This document shows positions 1-64,000 of a stretch of DNA of 64,000 bases, in pieces. Every line of letters starts with the position of its first letter. Positions within the stretch are counted from its first letter, which is position 1. This stretch comes from Paramecium tetraurelia. Lineage: Eukaryota > Ciliophora > Oligohymenophorea > Peniculida > Parameciidae. The stretch lies in assembly GCF_000165425.1 (NCBI RefSeq), contig NW_001799300.1, positions 419,736 to 483,735 of the forward strand, read 5' to 3'. Position numbers and translations under genes: made by a program. Below the pieces are notes generated by a model that saw only the letters and a program-made list of their open reading frames with translations, did no database searches and was not told the origin of the DNA.

Positions 1-2861
1 AGCTTACATCACAAAATTCATTGGGCTTAGAATGTTATTCATAGTTGCTATTATTAGGATTTTGGAAGAAAACTGTATACTAAATGGATGTTTAAAATTC
101 ATTATTAGTTTGTAAATTGTTTATGGATTTTAAAAATTGGAGATTCATTTATTATAGTAATTTAAGTCATTAGGTCACTAATAAGATTATAGAAAATGAA
201 CAAAAAGATAAAGATTTGGCCTAAGTCTATTAAACAACATTAATATTGATATAAAAGAAGCTTGATATTTGTTTTTCAACTATGATAAGAGGAATTGATA
301 TGCTAACAATTACATATCCAAAAGATTAGTAGGAGATGGAATTCGCGATTATTACCTTGGAGCAATATTACAGTGAATTAATAACATAAATGGTAATGAA
401 TCAGAAGGCTCCGCAAACTTTATTCTATAGACCTCATACATTAGATCTTCAAAAAACTATTAAAGTCGAACTAAATCCTAAGTAGAATCTACCTAAAATG
501 TATTCATTAACTGAAGAAGTAGTCTTTTACTTGATTAGTAAAACAGAAGTTCCGGAAGAAATTCTTAATAAATTATGTAATATTGTACTTGATTACAAGA
601 ATCCTCATAACGAATTAGAAATTTATCAATCTGTGTTTCTACTCGTACTTTATTGTTAATATGTTGTACATAACTCAGGATTGGTTAAGACTCAATCTTG
701 GATTACGTAATTAGATGCCAAAACATATGCTACACTAATAAAATCTCTTAGATTTATCAAGAGTTTGTTGAATACAAACCAACATTGCCTGTAGAAATTA
801 TCAAAAATTGTTACCAGAAGTGTACTATTTTACTTTAAAATCAGATAGCCAGAAAATGTAGCTTTACTTAAACCATATTTTAATTCAGTAATAATCAATC
901 GATCATCTGTAATCATATAGGGTTTAATTGAAAACAGACATAATTTACAATTGAAGGGCAATAAAATTGTGTTGGATGATTATTACTTTGTAGATATTGA
1001 TTTTGAATTCATTAGTGCCCCAAGATCTTCTGTGATATTTTTGATTTCAAAGAAACTTAGCAATGAATTGAATTCCATTACTTCTTTAAGGAGAGCTTCT
1101 TTTGATGAATATCATTTTGATCAATTGTACCCACATGAATATGAGGATCACTTTGAAAATTTGAGTATCTATTTATATAGTAGATAAAACTCCACTTAAA
1201 ATTATTAATCAAGAAAGGACACTAGTTCGATAACTGTTGATGATTGGATAAAAAAGGAATTACAAATAAGTTCTTAGAAGATGCAAGAAAGCTTAGAGAA
1301 GAAGAAAATTTAATAGATGGATGATTCAGGTGGTATAAAATTAATATTTAAGAAAAACCAAAAACATTCAAAATAATAACATTCTTTTATGAGGAATCCT
1401 TATCTTAAATGTTTATCCTCTGAATCAAGAAATTATAATACTCACCAGGCTTTAAAATATATTAATCAACAACATAAAGATTCAGATTCATTCCATTCTG
1501 GTATGGTAAAATTCATCCATTTAATGAATTATGCTAGTAATAACCACTTCACCTATTAATACATCAACAGAAAAATTGAATAAGGATAATCTAGCAAATA
1601 TGAGCCTTATCTTCAATATTTAGAATGCTTAATATGTAAAAAATTTAACGTGATTTCTGATGCCACCGATCTTTATTTTTCATATCTGGAAGTTAGAAAA
1701 GATTTAATGGCTGCAGATGAATTATATTATCAATTATCTTATTTATTTTTGAATAACATAGTTGGATATTTACTGAAAAGTAAGAATAATTGTTAGATCA
1801 AAATTGCTAATCGATACTTTATTTACTTCGATAAGATTACTTAGCCTGATGAGTAGTCATATCTAAATGAAACAAACTTTCATCCCATATCAAATTAGGA
1901 TGGAATTGCCAATATAATAGAATAATTGTCAGATTTATAAAAAGATTAACCTTAAGCATTCGGCTTTAAAATCATGCTATTAATTTACACTTTAGTGCTT
2001 AATTTAAATGATATCAAAGCACATGTGATAACTGAGATTAAGAAAATCATCTATAATGTAACTGCTTAAGACGAAGTGGAATAATATGCATAAATTATGA
2101 AAGCTGTCAACTTGCCTGATAAACAAAGATTTGATGCTTTGACTATTAATTCTAATGTTATCAAATTAGTCTTTGCTTAAAACATTAAGTTGTATTCTTT
2201 AAATGTTGTAAATAAACTAACAGCCTAAACGATTGATGATGCATATCAGAGTTGTTTAGATGAATGGTCAAATATACAAAAAAGAAGTGAAGAACTTGAA
2301 AATAAAACAAGGAAAATAGTGACAGCTTTAAGGGAAAAGTAGAAATAGGAAAAGTTCGTTAACCCTTACTTCTATGGATTTGGTGAATATGAGTTTTCAA
2401 GGAAATTCAAGACATCCAAATATATTGACATAATAAATGAATTCATTAGAATTAGAAAGATATTATTGTCTACATTCTATTCTATGTTGTTGACAAACTC
2501 AATTGATTTCCATTTTATTTCATTGCAATTAAAACAGCTGGATAAGAAGGAAGATGAATTCAATACTTTATGGGGAAATTACTCATCTAAACAGATGATC
2601 CAATCAGAGTTTATTAAATAATATGATGAATAATACAAGAACACATCAGTAATAATTGAAACCTTATTGTAATGGTAAAAAAACAATGTGACATTTGAAT
2701 AAAATGCTAATAAATTGCTTGAAAGGAACAGGAAATTATTGGCCTTAAAGTGGATGAGTAATAGAGCTGGATTGGCACTTCAGAAGATTCAAAAGAAAAA
2801 GAAGGGCTTAAAGAGACAAAAGTTGTAAGAGCAGAAAAAATTAATTATGAAACTATAGTGA
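1..2861 (+). CDS. Large hypothetical protein, 5' end outside window
   Basis: One frame (codons starting at position 3) is open from the left edge to TGA at 2859-2861 if TAA/TAG are Gln, giving about 953 residues of the C-terminal part; no start or intron is needed inside the window. The protein is mostly helical-looking, rich in Lys, Asn, Leu and Gln, without obvious signal peptide, membrane segment or catalytic motif. The last 30 residues are strongly basic (runs of Lys and Arg-Gln-Lys), as in an RNA- or nuclear-targeted tail, but this is inference. I do not recognise the family. Many in-frame TAA/TAG codons explain why the standard code shows only a short open piece at 951-1187. Confidence 0.75.
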
Positions 2862-2924
2862 TTTAATTATAATTTATATATGATAAATAAATAGAAATAA
2901 CAAACATATGATAATTAAATTATT

Positions 2925-4059
2925 TCATTGTCTTCTAGATTGTTCAAATTGAGGATTCTTTCTTTGATTTATAATACCAAAGATCCCTTTATTCATAGTT
3001 TATTTAATGTTTATTTCCCTAGCTTTCACTTCATCCAGGTATTTAATTTAGGGATCGAAATTGCCAAACTTTCTGAGTTCTGCTCTGATATCCTTAACCT
3101 GAGGTTTAGAGAGGTCTAATATTAATTTGATATATGTTACGTTCCAAGAGTAAAAGAACATCCTTCAAGACTTCATCATTTTGTTTTCCATCAAAAGGCT
3201 TGATGAAAATACCATTGTCTTGATATTAATACATCCTCTCTGGATCAGAATCAAGAACTATAACTCTATTTAGAGGACGATTGAGATATTTCAAATCCCT
3301 AATGTATCTACCTTTCTCAAACACCATTGATTCTCTACCAAAGGCACCTGCAAATATCTATCTAGGTAGGATCCAATTTTTGAGTAATTTGTTATGTAAA
3401 CTGCATAATAAAAATACCAATACCATGGTTTCATCGTCACTCAAAATAACCACTTCATACATCTTAGGTAATTTTTCAAGAAACCTCTACAAACCATTTC
3501 TTCTTTTGATTTCTCCTCTAATTGTTCAAATTCAATAAATACCCAACACCAAACACATAATCCATATGCAATAGAGTACCTGAGATATTCAGTACTAAAG
3601 TCTTGGGTATCTCATATCCAAATGGCAACTCAGGGATATCGGGCAATAATTTATCGATTGCTGGCTTAGTCATAAACTAATGCTAGAATTAAGTGTTTAC
3701 ATCGTAAAATGCTTAGTATTGATCCTAGCAATATTTGGCAGCGTCATTTATCTGCTTTTAATAGCCTACTCATATATTGTCATTTTACCCAATTCTTGTG
3801 TTGGATCAGTTTTATAATTATTTAGATACAAATTATAGCCAAACAAAGCTGATGTTGTCCACCAAAATATCCTTGAAAACAATCTGAAGTATGAAAATGC
3901 TTTCTCTTTATTCTCCAATGTTGGGTTAGCCTCTTCTGCCTCTATCGTTCTCTCATCCCATTCATCCTACTATTCTTTTTGTTGTTATTGCTATTAACTA
4001 AACTTATATCTTGGGAAACGTAATAGAGTTAACGATCTAATTGAATATTTGCTTAGCAT
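2925..4059 (-). CDS. TIM50-like mitochondrial import translocase subunit
   Basis: Spliced length is 353 residues with three introns (3766-3788, 3518-3542, 3116-3140; 23-25 nt), all needed to avoid TGA. The N-terminus (MLSKYSIRSLTLLRF) is basic and free of acids, like a mitochondrial presequence, and a hydrophobic segment near residues 56-75 (RIFWWTTSALFGYNLYL) fits the single inner-membrane anchor. The rest follows the NLI/FCP1-like fold of TIM50: KTLVLNISGTLLHMD, then a YEVVILSDDE strand, RYIRDLKYLNRPL and VIVLDSDPE, and a C-terminal helix after KPFDGKQNDEVLKDV. The phosphatase Asp pair of FCP1 enzymes is degenerate here, as is usual for TIM50. Known role: presequence receptor of TIM23. It lies only 21 bp downstream of the phosphoesterase gene on the same strand. 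Confidence 0.85.
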
Positions 4060-4080
4060 CCGTAATTAAAATATAAATTT

Positions 4081-4841
4081 TCAAATAAATATATGTTCAA
4101 TTTTATCCACCTTATTTGATATTCTGATTATGCAATAGTTACCATGAAGCAATGGACCAACATTAACCACTTTACATTAACTTATCATTCTACTCCCTAC
4201 TCCATCATGTGTATGTCCGTGCACATTTAATATAATGTTCTTCTTGTTCTTGATCAAATTTGATTGTGAATCACTTCCAGATTTAATTACATCATCCCAT
4301 CCATCATCACTGCATATTGTCGTTTAACTTAACGCAGGACCTATGTGAGTAATGAGTATTATCTTCCCCTCTTCAGGCAATTTCAGTTTCCCAAGGTCTT
4401 GCGAATACTCCTCATCACTCTTGTATGGATATCCTTACCAAATCAAACCTTGCTTATTGTATCCTTAGGATAAATCTCTATACTACCTGGAATGCTGCCC
4501 CCCAAACCCACTATCCATAAATCATCTCGTATTTGTAATGATTTTTTATGAATGTTGATAAATCCTTCCTCTAGATAAGTATCCTACAGTAATTCATCAC
4601 TGTCATGATTTCCAGGAATAAAGTATATCGGACAACCAAAACACTTAAATGGATTTAATAACTTTCGCAAATTGTCCAACTCTGAATCCTCACCTTCTTG
4701 ATGTTACAGGTTCAAAAAATCACCCAATAAAAAAACTGCATCGAATTGTTAATGTTTTTCTCTCTCTATCAACAATTAGACTGTTTCAAAATTGAGATGA
4801 AGATCAGAAGCACATAAAATTACTTTTTAGTTATTTTACAT
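4081..4841 (-). CDS. Calcineurin-like metallophosphoesterase
   Basis: 245 residues after removing one 23-nt intron (4464-4486). Metal-binding motifs of the metallophosphatase fold are in order: CASDLHL (D-x-H) near residue 10, LLGDFLN near 40, PGNHDSDE near 78, and NVHGHTHDGVG near 205. The exon junction restores GGSIPGYNKQG...GYPYKSDEEY, a stretch typical of small cytosolic phosphoesterases of this family. Known of the family: hydrolysis of phosphomono- or phosphodiesters with two metal ions; the substrate cannot be told from sequence. The start ATG at 4839-4841 sits directly before the first beta strand, so no signal peptide is present. Confidence 0.85.
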
Positions 4842-4923
4842 ATATAAATTAATAATGTATCTAGCATAAGAATGAAATAATTAATAATAAGTGTCATATT
4901 ATATATTACTAAATATAAAATTC

Positions 4924-7900
4924 TCATTTTTTATTTGGTTTTTTCCCTTGCTTTTTAAGTTCGGCCAATTTTTCTGCCTAAAAATTCGGATTGCCTGATG
5001 CTTCATCCAACATATCCTCTGCAGCACTTGTGTCTAAACCTTCAATATTTAATTGTTAAATCTAATCAACACACTTCTGCAATGTATCAACATCAAAGTT
5101 TTACAGAGCCGTGTTTATTTTTTCTTGAATTATTGCTATCTTCCAATTATTTATGACCTATTTGGCAGCACCTACCAAAACAGGATCTAATTAAGAAGGA
5201 TCAGCTATTAATTTCTCTACATCCTCTGGATTTCCAATTTTTTCTTGTTTGCATAACTATCATTATTAATGCACATCTTACATCAAACAATTATTGTTCT
5301 TTCTTCATTAATTAAGTCAAATCCTATTTGATAGAATCTCGTTATTAATATATCTCTGCAAGTTCTTATTTGTATGATGACCTGTAAGATTAGAATTCAT
5401 TAATTAAGATTTCTTTATTATCCCTATAATTGCTAAATTTAAATAATACTTTTAAAGAAGCTTAATTTCTTCTCTCATTTTAAGATTTCTTTGGATGATT
5501 CCGGCAATCTCTTCCTTTCCCATCAAAATTCCTTCCACTATTTCTCTTTTCTACACATCGCTTCTTACATTAATCAATCCAGCATGTCTAGCATAATGAT
5601 CCATAATTCTATCTTATTCTAAATGCTATAAGAATTATGTAATGGCTTCATTAACGTGATTTTCAGATTTTGGTATTTATCTTTATTAAGGAGCAGTTTC
5701 AACTGGTGCCTCAACTTTTGATTATTTACCCACTTTTTTATCATCCTTTTTAGGTCCCTTTTTTTGGGCTGCTTACTTGGCCTCCTCTTCCCTTTACTTT
5801 TTTGTCATTCTGGGTGCATTTACAATAGCCTATTCCTCAGGGGTTAGTTCTTCCTTTAATGTTATTAAATATTTTGTTCTCGATTTCTTAGCATTTGCTG
5901 CCCTTCCTGGCTCTTTATCTTCCCAAGATTTTTTAATTGCTTTTTCTTTGTCTTCCTTTGTTGTATCTCTAACAAGTGCAACAGTGTCTGATGCAAATAT
6001 AGTTGTGAACCAATACAAATTATCTGTTTCTTCAGATTTAATTTTAGCTTCCGGCCATTCTCTAAGGTCAAAAGATGCTTATATTACATAATTTTCATCC
6101 TTAGGCAAAGTAATATTTGAAAGAGTGACAGAATTGATTCCGTAGTTATATACAATCAAATCATCCCCATGATATAATTCTAAACGAATGAGTCTTTCTC
6201 CTCTCATTTCAGATTCAACTATTTCTAATTCTTAAGCTCCTCCTTTTGTTTATTTACCTTTAGCCACTTGTTATTACTATTAAGCTTGTTGTCCTTCTGT
6301 TAATCTAACATAGATGCTAACTTGGGCTTCATTTGCAAAGATCCTCTCCCTAAATATAGTACCATATTTGGTTGGAACATATTTGTCATAATAACGAGTG
6401 GGTTCTACATTTTCTAGTTATGTGAAGGTGAATTCTTGATTGACTAAGAAATCCAGTTCAAAGGTGCCTTCTTAAGTGTTGTATTAAGGAGTCCCTTCTA
6501 GTATAAAGTAATAAGTAGTTTAACTTCGGAGCATCATTCTTTAAGTACCATTAATGATGGATTCACTTTCAAATAGATTCTTATGAACCCCTTCTATAGT
6601 AGTAAGCATTAGGTTATTATCAGGTGGAGGAATTTCACATAATTTAATTTTGAGAAATTTTAATAATTGGTTATCTGTTGTGCTCTTCAATCTATAAACA
6701 AATGACCCATTCTCCTTGTTAGAATTCAAAAACACTTTGAATCTAAAGTACACATAGTATTTATTGGCTTCGCATGCTGGATAGTCAATTTGAAAGGATT
6801 ATTTTTGATAATTTTCATAGTCAATCAAATAATCAAACACACTTTAAGTGCTGATTTTATTATTGGATGTCAACCACATAGTGAAATTGAGTGGTGAGTA
6901 TATATTCATTTTGAATATGTGATTTTTATTATCTAATAATAACATCTATGAGCTAACACATTAATTCAACAATTTGTAATCCAATATCGACTCATATGTC
7001 TCCAAATCAAATCGTTATAACATAGAATATGGCCTTATTTATTCATTAAAATCTTTATTCTGAGAATATTTGGGTTGAAATCCAACAAGAAAAGCAACCT
7101 AGGCATTATCATCAGAATCTGGATCTCTTTGAACAATTACCATTTCAATGTTGTCATAACCAGCAATATCATTGTCTGGATTGCTTTGAATTTGCAAAAC
7201 TTACATATTATATCTCTTTGGATCATAAGCTATTTGAATGTAATCAAAAAGACTTAGGAATTCTTTTTCATGCACCCAGAATCCACCTTCTCCTCTGTTA
7301 AACGGTTCCTAAGCATTAGAAACTGAAGAGAAATCCTCTAAAGGTTTCACTGTGAAGCTATCATCAGTATTTTTCATATTAGCTGAAACCACGGATTTAT
7401 CATCTCCCTTGATTTCAGGGATATCATAATTAGGAGGTTTGTTCAGCTTATTAGCAATACACTTTTTAGCAATATATATTTCATCAGCAGCAAGAGGACT
7501 GAAAACAATCACTGGATCTTTACCTGAGACATCACTCTTTAATCTTAAATATCTATGTTTAACAGGTTATTGACTAATTAATGAGATCCTTTTTTTATCA
7601 TCATCTTGTAACTTTTCTTTAATTTCTTTCTTTCTTCTTCTCAAATCCAGTTTCTCTTCCTTCGTCATCTTGTTCATAGGAGTTTTGCAGAGATCAAAAT
7701 ATTCTTATCTCAATCTCAATTCTCTATCACTCCTCTTTTATGCATAAACCATATTAAATCCATTCTCATTCTAAAATTGCTCTACAATTGAATATGAAAA
7801 ACATGTATTCATATTTGTATCTCCTGGTACTTTAGGAGGTTTAGGTGTGGAATATGATCGACTCAAACTTTCGAAAGAGAATCCCCTTTGAGTTTTTCTG

Positions 7901-9284
7901 AACCTTTGAACCTTTTGCTCATTTTCCTCTTGCTACATTTCTTCCTATTATTCATCCTATTCTTCTTATTGCATTTGTTGATGTTAAGAAGGCGAACCAT
8001 TTTTATTTCTGGCTACTTCATAATTATCAAACTCCTTTTAGGGATTTCTCAATAATTCCAATTAATATTCCTTCTTAGATCGATTATTTGTATTTTAAAT
8101 TGATTGATTTTTATAACTATAAGTTGATACAAACACATCCTTCTAGATATAATGATTATTATTCATCATATTGTCTATGATACCCCAACTGTTGATGGTC
8201 TTCAGATCAATAGTCTCAGTCAATAAACCCATCAATGAATACATGACAAATCCATCTCCAACCAAACTGCCCTTGCTTTGATAATCCCATAGTTATAACA
8301 CTGCCTTACTGATAATCATTGGCCATAATTAATTCTTATCAACACTTTAGGGTAATAATGCTTTGCCATCATAAGTTGTGGGCATGTGATCAGAAACCTA
8401 TATTTTTCTCTCTTTTCCCATGAAATACAATTTGACTATATATTTGCCATTAGGATTATAAATTGGTGCCCCATCCTTTTATGGATAGATCTTGCTGGAG
8501 AGTGACTTTTGAGTAAAGCAATCCTTAATATCTCTGTCCTTAATCTGCTATAATTATGAAGCAATCCAACGAGAATTGGGTGGTAATTCATCACTACAAA
8601 TGAGATCACTTAATCTGACATCAGAGGTCATCTTAGGATTTTCATCGAACACTTCTTCTGCTTGTTTTTTATTACCCTTTTTATTTTTTTATTAAGCTGC
8701 CTATTTTTCTAAGAACTCCTTTCTTCTCATCTCCACTTCTTCAGGTGTTTCCATTCTCTCGAAACTCTCACAAATAGTCAAATGATGCTCAACTTCCTTC
8801 TCCATGTAATGTATTTTTTCAACTGTTTCAAGTCTAGTCGAGTAATAGTCATCATTCATATTATATCTATTTTCTCTCATGTCCATGTAAGGTGGTTCAT
8901 GTTCAGATTCTCTAACATCACTTATATATTTGTTTACTATTGCCATCTTTATCTTAAAAAATTCTTTGGTCTTCTCCAAAAAGGAACATATTTGTCAGTT
9001 TCAAAATTACACTTAGTAAGTTGGGCTTCTCCCTATAGAAGGTTTATGGCTTGAACAGCTTCATCACCTGGCCATTCATCAGGGTCAGGGAATGGGTTGA
9101 TATTCTTTTACGTTGATCAATTTGCTTTACCATGCAGATTCTATTTGTTAATTTGTTCTGGTGCTTTGAGTGGTTTCGGATCTCTTGGTGGATTCTTAAC
9201 ACTCTGTGGTATCACGTCCTTCATTGGTGTGCCCACTCTAAATAACTATCGACCCTTTTGATCCTTTGTTGTTTTAGGAGGCAT
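4924..9284 (-). CDS. Androglobin-like calpain-domain protein lacking a globin domain
   Basis: About 1,436 codons. A calpain-like module lies near residues 275-330, with GKYIVKLYFMGKERKI, SDHMPTTYDGKALLPQ and LWPMIISKAVLQL in the same order as human androglobin. Much further on, near residue 1,115, SWEDKEPGRAANAKKS followed by RTKYL matches the androglobin C-terminal region, and the tail (after two introns, 5257-5281 and 5424-5449) is the expected coiled coil. I could not find the circularly permuted globin or its IQ motif between these blocks. The calpain catalytic Cys is not evident, as in other androglobins. Near the 5' end the frame is broken twice: an in-frame TGA at 9117-9119 (codon 56) and a 1-nt shift around 8953-8970. 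Family knowledge links androglobin to motile cilia and sperm. Confidence 0.75.
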
Positions 9285-9320
9285 ACAAAATAATTAAATT
9301 AATAATAATTACAATAAATC

Positions 9321-9975
9321 ATGTTTCCATACATATTTGCCTTTTGTCTTTGTCTCTGTGTCTAATTAACTAAGGGAGTGTCTGATAACATCGAGGTTAT
9401 CACTTCATGTTGGCTTATCACATTGCAAGACAATCAAAAATTCAAGGTATTTTAATTTCTCAATGCTTTTAGACATTTGATCATGTAGTGGATTCAGTGG
9501 CTAAACGTTATTCGCAGAGTGACAAAGACAAGATTGTCCATGACATCAGAGTGTATATGATTAAAAAGTGTTTTGCTACCCTTCCCCTCGCAGATAGCAA
9601 ATAGGTAAGCACATCTATTTAACACGCGTTTTTTAGATAATCAAAGATTTTGAAGCTGGGCAATCCTTCCATGTAGCCTATCGAGAGGTCGTTAAGGGCT
9701 TTGATTACACTCATTACATTAAGGACCTGAAAAACAAGGACCTCATTCCAAACCCATAATTGGATGACACCATTTCAAGCATTGTCAAAACTCTTGAAAG
9801 TGAATTTCTCAAGGAAACTCAAAGTGAGATCCAATAAGCAGTCCCTCCCATTGGAGTTTTCGGAATGAATTTCAATTACTTGCTTGTGTTCCCAATCATT
9901 GGAGGAGTCTTTTTGGCATATTTTGCGATTAATGCATTCAGAACTTTACAAACCACCCCGAAAAAAAAGAAGTGA
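9321..9975 (+). CDS. Small type I membrane protein with C-terminal KKKK
   Basis: 198 residues; two introns at 9447-9472 (26 nt) and 9605-9636 (32 nt). Residues 1-20 (MFPYIFAFCLCLCVQLTKG) form a cleavable-looking signal peptide. One hydrophobic segment near residues 168-190 (YLLVFPIIGGVFLAYFAI) is followed by a short tail ending TTPKKKK. A lumenal domain of about 145 residues contains two Cys. The tail places Lys at positions -3 and -4, the di-lysine signal for retrieval to the endoplasmic reticulum, so residence in the early secretory pathway is inferred. I do not recognise the lumenal domain. It diverges from the androglobin-like gene across only 36 bp. Confidence 0.75.
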
Positions 9976-10020
9976 AATTGTAATTAAATATTTTAATATA
10001 TTAATATTTAAATCTTTGAT

Positions 10021-11319
10021 ATGAGTAAAAAGAATACTAAGCGTAAATAAAACAACAAGGTAGAGAAGGACGACGATTACAGTGACATCTTTGAAGACAT
10101 CTAACCTGTATTGCCTATTATAAAAAAAAAATCAAAAGAACAACAGCAAACAAACCAAATACACTTTGAGTCCATTCGCAATCCAGAATAAGCCAATCTC
10201 ATTCGATGTCCCATAGAATCCATCAATATTGAATAGGTTCATTATTCCCACCAATTATTTAGATTCTGCAGGACATTTTGTATGAGTCTTCCAAAGAGTC
10301 CCAATACTCCAAGACTCTCAAGTAAATACTACTCATGGGACAGCGGGAATTGCGAGACAAACAAAAATATTACTAATTTAAATGGCAATCATTAGGTCAC
10401 TCAAATATCAATCGTTAAGAATATCAACGATAGGAGTAGATGCTCAAAGAACAATAATCCAAAGACATTGCTGAAATTCAAAATAATGTTATTGCTGAAT
10501 TAGGAAGGAAGAGAGTCAAAGGATTTCAATAAAGAGAGGATATCCTGGATGAATTTAGAATAAATTTTATGAAGAAAAGACATCTCACACCAGATGGTCC
10601 TGTGATGGAAGAATTCCAATTCTATGTCGATCCTGAAGAAGCTAATCGATTGAAGAGAGATCAAATTTAATTGTTGGAAAAGCTTATGGAAGAATCACAT
10701 CTGATTCCAGAAAATCATCCCCTAGAATTGAAAAGATACTACAGTCAACCAGAAAATGCAGGACACCAACCACGTTATTTACAAAGAACCTAAAGTAATT
10801 ATATTTAAAAGTATTATCTACATCTTATATTAGTAATAACGAATAACATTCTAGTGATACTTAAAAATTACAAATATTTCCAAAATTGTAGATTGACAAA
10901 ATCATTAAGGAAAAGATGGAAAATATGACACCTAAGAAAATTGAAGTAAGTGTTTCTAAAATAACCCAAGCTTGAAGGAACTGCTCAAACTTGAAGAGTA
11001 AGATATTCAAGTCATTCCCAGAAATGTCAGGGTCATGCTTTTGGATTCCAAATCAGATGAACTATACACTGACAAGGATTTCTAATTGGATTAGGCTGAA
11101 AGATATATCGAAGTCTTTAATTAATTGAAGGTTTTTATTGTTATTTTATATTTATAGAACCAAAACTTCTATGAATTGGATTTGGAAAAGATGTTAGAAC
11201 TCACGATTTATATTGTGAATAATACTCATTATCAGCAAAAGTTTAAGTTGTCCGAAGATAGAAAATAAGTAACACCCAGAGAATTGTTGAATTATATTGA
11301 AAAATTATAAAGATAATGA
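10021..11319 (+). CDS. Hypothetical protein, charged, five exons
   Basis: 396 residues after splicing four introns (10237-10262, 10811-10833, 10946-10977, 11131-11157); total exon length is a multiple of three. The N-terminal 40 residues are Lys/Asp-rich and low complexity. The centre is a Gln-rich helical region (residues about 100-180) followed by RHLTPDGPVMEEFQFYVDPE, and the C-terminal 130 residues are predicted helical with acidic and Leu-rich segments. There is no signal peptide or membrane segment. The family is not recognised. The gene starts 45 bp after the stop of the type I membrane protein, on the same strand. Confidence 0.7.
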
Positions 11320-11378
11320 AATATCAAATGTAAATTTTTGCCAAATAAAACTCAAATTCTCTCCCAGCTATTAACATT

Positions 11379-11450
11379 TCCGGTATAGTCTAGTGGTTAG
11401 GATATCAGGTTTTCACCCTGGGGACCCGGGTTCAATCCCCGGTATCGGAA
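11379..11450 (+). tRNA. tRNA-Glu, anticodon TTC
   Basis: A 72-nt cloverleaf can be drawn: acceptor TCCGGTA pairs with TATCGGA (one G-T pair), a D arm containing AGTCTAGTGGTTAGGAT, an anticodon stem around loop TTTTCAC (anticodon TTC, reads GAA/GAG), and a T arm CCGGG-TTCAATC-CCCGG holding the internal B box. The discriminator base is A and CCA is not encoded. No intron is present. Confidence 0.95.
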
Positions 11451-11453
11451 AAA

Positions 11454-11469
11454 TTTTTTATTTTTTTTT
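11454..11469 (+). terminator. Pol III T-run terminator of the tRNA gene
   Basis: Two T runs (six and nine T) begin four bases after the tRNA, the usual RNA polymerase III stop signal. Confidence 0.75.
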
Positions 11470-11509
11470 ATTAACTTTCACTTTAATCTAATTAATCAAA
11501 TAAAATTAA

Positions 11510-12830
11510 ATGATTCCAACAAGTATTGTGGTTTGCGGAGGTGGAAATGGTTCTCATGCTACTGTAGCATCAGCAGGCCGTTTTGAAAACATTTAAGTCA
11601 ATGTCTTTACCAGAAAGCCTCAAGATTGGAAACAAGAAATTGTAGGTTTGACTAAAGGAAGTCCATGGGAATCACTTGGAAATTTTGTTGGTATGACCTA
11701 ATATGTTGAATTCTTTAAGGAAAAATTAATAAAGTCTCTAATAATCCTTAAGATTTTCCAGGAGCAAAATTATGGATCATAGGAGGACCAGCTCATGTCC
11801 ATCATGAAATTTTGTAGAAAATTGCTCCTTTTGTAACAAAGGATTCGTTTGTGGTAATTACGATTACAATATAATCAAGGGTACATTGTATGCTTAAGGT
11901 GGATTTGAATGGATGTGCAGGAGCGTTTTTGGAGATAGAATCAGAACTGATAACATCACTTACTTTGGTCTTTATAACATCCCTTGGCTATGCAAAATTT
12001 TTAAATATGGAGAATCTGTAAGAATAATTGGACCAAAAACTAAGCTTTAATGCGCACTCTCAGATTTAAGCAGAAAAGAAGAACTCTTTTTATTATTAGA
12101 AAAAATGTTTTAAATCCCTGTCCTATAAGCACCCAACTTTTTGACTTTAACCCTAACTCCTAGCAATCAAATCATTCATCCTGCTAGAGTCTATGCCGTA
12201 TTTAGAGTATGATAATGATGTTTATTTTTAGAATTGGGATGGAAAATAAGTATATCAACCTAGTCAAGTACCCACATTTTATGAAGATTTTGATGATTTT
12301 AGTGCCTACATGCTCCAAATATTGGATGATGAAATCTAAGCTATCAAAAGAGAGATTCTCAAAAGATATCCTCATTTTAATTTAGATTTAATTATACCAA
12401 TTAAGGAAAGAATTATTTAATAATATGGTGATCAAGTTAAAGATAAAACTAATTTGAAAACCGTATTCAGAACTAATGCTGGATATGCTACTATTTAAAT
12501 TCCTACTAAACCTGTTTAGGGAGGTGTGTAATTAAATACAGAAGCTAGAATCTTTTGGGAAGACATTCCTTATGGATTATGCATCCTTAAAGTAACATGA
12601 TCATAATACTCAATTATAGGATCTTTCAGAAATGCTCGGTCTTTAAACTCCTGGAACTGATAAAATGATTGAGTGGCACCAAAAGTTTATGAATAAGGAA
12701 TATGTTCAAAATTCAAAGATTAAATAGAAATCTATTAAAAGAAACAGGAGCCCCCTCTAAATATGGATTGGATACATTAGAAAAAGTATTAGGTATTTAG
12801 GAGGTTTCCTCATAAAAACCTAAATTGTGA
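11510..12830 (+). CDS. Octopine/opine dehydrogenase-like NAD(P) enzyme, frameshifted near 3' end
   Basis: About 404 codons with four introns (11691-11719, 11854-11879, 12207-12231, 12592-12619). The N-terminus SIVVCGGGNGSHATVA is a Rossmann nucleotide-binding GxGNxxH motif. The substrate domain shows NQIIHPARVYAVF, the conserved His-Pro region of the octopine/nopaline dehydrogenase family, and the end reads WHQKFMNKEY ... ETGAPSKYGLDTLEKVLG. Family reaction: reductive condensation of an amino acid with a 2-oxo acid. Between 12721 and 12740 one extra base separates the KEYVQNSKIK frame from the LLKETGAPSKYG frame; spliced length is a multiple of three plus one. No GT...AG intron repairs it without deleting conserved residues, so this is either a recent frameshift or a sequence error. 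Confidence 0.8.
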
Positions 12831-13507
12831 AGTTTATAAGTAGTCTATTAATAAACACAAATATTATAATTTTATTTTGGAAAATAAATTTTCTTTTTTC
12901 GTAATTCATATTTATCAGATGGAAATAATGAATTTCACCCTGCTTACTTGAATGTAGTTTGAGCATGTATTAGCTGATCATTAAGAATAGTAATTATATT
13001 AGCCAAGATTTTTATTAATTATATATATTAAATCTTACTATAAAAAAAGAATACTTACTTAAAATATCAAACAGTTAGATTAAAAAATTAAATCATTAGT
13101 ATTTTTTAAGTTTTTAAAGTTTAAGTAATTGAATATACCTAGACTAATAATTTAGAGAAATGCGAAAAAATGAATAACTATAATTTGTTTTAAATTTACA
13201 AATTCAAAAATACTAATATTGTGAAAAATCTATATCCATTATTTTTTTGTGCATTTATGTAAATTTCAGAAAATTATAGAAAAATACATTGTATTAAATT
13301 TTAATATTTTGAATTACTATAATGATTAAAATTATCTTACAGAGTCCTCTAACCTATAAGTATGTATTTATTTATTTGAATTTGAAGAATTTAAAGTCTT
13401 AACATTCTTCGAAGTTAAAAACTTTTGCAGCAATAAAATTTATCTTTTATAATTATCATTTATGATTTAAAATTGTAAAAGAAATAAACAAAAATTATAT
13501 TTAAATT
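12831..13507. other. Intergenic, AT-rich, nothing recognised
   Basis: About 680 bases of low-complexity AT-rich DNA. All six frames are interrupted by TGA within short distances and no family motif or structured RNA was seen. Confidence 0.6.
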
Positions 13508-15678
13508 ATGAAATAACCTGTCGAATTTAACAATTATCAACTATTAGAAGAAACACAGAAATTAGATGAATTAATTTTAGATAATTAACTAGTTCAATAT
13601 AATAGAATTAAAGTTAAAGTTGTCTTTACAAAAGACAATGATCTATATTATATCAGAGATGGATAAATTTTAAGAATGTAAATTTTAGAGGTCTATAAGC
13701 TATAATAGAGATAAAATGATGATCCCCTTTAAGTTACCTTATATCTTATATAATTTAGAACAGATACAATACTTATAATGGGAAGGAGAGTATAGTAAAA
13801 GTAATGAAAAAATTGGAAAATGGAAGGCTAGATGGAAAGGAGAAACTTTAATTGATGTTGGAGGCTAATACTGCTAAGATGGAAAAAAATAGGGCCTTTG
13901 GAAAGATATAATATAAAATTATTCTAAGTTAATTATTTTTTAATTTTGAAGTTTAGCATAGGTTTATGAATGTGGAGTTTATTACAGCGACAAAAAATAG
14001 GGGGAATGGAAGTACCTCTATGAAGAAGAAAAGATGTAATGCAAACTATTATTAATTTAATAGTGGAGGTGGTATCTACAATTAGATGGGTCAAAAAAAT
14101 GGAAAATGGATAGATTTGAGTGATGGTTTTATGTTACACACATAAGTAACTTATTCTGGTGAATATAAAAATGACATTAAAATTGGCCTATGGGACGTTT
14201 GGTTAAAGCACAAATATGGAAACTCAAGTAGTTCTCATACTTGGTGCATGTAAAATTTATTATATTTATGATCGAAAACCAAAATTTTTAGTGGATCAGG
14301 ATCATATGATGAAAGAGGCCATGGTATGAAGATTGGGAGATGGATCGAATTGAGTGATAGATTATTTGAAACAACATTAGTAACCTATATTGGCTATTAT
14401 AACAATGGGAAAAAAACTGGCAGGTGGGATATTTGGTTAACTCAGTTAAGTATATATCAAAGTCATAAACTAAATTTATTAATGTAAACGTAATTATATA
14501 AAGTTTTTACGTAATGTGGATAGTGGAGGAGGATCTTACGATGGAGAAAATGGCTTTAAGAATGGGAAGTGGATTGAAATAAGTGAGGGGTCTTGTGAGA
14601 ATGAATTAATAACGCATAGTGGGGAATATCGAAATGGTAAAAAAATTGGGAGATGGGAGACATTTTATAAAGAATATTATGTTAATGGTTTTACTTTTCA
14701 AGCTGGAGGATCATATAGTGAAGAAGGGGATGGCTTAAAGATTGGAAAATGGATTGAGTTAGACGAAAACTTTTCTAGATTCTCCTAAGTAATCTATAAA
14801 GGCGAATATCAATTTGGCCGAAAAATTGGGAAATGGGAAATTAAATCTTAAATGGATTAGATGTAAAGAATTAAACATTAAAAATTTAGAGGTGGAGGAT
14901 AATATGATGAGGAAGGTTAGGGTTTGAAGATTGGAAAATGGATAGAGCTAAGTCATGATTTTTCTTAAGACTTATAAGTATTTTACAAAGGAGAATATCA
15001 TATTGGCAAAAAAATTGGGAGATGGGAAATTGAAAATGAAAGGAAACAGATGTAAGGAATTAAAAATATAACAACTTTAGAGGTGGAGGATGTTATGACG
15101 AAGGAAGTAGTGGCTTTAAGGTTGGGAGATGGATTGAATTGTGTGAAGAAAGTAAAAGTGATTCATTAATAACTATTATTGGTGAATATGAAAAAGGGAA
15201 AAAAATTGGAAGATGGGATATTTGGTATTAAAACTACGCTAAGAATAAATTAATGTATGTATAAAATAAATAATTTTAGTGGTGGTGGATTATATGATGA
15301 AAGAGGTCTGAACATTAAGATAGGGAAGTGGATTGAATTAAGCGATAGATTCACATAGGACTAGAAAGTCATTTATAGTGGTGAATACAAAAATAATATG
15401 AGATCTGGGAGATGGGATATTTGGTATTAGAAAGATAATGAATTTTAAAGAATGTAAATATTAAAATATAGACATTTCCTAGCGCTGGAGGATAATATTA
15501 AGGCGATAGCATTAAGATTGGGAAATGGATTGAGTTGAGTAAAGGATTTAGGAGTAACAATTAGCCATCAGAACAAATAACTTATCATGGTGAATATAAT
15601 AATGGTAAAAAAGTTGGTATATGGGTTGCAATGAATCTAAACTGTAAGAAGCTTAAAGAATTGAATTATAATAATTGA
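13508..15678 (+). CDS. Tandem GGGxYDE/GKW repeat protein (MORN_2/YwqK-like), ten exons
   Basis: 631 residues, nine introns of 24-42 nt (13678-13708, 13928-13951, 14036-14063, 14250-14291, 14484-14523, 14863-14889, 15052-15080, 15255-15279, 15454-15482); exon total is exactly 632 codons. After a unique N-terminal 140 residues come about eight tandem units of 50-60 residues. A unit starts GGGxYDExG, continues KIGKWIELS and ends ITYxGEYKNGKKIGRWDIW. The NGKKIGRW core resembles the MORN_2/YwqK motif, so a beta-rich repeat scaffold is inferred. Seven of the introns fall at the same place, codon phase 2, just before the GGG of the next unit; one junction (near 14705) has no intron. No signal peptide or membrane segment. 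Function unknown; such proteins are abundant in Paramecium. Confidence 0.85.
14036..15640 (+). repeat. Tandem protein-coding repeat with intron in each unit
   Basis: About eight diverged copies of a roughly 190-nt module (50-60 codons plus a 25-42 nt intron). Intron and exon boundary repeat together, which points to duplication of a whole exon-intron module. Confidence 0.8.
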
Positions 15679-16133
15679 TTAATTCTGATAATTCTTAATT
15701 CATCGAGACTTTGTATTAGTTTTATACTTACTTATTTTGTTTGTTTGTTATATTAATTTAAAAGCTGATTATCTTCTAATGTGATGGCGTAGTGGCTATT
15801 TTCATTAAAAAGTTTGGATCTTCTCTTTTATATTTTTCAAAATTCCTTGTCTTCTTCTTAGACTCACATATATTATAGACTATTTTGAGATAATACTACT
15901 ATTAGTTTATTCACTATTGGTTATTAGAATTCACAATTTTAATTTCTGAAGGGTAGCGTAGTTATTTAATTTTATAAAATATATAATTAACATTTTTAAT
16001 CATATTAAGAGTTCTAATTATAAATTTAAAGAATTTTATTACTCATATATTTAGACATAAAAGACTTTTGTCAAATATGAAATTTAGCAACAAAGTAATA
16101 TTTATTAAGGGAAAATATCTAAAATTTAAAAAT
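15679..16133. other. Intergenic between convergent genes
   Basis: About 455 bases between two convergent stop codons; AT-rich, no supported gene or structured element. Confidence 0.6.
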
Positions 16134-17380
16134 TCAATCTTATTAAACTAATTTACCCTTATCCCAAACACCAACAATCTCTGTTCCGTTTGCTTCAATT
16201 AAAATTCCTTTTCCATGCTATTTACCATTATGCCATGCTCCTTTGTAGGTTTTCCCATCTGCGAAAGAAAAGACTCCGTAACCTTCCTTTTTATCCTCTT
16301 TGTAATCACCAATATATTTATTGCCATTGACCCAAATAAATGTACCTTTGCCATTCATTTGGTTCTTCAACCACTCTCCAGTATAGACTTGTCCGTCTGG
16401 CCATTTGTAGGTGCCAAATCCATCAATGTAATCTTTGAAATAACTTCCTTCATAGCAGTTTCCATTAGACCAAAGATATTTTCCATTTCCATGCTTCATA
16501 CCTCCTTAATATTATCCTGTATAAGTATCTCCAGATACCCAGGTCTCTGTTCCCTAGCCATGCTTTTCATCATCTTGCCACTCTCCTTCGTAAATATTAC
16601 CTTCGCTATCCACATATTTGCCAAATCCACATTGTAAATCGTCTACCCACTCTCCTTCCTCGAATTTATTGATAAAGTAATCTATACATAATATGAGCCG
16701 TCAGAACGAATCAATCTTCCTTTGCCATTGGCTCCGTGATTTTACCAATAGCCCTCATAGTAGGTGCCATCTGGCCAATACTAACGCCCCTTGCCTTGCT
16801 TTTGCTTATTTCTCCATTGGCCTACATATATAATGCCTGTGCTAATGAATTACTAGTTTGTATAGTATTAATAATTACATGAGGAGGTAGAGAAATGCAA
16901 TCATTAAATTTTTTATTCAAGTCAGGATCATATTAAAAGGGAGGAAGAGATTTAAATATTTTGGCTACGTTTGAATTAGTAAAATCTGGTTCTTTAACTT
17001 AAATTGCAATATCAGAATCTGGGGCGTCATTATTTTTGAAAAGATAATTATCCTACTCCTGCTAGAGAAATCGATGATTCAAGGGTTCAACTTTTGTTAG
17101 TTCATTCTTGCTGCCTATAGACTTATCATTTAGATCAGATCTTGGTGAAGTGAACTAATTTAAAGTCAACATTTACTCCACTGTTTATTTATGGCTTGGA
17201 TGAATTTTCTTTAACATGTATCTGATTTGTTTGTTGTAAAGGTTATTGGGATTCAGAAGCTTGACGTTGTGTGTTTTAATGAGTGGATACATTTGTACTT
17301 TAGGATTGGCGAGATTAAATTTATCGCTGTTATTATTATCTTTAGGTATTAGGTTGCTTTTTAATGCATGCTGAACCCAT
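16134..17380 (-). CDS. MORN-repeat protein with MGSAC lipid-anchor-like N-terminus
   Basis: 389 residues; three introns of 22, 26 and 29 nt give 390 codons exactly. It starts MGSACIKKQ: Gly2 followed by Cys5 is the pattern of N-myristoylation plus palmitoylation, so membrane attachment is inferred. A Gln/Asn-rich linker of about 190 residues is followed by about eight MORN repeats (residues 195-385), for example YYEGYWQNHGANGKG, YEGEWQDDEKHGQG and YIGDYKEDKKEGYG. MORN repeats bind membranes or act as cortical scaffolds. It lies 43 bp downstream of a coiled-coil gene on the same strand. Confidence 0.9.
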
Positions 17381-17423
17381 ATTGAATTTTAATTTTATAT
17401 AATAAAAGCATTTTAACTAAATA

Positions 17424-18369
17424 TCATCTTATATACTGATTCTCATCCTTGGTTTAGCTTGATTGCATCCTTGATTGATTCATTCTGGATTGTTGCATAA
17501 TGGCTATAATTGTAAACTAATATGATACATTATGTTTTGTTTGTCTTGTCAAGTCTAGTGATCTCTTGAGTTTATTGGCTTTCTAGTTCTTTTCTCACAT
17601 TTTAATATTTTTACAGTAACCTAAAATTAGATCAACAAATTCACTTTTCTAATTCTTGAGATCGAATTTTTCTTTATTCCTCTTATCCACTCAAGATTCT
17701 CTATGTTAGAGCATTCAACTCATTAATTTGTTTCTGTCTTAATTGAGTAATCAAATTTCTAATCTTTTACTATCTACAGGAGGTCCACTTCTCATATTCA
17801 TCTCTTTCCTAGGCCTAGATTCTTGACTGAATGACATGAGCCTCTAAATAACTAATTCTATAACAATATATAGTACTTTTCTTGTCTAGCCAATTATTCT
17901 TCAGTCTTTTTCAAGGCCAAAAGCTCAGCTGAATCCTTTGGTTTTACAGGAAGGCTATTTTCTAATTCTTCTGAAAATTATCTTAATTCTTCTTCTTGTC
18001 TTTACAGAGTTTATTCCTTCACTTTTTGAGCTTCGTTGTCAAACTCTACCATCTTATCATCCCAAAACTAATTAAATTAATTGAATTCTTCAAGATGTGC
18101 TTTTTCAATCTCTTGTTTCTCTGAGTAGTGTCTATCTTTGACACCTCCTTTGTTTTTTAGATCTAATTCTTTCTTTAATTCTGCCAGTCTTTTCTTCGCT
18201 TGATCAGCTTCCAAATACTTGCCAGCTTTTTCACAGCTCTTTTAATGATCGTATAATATTTGTCTACTATCAAAATCAATTGATACATATATTCTTCTAA
18301 ATCTCCTGATTGGGTTGGGAGATTATTTGTGCCTTTTCTTGATGAAGTCGGTCTCTAAAATTAACTCAT
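17424..18369 (-). CDS. Coiled-coil protein, conserved-looking, unknown role
   Basis: About 280 residues with four introns (29, 25, 24 and 25 nt). After a Ser/Thr-rich start the whole protein is coiled coil: ADQAKKRLAELKKELD, HLEEFNQFNQFWDDKM, then LEAHVIQSRIQAQERDEY and KQINELNALTQRI. The pattern resembles conserved flagellar or centrosomal coiled-coil proteins, but I cannot name the family. The second intron may be 19 or 25 nt; both keep the frame. The C-terminus is Gln/Ser/Met-rich and depends on the last 25-nt intron; without it the protein would end 19 bases earlier. Confidence 0.75.
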
Positions 18370-18587
18370 TAGTGCAGAAAATTGATTTTTAATATTAACG
18401 TTAAGAATTAATTTTTGCGCTTAAATATTTGGTGAAGTACTTAACAATTAATTATTAATTTGTAAATTAAATGTAAGCAAGATTCTGACATATTACTAAT
18501 AATTAGATGTTAATTTTTAGTAATCTTTTTTTGTAAATATGTTATCTACAATTTGATATTATTATATTATAAAACATTAATATATAT

Positions 18588-19184
18588 ATGCAAGATTAGC
18601 AATTATTAATAAAAGTCATTTCAGTTGGTGACACTCAGAGTGGCAAATCATGCTTGATAAAACGATTTTGCGAAGGCAGATTCATCAATAAGTATGTCAC
18701 AACAATTGGGGTTGATTATGGTGTTAAAAAGATGATGATTTAAAATAAGAAGGTTGCTGTATGAAGTTTTGCATTCATGTTAGATAAATTTCTTCGATTT
18801 ATCGGGTGATGAGGATTACAAGGAAATACGAAATCCATTCTTCGCTGATGCTTAAGGGGTGGTTTTGGTTTGCGATTTAACAGACAGGCAATCTTTTCAA
18901 AATTTACCTAAATGGGAAAAGATGATGACTGATAATGGATTGGATTTAAAATAAGCGGCAGTTTATGTGGTAGGGAATAAATCGGATTTGAAGAACAAGG
19001 AGGTTGATAGTGGTGACATTCTTGCATATGCTAAGAAGAAGGGGTTTGAAGGGATGATATGCAGTGCAGCTGGAGGGGAGAATGTGAATGAAGTAAATTC
19101 CAATTAAAATTGTAGTTATTTGAGAGGATGTTCGCGAAGATTGTGGATTAGATTGAAAATCTGAAATAAAAAATCAAAGCTTGA
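18588..19184 (+). CDS. RJL-family (Rab-like, DNAJC27-type) small GTPase without J domain
   Basis: 182 residues, two introns of 25 and 23 nt. G motifs are complete: P loop GDTQSGKSC (14-22), switch I TTIGVDYG, switch II DLSGDE, then NKSD and SAAG. Best family fit is RJL: VKVISVGD, KSCLIKRFCEGRF and IRNPFFADAQGVVLV follow DNAJC27 closely. In the switch II motif the usual Gln after DxxG is Asp, which suggests low GTP hydrolysis (inference; RJL proteins often differ here). It ends QKIKA with no prenylation Cys and no J domain, which is common for protist RJLs. It shares a 218-bp divergent upstream region with the coiled-coil gene. Confidence 0.85.
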
Positions 19185-19459
19185 ATAGTGATTTGATTAT
19201 TAGTTATATAATTTCTATTTGAAATTTGAATGAAAATGTTTTGATATATAAAATGTAAGATGTTTGCCCCTATTTTGGATGAAAAGACAGAACACCTAAT
19301 TTAAATTAGGAATCTATAATAAATTAATTTAATGATGAGCATTTCTTGAAATTTATTAATAATTAAGAGTTCAATCTTCAGTTGGTATAAGATTAGTAAT
19401 GATTACAAAAAATTTATATTCAATTCAAAGTATTAATATTTATTTCTCAAAAAGGAAAA

Positions 19460-20644
19460 ATGGGGTAAACCTGTACAATAAACTCTTGTTGTACGAAGGA
19501 AGAGATTCAAGCTTTAAAGAATTCAGGAAGATCTCTCGAAATCTAAACGAAAAAGACGAAACTTTCTCAACAAATCCATAAAGACGAAGAAAGGGTGGAG
19601 GATAAAACACAAAAAAAGAAAAGTGATACAGTCTCTGATTTAATGGCATCCTCACAGCATAGTAAGATGTCCATCAAGCAAATTGAAAAGAATCTTCCTA
19701 TTCAAAATTAAGATGCAAATTAAAATCCTCTGATACAGAAGACTGTGGGAGCAGGAGAAAGAATTAAGCTACCAGTAACTATGATGAATAATCTAGGTTA
19801 TGTTGTTACCGAATGGTGCATAATATGAGGGTGAGTGGCTTGAAGGAAAGAGGGATGGATATGGTAAATAATCTTGGCCAGATGGATCCGTTTATGAAGG
19901 GGAATGGAAAGAGGATAAATCTTGCGGAAAGGTAAAGTTGAATAAAATATCAAAGGGGAAACTCACACATGCTGATGGAGATGTATACGATGGAGATTGG
20001 GTGGATGATGCTGCAAATGGATTAGGAATTTATATTCATGTGAACGGAGCCAAATACCAAGGAGAAGTATAGGTTTTAATACATTAGTAAGTGGTTAAAT
20101 GATAGTTAACATGGAAGAGGAATAGAGATATGGCCAGATGGAGCTAGATATGAAGGAGATTATTCATTAGGTAAAAAGCATGGCAAAGGCAAGTTGAATT
20201 TTGCTGATGGTTCTTGTTATCAAGGTAACTGTCATTTACAATTTAGGTGAATTTTATGATAACGAAATTCAAGGCTTTGGGAATTATCAATGGCCAGATG
20301 GGAGACTGTATGAAGGGGAATGGATGAGAAACAAGATGCATGGTAAAGGTGAGATTAAGTGGCCAGATGGAAGACAATACAAAGGAGTATTTATAGTTAT
20401 AATAAATGAGGAATATGAGAACGATAAGAAACATGGCAAAGGAGTGTTCCTTTGGGAAGATGGAAGAAAATATATTGGAATTTGGTATGGAGGTAAATAA
20501 CATGGTGTTGGAATTTATTATTCAAGTGATAATGTAATGCGAATTGGAGAGTGGGTGGAAGGAAAGAGAGTAAAATGGTATGATAAGGAGGAAATAAATG
20601 AACTAGAAAGAAAGGGTATAATAGATGAACTTAGAAATTAATGA
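19460..20644 (+). CDS. MORN-repeat protein with MGQTC N-terminus
   Basis: 355 residues, five introns of 22-25 nt (356 codons exactly). The start [11 protein letters not shown] gives Gly2 plus Cys5, Cys10 and Cys11, so acylation is likely. A charged linker of about 115 residues precedes about nine MORN repeats (residues 118-325), for example [29 protein letters not shown] and [15 protein letters not shown] short charged helix ([12 protein letters not shown]) ends the protein. The layout parallels the MORN genes at 16134-17380 and 28067-29038, suggesting a paralogous family of cortical scaffold proteins. It ends 29 bp from the convergent LRRC56 gene. Confidence 0.9.
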
Positions 20645-20673
20645 TTTCTATATATTTATATTAACTACATTAC

Positions 20674-22421
20674 TCATTTGAACTTATTTAATAAAGTTTA
20701 TATGTCAATACTTTTTCTATCAGTAGGATCAAAAATTTGTTCTCTATTTTGTTTGTGCTTTTTAGCTGCTTTAATGGGATTCCCAGCAAAGGCCTCTTCT
20801 AATCCAACTAATTCTGAAGTGGGGTCAGGCTATTAGTTTAGAGGAAAACTTTTACATTATAATTTTGTTGAACTTAAGCAGTTTAAGGTCGTTTTAATTT
20901 TGACTTTTCAAGAGGCCTTTATTTGATAGCTAAACTGAGTAATCTATTTTCATCAGGTTCTTCCAACATATCCTTGTCTAATTAATGTTTGACTTACTCC
21001 TCTAGATCTTTCAATTCCTCTACATTTCCGAGCTAAGTTTATTATATAGAACATACATCAAATTTAGAGTGCATCATTTCTGCTATATCATATAGTTATT
21101 TGATTTGGCTATTATCTGAAATTATCTAAGACTCTGTTGGTAAGTCATTATCATCAATATAGATTTCAGTGGCTGGTAACTTTTCATAGAGTTTATCCCT
21201 CAAATGATCATCTTTGATTAATGGGTTTGAACTAATAATCAATTATTGTAAATTCAAAGATTCTAAATAATCAATTTAGAATTCATCAGCTAATTCATTA
21301 CCTTCAATATCTAAAATGGATATCTTTTCATGAAAGGCTAAGGGACTGATGTCTTTGATATTATTGAAGGAACAATAAAACTCTACAAGATTTGGCATGC
21401 TCATAATTCCTAACATTGGATAAGTTTAGTAGTTATACCTGAAATATCAGTTAATTTTGAATTGCTGATCCAAAGAATTGATAAGTTCCTCAATTTAGTG
21501 CCTAACAAACGCAAAGATTCTATTTATGAATTATTCAGTTTAAGTTCTTGTAAATTTGATAAGTATTCTCCTAGCATATAAAGTGAATCATTCATAGTAT
21601 TGAATCTAAATTAGATGGATGTGATTTCATCAAACGAACTCTAGATTTAAGAGATATATATGTACTTCATTTTTTTTTGTGATTTCTTATAAAGTATCAA
21701 TATCCATAGTATCGTAAATCATGTCATCAACTTTTCTTTTGGCAATTTAAAATTAAAATACTGGTTCTGATATTTGAGATTCTTACTTCTTTGGTAAGGA
21801 CAATTTCTTTGTTTCAACTTCTTCTTCTTTTTTGATTTCAATTTTTTTAGCATGTGATGTCAATGAAGATCTTCTCAATATTGAAGGCTTGGCTACAAGG
21901 GAATTATTAAGGCTTGATTCTTAATTCTGTACGATAGACTTCTCTTCATCTTGTTATTACTATTTGGCAGATGAGAGTCTTTTTAATGCAAAAATTGGAG
22001 GTTTTTGTTCTTTGGGTTCAATTTATAATTATTCAGTATTCTTTTATATCTTCTTAATCATTAACGGCCTTGTTGGCTAGGCTGATGTAATTCTGTTTGT
22101 TATAATTGATTGCTTTAGTTGGGAAATCTTGCTTTAATCTAATAATTTGGAGGAATTAAGAGAAGAAGGAGGCTTAGATGAATTTGGTGTGGCTGTCTCC
22201 TTATAAAAATTGGATGTGGCAGTAGACATAGCATCTAGTTTGCTTTTCTTCATATTTTCTTGCCGATCTCCAACTTGTCTTACTCTAAAGTTTCCCTTAT
22301 AATCATCACTTATGAATTCCTCGGGTACAACCTTTCTATTTTTCTCTTCTTGGTATTTAAGAACAAAACTTTGAGCTAAGGACTCGTCTAGTCTTTCTAA
22401 TAATTTTTAGTTTAATTTCAT
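20674..22421 (-). CDS. LRRC56: LRRC56 (ODA8) orthologue, outer dynein arm assembly
   Basis: 555 residues with three introns of 25, 29 and 26 nt (556 codons exactly). The N-terminal half is unstructured. Leucine-rich repeats occupy residues about 265-385: NLQELKLNNSQIESL, LSILWISNSKLTDI, LVEFYCSFNNIKDI and ISILDIEGNELAD follow human LRRC56 repeat for repeat. The conserved C-terminal motif SELVGLEEAFAGNPIKAAKK corresponds to the human GNPTKG region, so this is not a generic LRR protein. Family knowledge: LRRC56/ODA8 works with intraflagellar transport to load outer dynein arms on cilia. The start is placed at the first in-frame ATG after the upstream TGA. Confidence 0.85.
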
Positions 22422-22487
22422 TCAAATTTTTATTATTCACTTAAACAAGTTTCATTTATATAATTATTTTATTAACTGACACACTAG

Positions 22488-23649
22488 ATGAGTTAATTAA
22501 CATCAAACAAAGGAAATGTCTATGACGAAAATGCAATGACTGATGAAAAAGGAAAGATAAAATCGTAAACCTTATAAGTGTTCGTATCACCAAATGAACA
22601 ACCAACACTATTGAGTCAGAATTTTGTTTATGATGGATTTAATACCCCAAAAGTATGAATCAAATTCTAATATTCAGATTCCATGTTTGTATCATAAAGG
22701 GAATATATTAACTAATTTTTGCTCATGCATTTAGTGTTTGCTACCATTATGTCCTTAATGTGTAGAGGAGCACATCATAAAACATAAGGAGGAATAGACT
22801 TCCAATAAAATTGAATGTCTGGAGAATGTCTTAAATACTGTTTATAAAAATATTGTTCAAGAAAGTTTAAATATTATCCTAACCTTATTAGCTAATTTCT
22901 TTGCCAAAAGTTATTTTGATTTGAAAAACAATGTCGATAGCATGGCTTATGCAACAGATAATACTATTAATAAATTACTTGACATTTAAAATCGTATAAT
23001 TAGGGTTGTAGAACAGTTCTTTAAGTCTTTAATTAATGATGTGCAAAATAAGCAAAAAAAGAATTAATAAAATCAAGAGAAGGATGCTGAATCACTCAAA
23101 CAGTTGGTATTTTATTGCAATTGACTTTCTAGGTATAATAAAGATGGTCATCTCATGTAACCTTTTTGGAGACTTTGAATTCTGAAAATAGTATGACTTC
23201 AGTTATCTAATTCTTCGGAACATCCTTACTTGAAGACAATGACAAATATTTCAATATCTTGGATTAATACTCAAACAGATTTGAATAGGTGACATCAGAT
23301 ATCATTTTCAATTAAGAAAAAGCGTAATACATAATAAGTATCATTTAGAATAGAAATTGCTGCTCATTTAAGTCACATAATCAAAATTAGACATAATGAT
23401 GTACCTGAATTTATTAAAATCCACACTCTACCAAGTCCAAATATATCAGATGCTGTTTCCTTCCATTCTAAGACACCTAGTCATATCAAACCATCACAAC
23501 CCCTATATCCATCAATCTAGTAGCCTGCATTCACTCCCCCTTAACATGTGATTACAGGAGCCACTAGAATACTCGATAGTGGTACATTTTACACAGACAA
23601 ACGATATACAGACTCATTGAATAGGCTTCCATAGTATTAAATGAGATGA
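22488..23649 (+). CDS. B-box-type zinc-finger protein
   Basis: 361 residues with three introns of 25, 26 and 25 nt (362 codons exactly). Residues about 55-90 carry a B-box-like set of ligands: CLYHKGNILTNFCSCIQC, then LCPQCVEEHIIKH, in the order C-H-C-C-C-C-H-H. A long helical region (about 95-240) follows, as in TRIM-type proteins, then a Pro/Ser-rich tail with no recognised domain. No RING finger is present. Role unknown; B-boxes mediate protein contacts. Confidence 0.75.
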
Positions 23650-24053
23650 TGATATTTTTACATGTAACATAAGACTTCACTTATTTGCATTTAATTAATA
23701 ATTGGATGAATATGCAGAATTATTAAAATATTTCAATTCTAAATAATTTGATGAAGAAAATGTTGCTATTCCAAATTCGTAATAGAAAAAAGCTGTCTCT
23801 TTTTAAATCACCAAAATAATAGATTAATTATTTGTGAAGATTAATTTCAAGATGATAAAATTTTGATAAAAATACTATCAAATAGAATATATAATCCCTA
23901 ATATCTTAGTAAAATAATAACCAAGAAATAGGATTAAATTATAGAATTGGATGACTAATTGACAAGGATTTAGGAATTGAATAAATATGATAGGAAGCTA
24001 AAAATGATATTATTAACCATAAATTAATTATTTTTCTTAATTAAACTAAAACA
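23650..24053 (+). other. Orphan open stretches, possible gene relic
   Basis: One frame is open from just after the B-box gene to TGA at 23864-23866 (about 70 codons, AELLKYFNSKQFDEENVAIP). A second piece continues in pieces to about 24000 if a 23-nt intron is allowed. Neither has a start codon, and the two cannot be joined without crossing TGA. This could be an unrecognised 3' exon of the B-box gene or decayed coding DNA. Confidence 0.3.
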
Positions 24054-25304
24054 ATGAATAATGATATCTATCAAAGTATGAACCTTTAGATAGATTCACA
24101 CATCTAATAAAATGAAAAGGGAACCCCTAATAATTAAAGGCCAAGAAATAGCTTAATTGATTAACTGTTTAAATCAAATGAAAAGAATTAATCAACTCCA
24201 ATTGTTGATAGTTTTAATGATTTAAGATTCTAGGATGCATAATATGAAGTCACACCGAGATAAGATTTTGAGATCAGAGGTCATGATAATTAGCATATAA
24301 CCTTCAGGTCTGAAAAAAAATAAAATTAATAGAAGAATAAATATTTTCATTCTCCTTCAAAATAATGTGAGGGTGATTTAAGACATAAGCAATAAATTCA
24401 AGTTGATGAAGAGTAGACAGATTTACAAGAGTAAAGAAAATAGAAAATAAGAGAGTTAGAACAAAAAATATAACAAGCTCAAAGGAAGATTGAAGAGAAA
24501 GAGGGATAAATAAAAGCAAATTAAGAAATAATCATAAATTTTGAAAGTTTTATCTTAAAGGATTATAATCCTGAAGAATTCGAGAAAATCATATTGTCTG
24601 AAAGTAATTTCGTAACAGATAATATATTGATAAATAATCTTATATCATAATTGAAATCATTTTTATCAGAATTTTAAAATTCAATTATTGATTTAATAAA
24701 GAAGTTTGATGGCAAAGTAAAATTAGACAAAGATGGAGAAGGAAAAGATTTTCAATAAAATTCACACTTGATAATTAAAGAATTCCAAAAATTTGCAGAA
24801 AAACAATAAAAGAATGTCATCTCTGATAATAAAAGCACCAATACTATTCAAGAAATTAGTGAAAGTGAAAAGAAATTGTCTAATCAAGAATTCAATTTGC
24901 TTGTTTCAAATATAATTACTTAAACAAAGTAGTTAAGAGATATCATATAAAAAAGTTGTTGTCTATTAATCAAATTTAATTGTGAAATGTACAATGGTTT
25001 ATAGGGAATGTCTAAAAGTATTAAACAACTTGAATAAATCCAAAGTATAACAAATTCTGTGAAATTAAAAACATAATACTTCTAATCAATTATTAATGAT
25101 CAAATTAATCTATAAATAACATCTGATGACAATGATCATTTACTGTTATTAGATTTATTGAAACAACTAATACATAAATAAGAATAAGCATTCTAATTTT
25201 AACAATTCTTTGCAGAGTCTTTATTTAAAAGAATCGATCTTGTTCATTAAAGTGAAGACAACCTAAGAGAAGATATGGCCAAAAGGCTTCAAAGTTTCAA
25301 ATGA
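24054..25304 (+). CDS. Coiled-coil protein, intronless
   Basis: 416 residues in one uninterrupted exon (417 codons). The first 110 residues are polar and low complexity. A coiled coil follows from about 115 (LQEQRKQKIRELEQKI) and helical segments continue to the end, with an acidic KLDKDGEGKDF loop in the middle. No signal peptide, membrane segment or known domain. Function unknown. Confidence 0.65.
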
Positions 25305-26530
25305 TTACTATATTTTAATATTGTTGAATCCGAATCACTTTATATTCCCAATATATCAAAAAAAGAATAAATGCCAAGACCCTAACCATTTTGAATAAGA
25401 GCTATTTTCTTTGCAAATAGCCGAATAGTTCGTACTTATTTTAAAAAAGAACATAGTGATGCTCAAACTATAGCCATATTTTGTAAGGATGGAGTTTATG
25501 AATTTTTCGAATTTTTTTTTTAATCTGAATATATGAAATATTAGCTAGCATAATTTATTAAACAATTAACAATTAAGTTTGATATTTATTTATGCATCTA
25601 ATCATTATTAATAGAATTCTTTTTTTTCCTAAAATTGTAAAATATTATCTTTTGGATTGACATTAGAAGTTGTTACAAGAATTTTATTCACTAATAACTT
25701 AAGTTATCTTGTTCAAAAATATATTGAATGGAATGGAAATAATATGAAAATTAACAAATAATTTGAAATCAAAATTTGGAATCTTCTTTTATCGTTGCTT
25801 CATTAGCGTTGTTTATTGGTTTAGTGAGTTTTCTCTTGCTTTAAATTCTTTCTGTTTTTTCTTATTGATTGGGATATGATAATTCTCTAAGGATTTTAGT
25901 TAATGACTAATCAAAGGTTTTGGTGAAGTACGCACTGTATTTGTTACATGTAAGGGGTGGTTGCTGTTTAATCTCATCAAAAATAGAATTAAAACTTTTG
26001 GTTTGAGAATTGGGATTTTACAATTATTGAGTAAGATTGGTGAGATTGTGTTATGAAATGTTGGTCTGATAGTCTTGAGGATTTGGATCACTCAATTATT
26101 GTTTCAATAATTTGAGTTATTCTTTATGAATTGATTTGGTCAGCCTGTATTTGGAGATCGAATGGGTAGCCATTATTTATGTATTTTTAGTGTTTTTCTA
26201 TTTTAATTTAAATGTGAAATTGTGTTAAATTGTAGATTTGAATTGCATTAAATTGGATCAGGCTTATTTAAATATAATGGAGGGGAATATAGAGAATTTG
26301 AAATAGAGGATAAAGTTATTCACAGTTTTGATGATAAAGTTAATAAGAAATAAATAAAAATTACGATTTATAAAATAGGAAATCAGGTTGTGTAATTGAT
26401 ATGAATGATAATTTTGTTAAGTGCTTTTCTGTGAGTATTTATAAATAAGATATATCTTTAACAATACAGGTAAGTAAGTGATAAGTTGATTTGCTAATTT
26501 TGATTACATATTTTTAATTGACAAAAAGAA
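25305..26530. other. Gene-poor region with short decayed frames
   Basis: About 1.2 kb without a supported gene. A plus-strand frame around 25314-25530 reads as protein-like for some 70 codons (CQDPNHFEQELFSLQIAEQF) but lacks a start and ends at TGA. Around 26250-26400 another short open piece occurs. Long T runs and repeated TGA in all frames suggest decay. Confidence 0.45.
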
Positions 26531-26860
26531 ATGTTTGTCGACTTATGGTTAAATTTCTGTTGTGCCAGACGGCCAAAACAGGAAGACTAAGATCAGCCGA
26601 TAAGCATCAAGGAGGATTCCAATAAACCAATACTCGATACAGGGTAGGCATATGCACCATCTCCTCTTGAACAGAAAGCTCTGCAATCAACATCGTAAGA
26701 GTTACGGCAGAAGTTACAGGAAGCGTAGGAGAAGAGACAGCAATCATAGTAAGCATAATAGCAGAACAACTTCTAGAGTATGATAAATAAAGGAGCAGTA
26801 AAAACATCAATTGAAATGGAAGGTATGTTGACAATTACTATTAAGAGTGGAACCTGTTGA
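26531..26860 (+). CDS. Small Gln-rich coiled-coil protein with N-terminal CC
   Basis: 109 residues, no intron. It starts MFVDLWLNFCCARRP, then an acidic Pro-rich stretch (EDQDQPISIKEDSNKP), then a Gln-rich helix with heptads (LEQKALQSTSQELRQKLQEA) and a short end at TGA 26858-26860. The vicinal Cys near the start could be acylated (inference). The local GC content is higher than in neighbouring DNA, supporting coding. The Myb gene begins 37 bp downstream. Family not recognised; a longer product through an intron at 26823 was considered but reads out of the Myb frame. Confidence 0.5.
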
Positions 26861-26897
26861 AGGGTTTCTCTAATTATCTGATAATAAATCCAATAAA

Positions 26898-28053
26898 ATG
26901 GCTAGTTGGGAAGCATTAGAACAATCAAGATAAAATGATCTTATAAATTAATTAGCTTAGTTCACAATCTTGGCAAAGTCAATTTGCTCCAAAAATATTC
27001 CTTATTAAGGTAATAATTCAGGCAGTCAACCAACGTCTGATTAGCAGATCATGTCTGAACAAAACCAATAGTAAGATATCATATAGAAAACATTAGGTAA
27101 AATAATCTAGCTTAAACTACATAATTGGAAGTGATAGAAGAGTACCCAAAAAAAAATTAAATGACAAGGTAAGAAATTTGCAATACTTTTTAGATCATCA
27201 AGCCAAATATCACTAGAAACAGGAAAAATAGAGAAAAAACGAATCCAAAAAGAAAAAAAGCTGTCAAAGGATAATACTAGTAAGGATGGCATTTAAAAAA
27301 AAGAAGTCAACAATGCTAAACTTTGGGATAAGAAGGAGGATGCAATTTTAAAAAAGGCTTACATTAGATTTAATGGAAATTGGAGAAGCATAGCAGAATA
27401 ATTGCCAGGAAGAAATATGAATTAGTGTTCATAAAGATGGAGAAGGTTGAATCCTTAAGAAGTATATCATATTATTTATTTGAAGAATAATAAGAAGAAG
27501 AAATGGGAATTTGAGGATGATTAAAAAATTATCTAACTTGTTTAAAAATTCGATAAAAATTGGTCAGAAATAGCCAAACACTTCCCAGATAAAAGTGGAA
27601 AACAAATAAGGGAAAGGTATATAAATAAATTAGATCCATCGATCAATATGAGTTCTTGGACTAAAGAAGAAGATAATATTATTTTGAATTTTTACAAAGA
27701 AAATGGACCTAAGTGGTGTATGATCTCAAAATAATTGAAAGGAAGACCAGTAAGCATTTATTTTTATTAAATTAGGAAAATTTTGTAAAAAATAGATTTT
27801 ATTCTTATATAAGAAGAGTTTTATTGGGTCAGTAGAACCCATATTCAGTGGTTTTAAATAATAGTGGCCAAGAAATTACATCGTCCCAGGATAGTGAATC
27901 CATTAAATAAAGTTTATCAATGGACTAAAGTCCTTCAGTAATGATTTTAAAGTTATTTAGATCACTAATTCATCCTTCTTAGAATCTTTACTTGATGACT
28001 TCATGATGAATTATGATGAACCAAGTGATTAAGAGGATCAGTTTAAAATTTGA
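26898..28053 (+). CDS. Myb-like DNA-binding protein, three SANT/Myb repeats
   Basis: 351 residues, four introns (26, 25, 26, 23 nt; 352 codons exactly). Three Myb repeats span about residues 124-290. Repeat 1: LWDKKEDAILKKAY, NWRSIAEQLPGR, CSQRWRRLNP. Repeat 2: WEFEDDQKIIQLVQKF, NWSEIAKHFPDKS, IRERYINKLDP. Repeat 3: SWTKEEDNIILNFYKENG, KWCMISKQLKGRP, VKNRFYSYIRR. This is the layout of c-Myb and R1R2R3 plant proteins, with most of the spaced Trp residues kept. A basic N-terminal linker and an acidic C-terminus (LLDDFMMNYDEPSDQED) suggest a transcription regulator in the nucleus. Confidence 0.9.
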
Positions 28054-28066
28054 TATTATTTTTATA

Positions 28067-29038
28067 ATGGGAAATTAATGTAACCATGCTGAAATCAATG
28101 ATAATGAGTTCAAATCTGTTTAAATTGAAGATGAGTCCGACTCATTTTTGGTCTACAAATTTGATCCCAAAATTCATTTTCTTAATTCCTCTGATTTAGG
28201 AAAATTTCAATCTCTTGATTCACTAAACAGTACAAAATCACAATTTCATGAGAGAGTCAAAAAAGTCCCTTTCAATCTTAAATTACATCGCAAAAGAACG
28301 TTGCATTATGAAAGTATCCATGATTCTCAAGCCTAATCTCCAACAACCTAAGTCACTGAGTATTTCGAATACCCAAACGGTGTTTATCAGGGTTAATTAA
28401 TGGATGGAAAGAGGGAGGGACAAGGTTAGTTTTTTTATCATGACGGATCATATTTCAAAGGCACTTGGAAAAATGACATGGCAAACGGCTAAGGCAAAAT
28501 AAAGTTTTAAGAAGGAGAATAATATGAAGGAGAGTTCAAAAATGATTAACAACATGGTTTTGGCAAGTACATATCAAATTAATTGAAATATGAAGGATAA
28601 TGGAAGGAGAATCTTCCTTCTGGACATGGAATTGAGATTTATAACAAATATTATTTTTATGAAGGAGATTTTTAGAATGGAATGAAGCACGGAAAAGGCA
28701 AGATTATATGGTACAAAGATGACTCAAGGTATGAGGGAGAGTTTTCTGATAATTAAATAAATGGATAAGGCACTTACTATTTTGGAGATGGCGAGATTTA
28801 TGAAGGATAATTTAAAGAAGGGTACATGCATGGATTTGGAAGATTTACATGGCCAAATGATAATAAATACGAGGGGAATTACAATATGGGGAGGAAGCAA
28901 GGTTTTGGGATATTCACTTCTAAAGATAAAGTGTATAGTGGAGAATGGTATGACGGAGTGTATCATGGATATGGTAAATTGGAAAACAAGGAGAAAGTGA
29001 TAGAGGGGTATTGGGAAAATGGTGTTTTTATAAAATGA
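28067..29038 (+). CDS. MORN-repeat protein with MGNQC N-terminus, intronless
   Basis: 323 residues in a single exon (324 codons). MGNQCNHAE again carries Gly2 and Cys5 for likely dual acylation. A 100-residue charged linker leads into about nine MORN repeats (residues 105-320), such as VYQGQLMDGKREGQG, YFKGTWKNDMANGQG, YEGDFQNGMKHGKG and YEGNYNMGRKQGFG. It starts only 13 bp after the Myb stop on the same strand. Third member of the same layout in this window; the lack of introns distinguishes it from the other two. Confidence 0.9.
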
Positions 29039-29219
29039 ATTTTGCTCATTTACTTTTTACATTATTTAATCATAATTGCTGATTTTATTTAGTCTACAGT
29101 TGTGTGTTGGGAGTATGATGTTATATGTCAATAATGGTTGATAATAATTATTTTTAGAAATATATGTATTGAATGCAAATTATTTCTGCTCATATTAATG
29201 AAATATAAATTAAAAACGG

Positions 29220-30504
29220 ATGAAACGAATTGTATTGTTAGCATATTTGTGCATATACACATTTGCGACTGATTCTGTCAAAGATTTTGACTTCCTGACT
29301 CAAAGCGATTATGGAAAAAAAGTATTAAAAGAATAATAGCTAGTTCTGAAATCTAGTTAAAGTAATTATATATAAATAATATTCAAGATCCTGTCGATTT
29401 GATAATTAATCTGAATCATTTTGAATCTGAGCTTGTGATGGATAGTGAAAAGACAATGAAAGAGTATTAGACTGTCTATACAAGCAGTATTAATTTTCAA
29501 AATTTATAAATTAGATATTGAGAGAAAATAAGCATTGAAATAAAAGATCTTCTTATCAAAATATTAATTGTAAAATGTTGGTGAGGAACTTACAATTGTC
29601 ACAAAAGAAAAGGAATTTTCAGAAAAAATATTTGAGGAAAGAAAAAGATTATTAACCGAAGAAAATAAATTTGTTCCTTAAATGCAAGCTATTCGTAATG
29701 ATGAAGTAAGTTTCAAATCAATTATTTGCTAGATTGATAAACTCTAAAATTTAAAAAAAGAAATAAACCAAACCTCAAAAGTCATTAATTCATTTTTATA
29801 ACAATTTCAAGGCCTAGCTCATTTCTTAGCCAAAAAGCCAGATCTGAGCGAATCCCCAGCATTCTTAGCTAATAATAAATAGAACGATGAATTGAATAAG
29901 TTTAAAGCGATGTGCAATGACATTAGAAATGAGTTGGACACTGTAGTTATTGATAACCCTTATACCTTAGTGTTATGTACATTCATAATTTAAACATAAG
30001 TTTCCTTAAAGCCTTTATTGGCACCTGAAAATGCTCATTTGATTGAAGAGGTTCCTCAATTGTTAAAAACATTACAACTTGCTTTGGAATCAAGTTCAGA
30101 GGAGATCGAAGCTGTCAGTAATGAGAGATAAGAATTGTTTAATATCGAAAGAAATGAGCTTAAAAAAGATGTTGATAAAAGATCTGCTGAGGTAAAATAA
30201 TAATTTACTATTATTTAGTGTGATTAAATTAAATAAATATTTGAAAGATCTTCTGTCGATTTAGAAAAGTTAACAAATTAATAAGCTGAGTTGAAAAAAA
30301 AGATTGCATAATTGTAGACTGAACAGGAACAATTGCAATCCGATATGGAAGGATAATAAGTATTCAAATTGATTTATTGAATAGAGAGAATACAGAAATA
30401 AACTAAAAAATAATTTAGCTAATTTAGGTTTAATTAGGAAAATTAAATACTTATTGAGTTAAAACAATAAAGGCTATTTGCAATTCATTAAGAATTAAAA
30501 ATGA
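29220..30504 (+). CDS. Secreted coiled-coil protein, trichocyst matrix protein-like
   Basis: 383 residues, five introns (26, 28, 27, 27, 25 nt; 384 codons exactly). MKRIVLLAYLCIYTFATD is a clear signal peptide. The mature protein is an almost continuous coiled coil (KEKEFSEKIFEERKRLLTEE, LKKKIAQLQTEQEQLQ) with few Cys. Signal peptide plus acidic coiled coil of this size is the pattern of Paramecium trichocyst matrix proteins, which are processed precursors stored in secretory granules; this identification is by architecture and remains an inference. Confidence 0.7.
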
Positions 30505-30749
30505 GGAGCATTTAAATGTTTGTTTTAATCTATATATTTATATCATAATTAAATTGCTTCTATTTATTCAATATAAATTCTGAATTTTCAGTCTATTTAT
30601 AGATTTTACTGTCATCAGAACATTAAATTTACATCATCAATAGAAAATAGAAATAATGACCAATAAAATAATCTAATGAAAAAAAGGTTATAGACTTCTG
30701 AGATATTACTATATAAATTTGGAAATCGAAATATCATTACAAATTATAT

Positions 30750-33115
30750 TCAAATCATGTTATCTTAATTAGGTACCATAATCTCAGCATTTCCATAATC
30801 TCCAATTAATGGAACCATACTCTTGTTGAAATAGGATCTAGCTGCCATTGATTAATTATCTTTGACAGGCAGACTCAGCATATTCTTATCTGCAATATTG
30901 GTCACAATGAAGTTGTTTGTATTTGTGTTCTGATTCAATTGCATTTGTTCTTCTTCCTCTTCATTTTCTAGTAGATTCTTTTTTCTGAAAGTATTCCTTT
31001 TACTAATTAGATTTAGATGTTTAACTTAATATTATTTTCTATATTCTGAAGCATTGCTTACAGCTATAGTTTGTAATTCCCAATTAACCTTTTCTTATGG
31101 AGGCAATGAATGATGAAATTAACTATGTTGATCTGATTTATCTGACTGAATTTTAGAGGATTATTAAGAGATGTTATCTTATTCTTCTGATTGATGCATG
31201 TCTGGTCCACCTTGTTACACTATTCTTTATTGTTATTCAACAACAATCTCTTCCTATTAGGGAGCTGTCTAAATGAATTTGGCTAAGGCTTGCATTTCCA
31301 TACTAAGATTGAGACTACTGTTTTTAAGATGCTCCAAATATTCAGGAATGAAATCAGTTGTTTTCATTTCTACTACTTTATAATTACTGGATTCATTTTT
31401 CCTTTCAAGAACTGCTTTGATATAATTATTTTGCAGATTTTCTAAAATGACTAATTTGTCATCAAGGGTTTATTCTCCAAAACGGATACTGAGAAATCTT
31501 ACATCATCAAAGAATTGTAGTACACTGCTGAAATAGTACTCTACATTTTGGATATTGTTTTTAATGAATTCTTCTCTGTATTCCATAACCTTATAGAGAT
31601 CCTTTACAAATTATTGAAATGATAAAGTTTTAAGAAATTGCAAGAAAAAGAGTTGATCCTAACTCTCAAAGGAATTAAGAAATTTCTTATAATCAAACAT
31701 AACAATCTTTTTCTCTGATTTCTAGTTGGATGTATCAGTACTAAAGTACTTATAGATATCATTTAACATTAGTAACTTAAAATTATAAAAAGCTTATCGA
31801 TATTTCATGATGCCTTCTTCAAAGATTTCCTATATATAAATAAATATAATTACATTCTCATAGAATTTAAGTTCTGCAAAAACTGTATTCATTTTTCGAA
31901 TGAAGTAATTTTGATATTATTTTGGACATTTGGGATCATCTGATCTGGAAAGAATACGTCCATCGTCAATGTCATAAATGACTCGTTTTAGTTCTTTGGG
32001 CAATGGTTTTTCAGACTAATTTAAATGAGTTTGCTTACTATTTCATAGAGATTTCTATCCAAACCAATGATGTAGGGTAGTTGGGATTTGTGAAAATCAA
32101 ATGAGCCAGGTCTCAGAAATGGAATAAAGAGACCACGCCATTGCAATGGAGCAAGCAATTCCACTAATGATTGACAAAATAATGTGATTCCTGCGGGTTT
32201 GCGAGATACTATTATAATCTGATACTCCAGCATCATGTATAAAAGTAACTTGTACAAATTAAAGATGGGTTAGTTGAAGATCAGAACATCGAAGAGGTTA
32301 TTTGACAACTTAAAAATAGAAAAGTGAGTTGTTAAATGTGAGTTGGAGACATAGTAGTTCATCCAGATCTCAGAACTGCTGAACTTTAACCTGTATTCTA
32401 CGCTTGCTATTTATTGAAATACAAATACTTATCCTATACGATAGGACATTAAGTAAGTGCTGTTCGAATATAAAAGTCATAGAGTTTGATTTCTTCAATT
32501 TAGTATTCCTGTTGTCCCCTTTTGATAGTAATTATTTTATCTCTTTCCCTGTTTTGCGAGAGACGTAGCTTCTGGATTTTGAGCAATTGCAACAAAAAAC
32601 TCCTTTGAGTAATGAAAGCAGGATATCGAGATATGACACAGAAAGCCTTAGGCACAAAGACCTACATCAATTTGTCATTAGGGGGCATTATCAAGAACAT
32701 CTTTTCGTAGAAGCATGCTGATGTGCAATAAAACTTGATGTGCTATTTAAAATCATTGATAACAAAGTAATTGATCTCGTTTGTGGATGCCTGAATGTCA
32801 TCCTCTTTGAAATATTCTTCTATTTTATTAAATCTGGTGTCGCCCTCTTTGATGGTCTTCACTCCCAAGGGGAAGCACCACTACATGATTATAATTCCCA
32901 TAAATGTACCATGGCGATATCTGCTAAAACATGGTTCATCTTTCGTTCCACTGGATTTGGGAATATCGTTAGTATAGCAAGATCCTTCTTATTTGAAGTA
33001 GTGCATGATTAAAGAATCACATCTATAAATAGGGTGATGACTTATGATTACCTTGATCATTAGTCTTGATCCCAGCAGTGACAAAGAATTCAAAAAGATT
33101 GCCTAATTTCTCCAT
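30750..33115 (-). CDS. DENN-domain protein (Rab exchange factor family)
   Basis: 746 residues with five introns (29, 29, 20, 23, 24 nt; 747 codons exactly). Upstream DENN: ADIAMWCFPLGVKTIKEGD, matching the FCFPxG signature. Core DENN: VPKAFCVISRYPAFITQRSF, then LYKLLLYMMLEYQIIIVSRK and PLQWRGLFIPFLRP ... LPYIIGLDRN. A downstream helical region matches dDENN size. The C-terminal 200 residues are charged and Gln-rich. Known of the family: guanine nucleotide exchange on Rab GTPases in membrane traffic. The first two introns are needed to bring the MEKLGN start into the DENN frame; the second intron could be avoided by another frame, so the first 70 residues are less sure. Divergent from HAT1. 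Confidence 0.85.
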
Positions 33116-33431
33116 TAATTTTTAATAATAATCAAAATATATGGTTAACAGAATGAATTGAGTTAAGCCTCATTAGTCACAAAAAAGGATTGAAAATACT
33201 ACTCAAATTATTTAATAAGATGAATTTAAAATATATTTATAATCACATATACATTGCGATTGATTCCAAATTATTAATAAATAATTATTATTTGATTCCG
33301 ATTCTTTGCAAATACAATAGCTGAATTTCTAATTAACCAATTATTTTAAGTAATTTAATAAATTGCGCTATCTATCCACTTCTTATTTATTAACTTGATT
33401 GGCGCCAAAATGTATAATATTTATATATTGT
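33116..33431. other. Divergent intergenic region DENN / HAT1
   Basis: 316 bases between two start codons on opposite strands, strongly AT-rich; presumably holds both promoters. No defined motif was identified. Confidence 0.5.
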
Positions 33432-34766
33432 ATGGCAAACCTATTTGACGAAGAGTAAGGACAATACCTAAGATTGAATGCTCTCAAATACCTTGAAAAA
33501 CCACCCGAAGTCTAAAGACAAGACGATCCATTTGTTACCAATGGCTCTTTGGCAATCACATATATTCTAGTGGAAACTGTGGAGTAGTATAAGTCAGATT
33601 AAGGGTTGAAGTTTTAACCCAGTTACGTACATCAAGTATTTCGATAAACCAATGAAATTTACGGTTACAAGGATCTCAAAATCACAATTCATGTCACAGC
33701 CCTTAGATTGAAGCCTTTTATTCAAGTATTTCATTCAGACTACCTAATTTAGATATCCTACAGTGAGCAGACGGAAGATGCAGATGATCTCTAAGAGAGC
33801 TTCAATAAAGTGTACGAGGCTGGCTTCCTTTCTACTGAAGAGCAATTCATCAAAGCCCTTGAAGAGGAACAAAATCAAGAGCCTTTAGGAGAATTAATTG
33901 AAGAGTATGGAGACTTCAGAATATATAAATGTTAAACGGCAACCACAAATGGGTTTATCCAATTCAAACCATTTTTATAGGCATTTCTTTTAGTTCTGAT
34001 TGATGGAGTCCAATACCCAGGTGATGAAAATGAATGGGTTTACTTAACCTTATATGAAAAGCGTCGCTTTGTTGGTTTGACTACTGTGTTTAAGTTTAAT
34101 ATTGCATGGAATAAACAAAGACATCGTTTGAGTCAAATGCTATTCTTACCATAATACCAAAGAAAAGGACATGGGAGTAGAATGTTGAGGACTGTCTATA
34201 AATTAGGGTTGGAAGATGAGAAGTGCTTATAAATTACTCTTGAAGATCCATCTGAAGACTTTCAAGTGATGAGGGACATTACTGACTCCATAATCTTGCA
34301 TGAACATTTCAAAGATATAATACCAAATAAAGTAATAAATTAATCAAAAATGAAATTAGGTAATCAATTCAATCCAAGAGATTGTTGAAATACCTAAAGA
34401 AAAGCTGTTCGAAATTATGAAGAAAACTAAATTACATGCGTAGTAAATAAAGCAAGCCTATTCAATATATCTCTATGCCTTCATTAACAAGTAATTGCTA
34501 TGTCTATGATATATATAAGGAAGTCTTCAAAATTGATGACTGAATTTGCGAGGTATCTACTAAGAGAACATTAAAAACCCTATGTTAGAAAGAGAAATAT
34601 TTTGGTTCGATTTGAGGATGGCAGTTCATTGGATCCGAAATAAATGCATCTCCTTGAATTGAAGGAAAAGGAAGATAGGAATATTATTGCTGAGGAAAGT
34701 TTAAGAGATGAATTTTGTTTGTTTGAACTTATTGCTACAAAATTAAGGAAGGATAAAGTAATTTGA
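33432..34766 (+). CDS. HAT1: Histone acetyltransferase type B, catalytic subunit (HAT1)
   Basis: 425 residues, two introns of 28 and 29 nt near the 3' half (426 codons exactly). The GNAT core is clear: RLSQMLFLPQYQRKGHGSRM (residues about 231-250) holds the Q-x-x-G-x-G acetyl-CoA loop, followed by ITLEDPSEDFQVMRD, where the Glu-Asp pair corresponds to the catalytic region of HAT1. The N-terminal ITYILVETVEQY and YGYKDLKITIHV strands fit the HAT1 N-terminal domain. Known role: acetylation of newly made histone H4 at Lys5/12 with an RbAp46-type partner. The C-terminal extension (about 110 residues) is helical as in other family members. Confidence 0.9.
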
Positions 34767-34803
34767 AATTAAGACATTATTTATATTTATTAATATTTAT
34801 TTT

Positions 34804-35094
34804 ATGAACTAAACAACTGAAAATATAGACCTGGAATTGGAAAAACTAAGGACTTTTTCAAAAAGAGTACTCAAAGAGTTGAGAATTAAGTCAAGTTATG
34901 AAGAAGAATAAATGAATTGCAACAACCTCAAAATTGATTTGGATGAATTTCAATAATGTTGCAAAAATCTCATTGACCTTACTTAGGATTTGAAATTACA
35001 TATTCGAGTCAATCAACTAACAAAGAATTAAAGAGTAGATAGAAGTGGAGAATATGAAAAATTATAATTAAGTATTAAATAACTAAATCAATGA
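34804..35094 (+). CDS. Small coiled-coil protein, 3' end uncertain
   Basis: 96 residues without an intron, closing on TGA 35092-35094. It begins MNQTTENIDLELEKLRTFS and is helical and charged, with CNNLKIDLDEFQQCCKNL in the middle. A 24-nt GT...AG intron at about 35071-35094 would remove this stop and open a further 130 codons; another frame downstream encodes a membrane-anchor-like stretch. I cannot decide between these, so only the first exon is reported. A tail-anchored SNARE-like protein is possible but unsupported. Confidence 0.5.
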
Positions 35095-35571
35095 GTATTT
35101 AATAAGTAGTGTCTTTTTTCAATTTCAAATACTTTATAACAAGATCTAAATGTTATTCAATTATTTCAGAATGAATAGAATAATTCAACGAATATTTCAT
35201 AAATATTGTAATTATATTAGACCTATAATTCTTTTGATTATACAATTTGGAATTATCAACTTCTTTCTTACTTATTTTATCTCTAATAATAATCTATTCA
35301 TTTTATGTGTCTTATCACAATACGAAAACTTAAATAGTGGTTGAGTTTGATTTAAATTCTTTTTAAGAAATTATTGTTAATTTTTAAGGTATTTTATAAA
35401 GATTTAAACAACCATGATAAGAGGATCATTCAAGTAATACTATTCTTGAATTAATAAACACCTATAGAAAACATAGAAAAATAAATTTAAATGTGAGTTT
35501 ATCATTTTTATTTCTTATCCCAACATCTTAGAGCGGTGAGGATATTACCGAATAAACCTGATTCCTTTTGC
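35095..35571. other. Ambiguous AT-rich stretch, possible 3' exons
   Basis: Three plus-strand frames are partly open. One encodes IIQRIFHKYCNYIRPIILLI and a hydrophobic run, another a Gln/Asn-rich stretch, and a third, around 35340-35500, reads VVEFDLNSFQEIIVNF and NTILELINTYRKHRKIN. Short introns could connect some of them to the gene at 34804, but no single model is compelling. Confidence 0.35.
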
Positions 35572-35884
35572 TCAAGTTTTGATTTCAAAATTTTGGGTGA
35601 CTATATTCATATCTATTTTTACATTAGAAACCTCTAAGTTGACTTGCTTTTATTAAGCCTATGAAAGTTAATCAATTAATTTCTGTTTATCTTCTTTGTC
35701 TTAAATTAGTTAGGTTATTTCGTCAACCATCTTTGGGTTGATTCTCAACTAGAGTACCGCTATTACTATTAAGATTTAATTCACCATGGGGATTCCAGAC
35801 TCTATAAACTATGTATTAACATTGAACTCTTACCAAATCCTTTTTAGCACCAGTGATATAATGCTTTAGCTCCAATTTATACAT
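35572..35884 (-). CDS. Small hypothetical protein, two exons
   Basis: 95 residues with one 25-nt intron (96 codons exactly). MYKLELKHYITGAKKDL is followed by a hydrophobic segment (MVNQILIVIAVLQLRI) and a Gln-rich helix (KQKLIDQLSQAQQKQ). Upstream, at about 35925-35985 on the same strand, another frame reads MFDLDFMNEEELFEWLH, which may be a further 5' exon I could not join. Family not recognised. Confidence 0.45.
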
Positions 35885-36128
35885 CCTTAGTAATTATAAA
35901 AATTAATAATCTTTAATGCAGCCATTCGAAAAGTTCTTCTTCATTCATGAAATCCAAATCAAACATACGACTCTAATTCACATTAGGAAAATAGCTACTT
36001 TTATTTTCATATATTACTTATTCAGAAATTATTTGATTTAGCTTTACATATTTTATATTAATTAAAATATGAATTCAAAGAGATGTAATATAATATTGGA
36101 ATTGAAAAATAGCATTATTGAATTATAA

Positions 36129-36754
36129 TCAATTGTCTTCTTTTTCCTATTCTCTACCTTGTTCAACTTGAATGCCTGAATCTTGTTTCTCTTTGTCTGA
36201 TGGCTCGGATGCAATTTTTTTAGTTTAATGACCTCCTTGTTAGCCTGGAGGTTAAGGGACTTCTGATTTTTCTTTCAAACCTTAGTTACTTTCATTTTGA
36301 TTATTTACTATATAATATAAAATATTTTACTGTTATTTAATGGAAGGGAGCTTTAAGACTCTTCATCCTATTTTATACTCAAGGATGACTAATGATCCTA
36401 AGAAGATTACTCTTCATCCGTCTTTTGGACTTTTATTTTTTTTCTAACACCATCATCCAAGTTGAAATATAAATCTTATTTATTTGTTTCCGTCAGATTA
36501 GTGTTCTGATTACTTTTTTTCTTGTCTTTTGACTAGGGATCGTTCTAAAATATGAGTTTTTAATTTACTTTGATATATACTTGTTTTAAATCCTAAGTTG
36601 AGGGAATAGATTTATTTGATAATTTCATCTTCGATTGCGCATTTTCTTGATTGTGTTCTCTCAGGGTCGGGAATAGACTAAGAGAGGCTGTTAATAGACC
36701 TACTCCAAAGCCAATCAAAATCTTTGCATCAAACAAATACTCAAACCACTCCAT
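36129..36754 (-). CDS. Single-pass membrane protein with Gln/Ser-rich cytosolic tail
   Basis: 200 residues, one 23-nt intron (201 codons exactly). MEWFEYLFDAKILIGFG and the following TASLSLFP form one N-terminal hydrophobic segment (residues 10-30) without a clear cleavage site, so it is probably an anchor. The remaining 165 residues are hydrophilic, Lys/Ser/Gln-rich and low complexity, with a PQPPGQQGG patch. No conserved domain. It lies 252 bp downstream of the minus-strand histidine kinase start region's end and may be independent. Confidence 0.6.
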
Positions 36755-37006
36755 AAGCAATAAACTTAATTAATAATAAAAATTAGTTCAAAAACAAACA
36801 ATAATTCTAATTAAAAAGCAGTTATTAATAATAATAAAATTAAATTGAAATTAACAAAAGTTGTATCTTTCTAACCCTTCCATATTCTTCATAATTTTCA
36901 ATATAACATCTTGTATGTCCTTTATAAAAATAATCAACACACAAAAAAGAACCAAATAGCCTAAAAATTATGAAATATAAATAAAAATAATTCATATCGA
37001 TTAAAT

Positions 37007-39948
37007 TCAATAGACTTTAATTTCTAATGTAGGAAAGAATGTTAATAGAATTTCTTTAAGCAAACCTTAGTTCAGAGGTTTTGACATAAAATAATCCATT
37101 CCATTTTCGTAACACTTTTGTTTAGTTTGAAGATCATATAACCCAGTTGTAGCAATACAATAAACCCTTTTAATTTCTTCTGTTTATATTTATGTTTTGA
37201 TTAATTTAATAGTTTGAAACCCATCCATAATTGGCATATTAATATCTAAAAATATAAGTAAATAATGCTAATTATTGCAATGTTAACATGGATTCTCCTT
37301 TTTTTAACTAATTTAAGCCAGTGATTCTTAACCATTAAATGCATGATCACATTTTACTCCATACTTCTGCATTATTAATTTTAGACATCTTATATTGTAA
37401 TATTCATCATCAACAATCAATGCTCTCATGTAACATTCACTTTGTAAACAATACTCCAACATGTCTTTCTTTTATTTTGTTTGAAAAGATGGTAAAAACT
37501 GAAACTTATTTTTATGTGATTCACTCAAAACCTCACTTTCAATTTCATCTTCAAAATGATGAACTACAGAAAATGATTTTGTTTCTTTCCTCTTTTTCTT
37601 GAACTATAGTGTTTGAGAAGATATATTCTATGAAATAACGTGAGATTGTTATCCCAACGGTCCTTCAAAGTAAGAGTTTTATGAAAGCAGCTTAATAGAT
37701 TGAGTACCTGATGAATATTCTCTTAGTGCCTTAGATTCAGAAAAGTAACTTTCTTGAATGTCATTTGGCAATTCAAAATAAAACTATGTTCCTATCAACA
37801 ATCCCTTCACCTTGATAGGAACTCCTCTATTTATTTGTTTGACAATCATGTTAGATATCACTAATCCCATTCCAGAACCAACAGAATTATCAGAAACCTT
37901 AATAAACTCATCTTTATCCAATAAATAATTGAGATTTTTTTCCTCCTCTTCACTTAAACCAATACCAGTATCCTCAATTGATAAAATGAATTTATCAGCA
38001 TTGTTATAGATACTAACTCTGATTTATCCAGATAAAGTGAATTTAACTGCATTTTACAATAACTAAAAATATATTTATTCAAATCTTTCTTTATCTGTAA
38101 TTAAATATCGATTCTTTAAATGATACTAAACTGATAATTCAATGCCTTTACTTTGAAGAGGCTCCTCAAATAAAGCATTGATAAATTCTACAGTTTGGAT
38201 AATTTGCATCTCTTGTAATTTAAGTTGAAATATCTGCAATCCCATATGAGTAAAATCTCTCACATTATTAATAATAAGATTAAATTGCACGCTATTAATT
38301 AGAATAGGATAAATATAGGTTGTTTTAATCTATTCTGAAATTCCCTCATCTTCAACGGCTAAATTGCTAAAGGTCATGAGAGAATTTAGACTGGTTCCAA
38401 GTTCATGTGATATCTATTTGCACATATCAAAAAACAGTTATTTTCTAACTCTACTTTATTTTCTTTAATATTTTTAAGGGACATCTAAAAACAATAACTA
38501 AATAAGTGTTTCACTTTCACTATTCTTTACCTATTCAATTAGTAAAACAGTATCTCTAAAATCAAATGAATCGTTATCCTCAATTGAAAAATAATAAATA
38601 TTTGATAATTCATCATAATAATCAGAAAGAAAGTCTGATATTTTAATTTTATGTGATTCATTGTTATATTTGTATAATAATGATAATTATAGAAATTCTT
38701 CTTGAATTTTAAAGTCTCTTTTCTGAAGATCATTTTCAATCTCCTTTTTTAAATAATCTTCTAAACCTATAGTACATTCAAAAATTTCCATTTTGGTATT
38801 AAATGTTAGCTTCTTGGTTGAAAATCGATCATAATTATTACGTACAGCATTTGGACTCTTTACAGATGATAAATCAAATTGGAATGTTTGCCCTAGCTTT
38901 AATTAGTTGGTTGTTGTATTGAGTGTACTATTTGGCTAGTGATATTACGAATTCCTAGAATTTTTATCTAAAATTAAAGAGAGATGATTTGCATCCAAAA
39001 CTACTAAAATGATATCGAGTGAGAAAATAAAATAATTAAACATATTGATGCAAATTAAGAAAAATGCATAGTAAGGCATACTTCTTTGTTGGATGCTTTA
39101 TTCTTTTGAAAAATGAAATTGAATTATTAAATGAACATTCAATGAGATGGAAATGTTTTCTTAGGTTGAACTCCAAACAGATATTCCCTTGATTGCAAAA
39201 CTTAGGTAAAACAGCATCATTTTTGTGAAATTAGAAAATCTCTGTTGAAATGAAGAAATCCTTTATATAGTACTTCCAAGTATAAAACTAAGAAAATATA
39301 TTACTAATAATGAGGAAGATTCCTCTATCTCTTAATAATTGCGATACCCCAACTATAGAAAATAATTTCAGCCAATACTACTAAGTCTTCAGAAAATCTC
39401 AGTACTTCTTTATATTTCATTTATTTAATTAACTGGAGTTTGTGTTCTAATTTAAGTTCAATATTGTTATTATCAAAGGACCATACTTGAAAAAATAAAT
39501 ATTTGAATTTCAAATAAATTTTAAATACATAAATCGTTTTACTCTCATCAAAATTATTAACTCACTCTAATTATTTAGTCTATACTTTATTTTGGAACTA
39601 GTTCTCAATCGAGGTTTCATCTGCTACAAATGAGAATTAAGGAGACACAAATCTAGAGGATTTTTGAGATGGCATCGCTTAAAATGTCTAAAAATTAGAG
39701 AAAAAAGTTCTTTTATCCACAGGGTCATTATCTTAATTTGGTTCTGAATCAGATGATTAACTTAAACTAATAAATTTTGATGCGAATTCATTGCGAAATG
39801 TGAGTTACCTGGTGCTTTAACAATTATATAAGTTGTTAGCTGTCTTATGGTTCGCATCAAGTTTATCTTTAGAATTAGTAAACTAAATCTCAATCTGGAT
39901 TTCTTTTTCGTTTGAAGATTTTTATCCTTGCTAACAAATAGAGCCCAT
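37007..39948 (-). CDS. Hybrid histidine kinase with C-terminal receiver domain
   Basis: 961 residues after two introns (24 and 32 nt; 962 codons exactly). It starts MGSICQQGQ (Gly2, Cys5, possible acylation). Several hydrophobic segments lie between residues about 125 and 300, then a linker, then the kinase core: H box CKQISHELGTSLNSL with the phospho-His codon at 38405-38407, N box QLLQNAVKFTLSG, G1 SIEDTGIGLSEEE and G2 GSGMGLVISN. A receiver domain closes the protein: LIVDDEYYN, LDINMPIMDGF (phospho-acceptor Asp), IATTG and MSKP. Family role: two-step phosphorelay signalling at a membrane. The output partner (HPt) is not in the window. Confidence 0.9.
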
Positions 39949-42100
39949 TCTCAAATGGTAAGAAGTTAATAATTTTTATTATTTATAATGATTTATCTAG
40001 AATAGTGAATTCACACATCATCATGTTAACAATTACAGTGCTAAATTTTAATTATTGTAAATGGATATTAATCTAACAATTCAAACATTAAAAATGAAAA
40101 TTCAAAAATGAATGGTATCTCCATTATTATTAATCTTTTTCCATCACTTTTGGTAAATTATTAATCAAAGGACTTTAATTTCTCATTATTTAGTCAATAC
40201 TAATACTCAAAAACTAAGATACATCACTGATGTGATGACCTTAAAGCAAGGACTTTTTTGTCTAAATTATTATAAATAAAAGACCAATTAGTATATAATT
40301 TTTCTATTTTTTTAATTAAATTTCATTTGCATAAGTCGTCTTTATTTATGCCATCCAGGATATAATTCAATTCTGTTTTTAGTATTCTCAATGAATATAG
40401 ATATAAAACTGCTTTTGGGTTCAAAACCTTGATGGGGACTTATTTAAAATGATCATATCTAAAGCTAAATATAGAGCTGTTCTAGAAATTATATTATGGA
40501 TTCTAGTCAATTGTTAATATCATTTTTAAAGTTGATTATCAATAGCCTTTATCCTTCATAAATTTTCAACCAACTCTTTTCTCAATCTTACTTGATTTCA
40601 TGAGTGAGGTTATTTCAATTCTTATTTACTGCCTCTATGATGCTTGAATTTTGATTCCTTTGGATAGAGACTTCAGCCAAGTTTTCTGCTAAAAATTTGA
40701 TTTATTTCAGAATATTAGTTAATAATTATATTAATATCATTTTTATTATATTATATCATCCTAACGGCTGTCTGTGTCGAATCTAAATTATAGTCATAAG
40801 AGCCTTAATTCATTTAATTAGTATTGAATATTCAAACGAAAGACGGATGAACTTATAGATGAAAAGTCTGATGCAAGTGATCAACTGATTCGTATTGAAA
40901 AATCATATTCCAATACATAATTATTGTAGAAATACTTTATCATTTCATTATATTTTCTGCACAAAATGTCAAGATTTTTTTAACTTTTTATTAATAAGTT
41001 TATTTTTGTTCAATCAAGGTTAGTAATTTAGCTTTAATAAGATGATCTAACTAAATAGAGTAACGATTTATATTATAAACTATTTAAATGAATTAATAAA
41101 ATTTGATATTATAATTTTTCATCGCACTTCATTTTTTATTGATAGTTATTTCAAATTTAAGCTAGGAATAGACTAAACTCCTACCGACAATTAAATAAAT
41201 CCATATGTATTTACATTGCTTAAATTTTTTCAAATTCTACATAATTGATAAATTTAGATTGCCAAAATAACTTTACATTATTCTTGAATTTCTTCCAACC
41301 TGTCTTTTCATTTTGTATGGATTTTGGATTCCTTGGCTCGCTAAAATTAAATACCCTATTCCTCTATCAATTAAGATTTTCACTAACTATATACTTATAA
41401 AATAATATTGAATCAATATTTGTAATTAATAATTAAAGTTATTAAGTTAATCATAATATCGTATTGAATGCCATTACTTCTCTCCGGGCTTTTTTTTCAT
41501 CAAATATTCTTATTGCTTAAATGTATCATCTAAAGTCAACTAAAAATGAGAGAGATTATTTTTCTTTTCGAATCACTTCCTCCTTTTAAAATTAGATTAA
41601 TAGATATGAATTTAACCATAATTGCCTCTTTTCCATGCCTATCTCCATATTATTACAACTGAAGACGTCATCGATAATTGCAACTGTTTTGGCTGATTTT
41701 TAAAGAGGAAAGAAGATTTTGTATGTCTTACTTAAAGAATAGGTTTGGAATCTTTGGGGCATTGTTGTGAAGATTGAATTCAACTATTATTTTTAATTTT
41801 TAATAATTAAATAAAATTATTCAAAAATTTAAATATTACTTTGAATTTGAAGTCTTTGTAATACTAATCTTTATTGTGATTGATTTTAAATATGATTAAA
41901 TTAAAAATAATTACATTAGATTATGTGAAATTATACCATTGATTATAAAGTTTATAAATTAATTTATGATGATAACTTCGTTTATTGAATTTTATTAATG
42001 TAAATCAACCTGATTGTTAACTTTATTGTAATTTTATAATCACAATTTTTTCAGATAATGTTTGAAATATATTTTATGAAATTATTAATTATTTTTGAGG
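39949..42100. other. Gene-poor gap between two divergent histidine kinases
   Basis: About 2.15 kb, very AT-rich, all frames frequently closed by TGA. One minus-strand piece near 40630-40720 reads KFLAENLAEVSIQRNQNSS and may be a relic exon. Both flanking kinase genes start outward from this gap, so it must also contain their promoters. No repeats or RNA genes were recognised. Confidence 0.5.
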
Positions 42101-44797
42101 ATGGTAAGTGCAATTTTTCGAGCTATTTAAAACACTTATAATAAATTTATATCTGCATCATATTAGCAGTGGAAGCAGTCAGAACATTAGATAGAGTTGG
42201 ATTTTATATAAAAACCTGCTCTTTTGATATCTTTTTTATTCGTTTTAACGAGATTGCTGCTAACTTAAAGTGATATAGAACTTTATATTCAACTTGCTAT
42301 TAATTGTGGAACACATTTGATATTATTTTTACTAATTAAACTCCATTAATCCTTTAAATCAGCATACCTGGAAATACCACGAATATCTCAACTTATACTT
42401 TTAAATTGGTATTGCTATTACTTTTACTAGTCAAACTCCTCTTTTTTATTGATTTACACAACTGTAAATGTGGTTTAGTTCAATATATCATATAGTGTAT
42501 CCTTCAAATTGATCCATTTAGGAATTTTTGTGACTGGTTATCTGTTGATAATTGAAGAAAAATCTAATGAATGCTTGTGTATTGTCATATCAATGATCCT
42601 GATGCATATTTTGAGAAAAGAACAAAATTTGATGTCGATTTATTCAAAAATACAAGCACTGTTTCTGATAATAGATTCATTTCCTTCAGCTATGTGTATT
42701 GTATAAAAAAATAAAAGTCAGTTACTTTATTCTAATAAAAGTTTTGAAAATTTATCTTTAACTCTTGAAGGGACAAATAGTTCAGAAACTGATCAATCAC
42801 CTGATAGGATTTAGAATTATTCAAAATTTCAATTACATTTTTTGTCGAATCTTTAATTGGCAGAACTAAATCAAAAAGGAATATCACTAATAGATTTTGG
42901 AGATGAGTTTCAAATAGATTAATTTAAAATAAGAAAAGTTATATATAAAAAAGAGGAGGAAAGTCCTGAAAATAGTTCAAAGAAATTAATCTATAATTTA
43001 AATTAGAATCAGAAACCAAATACATAATTAAAATATCAATAGCAATTTTTTTCAACATTCACCACAAAAGATGATGACTCAATTATCAAAAAACAGTATA
43101 CTGCAGATATCGCATTGCTTGTTGAATTAAGACATTAGCCTTATATGTGTTTAAAAAGGAGACAAAGGAAGAGATCATCAAATAGATTAAGTATCAATAA
43201 ACCCTCGACACCAACCAGTGGAAAAATGTCCTTTGAACAACTGATTAGGGAAAATCCTTATTAAAAAAACCCTGCATAATCTCCGTCAACGATGTAACAT
43301 GAAATGAAGTTCCTGATTCATGTGATAGAAAATTATAAATTGTTCAATGATGATGATGAGTTGTAACTATTTTATTTACAGGAATTGAATCCAGTTCTAT
43401 TATAAACTACCTTGAAAAAATTAGAATCCGTCAAGAAAAATTTATTAAGATCCATTTCACATGAATTATTAACCAATTTAAATGCCGCTTATGGTTACAT
43501 AAAATAGTGTTAGGATCGGTTATTAAAAGGTGAGGAAATGTCAGAATAATTGGCTTGTGCCTTAAGATACACTAAATTGTAGTTATTCAAAGTTTAAGAC
43601 TTTTTTGATTATAGATATTTACTAGATGATAAATTAAAGTTAAGAGAAGACAAGTTTGAACTAATCAATGCAATAACTGAATGTGTTGATTTAATTAAAG
43701 ATCAAATATCCAGAAAACAATTGAGTTATGAATTAGATATCCCAGACAATTGTACTTACATTATTTCAGGGGATAGGTAAAGGTTCTGTTAAGTAATTTT
43801 AAATTTATTGACTAATGCCATTAAATTTACTTTACAAGGGAAAATCACAGTGGAAGTGAAAAAAAAAACTTATGTTCCTTCCTATTTTGGTATAATAGAT
43901 GAAGTTTAATCCTAAATCTATTTGGACGATTCTAATTTATTGGAAATCCACATCAAAGATAGCGGAGTAGGAATGGATGAAGAGGAATTAATAACACTAA
44001 GAAAGAAGGTATCAAATTATAATTTAATATAGTTGCATGGGGCAGATGAAGATGAAAAGGTTTCAAAATAATCCGTGGGAATAGGATTGGGTTTACAAGT
44101 ATGCAAATCTATTATTCGTTAATTGGCACCTTCTAATTTTAACTAACTATTTGTAGAATCAGTTAAGGATATGGGATCTTAATTTTATTTTTGTTTAAAG
44201 TACTTAGAGGAAAAGTCTTAAGTTTAAAAGTCATAATAATTAACAATACCATTATAAGAAGCTCAGAGTGCATCTGTCAAAGTTTTAAATTATAAAAAGG
44301 GACACTCTTAAAATGGACTGACTTTCTTTAAGAAACGTAGTTCTCATGATATATCCATTGAAATTCCAAGGAAAATTTAATTTTAATGCAATTGCTAGAC
44401 CATTTTAATTGTGGATGATGAATAATTTAATATTGATGTGATTGGCCACATCATAAAGGAAATGGGATTTGAGATTGAGTTTGCATTCAATGGTAAATAA
44501 GCAGCAGACAAGGTTTCGAGGAAATTATAGGATAAATGTAGTGGTAAATGCACTGGTTATCATTGTATTCTAATGGATATCAATATGCCTATAATGAGTG
44601 GTTGGGAGGCGGTTTAAATAATAAGATAGATTGAATGCCAATTATAATTGATCAGAGCCATACCAGTCATTGCAGTCACAGCTTTTTGTAGTATATTTGA
44701 TTAGGAGAAGAGTATCAACGAAGGTTTTGATGGAGTGATTATTAAGCCAGCTACAAAAGAAAAAATTAAAATGGTTTTCGAACATCTAAATCTATGA
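42101..44797 (+). CDS. Hybrid histidine kinase, intronless
   Basis: 898 residues in one exon (899 codons). Residues about 45-210 hold several hydrophobic segments (PALLISFLFVLTRLLL, IHLGIFVTGYLLII). The kinase core follows a Ser/Lys-rich linker: H box LRSISHELLTNLNAAYGY with His454, N box VILNLLTNAIKFTLQG, G1 IKDSGVGMDEEE, G2 SVGIGLGLQVCKS. The receiver has LIVDDEQFN (Asp772, Asp773), LMDINMPIMSGWEA with acceptor Asp826, VTAF and Lys882 in IIKPAT. Same architecture as the minus-strand kinase at 37007-39948 but clearly diverged, so the pair is an old duplication or independent members of a large family. Confidence 0.92.
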
Positions 44798-44836
44798 CTA
44801 AAGAACTTGTATATGAATAAATATAATAATAGTAAA

Positions 44837-46139
44837 TCAAGATATTGGTTTTTTGAGTTCTTTTCTATTTGACATTTATGATGATCTTCGTTAAGCCTAT
44901 TCTAAAAGATTGAGCATTTATAATCCTGTCTCCTCCTCTTATTATCTATCTTTGGAGCCGATTCCTTGTTTATCAATAAATATTCTTACTTCTTTGTTGT
45001 TGCAAAGGTCTCAAAGGTTTTCTTTCCTATTTATCTAAAGTGTCTCTCATTATTGATTATAACTCTTCATACTAACTCTTCAATTTATTGTATTTTTTCT
45101 CGGCAGCCTCATCTAACTCTTTATATTGAAGTTCTAAACTTTAAGCCACTTCAATTTATCTCTAATACAATTGATTCATGTCCTCATGGTATTGGTTTCT
45201 CAAGTCAATTTCCTTTTAATCGATCTCTTCAATTAGCTTTTACTCCTTCTAAGCCAAATTAAATTTCATCTAATCCATTTCTTATTGTAATTGTTGATAT
45301 TTTTATTTTTCTTAAAATATCTCTATTTACAATTGTTCCACTCTAATTTACTTCTCCTTCTTCAAAGCTTCATTATCCAAATCGAATTACTTTTTCTATT
45401 CTTATAATCGTTTTCTTAGAATTTCACAATTACTTCTTTCAACATCCAATTGGTCACTTATCTTTTGTAGTTTTTGATCATATTATGTCTTCTATAACCT
45501 TAAGGATTATTCATTTTCTTATTTTTATTATTATAATTAATAAGTAAATGTGTCAGTCAATTACTTAATTTCCTTATGTTTTTATTCTTCAAACAATTAC
45601 AATGTTTAATCTTTATCCATCAAGGTTCTATTTTTCCATTATTCTAATTCCTAACACCTTAATTGTTCCATCTTTTTGATCTCCTTCACATTCCTTTCCA
45701 ATAATTGTGATTTTTCTCTCTAAAATTCACCGATCTACAGTTATTATTCTCTTTGTTGTTTACTCTTTAGATTACTGATTTCTTCAATATTTTAGATTTT
45801 AATATTTTAAATTTCATCTTACAAACCTTAGATTTCATCTTTCAACAACTTTACACACTTTTCTTTTTCCATCTCGGCTGCATGGGATTAGTAGGCTAGA
45901 TCTTCTTTTAGAATCTTAATCTCCAACTCGTATTATTACTTAAATCTAATATTATTACTTATAAAGTACCTCTCCTTCTCTTGATTCATCTTATACTCAA
46001 TTTCTTTTTGTTTGACAGTCAGAATTTGCTATATCTTTTATTCATCTTTCATCTATGATGATTTTGGCATCACATTCTCTTGATCTTTCAGTGTTCTTGA
46101 CAGACCCAAAGCAAGTTTATCTTCAAATCGATTAATCAT
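44837..46139 (-). CDS. Long coiled-coil protein
   Basis: 425 residues; one 25-nt intron close to the 3' end (426 codons exactly) removes a TGA and adds the tail RIGSKDRQQEEETG ... SNRKELKKPIS. Apart from the first 30 residues the protein is coiled coil, for example EIEYKMNQEKERYF, QELEQWKNRTLMDKD and LRNQYHEDMNQLYQRQIEV. No globular domain or targeting signal. A cytoskeletal or basal-body structural role is possible. It ends 39 bp from the convergent kinase gene. Confidence 0.8.
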
Positions 46140-46284
46140 TAAATTTAACAGTTAAAAAAATTAATATTTATTCCTAAAATCAATAGTTTTCTATAAATCC
46201 CTTAAAACATCCTCACACTTAGTTTTAACGAATCACTTTATAAATAAATATTAGTTATAATACTTTTTAGTTTAATATATATAT

Positions 46285-47740
46285 TCATTGATACTTCTGT
46301 GGCTGATAAGGTCTTCTATTTTCGAATTTACTCGAAAAGCTAGTTTAGTTAATAGTCTAATAAATTGATCTCTCTATGTTTTGATGAATCTACCCTCCCA
46401 ATTCTTCTAGTTGTAACTTCAATCTTTCGATGTGTTCCTCCATTTACTTTCTTGTCTATATAAATTGATTTCAATAAAATTACTTCTTCTGATTAATTCA
46501 ATTTTCTAGCATAATCATCTTTTTCCTTCTCTAAATCTCTTTTTTCTTATGCATTGATTTCTTAAGCCTCTGCCATTTGATGAGCATAATTTTCTTTGAT
46601 TTTTTGGACTTATTTTTGTAAGTCCATTGTCTCAGCTTACAATTGTTTTATAATCTAATCTTTAGATTATAATTCATTTCTTAACTTTTCTCTAACCTAA
46701 TTAGTTTATTTGAATTAAGAATCAAGTTCACTAATTTCTTACTTAAATCTTGTGTAGTTTTAATCATATTCCATTTATTTCTATTTTAATAGTCTTTCTT
46801 TATCGGCCAATTGTGAAAGAGTATTATTGTAATCTTTCGCTAATTTATCCCTTCCTTCTTCAGAGGCTTTTAATTTTTATTCTACATTTCGTAAATGTCC
46901 AAGATATTTTCTCATTTCTTCATCTTATACTCTGACAACAGTTTCTCTAATATTTTCTTCAGCTTCCATTTTTATTCTCATATTTTCATTCATTAAATTA
47001 GTAATGTCCTGATTTAAATCTTAAACCTGTGTCTTGAGACTTCTAATTTATGCTTCTGCATCTTCTTTCTATATTTTATAAGTTTGAGTCATATCCGATA
47101 ACTTTTGATCATGTGATTTGATGAGTCTCTCAAATTCAATTCTATATTTTTCGTCGTTTTATTGTAATTATCTTTTATAATTCTAATCATTTACCTATTT
47201 AACTACTTATTTCTGTCTTCGTATTCCCTTAGTCTTTAGTTATATGATTCCTATCCTCTTATGAATTCATTTCTCATAGCAACATTTTCTTATTCTAGAG
47301 AGTCGTTTCTCATCATTGTGTCTTATAATTTGTAACTAATTATAGTGAATTTGATACTCCAATTCTTATATGATATTTTCCTTTCTTTAATTGTCGTCTC
47401 TGAGTGCTATGATCTTAGTTTCAAACTCAATCCTCATTTATCTTTCGTTCTCTAAATTATTTTCTAGTTGTTATCTCACATTTTTCATGTTCTTTCTCTC
47501 TTCATCCAATCTAAACTCCAGATCTGATAAGATTTATCCGTTGCTTTGTAATTCATTTAGATTTTTATCATATCTCTAATGATAATCTCTTAAATAATCT
47601 TCTTAAGGCATTTATTAAGCATATGGGTTGCCATACCTGCTATTCATCTATTAAGACTGACTAGGCTGGCCTTAATAACCGAAGGGCTTTTAAGGTTAGT
47701 AGTACTTCTAGGACATTCCTGCTTATGAATTATTATACAT
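46285..47740 (-). CDS. Coiled-coil protein with Gln/Tyr-rich head
   Basis: 460 residues, three introns (22, 23, 28 nt; 461 codons exactly). The first 45 residues are Gln, Tyr, Pro and Gly-rich (KYYQPQKPFGYQGQPSQSQQ). Residues about 50-430 are continuous coiled coil (LDEERKNMKNVRQQLEN, QESYNQRLREYEDRNKQLN, EEHIERLKLQLEEL). The tail is basic and aromatic (ENRRPYQPQKYQ), echoing the head. A second in-frame ATG eight codons downstream is an alternative start. It is followed 145 bp later by another coiled-coil gene on the same strand. Function unknown. Confidence 0.78.
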
Positions 47741-47807
47741 ATTTTTTAAAATCTAACTGATTAATTAAACAATTTCTCGTCATTAATATGTAATTAATAT
47801 TTTAGTT

Positions 47808-50108
47808 ATGAATTAAAGAAACTTAGAGGATATACCTATAGATTAGTATGAGATGTCATCTCCATTTCTTGAGGATGGAATCAACAAATCTAACAGGTAA
47901 CCCTTGCTGATGATTAACGAAAAGAGTGATTCTTTTCAATCAAGCAATTATAAAATTGACACTCCTGGTTTCAAAGGTACTTTTAATTCAGGATCCGTTG
48001 ATTACGGTTATGCATTATTGAACTATTTTGATGAAGGAGAAGAAATAGCCGGAAACAGGAACGGTTAAATAGTAAAAAACTCTAATTCCACAAATAGTTT
48101 GTATATATGTAAATATCTTGAGTATATGCTAAGTTTATTAGAAACTTCCAGTATTTTTACCAAATTCTGTTGTTATGTTGATTTGGAAGGCCATCATTGC
48201 TGGGATCATACTGCTCTATTTTTTCGTGGTACCAATCACTGTGTGTTATGGTAGTGATGTTTGGGTATTTATACTATTAATTCAAGATTTTCTTGCCCAG
48301 CACTAAATACATAATAGATTCATTATCTTTCCTCTTTTTGCTACTTGATATAGCTTTAGAATTTTTGACAGCCTTTTATGAACATGGAAATTTAATTACA
48401 GATAAAGAAAGAATAGCTTATCAGTATTTGAGATTAAACTTTGCGTTAGATATTCTTGGCACTTTGGCCTTTGGTATTCAGTCATTCATACCAAATGACT
48501 CAGTTAATTTAATTTTGTTGTTATTTTTTTTAAAATACCCTGCACTTATAAAAATAGATTATCTTTTTGAAGAAGCTACATTATTATATCGAACATTGAG
48601 AACCATCTACAATGTAGGGAAGATTATTGTATTACTACAATTTTGCTTTTTGATATTTTCCTGTATATTTTATGTAATAGGAAAGTCCAGTGTTGAAGCA
48701 GGATATAATTCTTGGTTATTAAACGATGGTAATTTTGGAGTTATAGGAGAACTGAATCCTGGATTTTAATTTTTCTTCTCATATTACTTTGGATTAGGAA
48801 CAATGACAACAACTATGGGATATGGTGATATTACTCCATTAAATGTTTTTGAATGCACCTGGTGTCTTGGTGGAATATTTTTTGCTGTTTTCATCTTCTA
48901 AGTTAACGTTAATTCACTGTTTAAAATTATGGAAGAGTTTAATGTTCACCCCATGAAGATATTCAAAAAAAGAATAGCAGTAAATAAATTTATGCAATCC
49001 AAATCAGTGCCATTGGTAGTCTAAGAAAGAGTCAGAAGATATTTGAATGAACACTGGTATGAAGAAGGAACAAGGGATTTGACCTTAGAGTAGGAAATTT
49101 TCACTGAGTTGGCTCCTGAAATCAAGGAAGAATTATTTTATAATTCGTATGGAAAAATGTTTGACTAAATTCCATTTTTGTCTAAGACTTTCTCAATTGA
49201 ATTTTTAAGATCCATTTCAATCAAAATTGAGGAAATTAGTTTTGCCTAAAATGAAATTATTTTCTTAGACAATGTTGATTATCTCTTAGATGATTTTTCT
49301 ATTTATTTTATAGATTATGGTTCAATTCTCATTTTCGCCAACACCGGAGAATAGAGGCCTTTTTGGATCAAATAATTAGAGTCCCAGGAGTATTTTGGTG
49401 AGTGGTCTTTTTTGACTGGTAGACCTAGATTGGCATCTGCCTCTTCTATTTCTTATAGCAGGTTATACAAATTAAAGAGAGAGGTGTTTATGGATATCCT
49501 TGGATCCTTTTAGGATGATTTTGAAAAATATTGGATGATTCGAGATAAATTGATTTATTCAAATGACTTTAAAGTAATAAATAACATTTGTTGGAATTGT
49601 GAGTCAGATTCTCACTACGCAACGTAATGTCCTGTAACTCACTATATCCCACAAATAACAAAGGTAATTTGAAATTTCATACTTAGGAACTAACAATCAG
49701 TTTATATGCTGAATAGGAACGAAGTTAATATCAAAGAAAATAGAAATTAAGATGGAACACTATTTTAAGATCGTCATCTCAGATCTAAAAAACAGAGAGT
49801 TTTAGAGAATAAAATTAGGTAAATAATGTATTAAATTTTAGAATCAAGAGAACTAGGCTTAACAAGCAAACAATGCAGTTTAAGTAATATAGGATCAACA
49901 ATCATAGAAACAAAAGTAAATATTTGATAAGCCATACTAATTTAAACATTACTTTCCTAAATTCAATTACCATAAAATTTAAGCCTTCTAGAATCAAGCA
50001 GCTATTTCAAAAATTAACAATCTTAGGAAATCTGCGATGTATATCCCAAGCACAGCATATCGTTAAACAAAACAATCTGCCATTTTTGTTTGGCCAAAAT
50101 AGAGTTGA
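47808..50108 (+). CDS. K+ channel with CNBD-like C-terminus and zinc knuckle
   Basis: 736 residues, four introns (22, 22, 23, 23 nt; 737 codons exactly). The pre-S1 motif QKLPVFLPNSVVMLIWKAI leads into a six-segment membrane domain. The pore has TTMGYGDITPLN, with selectivity filter T321-M-G-Y-G-D326 where Val or Ile is usual at the Met. After S6 a C-linker (RRYLNEHWYEEG) and a degenerate cyclic-nucleotide-binding fold (FDQIPFLSKTFSIEFLRSIS ... GEWSFLTGRPRLASASS) follow. A CCHC zinc knuckle, CWNCESDSHYATQC (C580, C583, H588, C593), comes next, then a Gln-rich tail. The S4 segment is poor in Arg/Lys. Known of the family: K+ conductances in the ciliary and cell membrane that steer swimming. The stop is 20 bp before the next start. 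Confidence 0.9.
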
Positions 50109-50128
50109 TGTTTTAATAAAATTTAATT

Positions 50129-51706
50129 ATGATAAAATCATTTGGTTATCTAGTATGTGGAGCTGTTATGATTCCATCAATCACGTATCTCAAAGATTAA
50201 AGCTAGATTGGCTGGCTCTACTGTGTATCTTTATCCTGAATTTCGAACCAATCCGACATAATTTTGGCTTGCATTTTAAAGAGTTTATAGAGTTGTAAAA
50301 GCTGGCACTAATATGGCTTTAGCATACCTAACACAGCCAGATCAACCTATGGATGATAAGCATTATTATGGAGCCCTTTAATTGAGGTCAGCCTTCTAGT
50401 AGAATAAAGGTTTGTACATCAAATTCGGATAGATATTAGGATCAGTAAATTGTGAAAATATTTGTAGCTTGACATCATTATACCCGAGCCATATAGGGCA
50501 ACATTTGAAGTTATGTGCACTTAGAATATTGAAACACCCTTCGAAGATATTGAGAGATAAATACATCTTTCAACAGGTAAAAATATAGAGGATTTATTTT
50601 AATCTTTCATAAAAAAGCCTATCTCATCTGCATCAATAGCATAAGTGCATTAAGCATTTTTGAAGGATGGCAGAGAAGTTGCTGTAAAAATATAGCATCC
50701 TTGGTTGAAAGAGTAAATAGATGGAGATGTTAAACTAATTAGTTTGTTTACAGACGTAGCTGAGTTTATCTTTAAAGGTTTTAAATACAAATGGTTGGCT
50801 GAGGAATTGTAAGTGAATTTACCAAAAGAGCTTGATTTTCATGGAGAAATCAATAATGCTAAAAGAATTAAAGAAATTCTTAAACCATTTCCTGATATCT
50901 ATATTCCAAAAGTTTATGAGGAATATTGCAATGACAGGGTGATTGTAATGGAGTTCATTCATGGCACTCCTCTGTCTGATATTCTGAGAGAAAAAGAGAA
51001 ACACGATTTCAATTACCCTAAAATAGCTCACACTATTTCAACTGCATTTGCTCATTAGATATTCAAACACGGATTTGTACATTCAGATCCTCACAAAGGT
51101 AACATTATGGTTAGAAAATTAAATGGAAAACAACAAGTAGTCTTATTAGATCATGGTCTCTACACAAATTTAAATGAAAAAACAAAACTCAGTTACTCTT
51201 TGTTATGGCAAGGCATTTTAGAAATGAATTTAGATTACATAAAATAAGCAACCACTGATTTAGGTGCCGCTTAAAATTATAAATTATTTGCTTCTATGGT
51301 TACAAGCAAAAGATTTTCAGATTTGATGAATACTTCTATGAATATGTCGGACAGATTAAAAAGACCCAAAGATTAAGATGAAATTGCTATATTGATTTAA
51401 AAGGCAGCCAAAAAACATAAATAGATAACAATAATCTTAAATTAGATTGATAGGTAATTGTATAATGTTTAAAGTAGAAAACTATTGATGTTATTCAAAA
51501 TTAATGACTTCCTAAAAAATATTGAATTCAGATTAGGAAATCCAATTGATAGCTGTTAAATCACATATAATTATGTATCTATGGTGAATTATGAAGATAA
51601 AATTAAAAAGCAAAATTTTCTTAGAAGAATGATGTATAAATTCCGGCTCATGTTGCATAAAGTAAAATTTGAAATTTTAAGTATTGTTATGAGTATTATT
51701 ATGTGA
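50129..51706 (+). CDS. ABC1/ADCK-family atypical kinase (ADCK1-like)
   Basis: 510 residues, two introns (22 and 23 nt; 511 codons exactly). Family signatures run in order: GLYIKFGQILGS (KxGQ motif) near residue 95, SASIAQVHQAFLKDGREVAV, the ELDFHGEINNAKR helix pair, DRVIVMEFIHGTP, the catalytic loop HSDPHKGNIMVR near residue 303, and VVLLDHGLY near 327 in place of DFG. The N-terminus MIKSFGYLVCGAVMIP is hydrophobic and may anchor the protein in mitochondria. ABC1 proteins support coenzyme Q and lipid metabolism in mitochondria. It follows the K+ channel stop by only 20 bp. Confidence 0.9.
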
Positions 51707-51749
51707 AAATGTGTATGACATATTATGAATATTTTTATTAAATTTAATT

Positions 51750-51992
51750 ATGAATATTGAGTGGAAATTATAGAATATTGTCAAAGCCTTAGGTATGACT
51801 TGTTTATAATAAATAAGGTTTCTTTTGTTTATTTACTATGCCTCCATATGCATTCTATTGGAAATATAGTTCAATGAGTAATAATAATGTTTATTTTTAG
51901 AAAGTTTTGAAAAAGGAATTTATAATGACTTTGACAGAGTGCACAGCAAAGGAAAATCTTTAGCCGATATCCCAAAAAAAGAAAAAATATGA
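51750..51992 (+). CDS. 64-residue single-pass protein, three exons
   Basis: Only 195 coding bases but two introns (25 and 23 nt) are needed and both keep the frame (65 codons exactly). MNIEWKLQNIVKALGF precedes a short hydrophobic segment (FFCLFTMPPYAFYW, residues 16-30), followed by a basic tail ending SLADIPKKEKI. Size, single membrane helix and lack of signal peptide fit a small subunit of a mitochondrial membrane complex, which is inference. It starts 43 bp after the ABC1 kinase stop. Confidence 0.6.
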
Positions 51993-52172
51993 TATTTCTC
52001 TATTTATTTCAATAAATTACAAATTGCTCAATTTTCTTAACCTTTCTTTATTGACTACAAATTTCTGTTGGTGTTTTGAGAGTCATAATATTCTAACAGC
52101 AACTCGAATACCTTCAACATAAAACCTTATTTATAATTTATTTTATCAATTTTAATTATAAATCAATAAAAA

Positions 52173-55100
52173 ATGGATGAAGCTTAAAAAAGTTATCTAA
52201 ATTTATTGAAGAAGACTTTTGAAAAAAGGCAGGAGTTTATTAGATATGATGTTGTCCTCTTTCAACAATTCAGAAATAAATTGACTGTTCACAGCGCAGC
52301 AATCTCAAGGAATTCAGAAATGCTTGTGTGTGGTTGTAGCAAGGTGTGTTGTATCTTATAATCATGATAATAGAGCATCATTATCTTATATGACCTTATA
52401 TCCAAACAGGCTATAAAGGCATCAAATAAAAAGCAATTGCAATTTAGAAAACATCAAATAGTAACTGTTGCATTTTCGAATTGTTATGACTATATCATCG
52501 CAGGTAAAAATAAATATAATTTAGGAAATACTATGGGTGATTTGCTAATATATGAAATTACAATTGACATTTAAAATTAGAAATTTGAGTTAGATCTTAT
52601 GAGATTTGTCCCGTAATATCATGAAAAAGCATTGCAAATAATTTTTCACTCAAGCATAGATCATTTATTAACGATCAGCAGTGACAAACTTAGAGTTACA
52701 ATGATAAGTGAGTTTATTCAACATGAAAACATTGATGAATCTTAGATTTAAATCAGTCAAAATTTAGGAGGGGCTACAACTTCCAAATTGTCCTATCATA
52801 ATGGTCATTATTATTTATACATAGGAATGAGAAACAATAAAATAGTTCAAATTAGATCATGTAATTTACACTTTTAATTAATTTAGCCCAGCTATATTCA
52901 AAACCTAAGAATGAAACATTTGTTTATTCGATTAATAGCTCGAGTTCTGTGATCAGTAAACTAGAAGTATCAAATGATCAGTCTCTACTTGCAATCGCCT
53001 ACCAAAGTGCATAGTAAGAGTAAGGAAACTTGTAGATTGTGTATTTAAAAAAAGGAAAGTAAATATATTCATAAAATGGGATAACAAAATTAAAAATAAG
53101 TTAGCTTTTATTCTTTAACTCGAATTCTCACTTATGCATTAGTTCTTGGGATGGTACCTTTCATATTTTGGACATTAAAAGTAAAGAAATATTAAAGACA
53201 TACTCTCATGTAATGCATGAATAAGGAGTGATAACCTTCTTTCCTTTAACAGAGGTTTCAGAGTTTCCAAATCTAATATCTGTAGGGCAGGATCATCAAA
53301 TAAAGAAATATTATTTCGGAAAAATAAAAGAATAGCTATTCGAATATATTCCATTCATTTTTTGGGTTGAATAACGAATAAGATAAGAGTTATAATTCTA
53401 GAGTGAATTGCATAATTATTAAAAATTACTTTACATAGAAAGCATGGGAGTAGATAGCGTTAAAATGAGAGAATTAAATTAAAGTATTTTTGGATTCGAA
53501 AAATTTGACCCATTAATTAAAAGAATAATAGACTATAGCGAATACAAGGAGAGAGCATTCTATTTATATAAAAAATATGAATCAGAAATGTAACAAACAA
53601 TAGCCTCTTCAATATAAAGACCAAATAAATTACCTCCATTAGATTTACAGTAAAAGAATCCATAAGTTGATGCCCCTTAAAACCTTATTCAAAGTGGAAT
53701 TTTAGTAAATCCAATTTAAATTCAAGAACCTTTAAAAATATTTTCTGAATATTTTTCATTCACTTTTAAACGAATTTCTGATACAATTATCTATGACAGA
53801 ATTAAGTTGATGGTTCTATAAAAATGCAATTTCATTTTTGATGAAAGATACCCTTTCAAATAGCATTTATTCTCCAATCTAAAACGAATGAAAAATTTAA
53901 AATACTTAGACCTTTCATATAATTCTTTGTACCTTGAAGATGTATTATAAATTCTAGAATAACTAAAAAATGTCACTTTGTTGGATTTCTTAAGTTTAGC
54001 TCATAATAATTTAGGAGATAGTTCAACCATTAAATTCAATAACTCTGACGCCATTATGAGACTTTTAGATGAAGTTGAGGCAATATCCTTAAGGTCTAAT
54101 AATTTGTCAGATATTGATGGAGAATCTATTTTGAATTAAATAAAACATGTAAGGATATTTAATAAATTCAATAGTTTAAAAAATTAAAAATATTAGATGT
54201 TTCTGGTAATTTATCCTTTAAAGATAAGACCTTATAGGCGTTATAGAGAATAACAATTCTGTAAAATAAAATTGAATTTTCTTCTTAAAGAAATGATTTT
54301 CTAAATTTCTTAAATAATATTAGAATTTTATAAGAGAATGAATAGTAAGAAGAACTTGAAGATTAGATGAAATCTTAAGATAAGCAAAGTAATTTAGGAG
54401 AAAATGAAAAATTAATTGAAAATCTGCCTGAACAGCAACCTTCCTAGACTTTTGATAGATCGGCTTCAATGTCTAGTTCTGGTAATTATATGTCATTGCA
54501 ATTGTTATGTATTTAATTTTAAAAGGAGGTTTGTGAATAAGCGATGAAAACGGCAACAGATTTTTTGGTTTAAAGAAAAATAACAAACTTATATATATAT
54601 GTTGTTGATAATAAGGAGGATGATGTGTGGGAGACATCAATTTCAATTTATTATACAAGAGGACTGAAAAAGCTGAATGATTATATATTTGGTTGCTTAG
54701 GAGGAATTATTTTAGTAGTTTTTTCATGTTTTGTAGGGATTTATTAAATCATCAGATAGGAAGGTTTCTATTGTATTAGAAGAATCTTTTGTACAAATTA
54801 CTGTTTATGGAAATATTTAGCTTGTGGATTTTGTACTTTCTTAACTACATCCTTTGGAAAGTTTATTGTTAAATTATTTGGTGTAGAACAATCCTACTTT
54901 GAGTATAATCCTAAAATAATAAATCTAGAATAAGAATTAATAAATATCAAATATAAAGGATTTATCCTTTTTACAATATATTTTATCAGCTACTATTTTG
55001 TAGTAGTCTTTCTACCTATAATATTTGTGAATGCTTGCTCTGGTCAATAATGGTTAGGTCATTTGATTTATATTGCTTTTGCTTGTTATTCCTTTCTTGT

Positions 55101-57291
55101 CGAAGGCTATCTTGGTTTAACAATCAGTAATCTTAAGGTTACTACTAATGAATATACTGATGGTAGCACACTGGCAAGATATTTTTACATTATCAAAGAT
55201 CTATTAATCAGTCAATTAACCAAATTTGAATTGTACACATGCATTTGTTTCATTGTGCTAGTTGATTCTTGTTAAATATCAGTTGCTATCGCTTGGATAG
55301 GAGTTGGGATAATTTGTTTTAATTTACTATTAGATTTAGCTTTAATAGTTAGATATTTATTAATACCTTATATAAATCAAAAGAAACCTTCCTATATAGA
55401 TATTTTTACGCAGTTTTCAACTCTTTATTAAATGAATATTGTCACAAATTTACTTGAAAAATGGTCTGAATAAAATACAATATATATTTTTTTCTTGAAA
55501 TCAGAAGTACCCTAAAAAGTTGTAGTTTCAATTATCAAAACATTTTTTCAAGACACTCCATTACTTATTTTATAAGCTGTTTACTTAGGTATGAATCCAA
55601 CTCAAATCAAAATTTAAATTTTCATCGTTTCATTTACAACAGTGGTCATTCATTTCATATTTTCTATGATCAAAATGTTATCAATTACAAGAGCTGCCAA
55701 AATCAATGAAGAAATTGTTTTAACAGAAGTTTCAAAAGTTAAATTTCATAATAAATAAATAAAAATAATTCAAGAATTAAAAAAATTTATTAGAAACCTC
55801 AAAAAAAAGTTCTAAAATATAATCACTTAACATAATTAGAGGAATGAAAATTTAATCACTTCTTTAGTAGATGCTGAAAGAGCCTTACTTAATAGACCTC
55901 ATACAATGCAAAATTTTGAATTATATCTCAAATAAAAGAGCTCTAAGATCCTACCAGCTCGAAAGGGAATTACATAAATAGGTAATAAGATCTAAAGGAT
56001 TAATGTTTCAAAAAATTAGAAGATTAATTAAGAAGAGCTTCAAAAATTAATATCTGTGAAAGCCTCACTAGATATATTTGGAAATAAAGTAAAAAGTTGG
56101 AAGATAAACAATGAAATACCGCTTGATCTAACTGATGTCTTATTAAATGATGTTCCTAGATAATTTTTTACTATTGATTTGGATTGGGAGGCAAGCTAAC
56201 CTTGGGTTGGAAACATGAGAATATCTTCTTTGAAATAAGAGATCGAAGGACTTAAGATGGCCTATAGACACTTTTAAAATTCAGGTGATTTAAATATATT
56301 GGATTTAGGATTTGGTTCAGGATATATTTCTTTTTTTTTATTGGCATTAGCGTTAAAAAGGAAAAAGCTCTTTTCAATTCAGTTGCATTTAGTAGATCAT
56401 CATCCTGATGCAATCAAGTATTTTGAATAAAAGCTCAATACAGAATTTTCCCATTTAAAAAAGATATGTAAAATTGAATATCACTTACACGATTGTTTTG
56501 AAGGTTTAAACTTATTTTAAGATTAAAAATTCAACTTTATACACCTTGGTTATGCAACAACTAAATGGAGAATTCAAAGAGATATAATACCATTACTTTC
56601 TGATGATGGATTGATTTTTGGTTACGAAACAGTAAGCAGTTTAGAATAAAAAGCATTTTCATGGAGTTAAGCCCAAAAATAAATGGTTTATTCATAAAAC
56701 TTAGAATAATATGGAATAATGGAACCACTGACTATCCAACTAAAAGGAGTTGATTAGAATTTTTTAGATAATCAAATAAAATAACAATTAGATATCCTTA
56801 ATCATATACGGTTGTATGATTAATGCGCTTTATGTGAAAAAAAGCTAAGTAAAGAAGATAAATAATTTATTAATCATTATTGGGGAGAGGTAATTTGTTT
56901 TTCTTGTGGAAATGAGCAATTAGAATAATAGGGTGAAGAAATTGACATAGCAAAAATTAATTATAGATGCAACGTTATATACTACACAGGCAGCAATTGC
57001 AAATTATCTTAGATAAAACAAATTTCTATTTTGTTAGAGAACTTAACTTATCCATTTGGCCATAAGGTTGGAACCATTCGAGAATATTCTTATGTGTGCT
57101 CATCTTGCAATTCTAAACGAGGATTTGGATTTTTATACAAATGCTTAATTTGTGATTCTGTGCATTATTGCAACACTTGCGGACTGTAATTAATGAGAGA
57201 TAATTAAATGAAGTATCATTCTGCTTGCAATTAAGATCATCCTCTATTGAGAATAGTTTTTCCATCAAAGACATAAAAAGGGAAAAAATGA
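52173..57291 (+). CDS. WD40-LRR-XKR-like TM-PCMT-like methyltransferase-zinc finger fusion
   Basis: 1,671 residues; four introns (30, 21, 26, 26 nt) leave 5,016 coding bases, exactly 1,672 codons. Residues about 20-450: WD40 propeller (ISRNSEMLVCGCSKSIIILY, CISSWDGTFHILDIKS, LISVGQDHQIKKYYFG). About 545-690: leucine-rich repeats (NLKYLDLSYNSLYLED, AISLRSNNLSDIDG, LKILDVSGN). About 800-1,170: multiple membrane segments, beginning FGCLGGIILVVFSCFVGIY, including FFQDTPLLILQAVYLG, which resembles the signature of XK-related proteins. About 1,300-1,480: methyltransferase of L-isoaspartyl (PCMT) type, with QPWVGNMRISSLKQEIEGL, motif I ILDLGFGSGYISFF, acidic VDHHPDAIKYF and FNFIHLGYATTKW. About 1,515-1,671: Cys-rich tail with ZZ-like CSSCNSKRGFGFLYKCLIC ... 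HYCNTC. No internal start or stop divides it. Confidence 0.85.
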
Positions 57292-58305
57292 ATTAATTAT
57301 ATAATTATGAATTTTTATTTGGCCAATTCGTTCTGTAATTTCAAATTAAAATATAATTTTTGCCAAAACAATGTTTGATTTTTATTTTTATTAAATCCCA
57401 TGTGTTAATAAATAACATTTTTATTCTTGAGCCTCATGAAAATAAATTTGAGAAAAACCCTGAAAAAATTTACTATTTAATCTTATGTATTATTGTCCTA
57501 TCTTCTAAATTGATTAAAGCTGTAAGAACTTCTGTGCTTTAAATACACAATTCATAGACTAAGTGAAGGATAATTTGATTTCTTCTACTTCCTTATTTGC
57601 GGAATTTACATATGGGTTAGTTATGATGTGAATGCAATTATTAATAACTGGCCACACTTTATGCATTTTAGGTTGGCTAATAGAATATGAAAAGTTATTT
57701 ATAATTAGACTTTAGCTTTAATGCAGGTGAAAAACTTGTGCTGTCGGACTACATTTACGATGGTTTTTACATAGCAAAATGCTGCAATGGATGTGGCTTT
57801 TATTCAAGTGAACCTTCGGTTGATATGAAGATTTGAATATTTAGCTGATAGATTCTGTGGAATTTTTAAAGTTTGGAGAGAGGATACTTCAGTTGAAATA
57901 TCATATATCACTCATAAGTTAATTGAAACAAATTCTATAGATTCTCTTGAATTATCATATATCACTCTGCTTCATCAATCCGTATTTTTTTTATGTACAA
58001 ATTCTAAAAGAGCATTTATATGCAACTAATATAAAGTCATCAGCATTTGCTCATTACTACGCATCCATAATATTGTTACCTCTTATTTAAAAATGTTCAT
58101 TTTTCTTTGATTCTTTCTTAAATCATTCCTTAGAAATAGTTAAGCAGATATTAAAAAACTTTATGAAACCCCTTTTTTAAAGAAATTTTTTCTGGATTAG
58201 ATAATATTTTATATAAACACTAATATATTAATGATTTTGATTATAATTGCACAGATTACCAAATGATAGATATAGTAGCTACATATGTGTAATGCAACAA
58301 CAATC
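57292..58305. other. Start of subtelomeric gene-poor DNA
   Basis: About 1 kb without a supported gene. Short plus-strand pieces look protein-like (around 57720-57840) but close quickly on TGA. A 14-base motif TATCATATATCACT occurs twice, near 57900 and 57954, within related flanks, a small local duplication. Confidence 0.45.
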
Positions 58306-59271
58306 ATGAAACGATTAAAAAAAATATGTCTATTAAAGTAAAGAATAGTAAAATTGCTATTACTGAGCAGTATTGAGAATATTTATGTTCTTATAGGAAA
58401 TTTGAAGCTAATCTAAGAAGATTAAGAATAGAATATTTCCATTGAAGATTTATTACCTCTAGAATATTTGGAGTTATTGTCAATAGATATTATTGGATAT
58501 TTCGATGATAGTTCAATACGGGATTTGAGTTGTGACTTTACTTTAATTTAAGGTAGCGAGTTGAAACACTTAATTAAAGATTATTAAAGTTTATAATCTA
58601 TAATACTTAATGTCAAGAAGGAAATTGATGCAATAATTAAAATATATTGCGAACTATAATTAAACCATACTGCTATTGATATAGCTTAAGAATTTGATTT
58701 ACATCTATTACATTTGAAATAAACTTAATTTGATACCTTAATGTTGATTTCATTAATGCAAATTAAGTTTAACTGAGAAATTGTATCATATATTCAATCA
58801 AATAATTGGCAACCAATCCAAAAAATGTTAAATCTTATATTGGGAATTAGAAATTTAAATTTAAATAATTCAACAATTTTTGATTTTGTTTCTAGAAGTT
58901 GTTAAATCTATTTAAAAATATTTTAAAAAAGCTTAAATAACTTCAAGGAATCCTAATTAGTAACTTATGTTTCTATTTACAAATCTCAATTTCATAATTC
59001 TTTTCTATTTAAGAAAATAGTAGAATCAAATCAAGAAGATGGATGTATTTTTGCCAATAATATTTAACTTAAATGTGTTAGTGGAGCTAATCAATCATCT
59101 AATTTCTAAATTATTGAACAATCCCCTTTTAACAACTGTGTTTCCTATTAATTCAATAATGGAAAATGGTATATTAGTTGCATTAAAAATCAATATAAAT
59201 AAAGTCATTGTATTAAAATTATTTATAATTAATTGATTTTTTTATAAGTAATTAGTTATAATCTTGTTTGA
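58306..59271 (+). pseudogene. 322-codon frame broken by one in-frame TGA
   Basis: A frame from ATG 58306 runs to TGA 59269-59271, interrupted once by TGA 58774-58776 at codon 157. Both halves continue in the same frame, and no GT...AG pair of intron size surrounds the stop. The product would be Leu/Ile-rich in its first part and carries several Cys in its last 100 residues (CIFANNIQLKCVSGANQ, NNCVSYQFNNGKWYISC). I do not recognise the family with confidence; large surface or REJ-type proteins are possible. Location beside the telomere and the single lesion favour a young pseudogene. Confidence 0.5.
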
Positions 59272-60894
59272 TTGTAAGCCCTTCAATTAATATCTGCTTA
59301 TAAAATACATTTCAAATAGAATCAAAATCTTTGATTAAGTATATTCTTTCTAGTTTTCTTCATTAAGATTTTTTTATTATTTGAATTATGCAATTCTTTG
59401 GAATAGTTTTTGGAGCCTATTAAATACTTATAAATGAACCTTCTTTAAGATTATTTGAAATTATAACTTCTATATTTACTAAATTCTTGGCTTTCCTATT
59501 AATAAAGATATATGATTTCAGCTTTCTAAGTTGACTAGGATATGACTCAAAAGGATTAAAACTTGTTTAATTTAAGAAACGATTTCAATAAGTTTTGATG
59601 CTTTAGATGAATTATAAATCCTAAATGCGAGTGAATAAAAATTAGAATTATTTAGCAATTATGCTAGGATATTATTGTAATAATATATGTCAAGATATTT
59701 ACAAATCATATTTAATAATAATAATAATTATTATTTTTTTTTTGTAATTGAAAAGATTTAAAAACCTCTTTTTTCGATTTATAGCATAATCTTTGGCCTC
59801 AGCATAGTTATAATCAAGAGTACTTAGTTCATTCTTTCAGATTTGAAACTTCTTTAAGATAGAGTACCCAAACTCATAATAAATTATAAAATCTATTTAT
59901 TCAACTTAAATTTTATTTAACTTTATTTATCTTTGAGTTTAGCAAGGATGATCGTTGTCTCTGCTTTTATTTCAAACTGAAAAATTTAACATCTAAAACA
60001 AGTGAAAGCCTATCTTGTTACACAACAACTTTTACAAAACAGTAGTGATTTGACTATCACTTTTATTTTCAAATTCTCTTCAACTAATTATTTTTTTCTC
60101 TGTCTTCAAAATTAAAAATGCGAAACTGTAACCTTGAATAAAAATTTATTATCTCAATTACATAGAGTCCAAAAATTATATTTCAAAAAATTCCAAAGCT
60201 GTTCTTTATTATTCTTCAGACAACTTTTCAGAATGTTATAAGTGAAAATGGCTAACAGCATAGTCCTTTTCCTTACTCATCTATCTTTTTCTTTAAGATA
60301 GGATTGTCTTTTCAAAATTTGAGTTTTTAGTCAATATCAAGAAAACATGTTAATATTTGTTGGCTGAGTTAAATTAGAATTGTAAACCTATGTCGCAATA
60401 AAATTAAAAGTATTTATGAAGAGAGAAATATTGATGGTGAATATGAAATTATTTGATAATAATATATTGATTGAATCAAAACAAATTATTTTATGAAGAT
60501 TAACCTCTTGCACTTAAGTATTATACAAATATGATTTCACTGCATCTTCAAATATGTTCCTTAGCTTTTTCTACTACCCCTTTAATATCTTTGATAGGTT
60601 ACTTTCTAAATAAGTTAAAATGATTAATATTTCTTCAATCCAATTAATCCTATATATATCCTGAAATAAATATATTTATGAAGAGCTGCTTTCTTTTTTT
60701 AATATTTAATCAACTTTTTCACTAAAAGCTGTGTTTTTTTGAAGTTTCATATTCGGCTTTTATTTTATTCCCAAAGATATTGCTGCCATTTGAACTTCAA
60801 TTTCAAATTCTTATAAATTTAAACGTAAGAAATTAGTATTTAGTTAATAATTCTTATTCTTTTAATAAATTTATTCTCATTTAATTAATCAAGA
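59272..60894. other. Subtelomeric AT-rich DNA, decayed
   Basis: About 1.6 kb without a supported gene. A short minus-strand piece near 59785-59825 reads LDYNYAEAKDYA and recalls a repeat protein, but frames close on both sides. Includes a simple (TAA)n/(T)n tract near 59710-59745. Confidence 0.5.
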
Positions 60895-62759
60895 TCAAAA
60901 TTATATTTACGAAATCTTCTAGATTAGACAATGGCAATAATTTAAATGATCCAAGGTTGGAAATTTCTTGATTTAAGACATTTTCTGATTTAATTTCAAT
61001 AAATGAATCTGTGTTTTCTCATATATATACGCTAAATTTAAATTTATTATTCTTTACCTCTCTTCTTGTAGGCATTTTTCAAATTTGGGTCAAGTTTGAT
61101 TGCTTTATTAAAATCAGTTAATGCTTTCTCCTTACCATTTGTTTCCTAATAACAAATACCTAATTTTTACATAGATTAATTTTCGCCTCTCCTCAAGTGA
61201 GCATCGCCCGTATTTGGATCAATTTGAATTTCTTGATTATAATCAGTAACTGCTATGTCATACTCACCCATGTATTCATATAAAAAACCTAAATTTACTT
61301 TTAATAATATTCGCCTCTATTTATATAGGATTGTAATAAATTTGGATCAAGTTAAATTACTTAATTATAATCAAGCATTGCTTAATCATACTCACCCATC
61401 TATTCACATAAACTGTCTAAAATTAAAATTTATTATGATGTACTTCACTAAATATATACATTTATGCTTCAACATAATTTGGATTTAGTTGATGACTTCA
61501 TTTTAATCAGTCAAAGCTTTGTCTTCTTATTAATACTATAATATAATAGACCTATATGTAAACTTATAAGAATTACCTCTATTCATATATAATACAAATT
61601 TTAGATCAAGTTCAATTGCTCAGTTAATGCGTTGTCATAATCGCCCATTGGTTTATACAAAATACATCTATTATAAATACATTATTATTCACCTCTCTTT
61701 GTGTAGGCCTGTAAAATTCGAGGATTATTTTCGATTGCATAATTATAATCTATTAATGCCTTATTGTATGTAGCCATAGAATAGTACGCATAAGCTAAAT
61801 TTTAAATGTATTTTCTTCACCTCAATTAAGTAGGAGGATTAAGTTGAATTACTTGATTAAAATCATTCAATGCTTTAACTTAATCATTAGTTTATGCATA
61901 TAAACGACCTAAATTTAAAATTATTAATCCTTCACCTCTTTATTGGTAGGCCTAGAATAAATTTGGATCAAGTTCAATTATATTGTTATAATCATTTTAT
62001 GCCTCTATTTTCTGATGATGTTTTTAATATAAAGAACCTAACTTTAAATGAATTATTCGCCTCTATCTATGTACGTATATTTAGCTTTTGAGTTAAATAG
62101 AATTACTTAACTAAATTGGTTATTGCTTTATCGTCTTCACCCATAGATTCATATAAAAGACCTAAATTCAATATATTATTCTTAACCTCCATTATCGTAG
62201 GTATCTGCAAAATTTGAATCAAGTTGAATTGCTTGATTATAGTCAACTAATGTATTAAACAACAAATTTTCAAAAAAGCATTCAAGACTAAAAACTTTAT
62301 GGCTGAGTGTATTTCTTAATTCCAAGTTGTCATTTTCTTTCAGAATCTTTCATATTCATGATTAGTGTTTTTGCTAATTCTTTTACTTATATCTTAAATT
62401 ATTCTTTACCTTCTTAAACTATTAAGTTTACGCAGATAATTATTGAATTGGATTATAGTTAAATGGAATATTTATCATAATTAAAGATAATTTCTTATAT
62501 CTTTTGTATGCATAAGAATGTTTGATTTCACATTTAAATAAAAGCCTCATTCTTTACTTCTCCTTTATAGATTACAGATTTATAAGTTACAACTATTTTC
62601 TTATCAGTGATCAAATCCTGGATTTGTCAAATATTGTAATTCTTCATCGAGTGTAAAGAATCTACCCTATAAGATAATCTCTTTTATTGATAGTGTCTGA
62701 CCATTTAAAGGTATTAATATTTTAATCAGTTTATATCTTATCTTATCAAATAGTGGCAT
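60895..62759 (-). pseudogene. Decayed tetratricopeptide-repeat (TPR) gene
   Basis: A start-like MPLFDKIRYKLIKILIPLNG lies at 62757-62759 (reading left), followed by EELQYLTNPGFDH and then TGA. Beyond about 62240 come ten TPR units on the minus strand, each holding a version of DYNQxIxLDPN and AYxxRG; the last two units read cleanly through to TGA at 60895-60897 (DFNKAIKLDPNLKNAYKKR). Units repeat every 114-138 nt, longer than the 102 nt of a bare TPR, because an intron-like element interrupts each one. Deletions of several bases in some units (for example near 61825) and TGA codons between 62250 and 62700 break the whole frame, so no intact product is possible as sequenced. Confidence 0.6.
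61030..62240 (-). repeat. Ten-unit TPR array with an intron-like insert in each unit
   Basis: At the codon for the Gly of AYxxRG, each unit has AGAG followed by a 23-32 nt insert ending in TAG and then the next exon (GT-C/T-TTA-TAT). Inserts begin GTGAAG, GTTAAG, GTAAAG or GTAATT in seven units and GCGAA in three (near 61300, 61180 and 62040). Confidence 0.65.
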
Positions 62760-63109
62760 TTTTCAATGAAAAACCTACATACAGTTTATTCAATTTTTTA
62801 TTGATTTGATTAATCTAACTTCCGAAAAAAACACTTGATTTCTAATGATTGGTTATACAAAAATCTTAATTAGTTAGCGAAATCTTGATGGATTTTCGAA
62901 TCTAAAATGATTAATAAATTCGATTATCTTCTACCATTCTAAAAATTAGATTAATATGAATAATTAAAAGTTCTTTCTAAGTTTTCTCCATATATTAATT
63001 AGTTATAAATTTTATGAATTAGATAAGGAAATCAGAAACACAAATCAGTTTTTTTAATTATTTTTTCTCAAAGAGATAAAATAAATAATATATAAAAATT
63101 CCTAATTGC
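62760..63109. other. Subtelomeric spacer
   Basis: 350 bases, AT-rich, no supported gene. It separates the TPR relic from the WD40 fragment. Confidence 0.5.
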
Positions 63110-63928
63110 TCATTTATTTAACAATTCATATGTTGAATATCCTTTATTTTAGTCATCCCAATACACTAAATATTGTCCATTATTTGTGATATTTCCAAAA
63201 ATTTAGTTAGTATCACAATTCAATTAATCTTCTATTTTGTAATTCCCATCATTAATTTGTCTAATTATATATATATATTTCTTATGTCTTACTAATATTA
63301 GATTCCTCTCCTTATTATAAATAATTGGAAATCGATATTCGTCCCAACTTTGATTATTTATAATTAATTGAATTGTCTTATCCTAATTTTCTTAATAGAC
63401 TCCTTGTTTTAATTCAAATACATAAAGCCTGTCTCTTTATTTCTGACCAGTTATCCAAATAAATGAATTCTCTTTAATAAACTTAACTTTCAACCCATAG
63501 TCTTAAATTGATTATTTAACAAAATATTTGAATTCATATTTATCTTTTTCTCTTCTTTCCCAAATAATTATTTAGTTCTAATCTTATGCACATGATACTA
63601 GTTAATTTTCTGATTAATTTAAACTTAAAGACAAAATATCATTATTATGTTTATCCAAAGAATACAGAAATGTTAATTTATTTTGATTTAAATCAACCTT
63701 CCAAACTTTAATTGACTTGTCATCACTTCCAGAAAATAGTAAATCCTCATTTGAATTCAATATAATACAAAAAACAAAATCTGTATGTTATTAATAAGGT
63801 TACGAAGAAATCCATTCAGTTTAGTTCGTTTATTTCCAGCATCTTATTGTTTTGTCTTAAGAACATGAAATAAATGATATCTATTTTTTACTATAAACTA
63901 AACATTAGATCGATTTAGTATGTCCTTA
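63110..63928 (-). pseudogene. WD40-repeat gene, 5' part removed by telomere addition
   Basis: A clean frame of 273 codons enters directly from the telomere and ends at TGA 63110-63112, with no start codon. It holds at least three WD40 blades: GHTKSIQCLVYSKK ... FISCSQDKTIRCW, then LLFSGSDDKSIKVWKVD, then LVSCAQDQTIIIWERR, followed by a longer unique C-terminus (LYVFELKQGVYQENQ ... NGQYLVYWDDQNKGYSTY). The first readable codons (TAA GGA CAT on the minus strand) abut the telomeric C-rich strand, so N-terminal blades are missing from this chromosome end. WD40 proteins of this type form a large family in Paramecium. Whether a shortened product is made is unknown. Confidence 0.8.
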
Positions 63929-64000
63929 GGGGTTTTGGTTTGGGGTTGGGGTTGGGTTTTGGGTTTGGGTTTGGGTTTGGGTTTGGGTTTTGGTTTAGGC
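63929..64000 (+). repeat. Macronuclear telomere, mixed GGGGTT/GGGTTT
   Basis: 72 bases of G-rich telomere repeats in which G4T2 and G3T3 units, plus G3T4 and G2T3 variants, are mixed. This mixture is typical of Paramecium telomerase. The last bases (GTTTAGGC) depart from the repeat, which may be sequencing noise or a join. Confidence 0.92.

Follow-up and report, generated by a model that had tools for sequence, protein, structure and literature searches.

The gene at positions 52173..57291 on the forward strand of the window, the 64,000-nt stretch of Paramecium tetraurelia DNA that was analysed, encodes a protein of 1,671 amino acids in which a WD40-like β-propeller, leucine-rich repeats (LRRs), a membrane module, a methyltransferase domain and a zinc module follow one another in this order. 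A paralog on contig C200 has the same module order while being very divergent, which indicates that the fusion is real and old, predating a deep duplication. With about even confidence we read the product as a large membrane scaffold protein that carries a SAM-binding, PCMT-derived cytosolic domain.

The gene model, which is based on splicing and the colinear paralog, comprises five exons in ciliate code 6, starting with the ATG at 52173 and ending with the TGA stop at 57289-57291 (CDS of 5,016 nt, i.e. 1,672 codons including the stop); all features given here lie on the forward strand. The four introns are located at 52344..52373 (30 nt), 52504..52524 (21 nt), 52861..52886 (26 nt) and 54149..54174 (26 nt). 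Intron 1 (GTGTG...TAG) has, with GTG, the least canonical donor of the four and splices out an in-frame TGA. Given the base composition, 31 TGA codons are expected per 1,671 random codons and the probability of finding none is 1.8e-14; for the last exon alone, a single stretch of 1,038 codons from the end of the LRRs to the stop that is independent of intron choice, the corresponding probability is 2.9e-9. A simple gene finder, trained on the open frames of the same 64-kb window and hence not independent, recovered the start, the stop and all four introns of this model. It also proposed two extra introns within the membrane module (54715-54736 and 54903-54928), which were rejected because the C200 paralog aligns with the un-spliced frame there. 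The repeats around the gene are AT-rich pairs with nothing striking among them.

The C200 paralog contains all five modules and aligns with residues 35-1662 of the window copy (24% identity, 1,777 columns, E 2.6e-102), making the latter one of a two-gene family within this genome. The initial annotation had described one continuous five-module gene, and both the open spliced frame and the colinear paralog bear this out, the paralog also speaking against two separate genes; the domain names appear mostly right, resting on C200. When the methyltransferase-zinc part of the window copy was used as query C200 was not found at E up to 1, and the reverse search with C200 found the window copy weakly (E 0.001 and 0.0035). 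The listed paralogs of the upstream neighbour, the one neighbour tried, are located on C138, C160, C155, C213 and C228 and none of them on C200, so that no synteny is shown for the duplication. NCBIfam matches to the last exon of the window copy were all far below cut-off.

The propeller (about residues 35-360; 52275..53329) matched the Pfam model ANAPC4_WD40 with 31.7 bits, over the cut-off of 22.9, and other Pfam propeller models at E 1.6e-9 and weaker, under their own cut-offs. In the corresponding region of C200 all Pfam matches were below cut-off, the best having an E of 3.7e-4. The LRRs (about residues 501-690; 53750..54345) were tentatively assigned by matches to LRR_4 and LRR_1: LRR_4 gave E 0.0016 in the window copy (0.027 using the whole protein) and E 1.9e-5 in C200, in both cases below the Pfam cut-off, and LRR_1 scored 20.9 bits in C200 against a cut-off of 20.6.

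The membrane module (residues 803-1134; 54682..55677), which is 35% identical between the two copies, was modelled with eight helices and both ends predicted to be cytosolic. Hydropathy alone yields six segments per copy, not eight, the remaining helices being placed by hand and homology. With this placement the outer loops comprise 5-8 residues (0-2 Lys plus Arg), the first outer loop 18-19, and the inner loops 24-56. For XKR9, passages of PMC8298096 describe short outer and longer inner loops as well as a PQL motif in helix 3. The second half of the module (residues 976-1134; 55201..55677) was assigned as a putative XK-like repeat, as its equivalent in C200 matches the XK-related family PF09815 with 23.2 bits (E 3.9e-5), below the cut-off of 24.8. 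A member on C26 scored 16.6 bits (E 0.0041), also below 24.8, and none of ten reversed or shuffled controls matched. Five of the seven membrane-module members scanned, including the window copy (searched at E up to 10), gave no PF09815 match, and PDB searches for XKR chains found none. Searching the genome contigs with the PF09815 profile was uninformative, as it was silent everywhere, even for the controls. These data suggest that the module is distantly XK-like, and the XKR-like membrane domain proposed earlier thus holds as a distant likeness, named through the sub-threshold match of C200.

The same membrane module, with both halves, occurs in a second family of this genome, giant proteins with long leucine-rich stretches, LRR-like by eye, N-terminal to the module. 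The leucine-rich part of the C26 member had no Pfam match at E up to 0.1, and reading the C2 gene downstream of the membrane module revealed neither a methyltransferase nor a zinc tail. The analysis came across this putatively XK-like module at nine loci of the ciliate genome.

Where the six other aligned members carry K[FY]DxxxD and EDxPQ, the window copy has KFELYTC (55222..55242) and QDTPLLILQ (55549..55575), so that its signature positions are occupied by E, C and Q instead of D, D and E. The PQ, which is PL in the window copy, is located in helix 7 of the eight placed helices; XK-related proteins have two four-helix repeats with PQL in the third helix. Passages of PMC8500837 assign the acidic residues D26, D30, E137 and E141 of Xkr8 to the first and third helices of the repeats. 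From the spacing we assume that the acidic positions correspond to Xkr8 numbering, E137 not being placed. Under this correspondence, the window copy lacks the scramblase-type acidic residues of Xkr8-like helices, and because the acidic/PQ signature of the six other members is altered, lipid scrambling by this copy appears doubtful.

Residues 1246-1512 (56011..56811) were assigned to the PCMT family of class I methyltransferases by profile comparisons via C200. The C200 domain matched Pfam PCMT (PF01135) with 44.8 bits (E 1.7e-11; cut-off 20.3), and the window copy alone gave no match at E up to 10. A two-copy profile ranked isoaspartate methyltransferase 1r18 first in the PDB (E 5.9e-4), and against a profile built from C200 and canonical PCMT the window domain reached 39.3 bits, compared with 11.9 for the best of 2,000 shuffles. 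Linked through C200 and the ciliate profile, the domain is, as judged from these comparisons, of PCMT family ancestry; the PCMT-like methyltransferase of the initial annotation is thus supported by profile, with a name that comes through C200, and the last domains were not placed in unrelated families. Over the genome PF01135 gave five matches, two in the canonical PCMT gene on C149, one broken on C44, and those on C51 and C174, whose proteins resemble arsenite methyltransferases. As this search missed the C200 domain it is not exhaustive.

SAM motif I, pointed out earlier, is indeed present in the window copy as DLGFGSG within ILDLGFGSGY (56296..56325), as are IHLGYA and the acidic residue that follows strand 2. 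In C200 motif I reads DIGCGSA, departing from DxGxGxG at the last G. The two copies show an opposite pattern, the window copy combining a full SAM motif with altered acidic residues and C200 retained acidic residues with an altered SAM motif; the window copy seems adapted to the SAM-binding side, C200 to the membrane side. The low identity of the methyltransferases (24%), the altered acidic and PQ residues of the window copy and the GCGSA of C200 would also fit a window copy in which neither the methyltransferase nor the XK-like part is active, both serving as folded binding modules and anchor. However, the window copy has retained all three of the methyltransferase features named above, and its frame is open across 5 kb, so that we consider such a purely structural role rather unlikely.

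The zinc module (residues 1513-1671; 56812..57288) was identified from aligned tails and a weak ZZ-finger resemblance. Eight cysteines are invariant in all five aligned tails, in agreement with the zinc tail described before. PDB matches of the tail were weak, with a ribosomal protein ranking first (E 0.11) and p62 ZZ at 0.83, and a Pfam scan of the tail gave no ZZ finger match. The same eight-cysteine module closes thioredoxin-like proteins of this genome, and thioredoxin-like proteins are associated with protein maintenance. Together with the PCMT ancestry and the intact motif I of the window copy, this would suit a membrane-tethered repair enzyme that still restores long-lived membrane or cortical proteins carrying isoaspartyl damage, its clients being selected by the propeller/LRR part. 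Yet TISAPHMHA of canonical PCMT (C149), presumably the PIMT substrate site before motif I, is replaced by RISSLKQEI in the window copy and by FIESFDVQI in C200. Isoaspartyl repair, as suggested by the initial annotation, is doubtful because the motif is lost in both fusion copies, and with a canonical, TISAPHMHA-containing PCMT present on C149 we regard this role as improbable.

In the membrane scaffold that we favour, the propeller and LRRs on one side and the methyltransferase and zinc module on the other side of the membrane module are predicted to be cytosolic. The propeller/LRR part would bind a partner or client, and the membrane module would anchor the complex in a membrane and might, in the C200 protein, have a lipid-moving role as well. 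The PCMT-derived domain would bind SAM; its target might be some carboxyl group that is not free isoaspartate or, alternatively, it might serve as a recognition domain with SAM bound, as has been reported for PCMTD1/2. A mixed complex of the two paralogs is a long shot; in it the lipid-moving XK-type module would come from C200 and the SAM-dependent carboxyl methyltransferase from the window copy, and the lipid asymmetry of a ciliate membrane would be gated by the level of SAM or by a methylated client. That two neighbouring genes were wrongly joined, or that the assembly is chimeric, is scarcely credible even though the four introns were picked from sequence alone, given the 1,038-codon exon and the colinear paralog on a different contig.

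The component modules are of known kinds, and among the papers listed by searches of open-licence PubMed Central text we found no description of this domain order. Like PCMT/PIMT enzymes the fusion shows profile membership via C200, motif I, [DE]-H-x-P and the GxA stretch, but it lacks the TISAPHMHA motif and is fused to a membrane protein. A passage in PMC10798966, citing another paper, states that PCMTD1 binds SAM and appears to be without isoaspartyl methyltransferase activity. As in PCMTD1/PCMTD2, a PCMT domain is joined to another domain, with the zinc module and membrane part in place of the SOCS box, for which Pfam scans of the C-terminal parts gave no match. XK-related proteins (XKR8, XKR9, XK) share the short outer and longer inner loops and acidic helix residues before a PQ motif; in contrast to them the XK-like part is confined to the second half of the module, the first half being unmatched, it is fused to other modules, and the window copy is devoid of the signature residues. 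Guanylyl cyclase-P4-ATPase fusions occur, according to passages of PMC7858053, in apicomplexans and ciliates, and they likewise join a lipid-transport-type membrane module to a cytosolic signalling enzyme, a parallel that would extend to the mixed complex, although flippase ATPase and cyclase are unrelated to the domains found here. If the membrane module moves lipids, the fusion would place a PCMT-family domain that has apparently abandoned isoaspartyl repair in a new context, and it would be the second alveolate case, after cyclase-P4-ATPase, in which a lipid-moving module is linked to a cytosolic enzyme.

The window lies on contig C168. For the window gene (52173-57291, plus strand) we used a code in which TAA and TAG specify glutamine and TGA is the stop, together with introns of 21-30 nt, features that resemble Paramecium. 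Splicing out 52344-52373, 52504-52524, 52861-52886 and 54149-54174 leaves 5,016 nt, i.e. 1,672 codons including a single stop at the end, in agreement with the unbroken frame claimed in the initial annotation. The last exon is by itself an open frame of 1,038 codons, running from the closing part of the LRR through the membrane module and the methyltransferase to the zinc tail. Given the base composition, the probability of a TGA-free frame is 2.9e-9 for the last exon and 1.8e-14 for the whole gene, the former figure being cleaner as introns were picked to keep the frame. A gene finder returned the same start, stop and four introns; homology speaks against two further introns that it put in the membrane part. 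A neighbouring gene (50313-51706) has matches on five other contigs, its product resembling ABC1/ADCK-type kinases, and 47808-50108 encodes a predicted protein, a stretch of which resembles a voltage-gated channel.

One genome, a 69-Mb assembly of 231 contigs, was searched, and scores were given solely to the best first-look candidates. With the last exon as query (E up to 0.001) one further locus was found, on contig C200, where the spliced reading encodes 1,714 aa. A single BLASTP alignment joins residues 35-1662 of the window protein to residues 52-1707 of the C200 protein (24% identity, 1,777 columns, E 2.6e-102), and MAFFT aligns all five blocks, with identities of 24% (propeller), 29% (LRR), 35% (membrane), 24% (methyltransferase) and 30% (zinc tail). 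In the C200 model the introns are predictions, a 35-nt one being uncertain, and the start was chosen by hand, so short stretches may be wrong. The LRR-side exon (E up to 0.1) retrieved just the two fusion genes. The methyltransferase-zinc query (E up to 1) returned itself and one relic and missed C200, while reverse searches reach the window methyltransferase at E 0.001 and 0.0035; this block has thus diverged far. To explain the fusion, a merged gene or an assembly artefact would have to have occurred on two separate occasions, and the earlier view that these are not two merged genes holds with the colinear paralog. Gene structure, module order and homology are shown at the level of sequence. 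A decayed relic of the gene lies on C77 (L045, about 3016-3677, minus strand), where 578 nt match window 56002-56573 at 66%, together with two shorter pieces; TGA stops interrupt the protein match, and the relic is probably a lost duplicate.

Searching with the C200 tail brought up three further loci, on C12 (5.6e-14), C27 (5.6e-12) and C174 (1.7e-8), whose gene models (L034, L035, L036) terminate in the same module. Two of these were scanned, and each contains a thioredoxin-like domain that scores above cut-off (Thioredoxin_8, 2e-13 and 2.9e-10). Pfam scans of the tails gave no name, and the best PDB matches were a ribosomal protein (E 0.11) and p62 ZZ fingers (E 0.83 and weaker). Eight cysteines are invariant across five aligned tails; on account of these cysteines we infer that the annotated zinc tail binds zinc.

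Hydropathy detects six segments per membrane module in both copies, and eight helices were placed with the paralog and the XK-like motif as guides, helices 1-2 and motif helices 5 and 7 being the least certain. The placed outer loops have 5-8 residues with 0-2 K+R, except the first (18-19 residues), and the inner loops 24-56, so that in this model both ends of the module would be cytosolic. In the available part of its description, XKR9 has eight helices, arranged as two related repeats with short loops outside and longer ones inside; its conserved acidic residues sit mostly in helices 1 and 3, and helix 3, which is hydrophilic and escapes hydropathy analysis, is kinked at a conserved PQL motif (PMC8298096). 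The second half of the C200 module matches XK-related at 3.9e-5 (23.2 bits, cut-off 24.8), the whole module at 0.015 and a C26 relative at 0.0041 (16.6 bits). Five of the seven scanned members, including the window copy, gave no such match, and ten control sequences, either reversed or locally shuffled, were negative as well. PDB sequence searches found no XKR chain. The XKR-like domain proposed initially is here called XK-like, not an XK-related member, a likeness reached below cut-off through C200 and C26 and not through the window copy.

Following up a weak match on C2 (E 0.02) revealed a second family sharing both halves of this module, with seven loci including the query (C201, C209, C26, two sites on C226 and two genes on C2; L017, L019-L026). 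They encode giant leucine-rich proteins, LRR-like by eye in their N-terminal parts, although the one such part scanned had no Pfam match. Five of the seven were aligned with the two fusions; the second C2 and second C226 genes, known only in pieces, were kept out. The six other aligned sequences carry [FY]DxxxD and EDxPQ where the window copy reads FELYTC and QDTPL. Outside the alignment, YDQFND and EDLPQ are found in the second C2 gene, while the second C226 gene, with EKDLPF, departs from the signature; the window copy is therefore the exception among the seven aligned sequences, not among all nine loci. Judged by motif spacing and the Xkr8 sequence, these sites would correspond to Xkr8 D26, D30 and E141. 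For Xkr8 scrambling, D26, D30, R134, E137, E141 and R183 are described as essential in the accessible portion of PMC8500837.

The window methyltransferase alone matched generic Pfam methyltransferase models, all below cut-off (best Methyltransf_31, 2e-5, 24.7 bits, cut-off 27), whereas the C200 domain matches PCMT at 1.7e-11 (44.8 bits, cut-off 20.3). In a search of 177,635 PDB sequences with a two-sequence profile, the isoaspartate methyltransferase 1r18, from fly, ranked first (E 5.9e-4). Against a profile of C200 and the PCMT part of the canonical gene on C149 the window domain scored 39.3 bits, the best of 2,000 shuffles reaching 11.9 bits, and it scores higher against canonical PCMT (16.3 bits) than against an arsenite-methyltransferase-like protein encoded in the same genome (3.4 bits). 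The annotated PCMT likeness thus stands through C200 and the ciliate profile, not through the window domain alone. On C44, a PCMT match (L005/L012) carries two TGA stops; the adjoining gene ends like that beside the canonical C149 gene, and the match is likely a broken duplicate.

In the alignment with the canonical protein, motif I reads DLGFGSG in the window copy, retained as first described, DIGCGSA in C200 and DIGSGSG in the canonical protein; the stretch after strand 2 reads DHHP, DHIP and EHVP, and a further stretch IHLGYA, VNYGFA and IHVGAA. Canonical TISAPHMHA, presumably the isoaspartyl-binding site of PIMT, is replaced by RISSLKQEI (window) and FIESFDVQI (C200). With moderate confidence we favour, as the most likely reading, a scaffold held in a membrane and bearing a PCMT-derived domain that would bind SAM; both protein ends would lie in the cytosol, and the propeller/LRR part may bind a partner. 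PCMTD2 is a CUL5 substrate receptor. A scaffold in structure only ranks second and is less likely; membrane-tethered isoaspartyl repair ranks lower still and is improbable. As the copies keep complementary signatures (the SAM motif in the window copy, the acidic membrane signature in C200), a mixed complex of both can be proposed; the data are compatible with it, but the argument depends on a handful of residues, and we regard it as very improbable.

Among the matches listed in open-licence PubMed Central text, no description of a PCMT-XK fusion was found. As far as the available text goes, Tetrahymena ciliary vesicles contain flippase/floppase and scramblase candidates, to which the window gene is not linked (PMC12029339). 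The favoured membrane-held scaffold can be set beside a P4-ATPase flippase fused to guanylyl cyclase, which the accessible part of PMC7858053 describes for alveolates, in apicomplexans and ciliates.
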